From: Ipomoea triloba
Taxonomy: Eukaryota > Streptophyta > Magnoliopsida > Solanales > Convolvulaceae
NCBI RefSeq assembly: GCF_003576645.1
Contig: NC_044916.1
Location: forward strand, 26,946,564-27,010,563
Direction: 5' to 3'
Length of the DNA stretch: 64,000 nt
Below are positions 1 through 64,000 of this stretch, one piece after another; the first letter of the stretch is position 1, and every line of letters starts with the position of its first letter. The translations under genes and the position numbers were made by a program. A model generated the notes under the pieces. That model did not search any database. It was not told the origin of the DNA and was given only the letters and a program-made list of their open reading frames with translations.

Positions 1-9
1 TTTTTTATT

Positions 10-61
10 CCCCCCCCCCCCCCCCCCCCCCCTTATTCTGTCTGCCTGCCTGCCTGCCTTG
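10..61. repeat. Poly-C run followed by TGCC microsatellite
   Basis: A run of 23 C (10-32) follows a short poly-T and is followed by several TGCC/CTGC units up to about position 61. Homopolymer C of this length is rare in plant DNA and is prone to sequencing and assembly length error. A second, longer poly-C run near 37.6 kb contains an N. Confidence 0.9.
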
Positions 62-839
62 GTCGAACTGAACTGTTCATAAAGAAGTAGATGTTTGGGG
101 AAGTGTTTTATGAGGTGTGTTGATTAATGATTATTTTCGTATCAATGTTATTATTTTATTCTTTGCTCTGGCTTTATATTTCTTTGAGAAAGAACTGTTT
201 TAAGTTCTTCGTATATATATCTCTACAGTTATATTATTTACCATTGTTTATCTTGCATTGTGGATCCTGGTTAAAAAATGTAGTTGGTATATTTACATAT
301 TAATTACAGACACATAAATTATTAATAGAGTATGTTAACTGTAGATACATAAATTATTAACAGAATATGTTAATTACAAATATATAATAATATGCCCTCG
401 TCCATTATTGAGCTAATTCTAGTTTAGATTAAAGAAGAATAGTGTAAAAACACAGAAAAAAGAATAATTTTCAGTTTTCTATCCAGTGAAGTTAGGTGAA
501 ATTTGAGAAAAAAAAAAGACCAGATCAAGTCTCGTCTTAAAATGAAGAGGAGTTTTTGTGTTCAGCTGAGCCAAAGTGTAGAGATCTTTAAGGTTGGGGA
601 TTCAACCTTTGAAATGAAAGTTAATTAAAGTATTATCCTTTTCCAACGCACTTTGCATTGAATTTTTAGGTAACAAGTGATAATAATAATAATATAAAGT
701 TTTGAGCAAGTAGCAACCTGAAAACAGAAAATGGCAATATTGCGAAATTGTGAAAGAAGAGTGGGGTTTTTAGGCACTTTTAATGTGGCTAGTAAATAGT
801 AATGTGGGCAGGGACAGCCGCTATAATGCTTTTTCGCAA
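62..839. other. AT-rich intergenic sequence upstream of the C2-domain gene
   Basis: No gene is recognisable. An imperfect tandem duplication of about 35 bp lies near 301-370, each copy carrying acataaattattaa followed by a tatgtt block. The rest is ordinary AT-rich intergenic DNA. Confidence 0.5.
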
Positions 840-1046
840 ATCTCCAAATAAATAAAGTTTGACGTTTAAAAATAAATAAAAATTCTCCCAAATTTCAAAC
901 TAGCCGTTGGCGAGAGAGCTAAGACCAGCTGGCCTCTGTCTCTCAGCTCCACTGCTCTTTTCTTCCCCGCTCCCACTCTCAAACTTTTTCACACCTCTCT
1001 CTCTCTCTGTGTTTGTGAGTTTGCGAAGAAAATACCCAGTTTAGAA
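840..1046 (+). promoter_or_regulatory. Probable core promoter and 5' leader of the C2-domain gene
   Basis: An AT-rich stretch at about 845-890 (aaataaataaag and ttaaaaataaataaaaatt) is TATA-like. It is followed by a strongly pyrimidine-rich leader with a CT repeat near 993-1007, typical of plant Y-patch and 5'UTR sequence, running into the ATG at 1047. The transcription start cannot be placed from sequence alone. Confidence 0.4.
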
Positions 1047-4000
1047 ATGATGTTCACTGAAGGATTGGATGAGTCTGCAATCAGCTGGATCAAACAGGTC
1101 TTACCTCATTCTCACATTTATCAAATTCATCCATTTTCTTCAAAATTCTGTTACATTGCAACATTATTTTCCCCTTTCATTTTTCAATTTTGGCATTAAA
1201 CTTTGGAACTTTATTATATTTGCTGCTGCAGGGCTCTGATGTAAAAAAATCTCAGAGCAGATCCCCGTTAACTGATAAACTTGGCGAAAAGTACGCAATT
1301 CCGAGGTCCCCTTTAGCGTACAGTAATAGTAGTTCACATGTTTTGCCGCCCTTGAAGTTCCACTCTGGACTTTTGGGTGCTCACAATACTGTCGCTCTAA
1401 GCACGGACAGCAACGAAGATGAGTATGAGGACGAGGACGATTATGATGGTGATGATAACGATAGCGAGAGCGTGGCTTCGGCCCCAGATGAGCTTCATTT
1501 GCACTACTCTGATGAAGAGATTTTTAACTTGAAGTCCAAAATGAATTCGAATCCAGGATTGGGCCTTAGGCCTACGCTGATTAGAGGGCTTTCCAAGGAG
1601 AATCTTCGGATTGAAGTGCCCGGGAATACTAAGAGATTTATTGATGGTGATTCAATGTTTCTGGGAAGTGCGACGAGTCTTGCTTCTGGTTCCCTTTCGA
1701 ATTGTCAGCTTCGAGGAAAAGTCCAACCGCATAGTGCCTATGTAAGAAACAATTTACATACTCTTCCTCCCGTTTTACTATTCACGAGTCAAATCAATTC
1801 TAATGTAGTTTCTAAATATATAAATTTTATATACTAATACTAAACTCAATATTACAAAAATTTGAATTCAAAATAACTTCAATCAAGTCTCTATCACACA
1901 GACTCAAAAAATGGAAGAGGGAGTAACAATTTTCCTGTTTGAGTAGTTATTGTTGAATCTTTTCTTTTAATAAGACAGGCTTATCTTGGTTATTATTGCA
2001 GGCTACACCGATTGGCAAGCTGGTTGATGAGTTGGGGACCCCCAGTGCCCCTCCCATTATTGTAGATATTGGAACAGAAGAACATCACTCTGAAGTTGCA
2101 GAGGCATCTGGGAGAATGGCTGGAATTGAGCATGTTACTGATGAAATAAATACGTTGAATGATGACGGGATAACTATGCAGGCGTTCAGTGGAAGTAAAC
2201 AAGTCTTGTCAGAGAGAATAAATTCTGCAACTTTCCAAGGGTATGATATGATAATTATCATCATCATTGCAGTTGAGAGTGTGCTTGTGTGCTTTTTCTT
2301 TCTTATTTTAAATTTTTGATCTTTTTCTCCCTCCCTCCCTCTGTGTGTGTGTATGTGAGGAAGGTTCAGTAGACACTAACAGATTTTTGGGTGCAGGCAA
2401 GATAAAGCAAATATAGGGGAGATGGAACCAAAGGCCTGTTTCCAGCAAGCTAACGCAGTCGAACATTCACTACATTATGACACCAGGTTCTATTCATCAT
2501 ACATCATACATGTGTGTGTGTGTTTATCTCTTGTAAGGTATTAGGAATCATTTTTAGGAACATTAACTTTTTGGTAGAAGATGATATTTATTTGCCTAAA
2601 TTATTTCTTGAAATGCTAAATTTCGCAATTCCCTTCAAGTTACATTGAGTAAGTAAGTTCTTATGCCTAGGAATAAGTTTCTTTCATGAACCTTATGTAT
2701 ATAAGGAACCCTCTTAATTGGTGCATTTTTTTGACTTAACAAAACAGCCTTCTATTCTAGGACCAGCTCCTTCAAAAATAAATTAGTTATAGAGTTGTTG
2801 TTGTTGTTTGTTCCATGCATATCTAATTAGTAACATAATCGTTACCTGATGTCATGTAAATATCAATTGCAGTAGTAGTTTTTTCATGTTTTATGTATTG
2901 AAGGTAGATTCTGTAATTGTCAATTACCATACAGTTCATATGAATTGCAAACGTCGCAGTTTAGGTCCCTTGCAGTTCTTAGTACTTTTTTGAGTAGCTT
3001 ATCATCTTCAAGACTTCAACTTCAAATTCAAGTATATATTGTAAAACATTGTAGAATTTGACAATTTACGTTTCCCTGACAACAGCGGTCAAAATGCATG
3101 GCAAGTGCTCCTAGCTTACGATGCTTGCATTCGACTATGCCTAAATTCATGGGCAAGAGGTTGCACGGAAGCACCTGAATTTTTACGTGATGAATGCAAG
3201 CTACTTCGAAGTGCCTTTGGGTGGGTACCCTTCTATGCTGTCTTATGAAGTCTACTTTCACACAGTGTAATCTATATACATTTTCAGTTTCATTTCTGTT
3301 TCTTATGTTTATTCTTTCCTTAACACTTTCTAGACTACACAAACTTTTGTTGCAACCACGGCATGTTCAATCAACAGAAAGGATCAACAAAACTACAGAA
3401 CAAGCACTGCCCATGAAAGTAAGAAAGGCAGTTGGAAAGATGCGCGTGGAAGGTAGAAGTCAAACTCAATAATCAGATTTGATCCAATTTATTCTTTCGA
3501 TTGCACTTGCTTGTCATTCTAAATGGATGTTAGTTGGTTATAAGAACTTCACAAGCATGTTTAAAAGGCTGATATACTCTTATGTATATAAACACAACAA
3601 ATTTTTATTATGTTTAGCATTAACTCTAAATGTTGTATGTAGCACAGGTTTCATCACTAACTGTTTTTATGGTTCCTTCTCAAGTCGCATCAATTGCTTT
3701 TTTAATTTTTACTAAATGATATTAGACTGACTATACATTTTGATTGAATGGTGTCACATTCATATTTTCAAGTTGAACATTTTTGTTAACACTCCATTAT
3801 AATTTACAAATCATCAAATGATGGCAGTTAGAAAACTCAGAGTCTTACCACGGAGGAAGCTTAAGAGCGCAAATTCACTTAGGGGAGCAATTTACATGCA
3901 AGTGGGTGCAGACTATGTCCGGCATGTTTCATCGGTAGTGAAGAACCGAATCAGCTCGCTCAAACTTCATTCACTTGTGTTGGCGTCTGAAGGTCTGTAA

Positions 4001-7000
4001 CCTCAACCTATAAGGCTATAATAAGTCATTGAAGGCTTTTAAGGTGCTAAACAATAGGTTTGCAAAATGAAGTCATTAAACGTTTTTACAGTGGACAAAC
4101 TATCTCTTATGAAATCTTAAATGCTCTGAAAGGAATTGGCTTTCATTATCCTCCCCTTATAGCTGATTGTCTGACTCAACTGAAAAGAATATTAGTTCTC
4201 TCTATATGAATGATTATCTTATAAAATGCTTCTGGGGGCTTTACATGGTAGCCTAACTATGGGCTTCTTGCTATCTTTTGCTCAGATTCACTTTCGTGCT
4301 TGGTTCTCTTGAGAAGTGCAACGGAAGATACTCAAGTTGATCCAGGTTCTGCTGTTTCCTTGAGGCCAGGAACTGGTGACTACCATGACTTGTGAGTTGT
4401 CAACTTATTTTGACAGTGCAAATTTTCTTGAAACTTCCCATCTCTTCTGTTATCATTGATCTTTAGTAGCTTGTGCATTGCTGAAAAAGTATATTTTACT
4501 TTTCAACTGTTTCACCTTACCAAGAAGAAAAACAGTTTTCAGCCAAATGACATTGTGGAAAAACAAACTTGTAATCTAACACATGATGTAATAATGATTG
4601 CAGTTTTCCCGAGAATCAAGGTGATGCCCTTTTGGTTGAAGTCCAGGATTCTAAGAAAAACATTCTTGGTCAAGCTACAATTCCAATTTCATCCACGCTT
4701 GATAACCTTGTATGTCCCGTTCCAACCACTAATTTGCGAAATTGTACCAACCACTTACTGTTTCCAATATGAATGTTGATCATGCCATTACATCACTTTA
4801 CAGAATGATAAGCTCCGGTGGTGGCCAATTTACCTCGAAGATCATGAGTGTGTCGGGAAGGTCCAGCTTTATATCAATAGTACTTTCACAAGTGATGAGA
4901 TGACACATCTAAAGGTTTGTATTTGCACACTGAACCTTTTATCATATGTATTCTGCTCCAGTTGGAACAATCACTTTTGTTGTCTACTTTTAGTTCAATT
5001 GTAGCTTGGTTTTTGTTTAGGCAATTACTCAACATAAAAAAGTATCATAAATGACCTCCACACTGATTCTTTTTGAGTTGTTACTTCAAAGCAAGCATTG
5101 AAACTGCATTGTTCAAACTAAATGTGATTAATTCTGATATGTGGCAGAGTGGACCTATTGTGGAGACTCTTGCGTATGATCTGTTGCTCGAGGCTGCAAT
5201 GCGTGCTCAACAATTTTCTGCACGAAACTTGGGGATAGACGAACCCTGGAAATGGTTGCTGGCTGAATTCTCAGATTATTACGGAGTCTCGGATTCATAT
5301 ACTAAACTGAGGTACCAACCAACATATCAAATATGCACATCCAACTACTTATCACTTGAAACATTGCTTTAACAACTGTTACTGCACAGATATCTTTCGC
5401 ATGTCATGGATATTGCCACTCCAACAAAAGACTGTCTAGAGCTCGTGCATGAGTTACTTGTGCCAGTCATAAAGGCCAGAAGTGAAAAAAGTTTAACGAG
5501 ACAAGAGGTATGCTCCTTTGGCCGCTTTTTCTGCATCCACTACTGCTGCAGCTTTTCATAATACAATGAGGAAACTTGTTTGGCTATTCTGCTTTCAAAT
5601 TACCTTTCATTATTTTTTTTTCTTTCAGAAAACCATATTGCTGGATTGTGAAACACGTGTAGAGAGTCTATTGGCAGACGTGTTTGAGAACTACAAATCA
5701 TTAGATGAAAATTCTCCTACTGGGTTGGCAGACATCTCAGCTCCCATACCAGAAACCGCAGCACCAGCACTTGCTTCTGCAGTGCATGTTTACACGCTTC
5801 TTCATGATATTCTTGCCCAAGACTCTCAGACAATCCTCAAAAACTATTTACAGGTGGGTGCAGTCTATTGCATCATTGATGGTTCATTACTCACAATTCT
5901 AATTAAATTATGCTTTAACAACAGACAGCAGCTGCAAAGAGGTGTAGAAAGCACATGGTGGAAACTGACGAGTTTTTGTCAACAAGTTCAGAAGGTTTCG
6001 TTATGGATTCAGTAACTATCTCAACGGCATATGCTAAGATGAAGAACCTCTGCATCAACATAAGCAATGAAATCCAGGCAGATATCAAAATTCACAATCA
6101 GGACATACTACCAAGGTAAAGTAAACATAAACTAATCAAAAAAAATTTTAATAATGCAGGCATCTTTTTTATGAAGTCTTGTAAATGCCTTGGGAAACTT
6201 AAACTATAACAACTATAATGGTGCAGTCAGTATTCAAATTTCAGTATAATTGCATTATAAAAGCTGATTCACTAAAAGATGAAATTGTCTCCTTAATTCT
6301 TTCAGTTCAATTGACCTCTCAAGCATCACGACATCAGTCTACAGCACTGAGTTGTGTAAGAGACTTAGAGCTTTTCTTGCTGCTTGCCCTCCATCAAGTC
6401 CCATGCCACATGTAAATGAGCTTCTGGTAGCAACTGCCGATTTTGAGAGGAATCTAGAGTTATGGAAGATCAGGTTAATGAGCTAAACTCTCTCATTCTT
6501 TCTTTCTCAAAGAAAAACTTTTTTATTTTTGCAGTTATGAATATTTGTGATTCTTGTGGGTCAAAAAAACTGTAAACATGTAATTTTTGCAGCTTTAGAA
6601 AAACATTTCAATACTCTTATTTTGCCCTCGTTTTTCATATTTTCAGCATGGTGCAAGGTGGGGTAGACTCAAGAAGCTTGTACCACAATTATATAATGGT
6701 TTGGGTGGAGGACATGCAACTTAATTTACTCGAACTCTGCAAGGCAGAGAAGGTAAATATCTCTTTATCAAGCATCACCATGAGTTACAGATTTAATTAT
6801 AAGTTGCATCCTCTCTTACAATAGAACCATTTTTCAGGTGCCATGGTGTGGAGTAATTACAAATTATTCAACCTCACCATTTGCTGAAGAAATGTTTGAG
6901 AAAGTCAAACAAATGTTACTCGAGTATGAAGTAGTGATTCATCGGTGGCCTCAGTATACGCTGGTCTTGGAGAATGTACGTTCGAGTGTGATTCAGCAAC

Positions 7001-8232
7001 AATTACATGTCTTATGCTGATATTCTAAAACTTTAAGTGGCTAATGTTTGCTAGCCTATATTTACAGGCGGTTGCAAATGTCGAGAGAGCGATTATAAAA
7101 GCACTGGAAAAACAGTATAGTGATATATTGACTCCCTTGAAGGATAGTGTTCCCAAAAGGCTTGGCATGCAAGTTCAGAAATTAGCAAGAAGGCAGTCAA
7201 CTACTCTATATTGCATCCCAAATCAGGTATGTTGAATGCTGAGTGAGACACACAGTTGTTTTCAACAAGAAAAGATCAAATAAGTGACATTTTTTCTATG
7301 TTTGATCATCATATGCCCAGCTGGGGACTTTCCTGAATACTATGAAGAGAATTCTGGATGTTCTCCACTGTCAAGTTGAAGAAATTCTGAAGTCATGGGC
7401 ATCCTACCTGCCTGGCAATGGAGACAGGAAAACAACATTTGGGGAGCAGCTGAATGGAATTACTGTTTTGCTGAGAACTAAATACAAAAATTACGTGCAG
7501 GCAATTGTTGTCAAGCTTGCTAGCAATGTAAACACCCAATTTTTGCAACAGATACTTGAAGCCCTATGAATCCCAAATGCTGCAGTTAAAACTTTAACAT
7601 AAGAATGATTTCGTTTTTCCAGATGCAAGCCAACAGGAGCACACGGTTGCAAAGGATCCTAGAGGAGACTAAAGAAGCCGATGGAGAGGCTGAAATCCGT
7701 GAAAGAATGCAAATGTTAAGCACACAGCTCTCGGATTCCATATGCAACTTGCAGGAGGTGTTTACAAGCCGAATATTCATTGCAATCTGCCGGGGATTCT
7801 GGGACAAAATGGGACAGGTTAGTACTAACCAACTTAAGTCCATGCAACTATGGCTATTCTTCTTAGTTCTGATGTGTACTAACTACTAAACCTTCATTTT
7901 TCACCAGATTGTATTGAAATTTCTGGAGGGCAGAAAAGAAAATCGAGTCTGGTATAATGGATCATATCATGCTCTTGGGGTATGAAATTTGAGTGAAAAA
8001 CCTATAGATATATCAACAGAAACTTGTCAAAGCAAGCAATTGGTTTTCTAAAAATAGGATATTTGTTTTGCAGATTTTGGACGACATTTTTGCATCCCAG
8101 ATGCAGCGATTGCAAGGAAATGCTCTTCAAGAGAAAGATCTCGAGCCCCCTCGCTCAATAGTTGAAGCTCGATCTATTCTTTCCAGAGACACAACTAATG
8201 GCCCAGACTCATCAAACTACTTGTATTTCTAA
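1047..8232 (+). CDS. C2-domain protein of the At4g24610/At5g65440 family, 22 exons
   Basis: Exons read from GT/AG boundaries: 1047-1097, 1232-1741, 2002-2240, 2397-2486, 3086-3220, 3334-3452, 3828-3992, 4286-4391, 4604-4709, 4804-4914, 5148-5311, 5390-5507, 5629-5853, 5925-6115, 6306-6473, 6647-6752, 6838-6975, 7068-7226, 7321-7527, 7623-7817, 7908-7979, 8074-8232. They sum to 3534 nt, giving 1177 aa with frame kept at every junction. Residues about 80-100 are a highly acidic Asp/Glu tract. About 437-545 looks like a C2 domain (DALLVEVQDSKKNILGQ, then KLRWWPIYLED). From about 550 a long helical region begins (YDLLLEAAMRAQQFSARNL) and runs to the C terminus. I recognise the family from memory of the Arabidopsis proteins, which have similar length (about 1150 aa). 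A distant relation to Munc13/unc-13 MUN-type tethering proteins, and so a membrane-trafficking role, is inference only. Two ATGs are tandem; I took the first. The gene looks intact. Confidence 0.9.
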
Positions 8233-8321
8233 GCAAACATGCATTGCATGGCTGCTTGCTTTTTGTGCTGTCCATATATTGTTTTGTACCTAAAATGCAT
8301 ATTCTTTTGTAAACTTTACTT

Positions 8322-8342
8322 AATAAAGTTAAGGTAATAAAT
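8322..8342 (+). terminator. Poly(A) signals for the C2-domain gene
   Basis: Two AATAAA hexamers (8322-8327 and 8337-8342) lie about 90-105 nt past the stop codon in a T-rich context, the expected place for plant near-upstream polyadenylation elements. The convergent neighbour ends at 8598, so the two 3' UTRs are close and may overlap. Confidence 0.55.
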
Positions 8343-8597
8343 AATTCTTTGATTCAGTATTTTGTTCTCAATTCAAATAATGTGACAAAGATGAGATACT
8401 ACTAAACAAGCTTGAAAAGTAAAATTTTCATTTCTGAACTGCAGTACGAAGAGTGTAACTTTTAAGAGTCTACTACTCACATAGAAAGTGATACAAACAA
8501 TATGACTGGAAAAGTTATGCAGGCATAGAAAACTCTCTTCATTTTAAGGTACATAACACAATTGGGGAGGACACAAGTTAAGACAACAAATCACTTC

Positions 8598-11500
8598 TCA
8601 GTTCCCTTTACCCTGTTGAATTTGTTTAAGAAGAGCTGCAGCCAACTGTAATGTTGCTTGCAGGCGTGTCTCGGGGTCTGAGTTGTCTTGTCCAGAACTT
8701 TGCATTGGCGGGTTAGATTGAGCACCGGGCTGAACAGGAGGCATTGAGGTCATCTGTTGTTGAGGCTGTAGCTGTACTTGAGCAAATTGTGATGATGGAA
8801 ACTCGGGTATATGATTGTTTGGTGGCACATAATTCTGCATAGGCCTGTATGCGTTTTCAGACTGGGGCATGGCACCCGGCTGCCTAAAGTCTTCACCCCT
8901 CGCTGCAACCATCGGTTGAGTCTGTTGACCAAGAAGAGACGAGGTCAATTGTGCCAGTTGTTCTGGTTGAAGTGTCATTGCGGTTGCTGAAGGAATGGAA
9001 GACTTGAGAACATTTGAACTTTCTTGTCCTGTCCTGGGCACAGCCAAATCATACTCTTGAGTGATGATGGAATTGATCGAGTTATAGGATGGTTGTGAAG
9101 CAATATTCGGTGTGCTGGAATTCAGATTCTGCATTTCATGGTTCCGCTGATGGAACCTATATTCATGTCCATTTGCATTACTGGGGTCTGGAAATTTACC
9201 ATTGGGATGAGACGAACCAGAAAATGAAGCGGGTGAAGCTCCAACAGCATTAACAAATGGTGAATTCCTAGTTACAGCCCTCTCCATGCTTGGGTAAGAT
9301 GGACCTGATGGATAAGGCCCAGATGATGCTGGCGGAAAACGCCCAGTTGGCGATGCTGGATTTGCATACGATGCCATCCCCTGAAATGGAGGAAGATTGG
9401 TGTCTTGCTTCTCGAGTCCACCATGCAGTTCATCATAACCGAAACCAGAAGGATCTAACCTCAAAATAAGACCTGACATGCTCAGTTTTCCTGGTACTTT
9501 CAACACTTTCTCTGAGAACTCTGAAGGAGGTACAAGAAACAAAGTAGTACAATCATCCAATTTAGCAACGGCTGCTCGCTGCTTTTCCCCAAGATAATTC
9601 ATAAATTCATTGTAAAATGAAATGTCTGGATCGTTTGCCGGAGCAAAGAAAACAACCCAAGAGCCAGTGGCCTGGTAGTAATGGTTTGCAAGCATATCTA
9701 AACTAGTCCTTGCTGTGCAATCCAAGTATTCAGGCCTGCAGAATTCCACAAGCTGTTTAATAACAAGCAAAACACAGATATATTTGCAATTTCTTTAACT
9801 ACAGCTACAGGAATATCAATCTTTGTACAACTTATGTCAACCCAATTCTTCCAAAATTGTATGGTAAATTGGTTAACTATCTTTAGAGTGTATCAAGTAC
9901 TTTTTATTACTCCATATAAATATCCTTGTACACACTCCTTAAAATTAGAGGACACCATTGAAAGGGAATTAGTTATTACACTATTACTTACAAATTCATG
10001 TCCAGAGGTTGTCCAACGGGAAAGCAACGAGCACGACACACAGGAGTTCCTCCCTTAGCTATAGTACCTTCCCATTTCCACTCTTTATTCACAGATGATG
10101 GGCGTGCTTCTGGAGTTAATCTTCTGCGCTCAGAATTTGTTGCCAAAGGACGTGAACTCCTCTGAAAACCTTCAAGAGATGCATTCCTCCTATCATTCTC
10201 ATCACCATAAGGAAGGTTTGATGAACCTGGGCGGTCAGGAATTTTTCTGTAATCAACAGGCCTAGAATCAAAATTTTTATCAAGGATTTCAATTTGTGGA
10301 TAATCATGGTAGATCCTCTGCTTGGACCGTCCTGAATCAGACAAAGGATATTCTGGAAGCTCATTGTCAGGGTGATAGGAGCTTGGCTTCAGCTTCTTTG
10401 CTTCATGAAAGAGCAAGGCATCCTCTGGCAAGTCCCATTGATCATCATAGAATGTATCTCGGCGAGGGAACTGGGGAGGAGAAAAATCATGGAAATCTTG
10501 AAGTCTTTTCCTTGGAGGACTTTGGAGTTCATATGCATGTCCTGGTGGCCCTAGTTCAGAGCCCAGAGCTGAGTATCTCCTCTGCTCAAATGCACCATCC
10601 TCACCAGCCCATAAGTTTTCCTTTCTACCATAATTAGCCAGATGAGGATCACTAGACTCCATGTCTGGGTAATAACGAGGAGATCTCAGGTCATGATCTC
10701 CAGTGACATTACCAAAGTTCCTATCCTGCCGAAAGTTCTCAGAAAACCCTTGGTGCTCATGTGTCCTGAAATGAGGGGATGGTGGAGAATTCATTGAGCT
10801 CCTATCCCGGTTGGAGGTACCAGATTCACTTCTGGCAAAACAAATATTTACACGAGGGTTTCCAAATAATTTTCCCTGCAGAGTTTCTTTTGCCCTGCAA
10901 GCTGCTGATACATTTTTGAATCGCACAAATGCATAAGTACGTCCAGGAAATGCAGTAATCCTATCTATCTCTCCAAATGGTGAAAAAGCCTTTCTTAGAA
11001 TAAACTCGTCCACTTTCAGTTGAGAAGGAAACCCTATCCATAAGACTGGACTGGGTTCTGCACTTCTATCACTTGCCTTTGGTTTGTCTAGTTTGTCCAA
11101 ATATGGTGGGTCAAGACTAGAGTAGCGTGTTCTTGACTCCCTTTGTGAAAGTGGGGAGCCCCTAACTGAAGGGCGTTCATCTCGGTGTAGTAAATATTCC
11201 TCACCTCGAGGTAGTGGTGATGATTTTTCCTGTTATAAGAAACCAATTAATTGAAGGATCTGACTCCAATAACATTTCTCAACAAACTAAAAAGTGGAAG
11301 TGGCAAATAAGTTTTACCATCATGACATAATCAGAAGTTGATGAGTCGGTGTAAAAGAGGCACAACATAAAAAGGGAACAAATGAACAATTGTACAGATA
11401 ATTCGTATGAGAAATAATAAAATAAAAAATCTCTAGTACAATGCAAAGATAGAAGCCTGAATGCATGTGAAGGATACATACAACCAAGAAGCAAGTTAAA

Positions 11501-14500
11501 ATATATTGTTGCAGTATTCTTCCCTATTACCAACCAAGACTAGCAAAATAAGATTATGACCATCTACAGTTCTACACCATGTTTTTTTCTTACCATATGT
11601 CACCTGTCACTCAAATCATCAAACAAGGCATGCAAACACAACAAAGAATCAAGAAACCACATAGCTGAGAAGAGCAAGGAGAAGAATGAGAAAAGTAAAA
11701 TTTCCAAACTTTTCTATGCAAAAATCTTTAAACACACATCACAATTGAGACAAAAGACAATCATCCATCTATAGAGAAAAATGGTAGACGTATTTCTTGG
11801 TATTAATGTCATGTAATACATAATGTAATATTTTGCTCAAGTAGGATCACAACCATGCTGTTAAACTTGTTTTCAGAAATATTTAGGAGCGGACAAATGC
11901 CAATCAGAAGAACTGAAGTTATTTCTACTAGAAATATAGCTTGAAGCAATAAATCAAAAATAACCCTCAATCAGGAGAACATAAAATGAAGTTTTGTCAA
12001 ATAACAATGTAATAGTACAGACACAAAAACTCTGCTGTAATGGAAATAGTGGAAGAAATGCTTGAGCCGGCAGCAGAATCTGCTTTCCAGTATGCTCAAA
12101 TTAGCAATAGTTCCAAGCTCCATTAAGTTGAGAACTTGAGGTATAATAGATAAAAGTAGATTTGGAATCATAAGATTATATCAAAAGGAGGCTTCATCAA
12201 ATTTCTGGGGTAAACACATTGTTTAACTGTGAAAAGCAGAGCAAAAAAGTTCGAATTAGGTTTTGATAGGAAAGGGACATTAAAACCACAGTATCCTAGC
12301 AAAAAACCTATATGAGTTTGATATTACAAACTAATATGCTGAATGTCTCTAGGACAAATGCAGTAATGCACCGAAGCAGATTGATTTGTCACGAGGGAGG
12401 AAAAAAAATTTGATGGCATCTGTTCTTAGGCTTATTGCTTGACCTATACCACTGTGAGAAAGTCCTATTCCCTGGCTCTATTGTCTTCTTGTATGAAAGT
12501 AATTGTGCTTTTGCAATAAATGGTTCTGTATTTGATGCCTCAGTGACTGGGATTCCATGGGTAGATGGTTCTGTATTTGATCACTCACTGACTTGGATGC
12601 TATGTGATCAACAATGGGCATTTACCAAGTGTATAAGACAACTCTTAACATTGGCTGACTGGCAACATGTCAGAAAATCAACCTTCAATAAATTACATTC
12701 TGGTTACTGCCTACTGGTACCATACACCTAAGATCTTATGATTCTTATCTAGCCATCCAAGCAACAGCATTGTTGATGTGTTTAAAAATAATAGGATGGG
12801 ATACAAGATGTGGTATATCAGGGATAACCAATCCTATCTTGAGCATGGAATCCATGGATTGCTTACTTAAAGTGAAGTTTCAATTTCACTGAGTTTCACA
12901 CTTTCAGTGGGGTTAACTTTTCACACACTACAAATCACTTGCATATTATAGCTTCAATGACTAAATATCATGAGGACCAGTCAATGAGGATTGGCTTCCT
13001 TGCAACGTGAACTCAGTTGGAAGAGCTTGAATCTAGACCTGCTTGATTAACATCTACTTGGGATAAAAGCTCTGTACTAAGTTTTCCAGACTTCCAGTAG
13101 TAATTCATCTCATCAATTAGTAATGGTCCATAATTAAGTTGCAAGTCTATTCATAAATTAATCATATGGCATAAATTGGCAGATATATGTTAATGCTTTT
13201 CTGCTTGTCAACTTCTCCCTTTCTTTTTGCATTCATTTCTTGAGGGGAAGGGAGGGCTAAAACAGGATTCTTGATGACATGAGTTCTTCTTCCTAGTTCC
13301 TATATAGTAATTCAAGTTTATAACAGAACATTACAAAGAACTAGTGCACTGTGATGTCTGAGAAATTCAGGTTCAGCAGATTCTGGATTTAGCTAAAATA
13401 ACCTAAATGGAAAATTCAGGATTCAACTAAAATAATCTAAACCATTATCCTGCACAGCTGTGCACAACAATAACCAATCACCTTGGTTTTCTGTTAGAAG
13501 TATGATGTGTAAGAAGCAGATCATATGAATCTTAGAGGAAATAGGCAATCCAATTATCTTTACTCTAGGGTAAATAATCATATCAACTGGCTAAATTACC
13601 CCTCAAATATAACTTTTTGAGAATGTCATCTAATTATCTGCCTCAATCGGCACAATTGACTAGTGCTTAAACATGGTTGTTGTGTACAACACTGTATACA
13701 GTGAGAGGCTAAGACACTGCATAGTGATAGTGGCATCCGAGATACCACTTGAAGTTGGAAATACTATATAAACGATTATGCACATCAGGATGTCAATGAT
13801 CTTGATCCTTTCCATATATGCAGAAGTCTAGCACATAGACATTGCAACTTGGTGGAGTTGAATTATCTGATGTATAGTGAATGCAGGCAGTTGATATTTT
13901 GTTTTCTTGTATCTGATCATCTGATGGGATCACAAGCTGATGTGTTATATGTGTGGGCTCAAAGAGCATGAATTTCAAACTTGATGGCAACAAAAGAAGC
14001 CACTTCTTCTCCCATTTTCTTGTGCAAAAGGAGATCTTAAACACATTAATGTTTCCAGCAAGCTATTAATAAGTTCTTTCCACATAGTAAGTACTTTATC
14101 AGACTTATGAATGAAAGACGGTAGCTTTCCAGGCTGTGAAGCAGGAATACATTGCAGCATACACAGTTATGTAGAGCTCACAATTCACATCCAGTAGAAA
14201 TTTAAAAATCCTTCTTACTATGGATTATTGATCAAATTGATATGCAATGAAACTTAATTGCCAAGTCATATAGACAATTATGATTCTGCAAATTAAGTTA
14301 GACTAGCAAGTTACTTGAAGATTAAAATCTTTGCAGCCTAAAAGTGATAAAACGAATGTCACAGCACTAAATTAATTTACTTGATTAACATCTTCAACTG
14401 AGGGTACATTCAATTATTTAAAAGGAAAATTGCATCAAAAAACAATTCAGTGATATTTATGGGAATATGAAAACTTTGTCCAAGGAAAGGTCAACTTTCA

Positions 14501-16010
14501 GAAGCAATTTAGTGCATGCTACAGGTTATTTCCAAGATATAAAAGCAAAGTTTGCATGAATTTGGATTTTATAGCCATGAGAGTTGGTGATGGAAAGACA
14601 AAGAACAACCTGTTTAGTGAACTGCTTTTGTCATTAATATAATGTAATTTTCCCCAATATAGAATGTGTGCGGTAATGGATAGGCAATAGCATATTTCAT
14701 AACACCAAGAGATGGCATGTGGCTGAGAACCATATCATCATGAAGTAACAGACATCGATTGAAGTAGCTGTATGTGGTGGAAGGCAAAGCACATTGTGGT
14801 CAATGGACCATGGTAATGCACTATTTAAATTGAGTAGCTCTTCAACTTGAAAAACTTACAGCAGTTTCAATATTATTTGAGGATGAAGCCCTGCTACTAA
14901 GTGGAAGGTAGGGCGAATCATTGTGTATGGAGCATGGTGATGCAATTGACTAAAATGAGGCAATCCTCAACCAGAACAACTTACAGTGCCTCCTATGCTG
15001 GTTTCTCCTAAGTTTCAAAATTATTTAACAGACCAATTTTAAGGGGGTAAAATGCATCTTGAATTAATTTTTTAGGCAAAAGTCAAGGAAATCTGAAATC
15101 TTGCCAACAATATTATATATACATTCAAAAAGGAAAACAGGCAGAGGATGACAAGACTAACCGCCTTTGCAAACTCAATTCTAAGCGAATTTCCAGCAAT
15201 AACAAAACCTTGGAGTTGTTTCATAGCAGCAAAGGCTCCCTCCTCATGTTTAAAATTAACAAAGGCATAGCTGCGACCAGGCTGAAATGCAACACTGTCA
15301 AGCTCCCCAAAACGCAGGAGATGATTAGTGAAAGTACTTTCAGTTAAACTGTGAGAGAGGTTTCCTATCCAAAGATGCCTTGAAGGAGGGTTGCTCCTTT
15401 TATGATGGCTTCTGTCCTCTGACCTTGGAGGATAGTCTCTAGGAGGATAGTCCCTCCGAGGACGATCCCTTCCTCCCCTACCACTCTGCAAACAGAATAG
15501 GTAAGAGTACTGAGTTACCTTAACAATTTAAGATTCAAACGAATCAAAGCAGATTACAGACATGATCAGATAACAACATATGCCCCTCAAATAGCTGCTA
15601 GAACAAGGAAATCAACTTTCAAGAGAATAATGGCACTTTGAATGTGCCCAAGGAAATATTGATTCATAATGAATGATGTGCAACATGCAAGGTAATATAA
15701 TAATAAAAGTAGCATCTTTGTGGTCAGTAGCAGCCCTATTAAGTTCATATAACCCCTACTAGGTAATTGGCTATCAAAAGATTCTGAAATATCACGAAAT
15801 GAGTTCAGTTTCTACTACATAGTATCCATATAGTTGGGACAATTTGCCCGACAGCTTTTCCGACAAACAATTAACGACCCAACTCAGTTTCGGGCTTTAA
15901 GCAATTTACTAATTACGATTCAGACAGAAAAATTAGCTTGCAAGCAAACCAAAATTTTACGCCACTGATTGTAGTATATGGAAGACAGAATGGATGAGAA
16001 GAAATACCAT
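8598..16010 (-). CDS. FPA-like spen protein with two RRMs and a SPOC domain (At4g12640-like)
   Basis: Exons, minus strand: ATG at 16010-16008, then 15485-15162, 11229-9992 and 9735-8598. They total 2703 nt, giving 900 aa in frame. RRM1 spans about residues 37-109 (RNP2 LWIGNL, RNP1 RSYAFVNF) and RRM2 about 171-243 (VLWIGF, RTYAFVRF). The middle is charged and Arg/Ser/Asp-rich. A SPOC domain follows at about 490-615 (EWKWEGTIAKGG, then LDCTARTSLDML and TLFLVPPSEFSEKVLKVPGK). The C-terminal third is Pro/Gln/Ser-rich and ends in a short Gln/Leu helix. Arabidopsis FPA, the best-known relative, is a nuclear RNA-binding protein that controls poly(A)-site choice; the same kind of role here is inference from family. 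The N-terminal residues and the acceptor at 9736/9735 were chosen because they give MSGRGGRDRPRRD and MNLPEYLDC, which match the family and keep frame. The only coding codon in the first exon is the ATG, so the start rests on one splice inference. Confidence 0.9.
11230..15161 (-). other. 3.9-kb intron between RRM1 and RRM2 of the FPA-like gene
   Basis: The donor (GGCG/GTTAGT on the minus strand) and acceptor (AACAG/GAAAAA) bound a 3932-bp intron, far longer than the others in this window. No coding potential or clear transposon termini were seen inside. It holds a direct duplication with 44-bp period at about 12520-12583 (atggttctgtatttgat, twice) and a diverged local duplication near 14.8-15.0 kb. 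Confidence 0.85.
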
Positions 16011-16170
16011 TGTTTTGGGGCTAAAAATTCAGTTTAACCACAGGAATCCGGACTTCGATGAAGGCCAGCTGACAAAAGGTTGTACTCGCGAAGAAGAATT
16101 GAATGTAAGATTTGCAATCAAAGTTTTGACTCTCCGGAGGGAAAGAGAGCCATAAGTGTGAGCAGAATAG

Positions 16171-16180
16171 ATTAGGGTTT
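16171..16180 (-). promoter_or_regulatory. Telo-box (AAACCCTAAT) upstream of the FPA-like start
   Basis: On the minus strand the sequence reads AAACCCTAAT, about 160 nt upstream of the ATG, in the probable 5' leader or proximal promoter. AAACCCTA telo-boxes are an established plant motif near the transcription start of many housekeeping genes. Function at this locus is not shown. Confidence 0.5.
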
Positions 16181-16546
16181 CAGACTTCGAGCTTTGTTAG
16201 ACCGCTAGCCAACAAGTCGGACCGAGTATCCGGTGATCCAAGTATAGGCGTGTCGATACGCGAGGCAGTTCTTATAGTCCCATTCGTTATATTTTATGTA
16301 CGATTCAATTAATGAGATTTGACAAAAAAAAAATTAATTTTATAATATTAAATTTAACAAGTATTTTCACTTGTTCGATGCACGGAATGTATTTATTATA
16401 ATATTTTAAAAAATATTTGGATCGATATAATTATATAAATTATAATATCAAATACTATATAGTGCAATTGAAAATATGGTTTGGATCATTTATATTTTGT
16501 GATTTTTTTTTTTGGTGATTGGGAGGGACCGTAAGGTCCCGGGAGA

Positions 16547-19500
16547 TTAGCGACGTCTATTCGTCGCCTGGTTTGATGCGTCACGAAGTAAGTGGCTGTG
16601 CAGGTCATCTGGAGGGTTCTCGAGAATTGACATGCCCCAAGGAAAGTTCTGCCCCAGATTGACAAGGAAATCCGCACATTGGTTTCCTTCCCTGAAGATA
16701 TGAACAATCTTGAACTCTTGGAAATGAGACCTGAGAAGATGGCAGTCCATAGCTAGCAAGTTTGAGGTTGGCGGAGAATCGGCACCCTTAGCTAGGAGGT
16801 TCACCACGGTTTCAGAGTCCGTCTCAGCAATAATTCTAGTGAATCCTCGGGATTTTACAATGGCAAAGCCCTCCCGAAGACCCCAAAGCTCCGCCATGAA
16901 GCTGCTGGTATTACCAATATTAGAAACGAAGCCAGTCACCCAGGAACCAGTATGATCACGTAAAAGCCCAACGGCGCTAGCGAGGCCAAATGAAGCCTTC
17001 TGAGCGCCATCCGTATTCAGCTTGACCACCCCAAGATCAGGGGGTGTCCATGAAACCCATCGTTGGTAGGCAATTAACGGCCCGTTGCGTTTGAGAAGGT
17101 GGTCGCGGGCTTCAGTTGCCGCCTTGTGCGCTCTACGCAGGACGCCTTCCAGCGAGATTTGAGTAGAGTTGAAAATAAAATCATTCCTCGCTCTCCAAAT
17201 ACTCCATAAGATATTGGGAAACAGTATGCCCCAACTGAGCGAAGTAGTACCGAGCTAATGAGTCGAGCATGCCAGATCCATCCACCTCGTGAGAGTCCAA
17301 TGGCTACTGGTTCTGAAGGAAGTTGGGGGAGAAGCCAGCTCCCAGCAGGATGCTGCCACCTCGCAACGTCTAAAAACATGATCCAACGTTTCGTCTTCCT
17401 CTCCGCAAATTGGACAAGTCGCATCCGCAATTAATCCCCGATGCTTGCGTTCCATGTTGACGAGCAACCCGTTCTTCATGATTTTCCACATGAATAATTT
17501 GATTTTCTCCAAGCAAGTGGTTTGCCAGACCTAGGCGTAAAACTGACCATCATCCTCCTTACCTTCAATACGAAAGTAAGCAGATGAAACCGTTACCTTA
17601 CCTGAGTTGGAGTGAGGCTAGGTTAGTCGATCCTCCTGGTCGGGGTTGCTGGAAACTGGAATCGCGCGAACCGCGTTCACCGTGGCCGGTGGGAGTGCTT
17701 GCTCCAGCTTCGTCTTGTCCCAGCATCGTTGATCCGTAAGGAAGTCACACACCCTAATGGCTCCTGACGTGGAAGGATTATCTCCAGTGGCGTAGATTGA
17801 TAGGGGTTTGTCACCCGCCCAACAATCATTCTAGAAGTTGATTGTATTCCCTTACCGACTAACCATCTCAGACCTTCTGTTAAAAAATTTCTCCCTTTCA
17901 AGATACTCCTCCATCCCCACGAGTTATTTGAGCCTACCGGGAGCTAAAGGAAGTCGGAGTTTTTAACATACTTGTCACGTAGGATTTTAATCCACAGTTT
18001 TATCCTGGTTTTCGAACACCTGACCGGCAAGTTTTGTAAGGAAAGCAAGATTGAAATCCCGAGCTCTCCTTAGGCCTAGGCCACCCCATTCACGTGGAGT
18101 ACAAATCTCTGACCATTTCACCATGTGCATCTTTCTTGTGTTGTCTGCATGCATGCCCCCAAAGAAAATTTTTGCAGACTCTGTCCACCTCCTTGCATGT
18201 GCTAAATTGCTAATCGGCAACGCCATTGACTGCATGGCGTAGGTGGGAACGGTTGCGAGGGATGATTGAACAAGGATGCACCTCCCTGCCATCAAGAGCG
18301 AACTAGCTTTCTAGGTAGCAAGTTTCTACTGCATCTTATCAATGACCGCAGTGAAGGTGTTTTTGGAGATCCGCTCATTAAGCATGGGGATCCCAAGATA
18401 AGTGCCAAGGTTGGGGGTCACTGGAATTTCTATGGTCCTCCCTATGTCGCTTCTAAGCCCTACATTGGTGTTAGGGGAATAAAAAATACTAGATTTAGAT
18501 AGGTTTACCTTGAGTCCAGACGCCTTGCTGAAATTATTTAAGTACTCCATCATGATCTGCGCCTGATGAACTATTGCCTCCCCAAAGAGCATGAGGTCGT
18601 CTGCAAAAAAGAGGTGAGAAATCCCGTTCCCTCCTCTTGAAACGTGAACCGGCCTCCATAAACCTGCATCCACCTTGTGCTGAATGTCATGAGACAGCCT
18701 TTCCATGACTAAGTTAAAGAGATAAGGAGCCAGCGGGTCACCCTGGCGAAGGCCACAAGCCCACGACCGGGGTTAAAGGCCGGTAATCAGGCCCCATTTC
18801 AAAGAATCGAGATATTACTCTCCCAGAGAGAGTACAAAAGGAGATAAATAAGACGTTGTTGGAAGCCAAAATCCTCCAAAGTCTTTTCAAGGAAGGTCTA
18901 AGAGACGCTATCATAAGCTTTCAGGAGATCCACTTTGACAATCATAAACTTTTTTCTTCTCCTCTTATTGTTCATGGTATGGACCACTTCTTGGGTAAGG
19001 ATCACGTTATCCATTGTGGAGCGCCCCGGGAGGAAACTATTTTGGTGGGGGTCAATAAGATTGCACATGATCGGTCTAAGCCTGTTGACAAGGACCTTAG
19101 ATATCACCTTAAACGCTACATTGAGGAGCGAAATTGGTCTGAAGTCCGCCGCCGATTCTGGGACCTCTTTCTTTGGGATGAGGGTCATAAGGGCTTGGAG
19201 CTGAGACTTATGAGTATCTCCCCTAATGAGCGCCTGGTTCACCATATCGGTCATGGCCAACCCAATATCCTCCCAGTACTCCTGATAGAAGGCCGCCGAG
19301 ATTCCATCAGGACCCGGACTGCCAAACTTTTTTATTCCAAAAACCGCTCTTTTGACTTCCTCTAGAGGGACTCTGCGAAGAAGACTTTCTGCTTGGCCTT
19401 GAGGGATTTTATGCGTGATGGGGATTGACCTCGCAAGATCAACGTCCTCTTAACTAGCCCTATGAAAAAGAGAAGAAAAATACTCAGTAATAATGTGACT

Positions 19501-20663
19501 AGTTAACAAAGTAGGCTCATCCGTCCAATTTCCCTGAATTTTGAGAAAACGAACACGGTTCTTATTTTTCCTTATCAAGGCAGAGTTGTGATAGAACCGG
19601 GTCATCTTTAACCCAGTCCATTCTCGATTTCTGAAACCAAAAAGCCTCCTCTTGATCCAAAACTTTATTGAGGTCATTAAGAAGACTCCCCTCCAGTCTT
19701 TGAAGGTCTCTAGAAGAATTGTAGTTCCTATCGCACTGGATACCATAAATTCTCGCTTCTAGGCGCCGCTTTCGTCTGAAAATGTTACCGAACGCCGTCC
19801 GGTTCCACAGGATGCTCTTACTAGTCACCAGGGAAATAATATCAACCATACTTGAGTTCAACCCACTAGCTGCCCCTTTCCAAATATTTCTATAGTCGGC
19901 CCTTTTGTAACCATTCCGCTTCAAAACAAAATGGGCGATTTTGACGATCCAGGGGCGGTCCGGCCTTCTCAATGAAGAGGATCGGATTGTGGTCCGAGCA
20001 AAGGCGGGGAAGAACAACAGTTTTTGCCTCAGGAAAGGCAAGTTGGGCATTAACGTTCCAAAGAGCTCTATCGAGCCTCCTCCTTTAGACCACTCTTCTA
20101 CCCGCAAGGCGACACCAAGTGAAATTCGGGCCTGAAGAGCCCGAATCAATTAGGCTACAATCACTATAAGAATTCACAAATTTTTGGAGTATCGCACTAT
20201 TGACCAAAGAACTCTCCCACTGCTCATGTTCAGCCGCAATGTCGTTCAGGTCACCCAGGACAATCCAGGCCCCCTGCATGGAGCTAGAGATGGATTTACA
20301 AAAATCACAAAACTTGGTCTTAGAAATGGGGTTAGGCCGCACATAAGCAAAAGTAATAAAATAGACATTAAGCCGATTTTTCACTCTCGTGTGAATGGCT
20401 TGAGAATTGTGATCAACCACCTCCAGGTCAATCTGACCGTGTTTCCAAAATAGGAGGAGGCTGTCAGCAAAACCTAAAGGATTAACCATAAAGTGATTGG
20501 TATAGCCATGAGCAACGGCCATAGCAACCATCCTCTCCGCTTTTGGAGAGCGAATTTCAAGGAGGCAAAGAGCATCAACTTTGGTCGAGGAGAGAAGGTC
20601 TTTGACAAACCTCCTCACCCGAGCGTTAGCGATACCCCTACAATTCCAAGAAATACACTTCAT
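16547..20663 (-). pseudogene. LINE-1 ORF2 (endonuclease, reverse transcriptase, RNase H), broken
   Basis: The N-terminal endonuclease begins MKCISWNCRGIANARVRRF at 20663 and includes VLGDLNDI. RT blocks appear at about 19230-18900 (LIPKKEVPESAADFRPISLL, NSFLPGRSTMDNV, VDLLKAYDS), and the catalytic FADD at about 18595-18610. zf-RVT cysteines (CPICGEEDETLDHVFRRC) lie near 17350-17420. The RNase H segment ends the element (LNTDGAQKASFG, MAELWGLREG, AETDSETVVNLL). These blocks occupy different frames with several stops, so it is a pseudogene. Confidence 0.8.
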
Positions 20664-20667
20664 GAGG

Positions 20668-22217
20668 AAACCGCATGGGGAGGGGAAAATTGATCAGCGC
20701 CATCCCCAAGCGAGAAACCCTTCGAACAAGCAGCAGCAAAAGAAGACGGACCAGCCGCCCCATGCCCGGATGAGTCCGGCGCAGAACTACCAAACTGAAA
20801 AATAGGAGTACCAGTCTGCTGATTACTGTTTCCCCCGCTGCTAGGAGAAAAAGAAAACCATGTAACGCCACCTCGACTAGACCCCCTCCTAGTGCCACGC
20901 GACGTTGCCGACCTGCTTCCCCTCCCCCTCGCACTCGGCGTGGAGTTACCTCAATTCACATGGTGGGGTGCCGGAGCATTCTGACGCCTTGGGGGGGTCG
21001 TGAGACTGGTTCGTAGAAACAGGCGCCTTACCTTTGGAACCGTCACGGCGTTCCCCAGCCGGTTTGCCCTTGCCTTTAGGCTTTTGAGTATGCACTTGAC
21101 TCCTCTCTTTGTTGGTCAGGATCTCAAACTGGTTGGTATTGCGACGTGAGGAGTCCCTAGCTTTATTCCCCTGCTTATGGTTCCTGTTATTTGGTATTGG
21201 ATTCGATTTACGTGTCACAAGCATCCAGGGACCATATCCCCTTGGCGCATTCGCTGCTACCACGGGGGGAGTTTCTTTCCCCGCTTCTTAGGGAGGAACC
21301 GGGTCAGTAGGCGGCACCACGTTGGAATCAATGTTCGAGGTTTCAGTCGGTGCCGGCTTTGTGAGCGGGCATTCTTGCTCTTTGTGACCGACCACCCTGC
21401 AACCAAAGCATACCACATGAATACCTTCGTATTCGACCATTTGAACTTCGTTCCGAACCCACACCTCTGTAACCAAGGGCTTACTCAAGTTAATCTCTAC
21501 AGCAGCCCTCGTAAATCTCCTTTTTTCTCTCGCCGCCGTCGTGCGATCTAGTTTCAGGGGTTTGCCTATGTTTTCCAAGATCAATTTAACAACGTCGTCC
21601 CGAAAGTATTCGACAAAGAGACCCGAAAGTCTGACCCAAACTGCCATCTTAGAGAGCTTGGCCGTCCGAGGTTTGATCTCCGGTTCCCAACGTTGGGCGA
21701 CAAGATAATTGTCAAAGATCTCCATAGACCATCCAGCAATGCATGCAGGTAGTCTTTGCGATTATCAAAGCGAACGACGAAACAACCATACCCAATGTCA
21801 ATAAGGTTGAACTTACCCTGTAAACGCCACAGGTTGGACAACCTCTGGTTGAGAACATTAAAGTTAATGTTTTTCTCCAAGTATTTGAGGATCAGCGCTA
21901 GACGCCATTCTTTACACAGTTCTTGACGGAGAGCTTTCGGGATTTTGACTCTAGGTCTACCATCCGTTGTCTCCTGATCATCCATCTTGGTGTCCAACTT
22001 GATTTCGGGGTCTTCGAACTCCCAGTCATGCTCATCGGGCTGAGGTGGTTCTTCTTCAACAAGGGAGGGGTGATGAACTCACCGTCGCGGCAAAAGTTCT
22101 CTTCATCGACTTGAACTTTTTCGCTGCTCTCCGAGGATCGCCGTCCTCACCCATAGGGACATCACGTTGCGCTTCCTTTGTAGCACTGGAGTCCGGAGCC
22201 ACTTGCTCCGGTGCCAT
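20668..22217 (-). pseudogene. LINE-1 ORF1 (RNA-binding/gag-like), broken
   Basis: It starts at an ATG (22217-22215) with an acidic, Lys-rich N terminus, then shifts frame near 22060. It continues with the basic DUF4283-type block (KALRQELCKEWRLALILKYL, YGCFVVRFDNRKDYLHALL). A CX2CX4HX4C zinc knuckle (VCFGCRVVGHKEQEC) lies near 21370-21415. The C-terminal part is a low-complexity basic region broken by stops. Such ORF1 proteins bind LINE RNA. This copy cannot make a full product. Confidence 0.75.
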
Positions 22218-22350
22218 TGGCCTCCGCCCGCCGCTAACTGCTAGGAGGGGCGGAGGAACTACCTTAAATAACTAAGATAGGGAAGGAAGGAAATCGCTCT
22301 AAACCGAGAGAGAAAAAGTATTTACAAATTGTAGTTACCATCTTTTGTGA

Positions 22351-22986
22351 TGTTATCCTTGCTTGAATTTAACCAAATAATTGTTGAATTAATAGCTAAT
22401 GTGTGGATATATGCATCTGGTGCTGAAACTTTAGGGATTTTATATATCAGTGTTTAGGATTTGTATAACTTGGGCAAATGTGCTCTTTGAAAAAAAACAT
22501 AATATCACATGTTCAAATTACATTTTTTTTAAATCTCTTTGTAAACGACATTGGCAATAGTAACCTAATCGTGTTCATCCTCATCTAGAACTAACACCTT
22601 CAGGCCATTAGTATTTAGATAATTATCATAGAATGATTCGTATTTAAAATACACAACTATGAATGAATCTCATATTTGTAATATTAAATCTTATATATTA
22701 ATTGTATATATATTATTTGGTTTGCTAACCACTGCAATATTTTTGAGAAATAATAAAATCAAATAAGTACATAATAATTAACACATTAATTGAAGTAAAT
22801 AAATAATTTAAAACAAACAATAAACCAAAATTTGTATATAATAAAATGTAAATTTTATTATGAATAATTTGAATTTGAGTTGTATTACTATTCCTAGGCA
22901 TATTCATATGTGTTCTTGTAGAGAAAACCATAAATCTACCGTACAGTGTTTCATTACCGGCCATTGCAATTATTTATACCTGATGG
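22351..22986. other. AT-rich spacer, no gene seen
   Basis: No recognisable coding or repeat structure. The base composition is AT-rich intergenic. Confidence 0.5.
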
Positions 22987-23584
22987 CAGAGGCGGATCCA
23001 GCATGGGGGCAGCTGCCCCCACTCATCCCACCCTCACCCCCTATATAGCTCTTGTATATATATATGTATGTATAGTTTAGTTTAAGATATAAGTATATGA
23101 AAAATGATATAAGTAAACAGTTGGTTAGATGGCAGAGATGGTTGGTCCGGACGTTTACTAACAAAAGGGCGCGGGTTCGATTCTGCTGGGCAGCAGGCGT
23201 TGTCATAGTTGGAGCCTTTCAAACTTTCTTCACTTTATGTATATAATAATGAGATGTGTAATTTATAATGTAAGTGTTTTTTTATTTGAATTATTTTATT
23301 TTTTTGTCTTTTATAAAGTTTTAGTGTGTTTTATTTTTTGTCTATATCCAACAATATTTATAACTATATTCCTTTTAAGTGATTCAATTTATAATGTGTT
23401 TTCTATTTGAATTATTTTATCAAATTTATTATTTTTCATATTTTGTTATGAGTATTTTTATAAAATTTTGATGTGTTTTATTCTTCGCTTATATACAACA
23501 AATCTATGACTATATTTCCTAAATGTTTTACGGTTTAAGAAAAATTTTCGCCCCCACTGACTAAAATTCCTGGATCCGCCACTG
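22987..23584. mobile_element. hAT-type MITE with 8-bp target duplication
   Basis: The termini are CAGAGGCGGATCCAG at left and the inverse of CAGTGGCGGATCCAG at right (14 of 15 identical). Both sides are flanked by a perfect CCTGATGG duplication (22979-22986 and 23585-23592). The 598-bp AT-rich interior has no coding capacity. A short poly-G/poly-C block follows the terminal repeat (tgggggcagctgccccc) and is echoed at the other end. The 8-bp duplication and CAGNGGCGG termini support hAT. Confidence 0.9.
23119..23200 (+). other. tRNA-like module inside the hAT MITE
   Basis: A B-box-like GGTTCGATTCT (23174-23184) follows an A-box-like ttggttagatggcagagatgg about 50 bp upstream. The spacing and motifs resemble a tRNA-derived SINE head. 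No full cloverleaf could be drawn, so it is not called a tRNA gene. It may be a SINE remnant carried by the MITE. Confidence 0.45.
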
Positions 23585-23676
23585 CCTGATGGAGGAAAAT
23601 TACAAATTACATTTTATTTAAACAAAATAGTTAGACACGCTATTGAGATAACAAATTTGCTTACAATTAACACTAA

Positions 23677-23977
23677 GGGTGTGTTTGGTTCGCATATGGG
23701 AATCGGAATCGGTATGGGTATCAAATACTTGGTAACGGTAATAGATTTTGGTGAAAGTATTTTGCATGTTTGGTAGTAGGGTAGAATGAGAATGATTATT
23801 AATAGTTGGAGAAGAAATGAGGAAAGGAAATGAAACCCTTATTTCATTAAGGTATGTGTTTTCCAATTAATGGGGTATTACAAACCCATAGTAGTACTCT
23901 AAAAACCTATCAACTAAACAATAACAATCACTTTGATACCCATACCTTATGCCTAAACCCACCAACCAAACACACCC
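23677..23977. mobile_element. PIF/Harbinger (Tourist-like) MITE, TAA duplication
   Basis: The left end is GGGTGTGTTTGGTT and the right end is its inverse (AACCAAACACACCC), flanked by TAA at 23674-23676 and 23978-23980. The 301-bp non-coding interior has inverted subterminal similarity (gggtatcaaatac against gatacccatacc). Confidence 0.9.
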
Positions 23978-23980
23978 TAA

Positions 23981-25511
23981 GATTAGCTAGACTAAATGTT
24001 GGTGCACCAACAACAGGTTCTAACAACGAGTGAGCATTATCGAACAACCTATTTGATTGGAGCAACGATGCTTGTGTATTATTTTGATTACACAATGACT
24101 CGTTTTCTTAAAAAATAAAATGTCCAAGTTAAATCAATTGTCAATGAATGACTCGTAATATAAATAAATAACGAATAATCCATTCAGTAATAAATTCAAC
24201 ATTTCGTTTTATATTTTAAGTAGATATTTATTACTTAATGATTTTTATTCTACAATTTTTAATTACATATTGTATTCAAGATGAATATAACTCAAGGCAA
24301 CACTTTCCTTTATTTTCTAGGAAAAAAATTAAAAATTTTAAAACATTGCTAGCGTGTATAAGCTAACAACAATGCTAAAATTTAAAGCATAACATAATAA
24401 ATCATCTGTTAATCCTTTAGTCCACTTAAACAAAAGAAAAACAGAATCATAGTAATGGTGCGAAAATAGAAAATTTAATTGTCCAGAACACAAATATATA
24501 TTGTTTGTCGTCAATCAAAAACCAATCGGCCAAGGTTCTCATGTATTGGGTTCGATCTTAGGCTTTTTCAAACCCTTTGAAGACGATGAACAATCAATGT
24601 TTATTTTTTTAAAGACTGCTGATGGGAGTGCTTTCATCAACCAAAATGACTTACGGACTTGACGAAGATGTAGCTTCCCTAGATGAAACTAACTATTAAG
24701 AAAAGTAATATGGAAAAAATATTATTGCAAGAGGAAGAAACATATTTAACTAAGCTTGTTCAAAATTGGAAAAATATTATTGCAAAAGGAAGAAACATGT
24801 TTAATGAGAACTAACTTGTTCAACATTGTCCTATGGAGCATTGATATTCTATAGACAAATAACAATGCATCAAGTGGAGGCTTATAGAGCTTTTCCTCGT
24901 CTTGGAGGATAGGTCAGAGGCATATACGAAAATAAACTCCATTAGTCAACGATAAGGAGAAATAGCAAAAATACTAGAGAAGAACAGAAAATAATCGATG
25001 GAAGAATTGTTCACGATTAAGATAGTATTTATAGTGCAATTTCAATATTATTATTTGTAGAAATAACGATGCATATTTAATGTACAATCGTATTAAGTTT
25101 AGGAAAGTATTTATAATGTAATTTCAATCAATATTATTATTTGGAGATTCTGTAAAATAATAAGTAGAATTGTATTACGATAATAAAATATTTATATTGT
25201 AACTTTGTTCTAAATTATTACAATTTCAATATTATAATTTGAAGAAACAACGATGCATGTTTTATGTACAGTTGTATTACCGTTAGAAAAGTATTTATAG
25301 TGTAATTTCAATCAATATTATTATTTGGAGATTTTGTAAAATAATAAGTAGAATTGTATTACGGATAGTTTTTTTTTTACCGATCATTTTCCATTATTCC
25401 TTATTATTATTAAGTGTTTGGGCGGGAAGTTGCAAAAGTAGGATTGTGTTTTTATTAGTAGTATAGATATAGATTTGATGCAATATTATGTCGACATCTC
25501 ATATAATTTTA
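23981..25511. other. AT-rich non-coding stretch with a local direct repeat
   Basis: No gene seen. About 115 bp beginning aacgatgcat occurs twice (25065-25179 and 25249-25363, period 184 bp) with few differences. Near 25450-25470 the sequence ttattagtagtatagat read on the minus strand gives a Helitron-like 5' end (TCTATACTACTAATAA). Much of the stretch may be Helitron-derived. Confidence 0.5.
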
Positions 25512-26353
25512 AATGAAAATTACACTTTTTGTCACTAAGTTATAGGGTAATTGTAGAATTCGTTTATGAGTATTGGTCATGCTCACTTTTCGTCCCTAAG
25601 CTATCATTGGCGTTACACTTTTCGTCCTTTTGTGCTCACTTTTCGTCTTAGAGTTATACTAAAATTACAAATTTCGTCCATAATGTTTTATTAATAGAAG
25701 GATGAAAGTGCAACATCAATGATAACTTAGGGATGAACAGTAAGTATGATCAACATTTAGAGACGAATTCTACAATAACCTTATAACTTAGGGTGTGTTT
25801 GGAAGCCCGGAAAATGATTTCCGGAAATCATTTTCCGGGCTTCGTGTGTTTGGCAACAGCAGGAAAACGTGGTCAACAGAAAATAGGCCACGGAAAATCA
25901 ATGCAAAATTCCGGAAAACAACTTCCGGACAAAAAGTCCGGAAGTCGTTTTCTGGAAATGGGAACAAGGCTCCATAGCGAGGAGGGAGCCGTCCCTCCTC
26001 AGTCGGCGGACTGGTTACCGCCGGAAACCAGGCAGCCGTCGTCCCTTTTTTTTTTTTTTTAATAAATATTTTTAATTAATTAATTAATTTATTTTAAAAT
26101 AAATATTATTAGTTTATATATTTTTATATTTTAAATAAAATAATAAAAATATATAATTATATATTTCTACTCATTTTCCACTCATTTTCCGGAAAATGAA
26201 CCAAACACCTAAAGACAGTTTTCCGGAGTACATCCAAACAACGGAAAATGAACTCATTTTCCGGAAAATAACTCATTTTCCAGAAAACATTTTCCAGAAG
26301 TCATTTTCCTGCTTTCCAAACGCACCCTTAGGGACGAAAAATGTAATTTTCTC
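25512..26353. mobile_element. TIR element (possibly Mutator-like) hosting a Harbinger MITE
   Basis: The left end reads AAAATTACACTTTTTGTCAC followed by TAAGTTAT. The right end, reverse-complemented, reads AAAATTACATTTTTCGTCCC followed by TAAGTTAT once the nested element at 25791-26327 is set aside. A TAATTTTA duplication flanks it (25504-25511 and 26354-26361), 8 bp or possibly 9. The superfamily is uncertain; the non-coding interior repeats 'ttttcgtcc'. Confidence 0.65.
25791..26327. mobile_element. Harbinger MITE (copy A), TTA duplication
   Basis: The left end is GGGTGTGTTTGGAAGC and the right end is the inverse of GGGTGCGTTTGGAAAGC. TTA flanks both sides (25788-25790, 26328-26330). Long subterminal inverted repeats are rich in the word TTTTCCGGAAAATGA. 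The interior is GC-richer on the left and AT-rich on the right. The element at 54367-54830 belongs to the same family. Confidence 0.9.
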
Positions 26354-26990
26354 TAATTTTAGTATAAAATTGTAGTACGAATAGAAATTGTGTTACCATA
26401 TTTTACAATATTACGTTGTAGAGATATATATGTACTGTATTATTACCATTAGTAATTTTAATCTAAAATTGTATTAGAAATCGGGGAGTATGAAAGAATA
26501 TATTGTATTAGTAATTGTATTATCATATTTTAATGTACAATTGTAGTACGAATAACAATTGTATTACCATGTTTTAGCATATTACGCAAACCTTAATAGT
26601 ATAGGAGTGCTTTGGACGGAAAGTTAAAATGGAGGATTTTGTTTTTATTAATAGTATAGATTACGCAAATCTTAATAGTATAGGAGTATTTTGGACAGGA
26701 TGTTAAAATGGAGAATTTTGTTTTTATTAATAATATAGATTACGTTGTAGGGAAGTATATGTACTATATTTTATTACGATTAGTAATTTTAATATAGAAT
26801 TATATTACGAATAGGAAAAGTGGGAAAGAATATACTGTATTAGGAATTGTATTACCATATTTTAATGTACGTACGAATAGAAATTGTATTACCATATATT
26901 TACAATATTACACAAACCTTAATAGTATAGGAGTGTTTTAGGTGGGAAGTTAAAATGAAGGATTTTGTTTTTATTAATAGTATGAATAGA
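26354..26990. repeat. Three direct repeats, each ending in a reversed Helitron-like 5' terminus
   Basis: Units at about 26581-26660, 26660-26739 and 26907-26990 each run attac(g/a)caaa(c/t)cttaatag to ttttgtttttattaatagtat. Read on the minus strand each unit begins TCTATACTATTAATAAAAAC, the typical start of plant Helitrons. The stretch between them repeats 'gaattgtattaccatatttt'. Confidence 0.6.
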
Positions 26991-27699
26991 TATTAGTATT
27001 TAAAATTTATAAATTTATAAATTATATTAAAACTACTTTTTTAAATCACGAGGTATTTTGAGTATATCCTAATTATATGAGATACCTTTAAACTTGTGTC
27101 ATACTCAAATTAATCCCTATTAGCATCAAACTGATCTAATTAATATGCAAAGTATTGGTTATATTAGTTTTATATCAAACATATTATTAAACATTAAAAA
27201 ATTAAATTTAAATATTAAAAAAACTAAGACAATAGTTAAGAAAACAAATAGCTGGTTTAATCTAATAACAAGACAAGTAAAATGTGACAATTAAGTATTA
27301 TATTTAACTAGTAGTTTACCTATGCAGTATACAAAAAAAAAATCAAAAGAACTTTAAATAAATCAAAATTTTAGTCCATTTTATTTTTTAAATAGTAAAA
27401 GATATTACACACTACACAATGTATATTTAATATGAAAAATATATATATAGAGCAATATCTTAATTCTTTTAGAAACAACATCATATATATAGATAGAGGA
27501 GAATGATCAAATGAGAACAAAGTGTCCTTTTTGTAAAAAGTGGTGATTGATTTCAACTGCTCATCATGGTTCAACAATGATTAGGTTAAGAGATTTTTTA
27601 AAATTTTTAGCTTAATTAGCCCAAAATCACTAAGTCTACAAAGTTAATGATAGGCTTGGCCAAACTGACATCCATACCTATGCATAATTTTTTAAAGAC
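26991..27699. other. AT-rich spacer, no gene seen
   Basis: No recognisable gene or transposon termini. The 5' limit of LINE-2 somewhere near 27.7 kb could not be fixed, because I found no upstream match to the sequence following its poly-A tail. Confidence 0.4.
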
Positions 27700-27911
27700 A
27701 ACCAGCTCCCACTCGGACTATTTTGTAATCACTGGTCGAAAGTCTGCATGTGAGTGTAGTGTTTAACAATTACTCATATTTAAATTCTTAACGAGAGAGA
27801 GTTCACGAGCAAATATTCTCTCTTTTGAAACTCTTTGCCAGTACAGTGTGTCGTTTGAGTTCACTTTTCTTTTTCCTATCGGCCACGCGGACTGTTTGTG
27901 GCCAGCTTCTG

Positions 27912-27939
27912 TGATACAACCATGAGTTCATGTAGTTTC

Positions 27940-27987
<48 letters not shown>

Positions 27988-28274
27988 GAGTGTAGTGGGA
28001 TGACCACTTTCTTAGGTAGTTATTAAGATAGTGGGTAGTTGTATTATCATGTATAAATAACTACCTATGTAAATGTATAAGGGCACTGAAAAATATAATT
28101 AATGGATTATGTCTGGAGACATTCTCTCTTTCGGGAGTTAGACTATCACTCGAAGCATAGTCATTTGGAGTTGGGCTGCCATTCGAAGCACAATCATGTC
28201 TTTTCCCCCCTCTCTTTTTGGAGTTTAGCTCTTGACTCGAAGAAGGGCAACTCATACAACCTCAGGTTGTATTA
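27912..28274 (+). repeat. Left LTR of the miniature element
   Basis: 363 bp. It contains an ATT microsatellite (about 27940-27986) longer than that of the right LTR. It has two copies of a 30-bp unit around tcactcgaagca where the right LTR has three. Confidence 0.85.
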
Positions 28275-28792
28275 ATTGGTGCTTTCATTGAGAGTATCAA
28301 CCTGGAAAAATTATTTCCAGGCTTGAGAAAAAAAAAACAGGAGTTGCATCCATGGATTTTTATGAGTAGCTTCAAAAAGATATCCAGTTTGATATAGTTT
28401 CCACACCAAGTGGCTTTCTTCATCGTCGACATGGTCAATTGGTTTTCTCCTATGGGCTATCTCCAATGCCATAATGTCAAAGTTGTACATTGATCTTGGG
28501 ACTGCTACTATAGCCATAAAGAGCTCCAGGATATAGTCGCGGCTCGGCTATACCACCTTTAGGCTGGGCATCTAGCATTATTGGACCATTGTGCTTATGG
28601 TAAAAGTTTTTGCTAACATATGCTATGGGATGTCCTCCCTAGGATTGGAACAGTTGCTGCTGACTCAATTAATTGCTTCTGTGGATTAATGCCTTTGTTG
28701 ATGATATTTCGAAGAGTAGTTGGTCAAGCTTTTGGAGCTACCTCTTGTTAATTATCACCTTGAGGACAAGGTGATTTTGATGGGTGCGGAAA

Positions 28793-28820
28793 TGATACAA
28801 CCATGAGTTCATGCAGTTTC

Positions 28821-28853
<33 letters not shown>

Positions 28854-29174
28854 GAGTGTAGTGGGATGACCACTTTCTTAGGTAGTTATTAAGATAGTGG
28901 GTAATTGTATTATCATGTATAAATAGTTACCTGTGTAAATGCATAAGGGTACTGAAGAATATAATTAATGGATTATGTCCGAAGACATTCTCTCTTTTGG
29001 AAGTTAGACTATCACTCGAAGCATAGTCATTTGGAGTTGGGCTGCCACTCGAAGCATAGTCATTTGGAGTTGGGCTGCCACTCGAAGCACAATCATGTCT
29101 TTCCCCCCCTCTTTTTTTGGAGTTTAGCTCTTGACTCGAAGAAGGGCAACCCATACAACCTCCGGGTTGTATCA
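28793..29174 (+). repeat. Right LTR of the miniature element
   Basis: 382 bp, highly similar to the left LTR. It has an extra copy of the catttggagttgggctgcca unit near 29030-29090 and a shorter ATT tract. Confidence 0.85.
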
Positions 29175-29456
29175 TTCTGCCCCTTTTTTCCATGCTTACA
29201 ACGGAGGAGCAACCACCAGCGACCACGCATCCTCATGAAAGTGGTGTTGTTGGGTCCTCTTCACCTGCTATTCCTTCAAATCAACTAGAGAACCCAGGGT
29301 GGGATGATTCGGGGTCGAAAATAATTCTGAGAGAGGAAGAGTCTTTGGCCTCACGCTCCTTGTTTCCACCAGAAAACAAAGTCAAGGCATCGGAGCGTTC
29401 TCTGGAAAAAGAAACATGAAGAAGATGAAGAGACTGAATGATCCACTGGAAGTGGA

Positions 29457-29851
29457 TGTAAGATTTTCCCTAATAATATATATATTATATATTATATATT
29501 AGGGCCTTAATTAAGTGGTGCAAGTTAACTAGGCTTATTATGTAGTTTGGTTGGACCCAATAACTAGTAGTTGTTATTCAACCAGACTCTGTGCCTATAT
29601 AAACCTGTATTGATGGGATACAAGGTAAGCATTATATAGCACATACAGTTCACGGTACTCATATTGCTCAGTAGACACCAGTACACCATCTAGGGTTCTG
29701 AGTCAAGTATGAGACAAATATGGCTGACGGTCTACCGTTCAAGAGGCATTACATCAACTGTGGCTGGAGATCAATACGGCTTCCGCTTCCGCTACTACGA
29801 ATCAGGTTTCCCGTATACTATTCTGTTTAGTTAGATTATTTATATCTAACA
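29457..29851 (+). repeat. Left LTR of the copia-type element
   Basis: 395 bp, TG...CA ends, with an AT palindrome (taatatatatatta) near the start and a tataaacc TATA-like site at about 29597. Confidence 0.9.
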
Positions 29852-30229
29852 TTTGGTATCAGAGCCTTTATAATCTCTGCCCGGTTTATTGTTTTGCCTA
29901 AAACAATATTAAGTGCTATATACATCAAGTTTTGTATATATTTTGATTTCAATTACATTCGGTCTAATTCTTCAAAATTTGCATACAGCTATATCTATTT
30001 GGTTATGATATAGTTAAGAAAATCTGGCGTATATTTTGATGAATTAATTGTAATTGATTCTTTCGATGGCTAGAAATAATTTTTTTTTTTAATTGATTTT
30101 GAATTATTAATTCAATTTCAGTATTAAGAAAAAAAAAATTCAATTTTGGCATTAAGGAAAGGAAGAAATAAAAATAAAATTCAATTTCTATTTTTTTGGA
30201 TTTTGGATTTTATTTTTTCGCCTACTGCT

Positions 30230-30840
30230 ATGCTGTTACGCCGTTTTCTGGTGATTCCGATCGCCGTTTATGGGCTCGCCGGCAGCCATTGTTGACGGTG
30301 GAAAACGCCAACCCATTACTTGTGCAATCCGGTCATTTTTTTGTTCAGTTGCCTTCAACAATGGAGCTCCGGTGATGCATAAGGACTGACGGCGATGCAG
30401 AGGAGCGGCTTCGGCTAGACTGCTTCGCGGCGTGGTTGGGCGGGCTGACGGCGGCGGCGTTTGGCGTTGCATCGAAGCTGGGCGGCGGAGGCGGAGCTGG
30501 GTGTTTTCCCGGTTACGTCGCTGCTACCTTTCTTTATTTCAGGCGATGCCGACGACCGTTCTGCTCTTCGTCCGTCCATGGCTGCTAAGGTTGTGGTTGC
30601 CGGTCGACGTTGCTTCGTCTCTGCGTTGTTGGTTTGAGGCGGCGACGACGCGATTTGGTGTCGCGGTCGGTGGACGGCAGGCGGAGTTGCGAACAGGGGA
30701 GGTTGCAGAGAGTAGATACGACAGACCGATGCTGATTTCCCTGGCGACGTAGGTTGGTCGGCACTTCAGTTCGTCCGATCTCGTGCTATAGCCGCTTGCT
30801 TCTATTTTCCCTCCTGTCGGCGCCGCATCAGGTAAGGTAT
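30230..30840. other. GC-rich island in the copia-type element's interior
   Basis: A segment of about 600 bp rich in CGG/GCG triplets stands out against an interior that is otherwise very AT-rich. Frames of about 80-106 aa exist on both strands, none recognised. It could be a retained 5' leader segment or a captured host fragment. Confidence 0.5.
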
Positions 30841-33469
30841 GCATTGGGCTGGTTAACTAAACAGAGATGAAGAAGATGATGGTGGATCATACTGTTGGGC
30901 CGGGTCAGGCCCATTGGGCAGACCTGGTCCAACATGAATAAATCTTGGGCCTGTTTTGGTTTATTTGGGTCTGTTTCAGATTTCCATCATTATTTTTAGA
31001 CTTCTTCTAGTTTAACTGATCAAGTTAATTCCTCATAAATTTAATATTAAATTATCATTCAATTTTAGGCAAATATTAAGTTTTAAATTTGCTAGTAGAA
31101 TTTTAATTTAATATTGAGGTTTATATTAAATTGCCTAAAGTATTGCAATTTATTTAAGGTTATATGTGTTAATAATATATTAGTTTGCAAATTCAAGCAT
31201 GCAATGTATATTTGTCCATTTGGTAAATGGTTTTATTATTACTATCTACCATATTTTGTTAATGGTATTCAGTGATGGTAATAATATTCAGTTTGGATCT
31301 ATTTCAGTAGCAGATCATTTTTCATCCATCTTATAGCTCACTTGGACCATTAAGAATTATAGGTCTAGTTTGAGCATATAAGTACTATAATTATTGTTTT
31401 GGCCTGGTTTTTGAGCCATAAAGGATTTAAGAATTTAATTATTATTTTGGCCGTTAAGAATTACAACTATTGTTTAAGTTGGTTATGGTTTTCAATTTAT
31501 CAATGGTTTTCAAGGCCTTAATAATAATATTAATTCTTTAATTTTAAAGTAATATAGTCATGTTAATTATTATGTGGTAAATTGAGATTAGTATATGGCA
31601 TCCCTTAATTACAGTTTTGCATTTATTCTAGTTATTATTAATTGGAATTATTAATTACTGTTATCAAGTTTAGGGGCTAATCTCATTTATTACCTTATCA
31701 TAATAATTATTATTTCATAGTAATCTGCCATATTTGGTACATTGGTGAGATTACCCATGTCACTTTATTATTACATGACTATTAATGTTGGTATTTAAGT
31801 CCTACCAACAAATCTTTCACATACCATTGGACGCTGCATTGAGGTTACTGACACCAACAATGAAGATGTGGAGAATTATGAAGTTTTTTTTTCTCTTATG
31901 GATCATCATCGTTGCTAGCGCAATGGAAAGATGCGGTTTGCATCATTAAGGTATGTCATTAATTATCTTTTATTATTAATTGGTAATTAATGCTACAACT
32001 ATAGTTAACCGCTAATTTGGACTAGTCACATAATTTCTCTTTAGAAATATGGAAACATTAAGAAGGTGTATTACCATAATTTGGTTTTCATTGTTAAATA
32101 TTGATGGTGATTATAATGTTGCTTATTACCATTAAATATTTTAATTAATGATATCATTAACATTAATATGGTATTCAGTTATGACTCCTAAATTGTTTTC
32201 AATTAAGTTTATGTGACAATGTTTCAGTTAAGAAAATATTATGAATATTATCATTTTCTTGACATTAATGTTTTTTAGGACTTAATTTTATCAAGTTTTC
32301 AAAATTATATCCGAAAATGTCTCTAAAGTTAGCGGTTATAACCATTGTTTTTCCTCATCTAGTCTCCAGTAATAATATTATTATGCTTATTTTATTGCTT
32401 TTTTGGATTATTTGCAATTTTGCCATTAATGATAATAATATTATTAATTGAGTTATGGAGAGTGATTTTTTTTTTTTTTTTGAATCAATTCAGTAATTTT
32501 GGAAAAACATATTTGCTAGGCAATTGACTATTGCCATTTATGCCATAATTCATTTAGTTTTCGAATTATGATTTTAGTTCTTTCTGCCCATATTTGGTTA
32601 GTATGAACAATGAATATTTGGTATAAATTCATATCCTCTAGTTGGTTCATACTCTTCAGATAGTTTTATGCATTCAATCACATTAAACGCATAATATTAA
32701 GTTTAATTATGCAATTTGGATTTGTGAGATTTTATTTTACAAATGACAATATTTATTTATTTTTTTATTAATAGATATTGTTGGAATTTGTAAATTCGGT
32801 CTATTTCTCATAAATTAAGTGTGATGCATTAAGACATTTTGTCATGGGCTTAAAGTTTTTAAAAAAAAAAAAAATTTCAAAGTATACATTCATTAATTTG
32901 GGTCCCTTTGGATTGGACTCATTAGAGTTTGAATATTAAGTTTATACTTTGGAAGCTCATATTAAAATTGCATTAAGTTACGCAATTTGTTTAGAATATA
33001 TGAGTTTAATGCTTAATTTTATGCATATTAATTTGTCCACTGCATAATATTCTGGTTTTAAATTATGCAATCTTATTATTATGCCTTCGGTAATGCATAA
33101 ATTTATGTTGGAATTATATTAGTTCCTTATTAAGTTGGACTTATGCATAAATTTTTAGTTGCAGTAGTGCCTGAATTTAAGCACATTTAGTCTGCTTTTT
33201 TGGTTCACTATTTTAAAGCTTTATTAATATGTGAACTATACAGTTTTGGATTATACCCTACAGTTTTGTTTATACCCCAAACAATTATACATTTTGTGTA
33301 TATGAATCAGGGAGGCATACTAGTTTTATGGCCATGACTTAAGAACATCTTGGTCAGTAGTCTCCTTAAACTGATATTATCTAAAGAGTTGGTCTTTAGT
33401 GAGGTTTTGTTTTACAAACTTCCCTGGGGTATATACATTTGGAATCTCCCATCATGATTTGGTATAATC

Positions 33470-34440
33470 TGTCAAAATTTTAAGTATTCCTTGCAAATGT
33501 GATTTGATTTCGGTTCATTAAAGAATAGCTATAGCATCTTTAATTTACTGAAGTCTTAAAGTTTCAATCTTGGTTACTTAAAGAATAACTACAGCTTATT
33601 CAATTTCCAAAGATTATTATGTTATGATATTATAATTTTAATTTGGTTGGGGAGTAGCCACAGCATCCTTAATCAGATTAAATTATATATATCTTTATCT
33701 TGATCACATAAAGATTACGCAAGGAGTTGATAAATGTCTAGTGATCTTATAATTTTAATTTGGTTGGGGAGTAGCCACAGCATCCTTTTAATCAGTTAAA
33801 ATTATATATTAAGCAGTTTATCCTGATCACATAAAGTTTTAGACATATAAGTTGTGATTAATTGTATCTAATATGATGGAATTTAGCCCACAGGCAATTT
33901 CGTTATATTCGTATAATTAATTAGGATGAAATACTATACTACGATCATAATTTAGCCCACATGCAATTATGTACCGGAATGTAGTTAGTAGTTTTATCAG
34001 TGATGATAGAAGTAAATCAATTTATTTACTTTATGGCTATTTGTAAATAATTTCTAATTCTATCATGAAGATTAATTTTATGATGTAAACTTGGGATCAT
34101 ATTTCTTGAATTGCCTACAAGGGTTAAGGAAAAGGAACTTGATTTCTTTTAAGTTATCATAATGGTTGTAATGAATCTTATTGAATTAAAACTTCAGCCC
34201 ACAGGCAAGTTTTATGTCACTTGATTCTTCAACTTATTTTGGTAAATTATTTCATCATAAATATAAAATTCTTAGTTGGATCTAATTGAGTAAGACTTTA
34301 GCCCACAGGCAAGTTTTATGTCTCTAGATTCTTCTGACTATTTGATAATTGAGATAAACCATTATCATAAAGGGTTTCTTAATTGGATTTAATAGAATTA
34401 AAACTTCAGCCCACAGGCAAGTTTTATGTCAATAAATCCC
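33470..34440. repeat. Diverged tandem array, about 100-120-bp period, in the element interior
   Basis: The phrase cagcccacaggcaagtttta recurs at about 34195 and 34405, with a variant near 34298, and degenerate forms near 33890 and 33952. The phrase ttggttggggagtagccaca recurs at about 33641 and 33761, with weaker relatives (taaagaatarctayagc) at 33520-33600. The interior near the 3' side is thus an old tandem array. Confidence 0.65.
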
Positions 34441-35809
34441 TAAACCCAGATAATAATTTTATCACAATTTCTTAGAATTTATAAATTTAGTTCAATTATA
34501 AATTCGTTTCATGGTTTGCATTGGCAAAACATGTATTCAGTTACTTCCCAAAATTTAGCCACTTTTATTAATTATTCCACGAAAGCTTACTTGGTTCTTT
34601 GGTCTAACTATAGTAAGTTACGTGATATGATATATTTCTTTTGGATTCCAAAAATAAAATGTATCTTCTAAGCCAAATTCAAACTTGGTTTTGGAAGGTG
34701 TATTTTGTTTTTTAGTATATCCAACTATGGTGGGGAATTTTATCTTCATTATTTAGTTGGACTTTTATTGGAACCAAATATTGATTATTGATTATTCGGT
34801 ATGCCCAACTAATGGTGGGGAACTCTATCCTCATTTATTAGTTGGTCAAATCAATTATGAGTATGTATATCATCAATTTTGCTAAAGAACAGTGGGAGTG
34901 ATCATCAAGAAAAAGATCATTAAGATACTCCACTAAAGATTATGGATTTAACTATTGTCTTCATACTTCCCAATGCAAATTGGATTGTATGTCAAACAAT
35001 AAGTCCAAAAGATTCCACAAGTATTAATCTTGAATTTGTTCATATAAATTCATAAGTTCAAATTATTGGACATCTGGTTGTGCAGCATATTTATGAAAAT
35101 GTTGTACTATATTAATGAATTTATTAGAACAAAATCATCTAAATTGTTGTGCACTGTTATTCTTTAGCATTTAATAGAGTCTTTAGTTTCTTCAAAATTG
35201 ATCCTGGGCCATTATGGTATTTAAGGCTCAAGACAATTTTGCGAGACATAAAAGTAAGACTCATAAATGTTCAGTCAAAGTGGATATTGTGATTATTTGG
35301 GAAGTTATGGTGTATGTTAACATTCCAAATTTATGGACTTAGAGGTTTTGGTTTGTTCTCTAAGTTATTGGAATGATTCTGTGACTTAACTATCTTTTGG
35401 CTATTTTAATGAGTGGGAGTGACAGACGTGTCAACTTTGAGCTCTTAGCTGTTAGAGGTAGTGTTCAAGTTTAGAAGTCACGGAATACAGTTAGCATTAT
35501 GCTAACATTAAGAGATCTCTATTTAAGGCATGCTTTTAAGGATTTTAGAGATCATACAGTGTACTCTTTTGTACAAATATTTGGATGGTTTCTCTCTTCA
35601 GTTGTGCACATAATATATTTTTTGAGAAACATCACTCAAGTTATACCGAGAATAAACATTGGGTTTATTCATGAGGGGCCTAAGTTAGAGAATTGAAATG
35701 CATGTGACCATAATGGATATTACTCTGCAAAATAGAGGACTTATCACTATGATTCGTGTGTTTTGTTCTTTGATGAGGGTTGTGCTAGTACTTGCACCAA
35801 GTGGGAGAA

Positions 35810-36204
35810 TGTAAGATTTTCCCTAATAATATATATATTATATATTATATATTAGGGCCTTAATTAAGTGGTGCAAGTTAACTAGGCTTATTATGTAGTT
35901 TGGTTGGACCCAATAACTAGTAGTTGTTATTCAACCAGACTCTGTGCCTATATAAACCTGTATTGATGGGATACAAGGTAAGCATTATATAGCACATACA
36001 GTTCACGGTACTCATATTGCTCAGTAGACACCAGTACACCATCTAGGGTTCTGAGTCAAGTATGAGACAAATATGGCTGACGGTCTACCGTTCAAGAGGC
36101 ATTACATCAACTGTGGCTGGAGATCAATACGGCTTCCGCTTCCGCTACTACGAATCAGGTTTCCCGTATACTATTCTGTTTAGTTAGATTATTTATATCT
36201 AACA
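35810..36204 (+). repeat. Right LTR of the copia-type element
   Basis: 395 bp. It reads the same as the left LTR over its length, and LINE-2 ORF1 sequence resumes directly after the GTGGA duplication. Confidence 0.9.
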
Positions 36205-36549
36205 GTGGAAACCATGCAAGATGTTGAGACCACACCTGCAAAGAAAACTAATAGCGATGGCAGGGGAGATGTTATAATGGGAGAGTCGGAGGAAGCATTG
36301 GCCAAGCAGAAAGGAAACCTACTATTCAAAAACATCTTGACGGGAGAACGAGATGAGGAGAAGATAGACTGGGAAGAGGAGATGGTGTCAGATAATGATG
36401 ATGAAGATGAAGACAGGGAGAACGATAAGGACTACCCACTGATCAGACTAACCAAGGAGGAAAAGGCAAGACTAAGAAAATCATGGAGGCAGTCTCTTAT
36501 CATCAAGGTAATGGGTAAAAAAGTAGGCTATATTTATCTAATAAGGAGG

Positions 36550-36662
36550 GACCCAAAATCCAGAATAAGGGGGAATTGTCACTTGTGGGAATTGAACCCG
36601 GGTTCTCCCAAAATTCCTCCCCACAAAGAAAGCTCACTTGCCACTTGAGCTACCCCACTAGG
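36550..36662 (-). mobile_element. tRNA-derived SINE-like insert in LINE-2 ORF1
   Basis: On the minus strand an A-box TAGCTCAAGTG (36652-36642) matches the consensus. A B-box GGTTCAATTCC (36598-36588) follows about 44 bp later, preceded by GTGGGG at the 5' end. This is the layout of plant tRNA-derived SINE heads. LINE-2 coding sequence is disrupted at both edges, and part of ORF1 is missing. No clear target duplication or A/T tail was found, so the left edge is approximate. Confidence 0.55.
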
Positions 36663-37601
36663 TTTGGATGATAATAGAACATTACCTCATTGTTAAGGAG
36701 TGGAGACCAAACTTTGACCCTTTTTCCTCATCTACCTATGGAATATTATGATTTTAAGTTATTGTTTAAAGGGAAGGGAAGATTGGTAAGCCAATCATGA
36801 TTGACAAAGCCACAAGCTTTACATCAAGGGGAAAATTCCCGCATATGTGTGTGGAAGTGGACGTTACACAACCACGGTTGGCGAAGTTTTGGCTTAGAAG
36901 GAAGGTTAGACGAATATAATATGAATGAATCCATCTTGTTTGCTTTAAATGTGGAATCTATGGGCATGACCATGAAAGCTGCAACAAAACTAAGGAGGGT
37001 CGGTTAGCAATCCTAGTAAGGAACTAATCAGACTCGAGATATCCTATTCTTATGGTCCCTGAATGATCGCGAAACACAGAGAGAGGAGACAATATCGCTT
37101 TCAAGGGAGGAAAGAAGGTAAGCAAATTAGAGCAGAAAATCAGGGAAGCAATGGTCAGGAAAATATGGGTCCATCTGGGGGCTCCCGATTCGAGGCTTTA
37201 CAGGATGATGATTAGGAGTAGGTTAAATGTGTTGAAGAAGAGAACAATATGCATGAGCCTAAATTAAGTCCAAATAATTCAAGAGGAAATGTCCAATCAA
37301 ACTCTAGCAAAGGGAAAAAGGCTATCAGTCCAGGTAAATGAGAAACAAATATTAAATGAGAAGGCTCAAAAGTTTTATGGATAGACCAATAGTGTGGCTA
37401 ACACGTCAAGGGGTGAAATTTTGAGCTACTCAAAGAAAGGCCACAATAGGTACAAAGCAAGAGCTGCTGAGAGACACACAGTGGTTAGGGGGGAAGAAAT
37501 TTGGTAAGGTATCAATTGCTACAATGGTGGAAAACGAATCTGAAATACAAAGGCAAGAATGCTTGAATGAGATGGTTTTTCTGGAACACCACGAGGACCT
37601 C

Positions 37602-37645
37602 CCCCCCCCCCCCCCCCCCCCCCCCNCCCCCCCCCCCCCCCCCCC
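37602..37645. repeat. Poly-C tract containing an undetermined base
   Basis: More than 40 C with an N at 37626. The N indicates an assembly or polishing uncertainty, so the true tract length is unknown. Confidence 0.9.
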
Positions 37646-39802
37646 ATAGCTAATGAAGAAGTATCTGAGGTAGCGACTGAAGAGAAGGACTCTGGTTGCG
37701 ATGGAGGGGGAACAATGGAGGGTGTGTCGCTCCATGCAGTATGAGTTGTGTTTGTCGTTGGTTGGTTGCTTACCCTGTCGCTGTTTTCATGGATTTTATT
37801 GTCTAGAACTGTCAAGGGCAAGCTCTAAGGAGTTTATTATAGCTGCTCGCCATTTTTTAAAAATTCATAAACCAAGACTTCTAACCCTTTTGGAAACAAA
37901 AACTTCAGGCATTAATGCTGATAAAGTATGTAAAAAACTCAATTTTAGTGACTAGGTTAGACTGGAGGCTATTGGATTTAGCGGCAGTATTTGGATCCTA
38001 TGGAATGATGATATTAGAATTGAGGTGGTGGCAACTCACCCTCAGTTCATGGTGTTGGATATCAATAATGATGAACATAAATTCTGCATTGTAGTGGTGT
38101 ATGCAAGTCCTAATTTCTATCTTAGGAAGAAACTTAGGGAAGATTTACAAGAAAAGAAGTTGCACTTGAATACTAGTTGGATGGTGTTCAGGGATTTCAA
38201 CCCTGTCATGTGTAGGGAGGAAGTTAGCAACCAAGAAACTTTTAATAAAAAAAAAAAAGATGCATTCACATGAACAACTGGATTGCACAAGAAGGCTTGG
38301 TGGATATTGGTTACTCAGGATCTACTTTTACTTGGATGAGTGGACGGGATGAATCAACCTTTCGTGGTGCTAGACTGGACAAAGCGCTTTGCACAACAGA
38401 TTGGCTTAATCTCTTTCTGGGGACATCTTCTTATGATTAGTTTTGATCACTCTCGTTTACTTGTGACTTGACAAGGATCAACAGAAAACTACCCGTGGTT
38501 TCAAATTTTAAGCAGCATGGCTTACCCATCCAGACTTTGACAAATGGGTGAATAATAATTGGAGCAAAGAAGAAAGCTTTATAAAAAATATTCAGAACCG
38601 GGCTCCTGCACTTAAAAAATGGAATAAAGAGTGCTTCGGTAATATTCATAAAAAGAAGAACAGACTATTGGCATGTATTGCAGGAGTTCAAAAAGTAATT
38701 GAGAAGAATATACACAATGACCTCATCAACGTGGAAAAAAAGACTCAGATAGGAGTTGGACGATGTGCTACAACAGGAAGAATTACTTTGGTACCAACAA
38801 TCAAGGGATCGGAACAATGGATTAATTCGGGTGACATGAACAATAAATATTATCATGCTGCGACCAACATCAAGAAAGCTAGGAACTAGACTAGCTCACT
38901 ACGAAATGGCGAGGGGGACATGGTTGTTGACAAGGAGGAATTCAAGCAAATTGTCTAGTCATACTTTGAAAAAATATTTGTTGGGAACGACGATATTGGA
39001 GGCGTCGCCAATTTCACTTTGAATTCTTTCCCGTCGTCAACCAAGAAAAGTGGAACATGATTAATAAGAAATTCTATAGGAATGACATCAAGAATGGCCT
39101 CTTCAACATGGCCATGTTCAAAGCTCCAGGCCGGATAGATTCTACATGGGCTTTTATCAATGGGATGCTCACCAAACTTGCTTTGGAGTTCTTCAAAACT
39201 AGGATACTCCCTAATGGACTAAATGACACGTTGATCTCTTTGGTTCCGAAGGTGAGTAACCCTGAGTATCCTAATCAATTTAAACCCATTAGTCTGTGTA
39301 ATGTTAGTTATAAAGTGATCACAAAAGGCATGACCAATCACTTCAAAGAGATCATGAAGGATTTGATTGGGCCGGAACAAAGTAGCTTTGTACCGGGACG
39401 TCAAATCTCAGATAATGTCGTTGTGTACCAAGAGGTGCTTCACTCTTTGAGGAGCAAAAAAGGAATAAAGGGCACCATGGCTATCAAAATTGATATGGAA
39501 AAAGGCCTATGATAGGCTTTCTTGGACCTTTATAGAGGATACTATCCGAAAAGCAGGTTTTAATGAGACTTGGACATGGAATATTATGGAATGTGTTATA
39601 ACAACGAGAATCGGTATCATCTGGGGTGGCGACCAATTGGACTGGATAACACCTAGTAGAGGCATCCAGTAAGGTGATTGCATTTCCCCTTACCTCTTTG
39701 TTCTTTGTATTGAACGCCTGAGCCACATGATACATGAGGAGGTTAGAAGAAAAAACTGGACAGGTATTCACTTGTCAAGGTATGGCCCTACCCTCTCCCA
39801 TC

Positions 39803-39824
39803 TTTTTTTTTTTTTTTTTTTTTT
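39803..39824. repeat. Poly-T expansion inside the LINE-2 reverse-transcriptase active-site motif
   Basis: A run of 22 T replaces the two Phe codons that precede Ala-Asp-Asp in the related LINE copies. It changes the frame of the catalytic motif. Confidence 0.85.
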
Positions 39825-40176
39825 GCTGATGATATGGCTTTATTCTTTAAAGCTTCGGAAGATCATATTAAAACCATTAAGAACTGTTTGGATATCTTTA
39901 GTGTGGCATCTGGACAACAAGTAAGCTTGGGGAAATCCTAAATTTACTTCTCAGCTAATGTTCAACTCGAGTTGGCTAGAAATATTATCAATATTGCGAG
40001 TATTCCTCAAACTACCAATCTTGGTAAGTACTTAGGAGTCTCATCCATCAATGGCAGAGTTACTAGCAAACTATTTCCCCTCGAGATTGAACGAATAAGA
40101 GATCGTCTTGAAGGCTGGCGTGCACGCCTACTTTCACTTGCAGGAAAACATGTTCTACCCCAATCTATGTTATCTA

Positions 40177-40870
40177 CAATGTTGCAAAAATCGCGCCTAG
40201 GCGCTAGGCGGCTAGCGACCGCCGCGAGGAAGGCCGGAATCGGCCTCCTCCGCGGCCAGCCGCCTAGGTGGTCTAGGCACCGCCTAGACCGCCAAGCCGA
40301 ACCGCCTAACGCATTTTTTTTTTGTGGTAATGTTCAAATCTGCAGCAAACCAAAATAAAAAAAAATTTGGAGAATAGGAGATCGAAGCTCTAGCAGAAAA
40401 ACAAAACAAAACGAAAAGGATTTTCAACCGCCGCAACTGTTATCTTCTCAATCTTTGGCTCCAGTATTCCGGCCGGCGACTCTCGCGTCCTGCATCTGCT
40501 ACATAAAAGTTTAGTGGAGAATTGCTTAGTGGAGGTTTGCCGTGGATGGAGTGATGGACTATGGATATATATTGTGCTTTGCTTTTAATGCCTAGGGGAT
40601 TGCAAACTATAGATATATGTGCTTTGCTTTTATTTTTTGGGTAAATGTATGTGTGCTTTGCTTTTAATGCTTAGTAGAGGGTTGCAGACTATGGATATAT
40701 GTGCTTTGCAGCCTTTGCTTTATAAATTATATTTAATATTTTTAAAGCTTAAAGCTGTAATGTGCAATCTGCATGCGTGTAGGATATGAACCAAACGATT
40801 GTTTATAAAAAAAAAAAATAATAAAAACCAAATCAGGCGCCTGGGGCGCCTAGCGATTTTTGCAACCTTG
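40177..40870. mobile_element. hAT-like MITE rich in CCTAGGCG words (copy A)
   Basis: The ends are CAATGTTGCAAAAATCGC and, inverted, CAAGGTTGCAAAAATCGC. The 8-bp duplication is gttatcta/gttagcta (40169-40176, 40871-40878; one mismatch). Just inside both ends are GC-rich CCTAGGCGC-type repeats. The interior is non-coding, with the phrase tatgtgctttgcttt repeated near 40570-40710. The 57093-58574 element belongs to the same family. Confidence 0.85.
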
Positions 40871-42512
40871 GTTAGCTACCATTCCATATTCCATATTACA
40901 TCATGCAAACCACCCTTATTCCCAAGGGAGTATGTGAGGGAGTATGTGAGAGTCTTGATAAGATGACCAGGATTTCTATTTGGGGCAACAAAGAGGGCGA
41001 AAGAGGGATCCACTTGATCAATTTGGAGATAGTAGCCACTGCTAAAGGCAAAGGAGGGTTGGGGCTTAGGAAGGCTAGAGACATGAATATGGCATTCCTC
41101 ACTAAGTCGGGATGGAGACTGATTAATGAGAAGGAAATCGAAGATGTGGACCAAGGTTATTACTCAAAAATATTGTAAGGGTGAGAGTGAGATCAAAGAT
41201 AACTTCTAAAAATAATGCCTCAAACCTTTGGAAGGGCATTAATGAAGCGAAATACATTTTAACAGAACGAGTGAGAAATCAAGTGAATAATGGAAAATTA
41301 ACCAGTTTTTGGCATGACAAGTGGATTGAACAAGTGGATTGAAAACTTCCCACTTAGCAACATAGTGGAAGGTGATATTCAAGATGCACATGACTCTCTT
41401 TCTGTGGCATATTATTGGAACACGAAGACTGGATGGGATCGAGAACAACTTCGGGATATATTGCCGGAGGACATGATGAAGAAATTGAACCTCTATATTC
41501 TTAGTCCAGCAGAGGAAGATGTGGATGACTATTACTGGGCATTTGAAGAATCAAGTAATTTTTTGACTTCTTCAGCCTATGCTTTTACTAACTACGGTAA
41601 TATCAGAACGCAGGATAAAGGTTGGAAAAAGATTTGGAAATTGAAGGTGACAAATTGAATTCGTATGTTCATATGGTTGGTCAGGCATGAGCGCATCCTT
41701 TGCAATGAGGAAAGAAGGAGAAGACACCTTATACTTAATGGCAATTACCCTTGGTGTAACGACACATGTCAGGACATTGAGCATGCTATTCGCAGGTGAA
41801 ACAAGGCAGGTGTCATATGGAAGGAAATCATGGGAATCAGGGAGTTTCAAAGGCTGGATTCGATGAACTTTAGGAATTGGCTGAACATCAACATTAAAGG
41901 AGAAATTAATACGAAGTTCGGGCAGGGTGGCCTATGATATTTGCGATTGCGATGTGGTGGATTTGGCGTTAGAGAAATGACTATGTGTTTAATAGTGTCG
42001 AGAAAGACCATGTTGACAAGATTCGATGGATCTACATTCAGGCTACAGAGACTAGAAATGCTTTCAGAAACACGGCAATCATGAACCAGAATAATGCCTC
42101 ATCTTCAACCATTAATCTTACTTAGAAAAGTCGCCAGACGGTAGGTACGTGCTGAATACTGATGGAAGCTTTGGCAATGGGGCTGCTAATGGAAGTTGTG
42201 CGGGGGGGGGGGGGTTGTTCGTGATTCATGGAGCAGTTGGTGTGGTGGATTTGGCTTCAAGATCCCCACTACAACGGTGGCTATGACGGAAGCTTGGGCT
42301 ATTCTAAAGGGCGTGGAATGGGCTTGGAGAAAAGGACTCAGAAAACTAATTGTGCAAAGTGACTCGAAAAAAGTTATCAATTGGTTTGAAGGCATGAACA
42401 AGCCTAAAGGGCTCATGTGCAACATTATTGAGAGGTGTAAGAGTTGGAAAAAAAAAACAACTGGGAAATTTCTTTCAATCACATTTACAGAGAGCAAAAC
42501 ATGGTAGCTGAC

Positions 42513-43806
42513 TGATGAGTATAAGTGTGAGTGTAAATATGTGTGTGAAATGTCGTTCCCCTGAGGATTAGGGTTATGGCACGTAATTGTATGAATTAAG
42601 AATACTAGACACTAGAGTACGTGAACCAACTAGAATCCAAGCAACTAATAACTTGAATGAGGAAATTAAAAGAAATAAATTGGCTAATGTATTAACTGAT
42701 TGATAAAGGAATGGGTCAGATTAGGGGAATTGCAATCTTGATGTTCTAACAATCTCAGAATTAGGGAAAGAAGAATCAACCTAGAGATTTATGGACAATC
42801 CACACAAGAATTCAATTCAGCTACTTTCGTAATCAATAAACAAAATTAGGCTATGATCGCCCCACTTTCGTGATGCATCAATCATAGTCTTAAGCTTCTA
42901 AGCATTGTAAGCCCCCAAATTACCCCTATTCTCATAGTAGGAAAAATTAGGTTGAAATTGGTAAGGCTCGAAGTCTCCATCCAACTTTCGTTGTGATGAA
43001 TCCTTTTCCTAAACTAGCAATTAAGTGTGGTCATCAATCAATAACAAGTAGAAAATAATCTCAATTCAACATAAACCCTAGGTGGATGATTCAATCTCTT
43101 TATGCAATAATCACAACTTGAACATCAAGATTGACAATAAATCCATAATCCAAACCCATTAGCAAACTACTCACGCATGATTGAAGTAAATAACGCAAAG
43201 CAAGAATTAAATACTGAAATCATAGCAATGAATCTAAAGAATAAAAGAGAGAACTTTACTAACAATTCTTGAGAGTAATTCCAATCCAAAACAATGATTC
43301 CAAGCTCGTAACTGAATTCAATGAGGTAAATATGCTCTATTATATGCTATAGAAAACTCTAAAGAAAGGGAAGATTGTACTGAACTAAACTAGGGCTCGA
43401 CCTCTCCCAAACATCAGAAAAACACAAAATAAATACTGGATAGCAGCCGGGTCACGGCCACCATCACGGCCAGGATCGGGGCCATGAGGTGCCGTGGCCA
43501 GCTGCTGTCCGCGGTGGTGGTCACGGCTGCCATCACGGCCGGGAGGCTGGCCGTGAGGCGGTCTCCTAGTCCTCTTTTGACTCCTTTCGTGCTCCGTTGC
43601 TCCTTTCCGTCCCGGGGTAGATTCCTTATGTCTCGAAAACTCGCCCGAGATGACTGAAAATCATTCCTTTGCTCCTCATTTGTGAATAAACTAAGATTGA
43701 TCAGATGTAACACACAAACGGGCCTTAAATGTATCAAGGTAAAGGAAATAAGCAACAAAACTAACTAAACCGTGGGGTAAATAGTGGTATAAAATCATGT
43801 GTATCA
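42513..43806. mobile_element. Solo LTR, 1294 bp, with 5-bp duplication
   Basis: It begins TGATGAGTATAAG and ends GTGTATCA (TG...CA). CTGAC flanks both sides (42508-42512, 43807-43811), and removing it joins LINE-2 RNase H codons correctly. No internal duplication is present, so it is one LTR left by recombination rather than a short two-LTR element. The parent family is not identified. Confidence 0.88.
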
Positions 43807-43991
43807 CTGACACATTGGCTAAACACGTCCAAGCCTCTAATATCACGTGCGTTGAGTGGGAGGAGCCCCCCATTGTGTCGAGGAAGCATTGCTTTTTTAT
43901 CTGAGTGCTTTTCCATGTGTGCGTTTTATCGCGGAGGAATGTAATTTGTAAGATACCGGGCTTGACCCTCCTTTTGATTAAAAAAAAAAAG

Positions 43992-44268
43992 ACACAAATT
44001 TGTATTAGTGCAATTATATATTTATTGTTCGAAAAATTTTACTATTTATAATTGTATCATCGTTATTATTAGCCTTGTGCCCCTTTTATTTTTTATTTTG
44101 ATGATGACAAATTAGTTAATTTAATTAGTTGTGAAAGTGTTTTATGTATCTATATACACACTAAATTGTATAACTCCACTTGAGATAAGAATTGAAAAGA
44201 GCATAATAAATAGGAAGAGCTAGCTAGTTATGAAAAATATGTGGAATGTGCTGTCACTAGTTAGGAGT
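43992..44268. other. Spacer between LINE-2 and LINE-3, nothing seen
   Basis: AT-rich DNA without recognisable features. It ends in the left copy of the LINE-3 target duplication. Confidence 0.5.
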
Positions 44269-44327
44269 TGAATTTGTAATATTTTCATTTTATTATGGAA
44301 GGGGTAAACCCATAGTGTTCATACAAC

Positions 44328-47300
44328 CTATCTTATGTTGTAAAGAAAGCGCCAAGAGGGGTAGCCAACTTTATCGCTTTCCAGCACAGATGCTAGATCA
44401 TCGGGAGGGTTGGTTTTTACATGCATCCCTCTAGGAAAATGAACAAATGACTTCGCTATATGATCTGCTGCTTTATTTGATTCTCTGGGGATTAGGCTCA
44501 TCCTCCATGAATTCAATGATCTTGTCTCTTGGTGGCAGGCTCTCATGATATTCTGCACAGTGTAGTTGGTTACTTGACCTTTTACCATTCCGTTGATAAC
44601 CTCGGTCGAGTCCCCTTCAAATATGACATTCCTGCAACCTAAGTGTTTTGCTAGTTGGATGCTTCTTAGGAGCGCCCATGCCTCTGCATGCAATGCGGAG
44701 CATGAACCTATTTTATTTATGAAGCCACCCAACCATTCTCCCATTGCATTCCTCGCGACTCCCCCGCAGCCTGCAGTATTTGATGCGAGATCTGTAGCTC
44801 CGTCGAAGTTGATTTTGATTACATCATCCTCTGGCTTCTCCCAGCTATGCAAGCTCCATGTCCCACTACTGGGAATTCCAAGTTGATCCTTTGATTTGGC
44901 GAAGGCTGCGCTAATCTCCTTGACTTGCATTTGGATCCACTGCACTTTCGACTGGAGAGATTGGATTGAGTTGTTGAACACAAACTCGTTTCTCCACTTC
45001 CAGATCCACCATATTGTTGTTGTGAATAGGGTGTTATCATACTGTGGTATATGGCTGGTTCCTTTGTTCGCAATTCCGCGGTCAAGCCAGGCTCGAAATG
45101 GCATATGCATGGACTCCCTATGCAGCACTGGTAGAACTTTTCTCCAAACTATCTCTGCCAGTGGGCAATCACGGAGAGCATGCTCAGTATCCTCCGTCTT
45201 ATCTACACAAAATAAGCATTTGTCGCATGTCGCGAACCCTCTCCTTGATCTCATGCTATTAGTCATGATCCTCTCATGACGGACTAACCATAGGAATGTT
45301 CTCATCCAGCTTGGGACTTTCAGTTTCCAGATTGCCCTCCATTTTGCAGCCTCAGTTGAAACGCCTGGGGTAACGGGATCTGAGCCTTTAATAATAACAC
45401 TATAGGCCGAGCTAACCGAGAACCTACCGGAGTCCTCATTTCTCCAGCCAGTTGTATCTTCTGCATCCATCTCATTATCTAGCATGACTGCTGCTAGTTT
45501 ATCCAATTGAGCTTCCGGGAGGAGATGAGACAATTTGTTCCAATCCCATCCAGAGCACTCGTCCCAGTAGTACGCTACTGTTTCTGACAATTCTGCCTGG
45601 GGGATCTGAGCTGTAGCATAGTTGCCCAAGGGGCTTTTTTCAAGCCAGCACTCATTCCAGAATTGAGTGTTTTGACCATTTCTGATAATCTTTGTCACCC
45701 CTCGTTGTAACTTAGGTACGGTATTCAGAATACCCTTCCAGAGATTTGACATATTGGTTTTGGGCCTCCAATCGGAGCAATCCGATGAGGAGATTGAGTA
45801 TTTATTCTTTAGAACCTGGATCCAAAGGTTATCTTCATTCTGCAGTATTCGCCATCCTAGTTTCATTAAAAAGGCTTCATTTATTGCTTCGAGCTTCCGG
45901 AGCCCCAATCCTCCGTTTTCCTTGCTCTTGGTGACAGTCTCCCAGCTGATAAGATGGCTTTTTCTTGACTCAGTTGAGCTTCCCCATACAAAGCTCCGTA
46001 TCAACTGTTCCATATTCCTAATCACCCCTTTGGGTAACATGGTGGTCTGCATGGTGTAATAAGGAATGGAGCTGAGAGCAGCTTGAGCAAGAGTGACTCT
46101 CCCGGCTAGTGACAAAGTTTTTGCCTTCCATCCTGCTAGTGTATTCTGAATCCTTTCAATAAGGCTTGCATACGTGTCCTTTTTCAGCCTTCCATGAATT
46201 GCAGGAATGCCTAGGTATTTGCCAAGATCCTCCACCTTCGATATTCCAGTTCGATTGACAATGCTCTGTTGTACATCTGTTTTCGTATTCTTAGAGAAGA
46301 ACAATGAGGACTTCTCCACACTGATTGATTGACCCAAATGATCGCAGAAAAGGTTCAGACAGCGCATCATCTCATCAGCTTGTTCGATTGTCGCCTCTCC
46401 AAACAACACCATATCATCTGCAAAAAACAGGTGAGAGAGGTTAGGGCCCTGCCTACTCAGCTTAATTCCTTTCCATTTTCTATTAGCAATTGAATCAATT
46501 ATAATGTGGCTGAGCCTTTCAATACATAACACAAAGAGTAAGGGTGAGATAGGGTCTCCCTGTCGTATTCCTCTTTTCGGGTGGAACCAGTTGGAGACCT
46601 GACCCTCCCAGTTTACAGCCATCCTTGATGTGGAAACGCAATTCATAATGTTACGTCTCCAGCTTTCATTAAATCCTATGTCCAGCAGTGTGTCATTGAT
46701 GAAGCTCCACGCTACTTTGTCATATGCCTTCTCGAGATCCACTTTCATAACTAGCCATCCCACAGCTGCTTTTCTTGTCCTCATCGAGTTGAGCACCTCC
46801 TGAAAGATGATGATATTATCGGCAATTTGTCTGCCCGGTATGAAGCTCGATTGGTGAGCTCCCACTAATTTTTTAGAGATTTCCTTTAGTCGAAGCACCA
46901 GAGTTTTTGTTAACAACTTGTAGGTGACATTGCATAGCCCGATTGGGCGAAGCTGTTTGACACTCTCTGGATTCAACACCTTAGGTAAGAGGGTGATAAT
47001 CGTATCATTGCATCCTTGTGGCAGCTCTCCGTCTGAAAAGAATCTAAGTCCAAACTCTATTAGGCTGCCCCCAGTTACGTCCCATGTTTTTTGGTAAAAT
47101 CCAGCGCTAAACCCATCCGGTCCTGGTGCTTTACACGGGTTCATTTCGAATAGGCCTTTTTTAATCTCCTCCGGTTGGATTGGACAGTTAACTTCCTCCC
47201 AGTCTTGTTCACATAAAGCTGGAAATCTCCCATGTGGTAAGGGTTGGTCGCTCCTGTTTTGCTCTTCAGAAAATAACCTTTCAAAATAGTTTTGGACATG

Positions 47301-48470
47301 GTCCAAGAGTAGTGACTTGTTCGAAATCCAAATTCCTTCCTCAGATCGTAGTGCTTTGATTTTAGTTCTGTTCTTTTTTACCGAAGTGGCCGTGTGGTAA
47401 AACTTTGTGTTACAATCCCCCGAGGTTATCCATTCTTCTCTTGACCTTTGATACCATAACAGTTCTTCTTGGAGCAGTGTTTCTTGTAGTTCATCCCTGA
47501 GTTTTCTCTCTAATCTAATCAACCCGTTAGTGACCTGCATGATGAGACTTCTCTGAACCCCTTTAATTCTGGAAAGGGTACGTTTCTTCTTCTGGAAAAT
47601 ATTCCCAACCGTGTTTTTGTTCCAGGCTTGTAAGGCTTCTGCAGTGGCTTGATGGTTTTCTTCGAGCCCTTTTCTCAAATCCCACGATCTCCTAATACAT
47701 TTAATGAAGTCTGCATGGACTGACCATGCCATGTTAAATCTAAAAGCTCTCCTTACTTCTGTAAACATGTGGGGATTACTGCGGATTAGTAGGGGCGCAT
47801 GATCAGAACTGACTATAGGGAGGTGCTCGACTTCAGCATCTGGGAATCTGGTTCTCCATTCCACATTGCTTAAGGCCCGGTCCAGTCTTGCACCTCTGAA
47901 AGAGTCAGTATTATTCCCTCTCATCCATGTAAATTCGGAACCTTTGAAACCTAGATCTATAAGGCCTTCACGATAGATCCACTGCCTGAACTCGGAGCAT
48001 CTTGACATATTAAAGCAGTCTGACTTGCTCACTTCTTCTCTACCTATGACAGAGTTAAAGTCCCCACAAGATAACCAGCATTGTTGCGAAACGAAGTTCG
48101 TAGAGGAGAGGTCCGAGAATAATTTTTTCCTTAATGAGCGATTAGGACTGGCATAGACTAACGATAGCAGCCATGGAGCGGAGTCACTCTCCTTTATCTG
48201 TAGGTTGACAAACTGGGGGTGCGTACTTATCACTTGTATCTTCAATGGGCGGCTCCAGAAAATCCAGATGCCCCCAGAGAACCCAACGGCCTCCACTCTG
48301 ATCCATTCCTCAAAGCCAAAGCTGATGCAAATGCGGTTAGCATGTTCCCCTGAAACCTTAGGCTCTAAAAAGCAAATCAGATCTGGTGTATGATCTTTGC
48401 AAAAACTCTTTAGGGTGCGTCTAAAAGAGCTAGAGGCTGCCCCTTGACAATTCCAAACTAAACAAATCAT
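44328..48470 (-). CDS. LINE-3 ORF2: endonuclease-reverse transcriptase-RNase H, intact, 1380 aa
   Basis: I chose the ATG at 48470 (MICLVWNCQG), 26 nt after the ORF1 stop, rather than the upstream GTG. The APE-type endonuclease spans about residues 1-230 (WNCQG, FLEPKV, CGDFNSV, SSDHAPL). The reverse transcriptase spans about 430-720 (APGPDGFSAGFYQ, LRPIGLCNVTYKLL, SSFIPGRQIADN, VDLEKAYDKVAW, RGIRQGDPISPLLF, catalytic FADD near residue 683). A zf-RVT Cys/His cluster lies at about 1075-1105 (CDKCLFCVDKTEDTEHALRDC). RNase H is at about 1215-1340 (FDGATD, HAEAWALL, EGDSTEV, NKAADHIAK). All key catalytic residues that I know for these domains are present. It copies LINE RNA at a nicked target. The length is normal for plant L1 ORF2. 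Confidence 0.93.
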   Translation of the reverse strand: MICLVWNCQGAASSSFRRTLKSFCKDHTPDLICFLEPKVSGEHANRICISFGFEEWIRVEAVGFSGGIWIFWSRPLKIQVISTHPQFVNLQIKESDSAPWLLSLVYASPNRSLRKKLFSDLSSTNFVSQQCWLSCGDFNSVIGREEVSKSDCFNMSRCSEFRQWIYREGLIDLGFKGSEFTWMRGNNTDSFRGARLDRALSNVEWRTRFPDAEVEHLPIVSSDHAPLLIRSNPHMFTEVRRAFRFNMAWSVHADFIKCIRRSWDLRKGLEENHQATAEALQAWNKNTVGNIFQKKKRTLSRIKGVQRSLIMQVTNGLIRLERKLRDELQETLLQEELLWYQRSREEWITSGDCNTKFYHTATSVKKNRTKIKALRSEEGIWISNKSLLLDHVQNYFERLFSEEQNRSDQPLPHGRFPALCEQDWEEVNCPIQPEEIKKGLFEMNPCKAPGPDGFSAGFYQKTWDVTGGSLIEFGLRFFSDGELPQGCNDTIITLLPKVLNPESVKQLRPIGLCNVTYKLLTKTLVLRLKEISKKLVGAHQSSFIPGRQIADNIIIFQEVLNSMRTRKAAVGWLVMKVDLEKAYDKVAWSFINDTLLDIGFNESWRRNIMNCVSTSRMAVNWEGQVSNWFHPKRGIRQGDPISPLLFVLCIERLSHIIIDSIANRKWKGIKLSRQGPNLSHLFFADDMVLFGEATIEQADEMMRCLNLFCDHLGQSISVEKSSLFFSKNTKTDVQQSIVNRTGISKVEDLGKYLGIPAIHGRLKKDTYASLIERIQNTLAGWKAKTLSLAGRVTLAQAALSSIPYYTMQTTMLPKGVIRNMEQLIRSFVWGSSTESRKSHLISWETVTKSKENGGLGLRKLEAINEAFLMKLGWRILQNEDNLWIQVLKNKYSISSSDCSDWRPKTNMSNLWKGILNTVPKLQRGVTKIIRNGQNTQFWNECWLEKSPLGNYATAQIPQAELSETVAYYWDECSGWDWNKLSHLLPEAQLDKLAAVMLDNEMDAEDTTGWRNEDSGRFSVSSAYSVIIKGSDPVTPGVSTEAAKWRAIWKLKVPSWMRTFLWLVRHERIMTNSMRSRRGFATCDKCLFCVDKTEDTEHALRDCPLAEIVWRKVLPVLHRESMHMPFRAWLDRGIANKGTSHIPQYDNTLFTTTIWWIWKWRNEFVFNNSIQSLQSKVQWIQMQVKEISAAFAKSKDQLGIPSSGTWSLHSWEKPEDDVIKINFDGATDLASNTAGCGGVARNAMGEWLGGFINKIGSCSALHAEAWALLRSIQLAKHLGCRNVIFEGDSTEVINGMVKGQVTNYTVQNIMRACHQETRSLNSWRMSLIPRESNKAADHIAKSFVHFPRGMHVKTNPPDDLASVLESDKVGYPSWRFLYNIR

Positions 48471-48496
48471 TCGAACAGAGTGACAAAGAACTGTGC

Positions 48497-50071
48497 TCAA
48501 GAGCACGGGCGATCGCCCATTACCGTATCATCCTGGGCCAGTTGCCCACTTTTGTCATACACAGGCTCATCGGAGGTCGTTTCTCTGTTAGTGAAGATTC
48601 TTGGGACATCCGAGGGGTTCTCCTTCATAGCAAAATCAAATTCCTCTAAATGTGACAATTCTGGGGCTTCCTCCTCTGGGTGGACAACAACAGTGCTTAC
48701 TATTTGTTTCCCGTGATTGTGACCCCTAACAACAGTATGCTCGGCTTCTGCTGCGGCCCTCCTCGGAGCCCCACCTCTCCCGCCTCGTCCTCTAGTGGCT
48801 CCACGTCCAGTTTGGTACTGCTCTGTTGGGGGGGGTCTGCGAGTATGCTCATGGTCCTTATTTGTTTTATTGATCTGATGCGTCCTGATTCTGGGCAAGT
48901 TCGGTGTCCTGCTCAGGGCTGCCGTTGGAGTATCTTTACCTCTCCTAATATTGTCTTCACCATCTTCGTTCATCCCTTCTAAGATAGCATATCTTGATTC
49001 TGAAATTACACCTCTCTGGTCTTGGTGTGCATTTGTCATTTGTGAGTTCCCGTTCCTTCTACGCTCTAGTGGACCATTTCCATTTCTGCGAGGGGTCTTT
49101 CTTTCTTTCTTGGCTACTAGCATCCATGCTCCGAAGTTTCCTTTGAATTCCCGACGTGGCGTTCTCTGCTTCATAGGCCTTGGTTGATTGTCTTGCATCG
49201 CCTGTTCTGTTCCCTGAGATTGCACCCCATCTGCTGGGATTTCATCACTGACAGTCTCAGTACCTTGTAAGCCACACTGCCCTTGCTTATGCCCGTAGAT
49301 ACCACAGTTAAAACAGACCATATGTATGCCTTCATACTCTATGGGTAGAACCTCATCTTCCAAAGTAAACTTTGACAGTAATGGCTTAGACAGATCAACT
49401 TCTAGACAAACTCTAGCAAACTTGCCAATTGAGACTAAACTGGTGGTGGTATCAACTCTCACCGGCCGCCCTATCTGTCTACCAATTTTTGTCAAAAAAT
49501 CCTCTTCAAAATACTCAATAGGTAATGCTGGGAATCTTGCCCATACCAACAATTTCTTAAGCTTGTTCTTGTAAGGGTGGAAGTTGGGTTCCCACTCTTG
49601 AACCGTCAGATAGTGCCCTAAAACGATCCATGGACCTTCAAATTTAGCGAAATCGTAATCCCTCATGGACTCGAACTTAGCCAAGAAATAATCTTGGTCT
49701 AGTGCAATTAGGTCGAACCCCGCTTCAGTTTTCCACATAGCTCGCAATCTTTGTAGAAGATAAGAGTAACTTACCTTTCTCCCGAGTACCCTGAGAATGA
49801 GAGACCTCCGCTAAGGTCTCCTGAGGCGTTCCTTCTCCGCTTTTGTTACCGGAATCCTGGGGCAATTTGGGTCCCCGATATCATCGTCCATGTTCTCCTC
49901 ATCAGACACTTCTTCGGGTTCCATTGACCCGATATCTTCTCTCGCACCCCATGCCGGGTTGGGCGTTTCCACCGGCGTCCTCCAATTGGCAGATTCTGGT
50001 GTTCTACGGCCTGCGGTGAAGGGCGTTCCCTGACCATCCACTTCAATCGGTGTTCTCATCGGAGATTCCAT
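48497..50071 (-). pseudogene. LINE-3 ORF1, open except for one TAG
   Basis: The first in-frame ATG is at 50071 (MESPMRTPIEVDGQG); open frame extends further 5' to about 50236 without an ATG. A TAG at 49813-49811 sits where LINE-2 has Trp in KSWRQSLI, so it is probably a TGG-to-TAG change. The frame continues past it unbroken to TGA at 48499-48497, about 524 codons in all. It contains the DUF4283-type block (FAKFEGPWIVLGHYLTVQEW), a CX2CX4HX4C knuckle (VCFNCGIYGHKQGQC) and a basic Gly/Arg-rich tail (GRGATRGRGGRGGAPRR). Expected role: binding LINE RNA. Confidence 0.85.
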
Positions 50072-50284
50072 GGAGTTCCTGTCCCTTTTGGGTTTCTTCC
50101 CGCTGCGTTGCGATACATCTTGGGCTGCCGGCAACTGAGCGGTCGCCGGCGGAGTCCCTGTCTTGGGAATGTAGTCCGTGGCTACTCCACTTCTTGGAGC
50201 GTTTCTTGAACCGTTAAGATACCCAAATGTGGTGCATTATCCGTTAACTTTACTTTTGACCATCTCATGAATTTGTAATATTTT

Positions 50285-51119
50285 GATCACCAAATCATCA
50301 GCTAGATCAACTTAGTTGTGATTGCCACGACTTTCCTTTTTCTTTGAATTTATTAGTATCTTATCTTCTTCTTTTTTTTTCTTAAAATATGTTCTCATTG
50401 TAAATTAAACATTTAAAAAAATATTCTGTTTTATATTGTAATTATCAAATAATTGTACTAAATTTTATTAAATATATATGATTGTTTTTTATCAGTGTAA
50501 TTTAGCATTCATTTAAAAAAAAAACAAAAGTATTGGTAAATTAATATTCATATTTAATCATGATTACAATATAATTATTCAAAAACACTAACCATATCCA
50601 TGTTGAATTAACTCATAAAAAAAAAAATCAAACTAATATAGATTTATAGAAATATTTTCAATTTATAATTCTCACTACATTTTTTCAACATTATAAAAAA
50701 ATAGCAATTCAAATTATATTTCTAACCAATTATTATATAATTCCAAATGAAAAGTAATAATCTAAATGTTAAATCAATTCACAATTATTTGAAATTTCTT
50801 TATATATTTATAGTTGATGAAGGAATTGGGTCTAAGTTCAAAGCCGATTGTGGAGGTCCCAGATCGGAGTTAATTAGGTTTAAAGGATGGTTGAAACTCA
50901 TAAGCAAGGGTTTTGGGGTCCAAGGTAAGAAGATTAAAAAAATATTATGGGTGCAAATTGAATTGAGAAGCAAAGTTAAGAGGGTTGGAATGCAAAAATT
51001 GAAAGTATGGGGTATAAATCACAAAGAAGTTGAAATGTTGGGGTCAAGTTGCAAGAGAATAAAAATAAAGACTCGTGTGTAAATAGGATAGCGGAGGGCG
51101 ATGGAGCCCAACCAGGCAT
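50285..51119. other. AT-rich spacer with one unrecognised 111-codon frame
   Basis: Mostly AT-rich. A plus-strand open frame at 50747-51082 is Lys/Gly-rich (VDEGIGSKFKADCGG) and has no resemblance to a family I know. It has no evident promoter, so I do not call it a gene. Confidence 0.4.
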
Positions 51120-51128
51120 AGTTGGGTA

Positions 51129-51341
51129 GGCAATTTATATCGTGAACTTTGGTTAAATATACAGAATTTGACTTCATAATGCATAGAATTCATGTTCATA
51201 ATACAAACACATAAATACGGTATAATGAGCATGAATTAAACACTTAACATAATACACAGAATTCATGTTTATTATTTCGTGTTTATGTGTGTATTATAAA
51301 CATGGATTCTGTACTTTATGAAATTTACGATATAACGATTG
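51129..51341. mobile_element. Small Mutator-like MITE, member 1 of a local family
   Basis: The left end is GGCAATTTATATCGTG and the right end, inverted, is CAATCGTTATATCGT. The 9-bp duplication is agttgggta/agttgggtg (51120-51128, 51342-51350; one mismatch). The 213-bp interior repeats aattcatgtt and cacataa words. Confidence 0.75.
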
Positions 51342-51492
51342 AGTTGGGTGGCAGAGGTGTTGTCAACCCAACAAGGTGGTGCTGTGAGATTGTGTGGTCC
51401 TATGGCGATGGAGATATGTGGCAAAAGTAAGGGCAGTAAAGCCCCGCCGGCCGCCGTGTGCCCTGCGGCCCGTGGCCAAGAGTGATGAATGA

Positions 51493-52202
51493 GGTAAATT
51501 ATACTGTGCACCACGTACGTAAACGACGTCGTTTTGAGCATTGTAAACTAGTCGTCCGTTTTTTTTGGAAATCACGCTTCGCGGTTCGGCCGGTGTCTAT
51601 ATTTATGTTAATATTCTGTGTATTCCATGCAATCATTCTGTGTATTTTAGGCAACCGTTCTCTATATTCTAGGCAACCGTTCTGTGTATTCATGTTGGTA
51701 ACACATGTTGTGATGTGTTTGTGCATTCGAACGTTTAGGAGGATGAATTCTGTGTATTTTGTGTCAATATTTTGTGTATTCATGTTATTAACACAGGTTG
51801 TGATGTGTTTGTGCATTCGAATGTTAGTAGGATGAATTCTGTGTATTTTGTGTCAATATTCTGTGTATTCTGGGCAACCATTCTGTATATTCTAGGCAAA
51901 CGTTCTGTGTATTCTAGATAATGATTATGTGTATTATAGATAATGAATTCCTTGGAGTCATTTGCGTCCGCGTCCGCGTCCACTAACATCTGTGTATTTT
52001 GTGTCAATATTCTGTGTATTCTGGACAAACATTCTGTGTATTCTAGGCAAACATTCTGTGTATTCTAGATAATGATTATGTGTATTATAGATAATGAATT
52101 CCCTGGAGTCATTCGCGTCCGTGTCCACTAACATCGAAACGACGTCGTTTACGTTCGTGGTGCACATTGTTATGTGCACCGTGGTGCAGAGTATAACGAT
52201 TG
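51493..52202. mobile_element. Mutator-like MITE, member 2, with minisatellite interior
   Basis: The left end is GGTAAATTATACTGTGCACC and the right end, inverted, is CAATCGTTATACTCTGCACC. A perfect 9-bp GATGAATGA duplication flanks it (51484-51492, 52203-52211). The palindrome AAACGACGTCGTTT lies inside each end (51521-51534, 52137-52150). The interior is built from the word ttctgtgtattctaggcaa. About 51690-51785 repeats as 51786-51880, and a larger block near 51842-51990 repeats near 51990-52133. No coding capacity. Confidence 0.88.
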
Positions 52203-52247
52203 GATGAATGAGGAGTTGTTGCCTGTTGGCCCGAATGAGGTAGCAAT

Positions 52248-52591
52248 TGTAAATTATGGTCCACACAGCAGTGTGGAGTACGGTCCAAAAAATTATTGTG
52301 AATATTATGAATAAAAAAATATATATTATGTGTTAAAATAATGTACATTATGTTTTAAAATAATGTACAATACATGTTAGGATAATGTATATTTTGTGTT
52401 AAAATAATGTACATTACGTGTTAAAATAACAAAACATCTGAGAAAATATAATGTACATTATGTTTTAAAATAATGTACATTATGTGTTATTGTTGTAGTT
52501 TGGCACGTGATAAAATAAATAGCAAAACGACATCGTTTTTAGTTCGTGGTCCACACAGCTATGCGGACCACGATCCACGGAATAACCATTG
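52248..52591. mobile_element. Mutator-like MITE, member 3
   Basis: The left end is TGTAAATTATGGTCCACAC and the right end, inverted, is CAATGGTTATTCCGTGG with GGTCCGCATAGC farther in. The candidate 9-bp duplication ggtagcaat/ggcaacaac matches at only 6 positions. The interior is an array of about 24-bp units (taatgtacattatgtgttaa). A variant palindrome aaaacgacatcgtttt lies near 52524-52539. Confidence 0.6.
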
Positions 52592-52722
52592 GGCAACAAC
52601 ATGGTAGTGCGTAACTGTTTTAACCCTATATATTGTCCTATGGTGGAAAGGGTATGTGGTAGGAGTAGGGGTCGGTGGCGTGTACTAGGTGAGACATGTA
52701 GGGGCACGTGGCAGCTTGTAAT

Positions 52723-52903
52723 TAGAGGTGTGCAAACTTTGGTAAAAGTTAAATTACTCGACCGAATCGAAGAATTTTAGTTGATTATTTTTTAACTGAA
52801 ATACTTCGATTCGATTAATAGTTAAAGATTTTATAAAATTTCAATCAATGGTTAATTTGGTTAAAAAATATCGACTAACCAAATTAATTGATCGGTTAAC
52901 CAA

Positions 52904-52955
<52 letters not shown>

Positions 52956-53370
52956 TAACTAACTATAATATATTCTTACACTTTTTAAATTTTCTTTTAT
53001 ATTTGTAGTGTCGCTATTTTATTGTTTTTGTATATTTTCTTATAGATGTATTAGTATAGGTATTGATATAATTGGTAATGTTATTTTTTTATTTATAATT
53101 TTAAGGATTTAAAAATTTAGCTAAAAAAACTTTGGTTAATCAGTTAACTGACTGAGTAACCTCGAAAAAAATTTCGATTCTATTAATTTAGTAATAAAAA
53201 GTTCAATTCAATTAACGGTTAAAATGCCAAGCACCTTGTGCTCAAATGGCATGTAGTGGCCTCCCTCAAATGAAAGGTCATGAGTTCGAGCCTCAGTGGA
53301 GGAGAAAAAAATGATTTAAATTTTAAAAAATTTGACTAATTTGGTTCAATTAACTGAATGTATACCCCTA
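52723..53370. mobile_element. hAT-like MITE (TAGRGGTG termini)
   Basis: The left end is TAGAGGTGTGCA and the right end, inverted, is TAGGGGTATACA. The 8-bp duplication is cttgtaat/cttgtaac (52715-52722, 53371-53378; one mismatch). The interior has inverted segments rich in ggttaa and a TA microsatellite (about 52909-52950). Confidence 0.8.
53224..53315 (+). other. tRNA-like module inside the hAT-like MITE
   Basis: A-box-like ttgtgctcaaatggca (about 53238) is followed by B-box-like GAGTTCGAGCC (about 53283-53293). This resembles a SINE head. It is too short and irregular for a tRNA gene. Confidence 0.4.
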
Positions 53371-53435
53371 CTTGTAACTAGAACATGCGTGTGGATGTGG
53401 TATTTAAGAGCCTTATGAACACTACTTTACACTAA

Positions 53436-53952
53436 TGGGCTGTTTGGTTCACGGAATAGGTAGGGAATGGCATAGCATTCCCAGTAATAACCTATTCCGT
53501 TGTTTGGTTCGCATTTGTATTCCCAGGAACATTATTCCTGGGAATGAGCTATTCATCAGGGCCCCCCTGGTATTAACCTATTCCTAACCTCTCAGGAGTA
53601 TTTTATTATAATTACTTTTTTACCCTTTTTTAAATCTAAAATTTTTTACGCTAATTTTTACAGATTGAATTCATCACCCACGCAGATTGAATTCTTCTTT
53701 TACGCAACAACATATATATATTATTTATATAAAAAAAATTTGTAACTAAGAGCAATTAAGACTCCTTAAATGATGAAGCTTTTGGCTCTTTAAGGCATCA
53801 TCATCCTGTTGTTAATTTTAAAATAGAAGCAATGATTATCTTATATAGAGAAGCTCAAATGAGTTTCCCTTCTTGAGTTATCAATGTGGGATCAAAAATT
53901 CTCATTTGTGTGTTTTTTAAAAAATAATTATTTTATATATAATTTTGTTTTT

Positions 53953-54003
<51 letters not shown>

Positions 54004-54084
54004 CTTTTTTCTTATTATTGTTATTAATATTATTATAAGTTTTATTTTATTATTACATAATAATAATATTAATATTAATAATAA

Positions 54085-54144
<60 letters not shown>

Positions 54145-54363
54145 TACTACTACTACTACTACATAAGGGTATTTATGTCCTTTAAAACATATTTCATTTC
54201 TATTCCTTAAACCAACCAAACACTGTAATATAATTTCTAAAGTCTATTCCTTCCGCAAACCAAACAACAGAATACAATTTCTATTCTATTCCTTGCCTAT
54301 TCCATTCCTTACGGAATAGCATTCTTATTACCTCAAAATTCATTCCGTGAACCAAACGTGCTG
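53436..54363. mobile_element. PIF/Harbinger-like MITE with two ATT microsatellites
   Basis: The left end is TGGGCTGTTTGGTTCACGGA and the right end, inverted, is CAGCACGTTTGGTTCACGGA. TAA flanks both sides (53433-53435, 54364-54366). The interior holds (ATT)n at about 53955-54002 and 54085-54142, with (ACT)n to 54161. These account for the Ile-repeat open frames. Confidence 0.8.
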
Positions 54364-54366
54364 TAA

Positions 54367-54830
54367 TAGTGTGTTTGGAAAGCAGGAAAATAACTTCTGA
54401 AAAATGTTTTCTAGAAAATGAGTTCATTTTCAGTGTTTGAATGTACTCTGTAAAACTGTCTTTGGGTATTTGGTTCATTTTCCGGAAAATGAGTAGAAAA
54501 TGCATAATTACATATTTTTATTATTTTATTTAAAATATAAAAATATATAAACTAATAATATTTATTATAAATAAATTAAAAATAAAAATAAATTAAAAAA
54601 AATAAAAAAGAGGTCGCTGCCAGAGTCGACAGACTGGTTTCTGCCGGACTGAGAGAGGGACGGCTTGTCCCTCTTTGGCACGAAGCTATTTTCCATGTCC
54701 AGAAAAAGACCCTATTTTTCATGGTCAACGGAAATCATTTTTCGTTGACCATATTTTTCGGAGGTTGTCAAACACTAAAATCCCTAAAAATAATGTCTGA
54801 AAATCATTTTCTGAATAAACAAACACACCC
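54367..54830. mobile_element. Harbinger MITE (copy B), TAA duplication
   Basis: Same family as 25791-26327, with the subterminal words aaaatgagttcattttc and ttttccggaaaatga. The left end is degenerate (TAGTGTGTTTGGAAAGC) and the right end is the inverse of GGGTGTGTTTG. TAA lies at 54364-54366 and 54831-54833. Its left TAA is shared with the preceding element. Confidence 0.8.
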
Positions 54831-55049
54831 TAAGTTCAAACTACAAATAGAGGTCCTGCTCTTCTACATGCATCATCATATGGATTCACATCTTTTTATT
54901 TAGTCTTCTTTCTCAAACATTGTATCAAAATTGTCTAAGCCTTGTAATAGGCCCAATTGGGCCTAAACTTCTTATTTCAGAAGCTTGTCCTTTTATTTCT
55001 ATTTAAAATTTATATTTTGATCTTGCATTTAATTGTTCAAATGGAGGCA

Positions 55050-55590
55050 GGCAAATTATGCTGTGGACCCAGGTCCAAGGTGGACCTGGGTCCAAAACTA
55101 CGTTGTTTTTGTCTTCTTTTTTTTTTTTTTTTAACAAAAATTAGTAAACATATTGTTGAATATAGAGTTGTCAAAAAATGTGTGAATGTAGAGGTTTCAA
55201 AGTGTGAATGTAGATTTATGATTGTGTGAATGTAGAGTTGCCCAGAAATGTGTGAATGTGGAAGTTTCAAATTGTGAATATGGAGTATAGAAATCGTGAA
55301 TGTAGAGTTATGCATGTGTGAATCTGTAATAGAGTTAAGAAGTTCTAGCAACTTGTAGTCCTGTAATGTGTGAATGTGGAGTTCTCAAGTTGTGAATGTG
55401 GAGTATAGGACTTGTGAATATAGAGTTTTGAATGTGTAAATGCATAACAGTGGTAATATAGTTACTAAACATATAATCCTGTAATGTGTGAATGTGGAGT
55501 TTACAAATTGTGAATGTAGAGTATAGTGTATGTGAATGTAGACCCAGGTCCACCATGCAAGGTGGACATGGGTCCACGGCATAACAACCC
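55050..55590. mobile_element. Mutator-like MITE, member 4, with repeat interior
   Basis: The left end is GGCAAATTATGCTGTGGACC and the right end, inverted, is GGGTTGTTATGCCGTGGACC. A perfect 9-bp ATGGAGGCA duplication flanks it (55041-55049, 55591-55599). A subterminal palindrome (ggacccaggtcc, ggtggacctgggtcc) sits inside the ends. The interior is a run of tgtgaatgtagag/tgtgaatgtggag units. Confidence 0.88.
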
Positions 55591-55658
55591 ATGGAGGCAA
55601 TAACGGATCGATGAGGGAAATCACTACCTTTGAAACAATTGAGAATAGGAGAGATAAA

Positions 55659-55841
55659 GGCAAATTATTCTGTGAATTCGGGTTCAAAAAATACACAATT
55701 TACATATTCAATGTTTATAATTTATATACAGAATGCTCACAATTATATTGAATGTTCACAATTTAAATTATGGGCATTCAATATATAAATCGACAGGGAT
55801 CCACTTTGCATGGTCAATCCCGGTTCATGGTATAACGGGTG
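55659..55841. mobile_element. Mutator-like MITE, probable member 5
   Basis: The left end is GGCAAATTATTCTGTGAA and the right end, inverted, is CACCCGTTATACCATGAACC, aligning with the family core. The target duplication is unclear: ggagagata and gaggagata agree at 7 of 9 positions, but the left one is set back by 2 bp. Confidence 0.55.
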
Positions 55842-55875
55842 GAGGAGATAATGTACATACAAGAATTAAATCAGA

Positions 55876-56945
55876 TTTTTTTTTGGATATCCTTTTATTG
55901 AGCATAGGGATACCGAGGTAGTAGCCAAGGTTGGCCGCAACCGGAATCTGAGCCTTTTCTCAAATGGCCCGCTTGAGACCTGCACTAGTATTAGGAGAGC
56001 AAAAAATAAGAGATTTGGAAAGGTTTACCTTAAGCCCCGAAGTGTCGCTGAATGTCGATAAACAATCCATCAGAACCTGGGCTTGTTGAACCGAGACTTC
56101 CCCGAAAAGCATTAGGTCATCAGCAAAGGTGGGAGATGCCAATACCCCCTCTGGAGAGGTGTATTGGTTTCCAAGCACGAGCTTCAACCTTAGCCTGAAT
56201 GTCATGCACCAACCTTTCCATAACTAAGTTGAAAAGATAAGGGGCAAGCGCGTCCCTTGCCAGATTCCATAGTATTGAGATGTTACTTTCCTGGAGAAAG
56301 AACATGATGAGGTCGACAATCCTTCTAGGGAAGCCAAATTCCACTAGAGTCATCTCCAGAAAAACCCAAGAATCACTATCATAGGCTTTTTGCAAATCAA
56401 TTTTGAAAATCATCATCTTCTTCCTTCTCCTTTTGTTGTTCATATTGTGGACCACTTCCTGAGTTAAAATCACATTGTTCATCGTCGATCAACCCGGGAG
56501 AAAACTATTCTGGTCGGGCCCGATCAAAGTATTCATAATAGGTCTGAGCCTGTTAACCAGGACTTTCGAAATAACCTTGAAAGACACGTTGAGCAAGGTG
56601 ATCGGTCTAAAATCCGCTGTCATTTCTGGAGTGTCTTTTTTCGGGATAAGAGTCATAAATGCTTGAAGGAGAGACTTTGGAATAATCCCGTTCTGGAGAG
56701 CTTGATTAACTGTATCAGTCAAAGTCGGCCCAATTCAATCTCCTCCCAGAAAGGTTGGTAGAAGGCTGTCGGGATACCATCAGGTCTAGGGCTCCCATAT
56801 TTCTTCATTCTAAAGACTGCCTTTTTGACTTCTTCAAGGGGAGCTCTTCTAATCAGACTATTTACTTGCGATCGCGGAATATGGAAGTCCGTCGGGATTG
56901 GACTGCTTAGGTTATAGTCCACATGGTCAGTCCTTGGATTTTTAG
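55876..56945 (-). pseudogene. LINE-4: reverse-transcriptase fragment
   Basis: It carries RT blocks closely resembling LINE-1, in order from the right: SLLQAFMTLIPKKDTPEM, ADFRPITLLNVSFKVISKVL, QNSFLPG, NNVILTQEVVHNMNNK, DLQKAYDS, FADDLMLFGE. They are split between frames. Both ends are cut off inside ORF2. The T run at its left edge matches internal LINE-1 sequence, so it is not a tail. Confidence 0.8.
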
Positions 56946-57092
56946 GATATTGAGTTAAGTATTAGCACACAATTCATGATAAAATCAGTTAATTTCCCTT
57001 GGAAAATATTTGAAAAAATAGTTAGTTATGAAAAGAAAATCTTAATTTTTGATATCTATATTTCTAGAAATTAAGATTGGATCTCCCGTAAC

Positions 57093-58574
57093 CATGGTTG
57101 AAAAAATCGTTAGGCGAGGACTAATGGGAGTCTAGGCGCCAGTGTATTTTTTTTATTTTATTTTTTATTTTTTTATATATTTTCAATTTTAAAGACTAAT
57201 AATTATAAATTATATAATATTTTAATAGTTAATACTAAAATATTAAATACTAACATAAAAAATATCTAGAGTTTGTACAATTTATGGTTATTTCGCCCAA
57301 AACGGTGTTGTTTTGAGTGAAATAACACATAAGAATTGAAGAACAATAGTTAATTGGTCGACTAGGCGGCCTAAGAGATCTAGTCGGCGCCTAGGAGGCC
57401 TAGGCGCAGGGCCGTTCCAATCAAAATAGGGGTCCTATGCAATGTTCCAATTTGGGCCCTCTTTTATATATATATATATATAATTGTTTAAAAATTATGT
57501 CAAAAATATAAAATATTCAAAAATAATACATCTAATATTTCACTTAAAAACTATCATGCGTTGGTCATGCTTAGATGCAATATCATACACCAAACTTTTG
57601 ATATCAATCTTCTCCAAATTCTCATTTTCAATTGCAATTAAAGCTAATCCATTGACTCTCTCTTACAATGTAAGATACTTGATCGCATGTAAAATTTCAA
57701 CAATTTCAACATTGAAAATCTTTTTTTATTTTTTTGTAAAGGCAATAGTAATTTAAATAGTCAATTATTCTTTTCTTTTTATGCTTCTCGAACCCAACCA
57801 TGATAGATATTTTCTAGAAAATATAATTATAAAATCCTATTGATACAAAAAAAAATATAATTATAGATATATGAAAATTTTATTGATGTTGTTCATTAAA
57901 TAGTTAAAAATAAATAAAACTTATCAAATTATGTATTACCGTAATTAATTTATGTTTTGCAATTTTATCGTTTGAGACTTAAAGAGTTGAAGAGATGCCA
58001 AAATCAAAATTGCAAACTTGTTTGAAAATAAAAATCACAGAAAATTGTTGACTTACTTCCGATCTTCAAAGAACTTGCCAAATAACATGCCCTTACATAT
58101 GCTAAGGTTATGAATTTATTTCAATTTATCTCTATGCCAGCTTCAATAATCATACCCAAATTGCCCTGCCTAATTCTAATCACATACAAATTGCCTTGTC
58201 TATTTCTAATTATACTCGAATTAACAACTTCCATTCTTGTTTATATTCGATACTTTCAAGTGAATGGACCCCAATTTTCATGTAAAATTTTTACATAAAA
58301 AATACAACTATATCTAATATACATATATTCATTTTTTTTTTTACAATTGGGCCGCCCAAAATTTGGAGGCCGTGTGCAGTGGCATTGGGAAAACATGCTT
58401 AGGGCCGGCCCTGCCTAGGCGGTTAGCGCCTAAGCGGTGCTTAGGTAGCCTAAGCGATTGCCTAGCCGGCTAACCGCTTAGACAACCATTTAAGGTGATA
58501 CAATAGGCGATCGACCGGCGCCTAGCGCCTAGGCGGGAATTAATCGGTGCCTTGGTGAAATTTTGAAAACATTG
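57093..58574. mobile_element. hAT-like element rich in CCTAGGCG words (copy B)
   Basis: The left end is CATGGTTGAAAAAATCG and the right end, inverted, is CAATGTTTTCAAAATTTC. A perfect 8-bp CCCGTAAC duplication flanks it (57085-57092, 58575-58582). GC-rich CCTAGGCG-type blocks inside the ends tie it to 40177-40870. Another hAT element is nested at 57407-58413. Confidence 0.82.
57407..58413. mobile_element. hAT-like element nested in copy B
   Basis: The left end is CAGGGCCGTTCC and the right end, inverted, is CAGGGCCGGCCC. A perfect 8-bp CCTAGGCG duplication flanks it (57399-57406, 58414-58421), taken from the host element. The interior is AT-rich. A 90-codon frame at 57484-57756 is not recognised. 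Confidence 0.87.
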
Positions 58575-59343
58575 CCCGTAACTAAACATGTTGTAAACTA
58601 ATAATTAGTGAAAATAATATTTTTATTACCATAAATCAAATTGATGACCTTACAGGGCGTTTGGTTGGGAGGAGGGAATTAGGAGGGAAAAGAATTGTAA
58701 TTCGATGGAATTGCAATTCAATGAATAAAGTATAATTGAAATTACAGTGTTTGGTATGCAGAAATATGAGTACATGGAATTGAAAGGTAAGAAGCGATAA
58801 AATGACTAAAATGCCCTTATGTTGTGGTAGATGTTGTAGTAATAGTAGTAGTAGTAGTAGTAATAATAATAATAATAATAATAATTTCTTTCAAAAAATA
58901 ATAATAAGTATAATAATAATAATAATAATAATAATAATTCATTCAAATAATAATAATCTATACTATATATAAAAACAATTTCCTCCTCCCAAATTTTCCC
59001 GCCAAAACTTAGGGGTATTTTGGTAAAATCATTTATTTTATTTATTTATTATTTTATTATTTTATTAATTATCCATCCTATAATATTATTATGGTAATAT
59101 ATGATAATGATAATATGATAATATGGTAATATTGTTAATATTAATGGGTGATGGGTGATTGGTGATATATAATTAATAATTGATAATATGGTATATGGTA
59201 TTATTCTTAATATTAATATATTAATATATAATATATTAATATATACTAATATTAATTAATTAATTGGTGATTATTTAAAAAAAGAATAATTAATTGGTGA
59301 TTGGTGATTAGTGATATGGTAATATTGTTATATATTAATATTA

Positions 59344-59385
<42 letters not shown>

Positions 59386-60583
59386 TAATATATATATATA
59401 TATTAATTAATTGGTGATTGGTGATTAGTGATATGGTAATATTGTTATATATTAATATTTATATTTATATAGATTGATATTGATATTAATTAATTAATTG
59501 GTGATTGGTGATTAGTGATATGATAATCTATATCTATATCTATATATCTATATATATTTATATAATTGACATGTAATTAACTATATTAGAATGAAAAAAT
59601 TATATAATATTGTAGTAAAATTTTTACATGTCAATCATCTATATTTACATAAAATTAAAATTAATTATACTTTCCTTTTGAAAAATCTTCCATATTATGT
59701 TTATCCTCCACTATATAATGATGAGAAATGACTCTTCTCTCACAACGTACTAATATCTGTGCTCTCACTATTAGTTAGAGATCTATAATCTGTAATTCTA
59801 CGAAGTCGAAGATCGAACTTTAACAAGCGTAGAATTGTTATGGTATGCAGTATGATTTAATTTTTAGTTGATTCATTCTGCATGTTGGAGATCCTTATGG
59901 TGTAGTCTGCATTCCATAGAGTATTTTGTAGTACTGTGATTTAGTTTGATTTTAACAGCTCAATATGCTTTAATTTTTGCTGATAAGGTTTCAAGTAGCT
60001 AAGCCAATTTTGCCATGGGCGTATCACGTATGTAAAATTACAATTTTCAGAGTGATTGTAGTGAACAATCAAATGTTTTCTATAATTATATATTTTAATC
60101 ACATTACTTTGATTGGTAATTTCTAATGGAAAAACATTGTATTGTAACTTTGTATTACAAGATTTTGAATGATAATACCTTATTTAACTATCCATCTTTT
60201 TAGTTGTACTGTGCAAAATAACTAGCAATCTACGGATGCTCATCTATATATTGTAGAATTTGCAATCTTGATCTTCCCCATTTACGGATGCTTATGTAAT
60301 TTGGTAAAAATGGTGGTTACTATACTTGAATAAATCATCAATTATTCATTCCAATTGTTCGTTTTACCATTCCAATTCTTCATTTTATAAAAAATGGTGC
60401 ATTGGAAGCTAAACATGGGTCATTGTATCATTGATTGTTGATTCCAATTATTATTAATCTTTATCATTAATTGCACAATACTAATTCACACTTATTAGTT
60501 AAAAAATGGTGATTACTATACTTGAATAAATGAAATAATAATATTAAATTTTGTAGCCTCTCGATTTAAAATCTATTATGTTA

Positions 60584-60630
<47 letters not shown>

Positions 60631-61474
60631 TAATACTCCGTAGTAATAATAATCTAAAATTCTTAATATAAGGCTTCCTTCCTTTTTTATAACATTGTTT
60701 CATATGTTAATCCGTTTAATATGCTAATCTATATAGGTAATTACCATATACTATTTACCATCTAAATAATCCGTGGTAATTACACTATATTTAACATCTA
60801 AATTTATTATGGTCATTAAACATAGAGATTTCATTCTTACGATAATTTTATATATTTTTACTTCAGATAATGTCAATTACCCGTGCATTTCATTTGATTA
60901 CTTTTGAATAAAATCTTAAAAATTATGACAACTAATGAATTAATATTGTTGTTCGTAATATAAATTTTATCAAATCAGTTAACGAAATTGATAATACATA
61001 TATTACATCCATAATTAGAGGAGATTAACAAAATTATGATAACTATTTCAATTCACGTATTATTATGCTAATTCACATATTATTACATCCATACAATTAT
61101 GTAAATTATTTCAATTCACAGATTATTACACATATAAAATTATGCTAATGGTTACTTTGGAATAAAATCTTAATAATTATGGTCACTGAGAAATTAGTTC
61201 AAACATTATACTTTTATTAAACGGTTTTTTATACTTGCCGTAATTTTATCTAATCAATTAAAGAAATTAATGGTACACATATTACGGACATAATTAAAGA
61301 AAATTAAACATACACATATATATTACGGATAAAATTAAACAAAATTAAACATACACATATTACGTCCATAATTAAACGAAATTAAAATATACATTATTTT
61401 TTAATTATAATATATACTCCTTAATTACCATACTTATTCATAATACATGTACGTCATAATTATCATAATATTAA

Positions 61475-61500
61475 TCTATACTATATATAAAAACATAAGA
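61475..61500 (+). repeat. Second Helitron-type 5' terminus
   Basis: A/TCTATACTATATATAAAAAC, the same first 20 bases as at 58957. It suggests a nested or concatenated copy sharing the single 3' end at 63412. Confidence 0.7.
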
Positions 61501-62103
61501 ATAGTAAAGGCATATTTTAAATTTTAAACAATAGTAAAGGTAAATTAAAAATAGAATGAAAATATTTCAATAATAATATTCTACATCATTAATTAAAAAT
61601 AGAACAGAAATTAGGTAAAAATACCAGTGGATTCATTATTCTAATTGACTAATTAACTGAAAATAAAAAAAAATTGACTAAAAATGAATCTGATGTTACT
61701 AATTGATTAAATATATAAAAGGAAATGAATATTAATAATTGACTGTAAATAAAAAAATATCCATAATTAACTAAAATGAAAAAAGAAATGGTCATATCAT
61801 TGCAATTTAATTAAAAAAGGAAAACATTCTACATCATAAATAATAAAGGCATATTATAAACAATATTAAAGATAAATTAAAAAAGGAACGGAAATTAAAA
61901 ATGAAACGGAAATATTTCAATAATAATATTCTACATCATCAATTAAAAATGGAACGAAAATTAGGTAAATATTACTACGTAATTCTTTTCATTTTTCCTA
62001 GATAAGGTTGCCTGATATTAATTTACATAACAATCGGCACTAATAATTAAAAAAAATTTTAAAAATAGAAGAACTGCGGGAGACGTCTGTGTTTTTTTTT
62101 TAA

Positions 62104-62134
<31 letters not shown>

Positions 62135-62414
62135 TAATTATTTTAATTAAAATTATTTAAAAAGTTTATTTTAAAATTAGTAACCACCATGTCATCACAA
62201 TTGTAGGTAAACAGGTCAATTTGGACTTTTTTTTTTTTTAAAACATGTCAATTTGTACTTAATTGCATGAGTTTATATAGTTCAGGAATCCAATTGCATT
62301 CTTTTTGAGTTCGATGGCCTAATTGCAGTTTTGTGTGTAGTTCAGTGGTTTATTTGACCATTATTCCGAGAAAAATGATATTACTAATTGATTTAAAATA
62401 TAAAAAGATCGTAA

Positions 62415-62470
62415 TCTATATTCTATACTATATATAAAAGTAAAAATCCTCCTATTTCCTTCCCCGCCTA
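62415..62470 (+). repeat. Third Helitron-type 5' terminus
   Basis: A/TCTATATTCTATACTATATA, followed by aaaatcctcctatttcc and a cccgcc block also seen after the 58957 terminus. From here to the 3' end is about 1 kb, a common size for a non-autonomous Helitron. Confidence 0.65.
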
Positions 62471-63756
62471 AACTTTTGTAGTCAATTAATGAAATATTTT
62501 ATTGGTCAAATAATTAATAAAGCTTATTTTTTAAGAAAATGTAAAATAGAAATTAACTAATATCTATAAATTGATAATATGTATACTCACGTATCAACAC
62601 TATTAATAAAAGTAAAATCATTTATCGGGAAAAGAAAAGGATATCACTAATTGACTGAAAATTATTTAAAAACTTTAATAGTTAATTATACTTTCCTTTT
62701 GAAAACTCTAAGTTATTTAAACTTTAAAAAAAATTAATTGAACATGGGTTGTTAGATTTTTATAATAATCAAAATTAATTCATTCAAATATGGAGGAGGA
62801 AGATAAAAACTAAATGCAATATGGGGAAAATGAATATACTTCAAGTATAAAAGTATAATTACACATATATTAGTGTAATTGACTAATAATAATTGCCTAA
62901 TAATTATTATGATAATTAAGTTAAGCATTGGTCGTTGAATTTATTTTTATAATAATTACAATTAATTTATTTCTCATTTTCTCATATTTATTTTAGTAAT
63001 AATATAATTATATAAGTCATAATATAATTATATAAGTCATATTACTTATAGATCTTTTTAAGATAATTTTAGACAAACAAGTCATATATTATTCAATTAA
63101 TTGAGTAATATTTTTGTACTAATCTTATAATCAAATAAATATACACGTTCAATATTATAATTTTTTATAATTTTATCTTTATTTTTATTATCTCAATATA
63201 TAATAAAAAAAATTTATCCACGCCCGGGTAATTGGACAATTATTTGTTCTAATTCAAAGGAAAACATCAGAAAACATAATCGATCCAATCAATTTCATCA
63301 ATTGCCCTATATAATATTAGATGCTATAATATATATAATTGTATATTGATCCAAATATTCTTTAAATATTATAACAAATCCATTCCGTGCAACGCACGGG
63401 CGAAAATACTAGTAATAATAATAATAATTCTTTCAAAATAATAATAATAATAATAATTATTATTATTATTATTTCAAATTTAAAAAAAAAAAAAAGAAAA
63501 GACAAGGGGTATGAGAGGAGGGGCAAAATTGTCTTTACACCAACAAATTGCCCCTCCTCTCCACCGAATTGCAATTCATCATTTGGCAGAATTGCAATTC
63601 CCTCTAACCAAACACTGTAGTTTGGGAATTCACTGAATTGCAATTCCCCTCAAACAATATCCAACCAAACAAGCCATTATATGTTATTTTATACTGTAAT
63701 TCCAAACAGCAGATCGAGAATTTGATGAAGCTCTGATAGATCTTGTATAAACCTCA

Positions 63757-64000
63757 TCAATCACACTTGTGTGAGACCGTCTCACGGATCCTTATTCGTG
63801 AGACGGATCAGGTCGGGTCGAAGTAACATGCAAATGTCATACTTATATGTGCAAATGTCATACTTATATGCCCAAATATAATACTAATAAAAAATACAAT
63901 TTTTGTTACTTATAAGAGAAAAAGTAATACATTTTTCATAATAAGTAATGTTGACAAGTGCCCCTTACTTATAAGGGCAAATATAACACTTTTAAAGAAA
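63757..64000. repeat. Dispersed repeat with GTGAGAC inverted motifs, cut by the window edge
   Basis: It opens cacacttgtgtgagaccg, then tctcacggatcc and a near-inverted cgtgagacggatcaggtcgg, and continues with repeated acttatatgtgcaaatgtcat units. I associate this GTGAGACGGTCTCACGGAT type of sequence with dispersed repeats in asterid genomes, from memory only. The right end lies outside the window. Confidence 0.45.

Follow-up and report, generated by a model that had tools for sequence, protein, structure and literature searches.

Five short elements (E1 to E5) clustered in the 64-kb stretch of Ipomoea triloba DNA analysed here (the window) are non-autonomous Mutator-like (MULE) elements, members of a high-copy family with conserved ends whose interiors carry tandem repeats. 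The unit length of 22 bp is constant across subfamilies, and the unit sequence goes with the transposase lineage. Comparison of the sequences makes it, on balance, probable that the repeats are phased putative binding sites for an element-encoded protein, with which they would co-evolve as in the VANDAL/VANC system of Arabidopsis.

Five elements with common ends

All five elements lie in the same orientation, with GGYAAATTATNCYGTG at the left end and, read as the reverse complement, about CAATCGTTATNCYGTG at the right; the outermost ~6 bases are not alike between the two ends. E1 (51129..51341, + strand; 213 bp) is a foldback-type non-autonomous MULE whose target duplication matches at 8/9 positions (AGTTGGGTA / AGTTGGGTG). 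Perfect 9-bp duplications flank E2 (51493..52202, +; 710 bp; GATGAATGA), a member of subfamily A, and E4 (55050..55590, +; 541 bp; ATGGAGGCA), a member of subfamily G. The left end of E3 (about 52247..52591, +; about 345 bp) is decayed and no target duplication was found at its flanks, and E5 (55659..55841, +; 183 bp), of subfamily T and with inverted arms, has a weak and offset duplication. The original prediction of two perfect duplications, one with a single difference and two weak ones thus holds. So does its claim of a terminal core common to all five. The bare core AAATTATNCYGTG, with up to two mismatches, is no commoner in the window than chance predicts (25 occurrences against 20.85 expected); the evidence is that of the paired full-length ends together with the genome-wide count given below. 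No other strong end pair was found in the 64-kb window by a weight-matrix scan trained on the E1 to E5 ends themselves. Rfam reported nothing at gathering score, and no MULE transposase was detected in a Pfam scan of 10 of the window's 45 open reading frames of at least 110 aa.

A palindromic block of roughly 38 bp lies inside the element ends, and the self-complementary blocks predicted there are real. E2 has the palindrome AAACGACGTCGTTT in its left arm (51521..51534) and again in its right (52137..52150), E3 has AAACGACATCGTTT in its right arm (52525..52538), and E4 has a left block GTGGACCCAGGTCC...GGACCTGGGTCCA (55063..55094) and a right block (55538..55577). When pairing was scored over nine hand-picked rows, two palindromes showed 57/63 and 83/90 standard pairs, against fractions of 0.19-0.42 when slid, and a third candidate found no support. 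All five elements fold better than their shuffles: the whole of E1 folds back (z -7.6), followed by E3 (-5.3), E4 (-4.8), E2 (-3.1, from 20 shuffles) and E5 (-2.6).

A high-copy family in the genome

The end pattern occurs 5,050 times in the 462-Mb assembly, compared with 49 times for the reversed control. We examined 83 copies, in 69 of which the right end was picked by motif alone, and 44 of these 69 have a target duplication of at least 8/9, 33 of them perfect, where the null fraction is 0.00007. The duplication is bounded at nine positions: in the 46 copies that reach 7/9 or better, the match drops to 0.20-0.30 directly outside, and the tenth base matches in only 5/33 and 6/33 of the copies with perfect duplications. 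One entry (L101) covers two copies and has its duplication and upstream flank in common with another (L100), so that the independent validated insertions number 43, not 44. Forty of the 44 validated copies measure 156-789 bp. The search of the genome that had been proposed as a check, with the end consensus and 9-bp duplications, thus returned a high-copy family. Its members are short, non-coding, numerous and alike in their ends, as expected of non-autonomous elements or MITEs; their 9-bp duplications fall within the 8-10 bp of the Mutator-like superfamily; and their terminal repeats, palindromic or modular and containing short tandem units, are those of foldback-type MULEs, judged against Tm1, Muta1 and FARE.

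A 20-base end pattern had no matches in a viral collection and 14 in a bacterial collection, where about 30 were estimated by chance, and we take the 14 as chance. No description of this MULE family appeared among the matches listed in the openly accessible literature.

Arrays of 22-bp units

The interior of E2 is an array (51605..52088, +) of a 22-bp unit, about ATTCTGTGTATTCTAGGCAAAC; E3 has the 22-bp unit TAATGTACATTATGTGTTAAAA (52296..52492), and E4 a 22-bp unit with the core GTGAATGTAGAG and a higher-order repeat of 118 bp (55176..55547, +). E1 has 22-bp-type repeats in both orientations (51154..51319), of a unit related to that of E2 and with periods 22 and 24 tied, and the T-type units of E5 (55693..55799) are inverted between the arms, left-arm copies being matched by inverted right-arm copies. 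Autocorrelation at lag 22 is strong in E2, E3 and E4 (z 10.4, 6.9 and 6.8) and weak in E1 (z 2.5, p 0.007, rank 2) and E5 (z 2.7, p 0.008, rank 3), where the p values are for the single lag and where lag 22 is neither the best lag nor significant once all lags are allowed. A 12-bp block within the unit is conserved in E2 (p 0.002), E4 (p 0.017) and E5 (p 0.04), and not in E1 or E3.

The larger members had been described as filled with short tandem repeats that differ between members. The first part is borne out by E2, E3 and E4; the second stands for nine of the ten interior pairs, which show no relation in direct alignment, and fails for E1 and E2, whose interiors are related in opposite orientation (alignment score 59, null maximum 34). 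A total lack of homology among the five interiors is thereby rejected. In joint alignment the unit profiles score above their shuffles (p 0.005 for the full set of five and likewise for E2 to E5; 0.005-0.02 for E3 to E5; 0.03-0.06 for E2 to E4), and the T unit resembles the A and G units at 14/22 each (p 0.03-0.05); there is no similarity between A and G or in several other unit pairs, and the 14/22 of T with E3 is not significant. These profiles suggest that one ancestral unit is likely, if not firmly, behind all five window elements.

The original prediction also had each copy growing its own satellite, which suits a window whose copies are mostly of different subfamilies and in which nine of ten interior pairs look unrelated. 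Comparison beyond the window contradicts it, in that 17 copies of the E2 type (A) and 18 of the E4 type (G) have mean identities to their consensus of 0.966 and 0.961 over aligned columns, arrays included. Copy-specific satellites are thereby refuted for these two subfamilies, and independent growth in each copy is very improbable. Homologous, non-repetitive interiors had been named as one outcome that would speak against the prediction; the interiors of A and of G copies are indeed homologous, and they are repetitive.

Of 45 usable elements, 40 have their best lag at 22 (42/47 before two were dropped, L050 with a gap of N and L101 with two copies; L096 was too short), a count that rests mostly on copies of two subfamilies and hence not on independent cases. 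What seemed an expanded array in L050 (lag-22 match 0.87) was the assembly gap itself. Within arrays, 27 of 55 indels of at least 12 bp are within 1 of a multiple of 22, against 1/15 outside arrays, in a tally that counts an indel common to several copies once per copy. Such gain and loss of whole units would also be expected of neutral turnover, in which slippage, unequal exchange and gene conversion hold the register of an ancestral non-coding 22-bp array while its unit drifts, unread by any protein. The joint alignment of the five unit profiles is consistent with descent from one unit, the 14/22 resemblance of T to A and G points the same way, and a common 22-bp ancestor with concerted evolution would likewise yield a constant period.

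Unit sequence and transposase lineage

From 150 scored MULE hits, eight transposase loci were picked by MULE domain from multi-copy score groups. They fall into three lineages that are 65-74% identical to one another (proteins differing by 26-35%), and so represent only three independent lineages. The transposase of the long coding elements combines a FAR1 with a MULE domain and matches SWIM more weakly, PF10551 and PF03101 both being present in L103, L104 and L105. The left ends of these three loci, chosen by PF10551 group, match at 12, 14 and 14 of 16 positions and are followed by a palindromic block and AAACGACGTCGTTT (L103, L105) or a 12/14 form of it (L104); a second place, without the palindromic block, scores 13 in L103 and 14 in L104. 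No right end of a coding element came to light in the fetched stretches of 10-11 kb. Within the same stretches of the three loci, right ends not being found there, we recognised no VANC-like open reading frame, and the downstream frames gave one sub-threshold Ulp1 match (E 0.082). On contig 1, none of nine MULE-domain places lies within 10 kb of the 100 exact ends, by eye and among the matches listed. The suggested parent, with a MURA-type transposase and the same ends, is thus matched by MULE-transposase loci as far as similar left ends go.

Arrays of 22-bp units are present in all eight loci, upstream, in the probable intron and downstream. Lag 22 is best in 22 of 24 non-coding intervals and in none of eight first-exon or seven usable second-exon intervals, that of L109 having been left out as mis-set (its marker peptide was not found). 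Each locus has 16-40 matches to the core of its own lineage and 0-6 to those of the other two lineages; the MITEs supplied cores 2 and 3, and L103 itself supplied core 1. With one locus per lineage and a null that preserves base composition only, intervals of one element share 9-mers in excess in eight of nine comparisons (z 3.6 to 44; 1.9 in the ninth), whereas the same interval across lineages does not in any of nine (z -0.6 to 1.4). MITE A shows such an excess with lineage 2 alone (z 5.8), MITE G with lineage 3 alone (z 15.9). The lineage 1 intron contains no match to its core, and the very high number of 9-mers shared there between the upstream and downstream intervals (194) may stem from a duplicated segment, not from the unit. 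Among the eight loci none turned up as a coding partner of the T-type or E3-type units.

Neutral turnover does not readily explain why separated intervals of one element share a unit when homologous intervals of sister lineages share none, or why arrays persist in the non-coding intervals of 8/8 loci despite the 26-35% protein difference; conversion between intervals could still account for the sharing within elements, and we regard neutral turnover as possible but rather unlikely. The repeats might instead be silencing targets, small-RNA sources or mere structure-forming foldback arms, and not sites that the element uses: tandem repeats can give rise to siRNAs and be targeted by RdDM (PMC10398659), and all five window elements fold better than shuffles (z -2.6 to -7.6). 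This does not predict the pairing of unit with transposase lineage, and the arrays run in a single direction in E2 and E4 and almost entirely so in lineages 1 and 3; we consider it improbable.

Comparison with known systems

VANDALs are not known to have terminal inverted repeats, whereas the Ipomoea elements have palindromic inverted-repeat ends, and with inverted ends and palindromic blocks both present they fall outside that definition. They differ further in a transposase that carries a FAR1 domain and in small non-autonomous elements with matching arrays, and the stretches examined yielded no recognisable VANC gene. The likeness is in the repeats. In VANDAL21, the protein VANC21 occupies a short motif that recurs in tandem repeats within introns and within intergenic and terminal non-coding DNA, and the motif differs between related families, the repeats gaining and losing copies and diverging together (PMC5735166); here too a family-specific motif lies in tandem repeats across non-coding regions, weakly so in the lineage 1 intron. 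The 22-bp pitch is common to three Ipomoea lineages, whereas the parts of that account which describe the VANC repeats give no fixed period (PMC5735166).

The known architectural relatives are Mutator/Foldback elements such as Tm1 and Muta1. Tm1 of root-knot nematodes has, in the sections describing it, 9-bp duplications, short asymmetric motifs at its termini beyond the inverted repeat, terminal repeats in which short tandem units vary in number, and both MITE-like and coding members, but its unit is 13-15 bp with one consensus (PMC3169594), whereas that of Ipomoea is 22 bp, lineage-specific and also present in the probable intron of the transposase gene and on its flanks. Muta1 and Muta5 of Aedes aegypti are similarly reported with 8-9 bp duplications, a short motif at the termini that is palindromic in Muta1, subterminal tandem repeats and non-autonomous derivatives with variable repeat numbers, but with 12- and 15-bp units that are part of the terminal repeats (PMC5225508). 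MuTAnT of Medicago and FARE of Arabidopsis (cited in the same paper) are foldback MULEs of plants whose terminal repeats are modular or palindromic; MuTAnT targets TA microsatellites, and no 22-bp arrays are described in the relevant sections (PMC4486113). SIRC repeats are direct repeats of 10-29 bp inside Arabidopsis MITEs, for which a minisatellite origin is discussed, but unrelated spacers separate them, and the corresponding text describes no fixed period or pairing with a transposase (PMC10342631). Outside the superfamily, the transposase domain of Galileo, a P-superfamily element of Drosophila, binds multiple sites in tandem repeats, which are described in its long terminal repeats (PMC3688188).

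A proposed role for the repeats

If the repeats are binding sites, as we favour, and as VANC21 on VANDAL21 and the Galileo transposase domain offer precedents for, the family could work as follows. The conserved end core, with the 9-bp duplications seen at insertions, would serve ordinary MULE integration. The arrays, which in the loci examined take up the non-coding DNA on either side of the transposase coding blocks and between them, probable intron included, would offer 22-bp units as putative sites for the transposase itself or for a VANC-like anti-silencing factor, presumably in multimeric form and with a constant spacing of about two turns of the helix. As the unit changed with the protein, each lineage would come to address only its own coding and non-coding copies, and unequal exchange and slippage would homogenise the arrays, gaining or losing whole units. 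Tentatively, and with more doubt than conviction, we extend this to a fixed-pitch address system, in which lineages would keep the 22-bp ruler and replace the whole sequence of the unit. A putative multimeric element protein would read only its own letters at that pitch, own-lineage coding and non-coding copies would be recognised or de-silenced together without cross-talk with sister lineages, and the whole would be a VANDAL-like system in another branch of MULEs with the spacing invariant.

Sequence-specific anti-silencing through fast-changing tandem motifs has been described for Arabidopsis VANDALs. One genome with three sister transposase lineages offers a clean pairing of unit and lineage in the loci examined, a constant spacing and thousands of end matches, and these three paired lineages make direct tests possible of the reading protein, of spacing against sequence and of the switching of specificity. 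Arrays that in one window seem to be copy-specific minisatellites can be markers of transposon lineages.

The window cluster and its family

As originally predicted, five small non-autonomous Mutator-like (MULE) elements lie in the window in a single orientation: E1 at 51129-51341, with a target duplication matching at 8 of 9 positions; E2 at 51493-52202 and E4 at 55050-55590, each with a perfect 9-bp duplication; E3 at about 52247-52591, with none; and E5 at 55659-55841, with a weak one.

Small insertions are densely nested between 51 and 56 kb. An apparent further inserted element at 52725-53376 (TAGAGGTGTGCAAAC ... CCCCTA, flanked by CTTGTAAT and CTTGTAAC) presumably resembles a hAT-type non-autonomous element; another at 53437-54363 has inverted ends (CTGTTTGGTTCACGGAATAG ... 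CCGTGAACCAAAC) around a large TTA/TAT microsatellite, and an element-like stretch at 54370-54830 also has inverted ends (TGTGTTTGG ... CAAACACA). LINE-like long reading frames lie directly upstream of the cluster at 44328-49810; the part at 44328-48527 was judged by eye, and the ORF at 48497-49810 matches DUF4283 and a zinc knuckle below the cut-off. The window, which is plant DNA, also carries reverse-transcriptase ORFs and an FPA-like gene with SPOC and RRM domains in a Pfam scan, the nearest relative of which in our search is a Cuscuta europaea protein (67%).

The family to which E1-E5 belong is real and large. With at most one mismatch, the left-end pattern has 5,050 matches in the assembly searched (461,989,178 bases in 17 contigs), compared with 49 for the reversed pattern. 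We sampled 83 copies, three in the window and 80 fetched, from 100 exact places listed, all on contig 1. A right end could be chosen by motif alone in 69 of the 83, and 44 of these 69 have a target duplication matching at 8 or 9 of 9 positions (33 perfectly), where swapped flanks give an expected fraction of 0.00007. One of the 44 validated copies is a duplicated segment, leaving 43. The motif-only choice missed the perfect duplication of E4, and T-type copies, those like E5, validate worse (3/16). The match drops outside nine positions, showing a target duplication of 9 bp: one base further out, agreement remains in just 5 and 6 of the 33 perfect copies, and among 46 copies with at least 7/9, chosen for matching, the match is 0.91-1.00 within the nine positions and 0.20-0.30 outside.

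The 100 listed ends thin out in mid-contig: counts per 4 Mb are 11-18 from 0 to 12 Mb, 3-7 from 12 to 24 Mb, 13-14 from 24 to 32 Mb and 7 from 32 to 36 Mb. Five pairs lie closer than 5 kb, against 1.29 expected (p 0.01), and two of the five are duplicated pairs of copies, L053/L054 at 7.69 Mb and L100/L101 at 30.69 Mb, each with identical duplications, identical 200-bp upstream flanks and a spacing of 1.5-1.8 kb. Further close pairs with equal scores occur among the MULE-domain matches listed. These close pairs arose either by tandem duplication in the recent past or through an artefact of the assembly. We note that copy L023 has as its own 9-bp duplication GCAAATTAT, positions 2-10 of the family's left end, which suggests insertion into another family copy. 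In copy L097, both ends enclose nothing but the palindromic block within about 66 bp, and no target duplication was seen.

Palindromic blocks and subfamilies

The end core is adjoined by a block of about 38 bp in which palindromes overlap. Nine rows were picked by hand from the subfamilies; in these, two of the palindromes keep their base pairing in 57/63 and 83/90 cells, compared with 0.19-0.42 when slid, and changes are paired on both sides (for example C-G to G-C, and A-T to C-G); a third palindrome is unsupported in the same rows (30/45 cells, with 0.64 after a slide of one). This pattern is expected from dimer binding as well as from hairpin-templated correction.

A variable base in ATTATNCTGTG marks the subfamilies. 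Subfamily A (E2 type) has 21 validated copies, 16 of them of 689-789 bp; subfamily G (E4 type) has 19, of which 16 are of 493-674 bp; subfamily T (E5 type) has three, of 156-198 bp; and there are a few others. The T elements are foldbacks: the left arm has units like CACAATTTACATACTGAATGTT, which recur inverted in the right arm. The proposal that each copy had grown its own satellite is not borne out: among validated copies between 480 and 800 bp long, with E4 added, mean identity to the subfamily consensus over aligned columns is 0.966 (17 A copies) and 0.961 (18 G copies). Array units are still gained and lost: of 55 indels inside the arrays that span 12 bp or more, 27 differ by no more than one base from a multiple of 22, and outside the arrays 1 of 15 does (an indel common to several copies being counted each time).

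A common period of 22 bp

By circular profile, 22 is the best period in four of the five window elements, and E1 ties 22 and 24. When all lags are allowed, autocorrelation at lag 22 reaches significance in E2, E3 and E4; in E1 and E5 it does so at the single-lag level only. Genome-wide, lag 22 is the top lag in 42 of 47 elements and one of the top three in all of them, although these come mostly from two subfamilies and are not independent; it is first in 40/45 without L050 (N gap) and L101 (two copies). Direct alignment of the interiors relates E1 and E2 alone. The T unit matches the A and the G unit at 14/22 positions each (p 0.03-0.05) and the A and G units show no resemblance in this comparison, a pattern that suggests descent from one T-like unit.

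Coding relatives

A MULE-domain search gave 150 scored matches among 893 candidates, from which eight loci were taken non-randomly, by domain score and without use of their ends: L103-L105 as representatives of repeated score groups, with their continuations read as well, and a further five belonging to these groups or, it seems, to others. They form three lineages of 2, 4 and 2 loci, with first-exon identity of 96-99% within and 65-74% between lineages. L103, L104 and L105 each encode a PF10551 and a PF03101 (FAR1) domain. SWIM scores above the cut-off in L103 and just below it in L105, the scan of L104 covering its first block.

A search for a MULE transposase with the same ends, proposed with the original prediction, succeeded in part. 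In L103, L104 and L105, the three loci covered by the left-end test, the left end matches at 12, 14 and 14 of 16 positions and is followed by a palindromic block and AAACGACGTCGTTT (in a 12/14 form in L104); competing places score 13 in L103 and 14 in L104, and those adjoining the block were chosen. Over the first 45 bases, L103 matches A at 34 and G at 32, L104 at 37 and 30, and L105 at 36 and 40. Since the match to the MITE subfamilies is partial, these loci are relatives rather than proven parents. By eye, none of the nine MULE-domain places on contig 1 lies less than 10 kb from the 100 listed ends.

All eight loci carry 22-bp arrays upstream, downstream and between two coding blocks, an interval that is probably an intron. 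With approximate interval limits, 22 of the 24 non-coding intervals have 22 as their best lag and the remaining two have it second; none of the 8 first-exon or 7 usable second-exon intervals has it best. An ORF downstream on the opposite strand in lineage 1 has a sub-threshold Ulp1 match (E 0.082), and similar motifs were seen by eye in the other two lineages. Beyond L104, an ORF at 2448-2999 of the fetched continuation (L107) has a Transposase-associated domain (PF13963, E 6.8e-13), so this stretch holds other transposons too.

Pairing of units with transposase lineages

In the loci examined, the unit goes with the transposase lineage. Allowing up to two mismatches, with the lineage 2 and 3 cores taken from MITEs and that of lineage 1 from L103 itself, own-core matches number 40 and 16 in lineage 1 (L103, L111), 28-32 in lineage 2 (L104, L110, L112, L113) and 33 and 25 in lineage 3 (L105, L109), and the cores of the other two lineages have 0-6 per locus. 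MITE A has 16 matches to the lineage 2 core and MITE G 14 to that of lineage 3; neither has a match to the other cores tested. Counts of shared 9-mers, tested with one locus per lineage against a null keeping composition only, agree: of nine comparisons between intervals of one element, eight give z of 3.6 to 44 and the ninth gives 1.9 (the value of 44, in lineage 1, may come from a duplicated segment), the same interval across lineages gives -0.6 to 1.4 in 9/9, MITE A with lineage 2 gives 5.8, MITE G with lineage 3 gives 15.9, and the other four pairings give -1.4 to -0.6.

Proposed working and relation to known systems

The elements have common ends, 9-bp duplications and a 22-bp spacing, with unit paired to lineage in the loci examined and units common to separated intervals. 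In a working model, the encoded transposase would integrate the elements, an element-encoded protein would bind the 22-bp units as candidate binding sites, and small elements would be mobilised or de-silenced in trans. Several observations count against the model: the intron of lineage 1 lacks that lineage's core, and its z of 44 may reflect a duplicated segment; among the eight loci sampled, none pairs with the T- or E3-type units; the MULE-domain places on contig 1 are distant from the listed ends; and the coding ends match those of the MITE subfamilies only in part. Because the arrays also fill the probable intron and the gene flanks, we prefer a putative VANC-like function, or one in general coating, to mere recognition of the ends. 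The closest precedent is VANC21, which, in the parts of the source drawn on here, sits on VANDAL21 introns and on intergenic and terminal non-coding regions via a tandem-repeat motif; VANDAL tandem repeats are there described as evolving together and differing between related families (PMC5735166). The Galileo transposase domain, according to portions of another account, can bind tandem repeats of the long terminal repeats (PMC3688188). No VANC-like gene was found in the 10-11 kb stretches of three coding loci, and for this reason and its inverted ends the family was not filed as VANDAL.

By anatomy the family is a foldback-type MULE group, with which we place Tm1, Muta1, Muta5, MuTAnT and FARE (the last two from sections of PMC4486113). 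Tm1, as excerpted from PMC3169594, combines 9-bp duplications with asymmetric motifs at its termini, units of 13-15 bp and MITE-like members, and Muta1 and Muta5 have 12- and 15-bp subterminal repeats (from part of PMC5225508). Compared with the literature searched, what is apparently new is the combination of one pitch, lineage-specific units running through the non-coding intervals, and small elements that match them.
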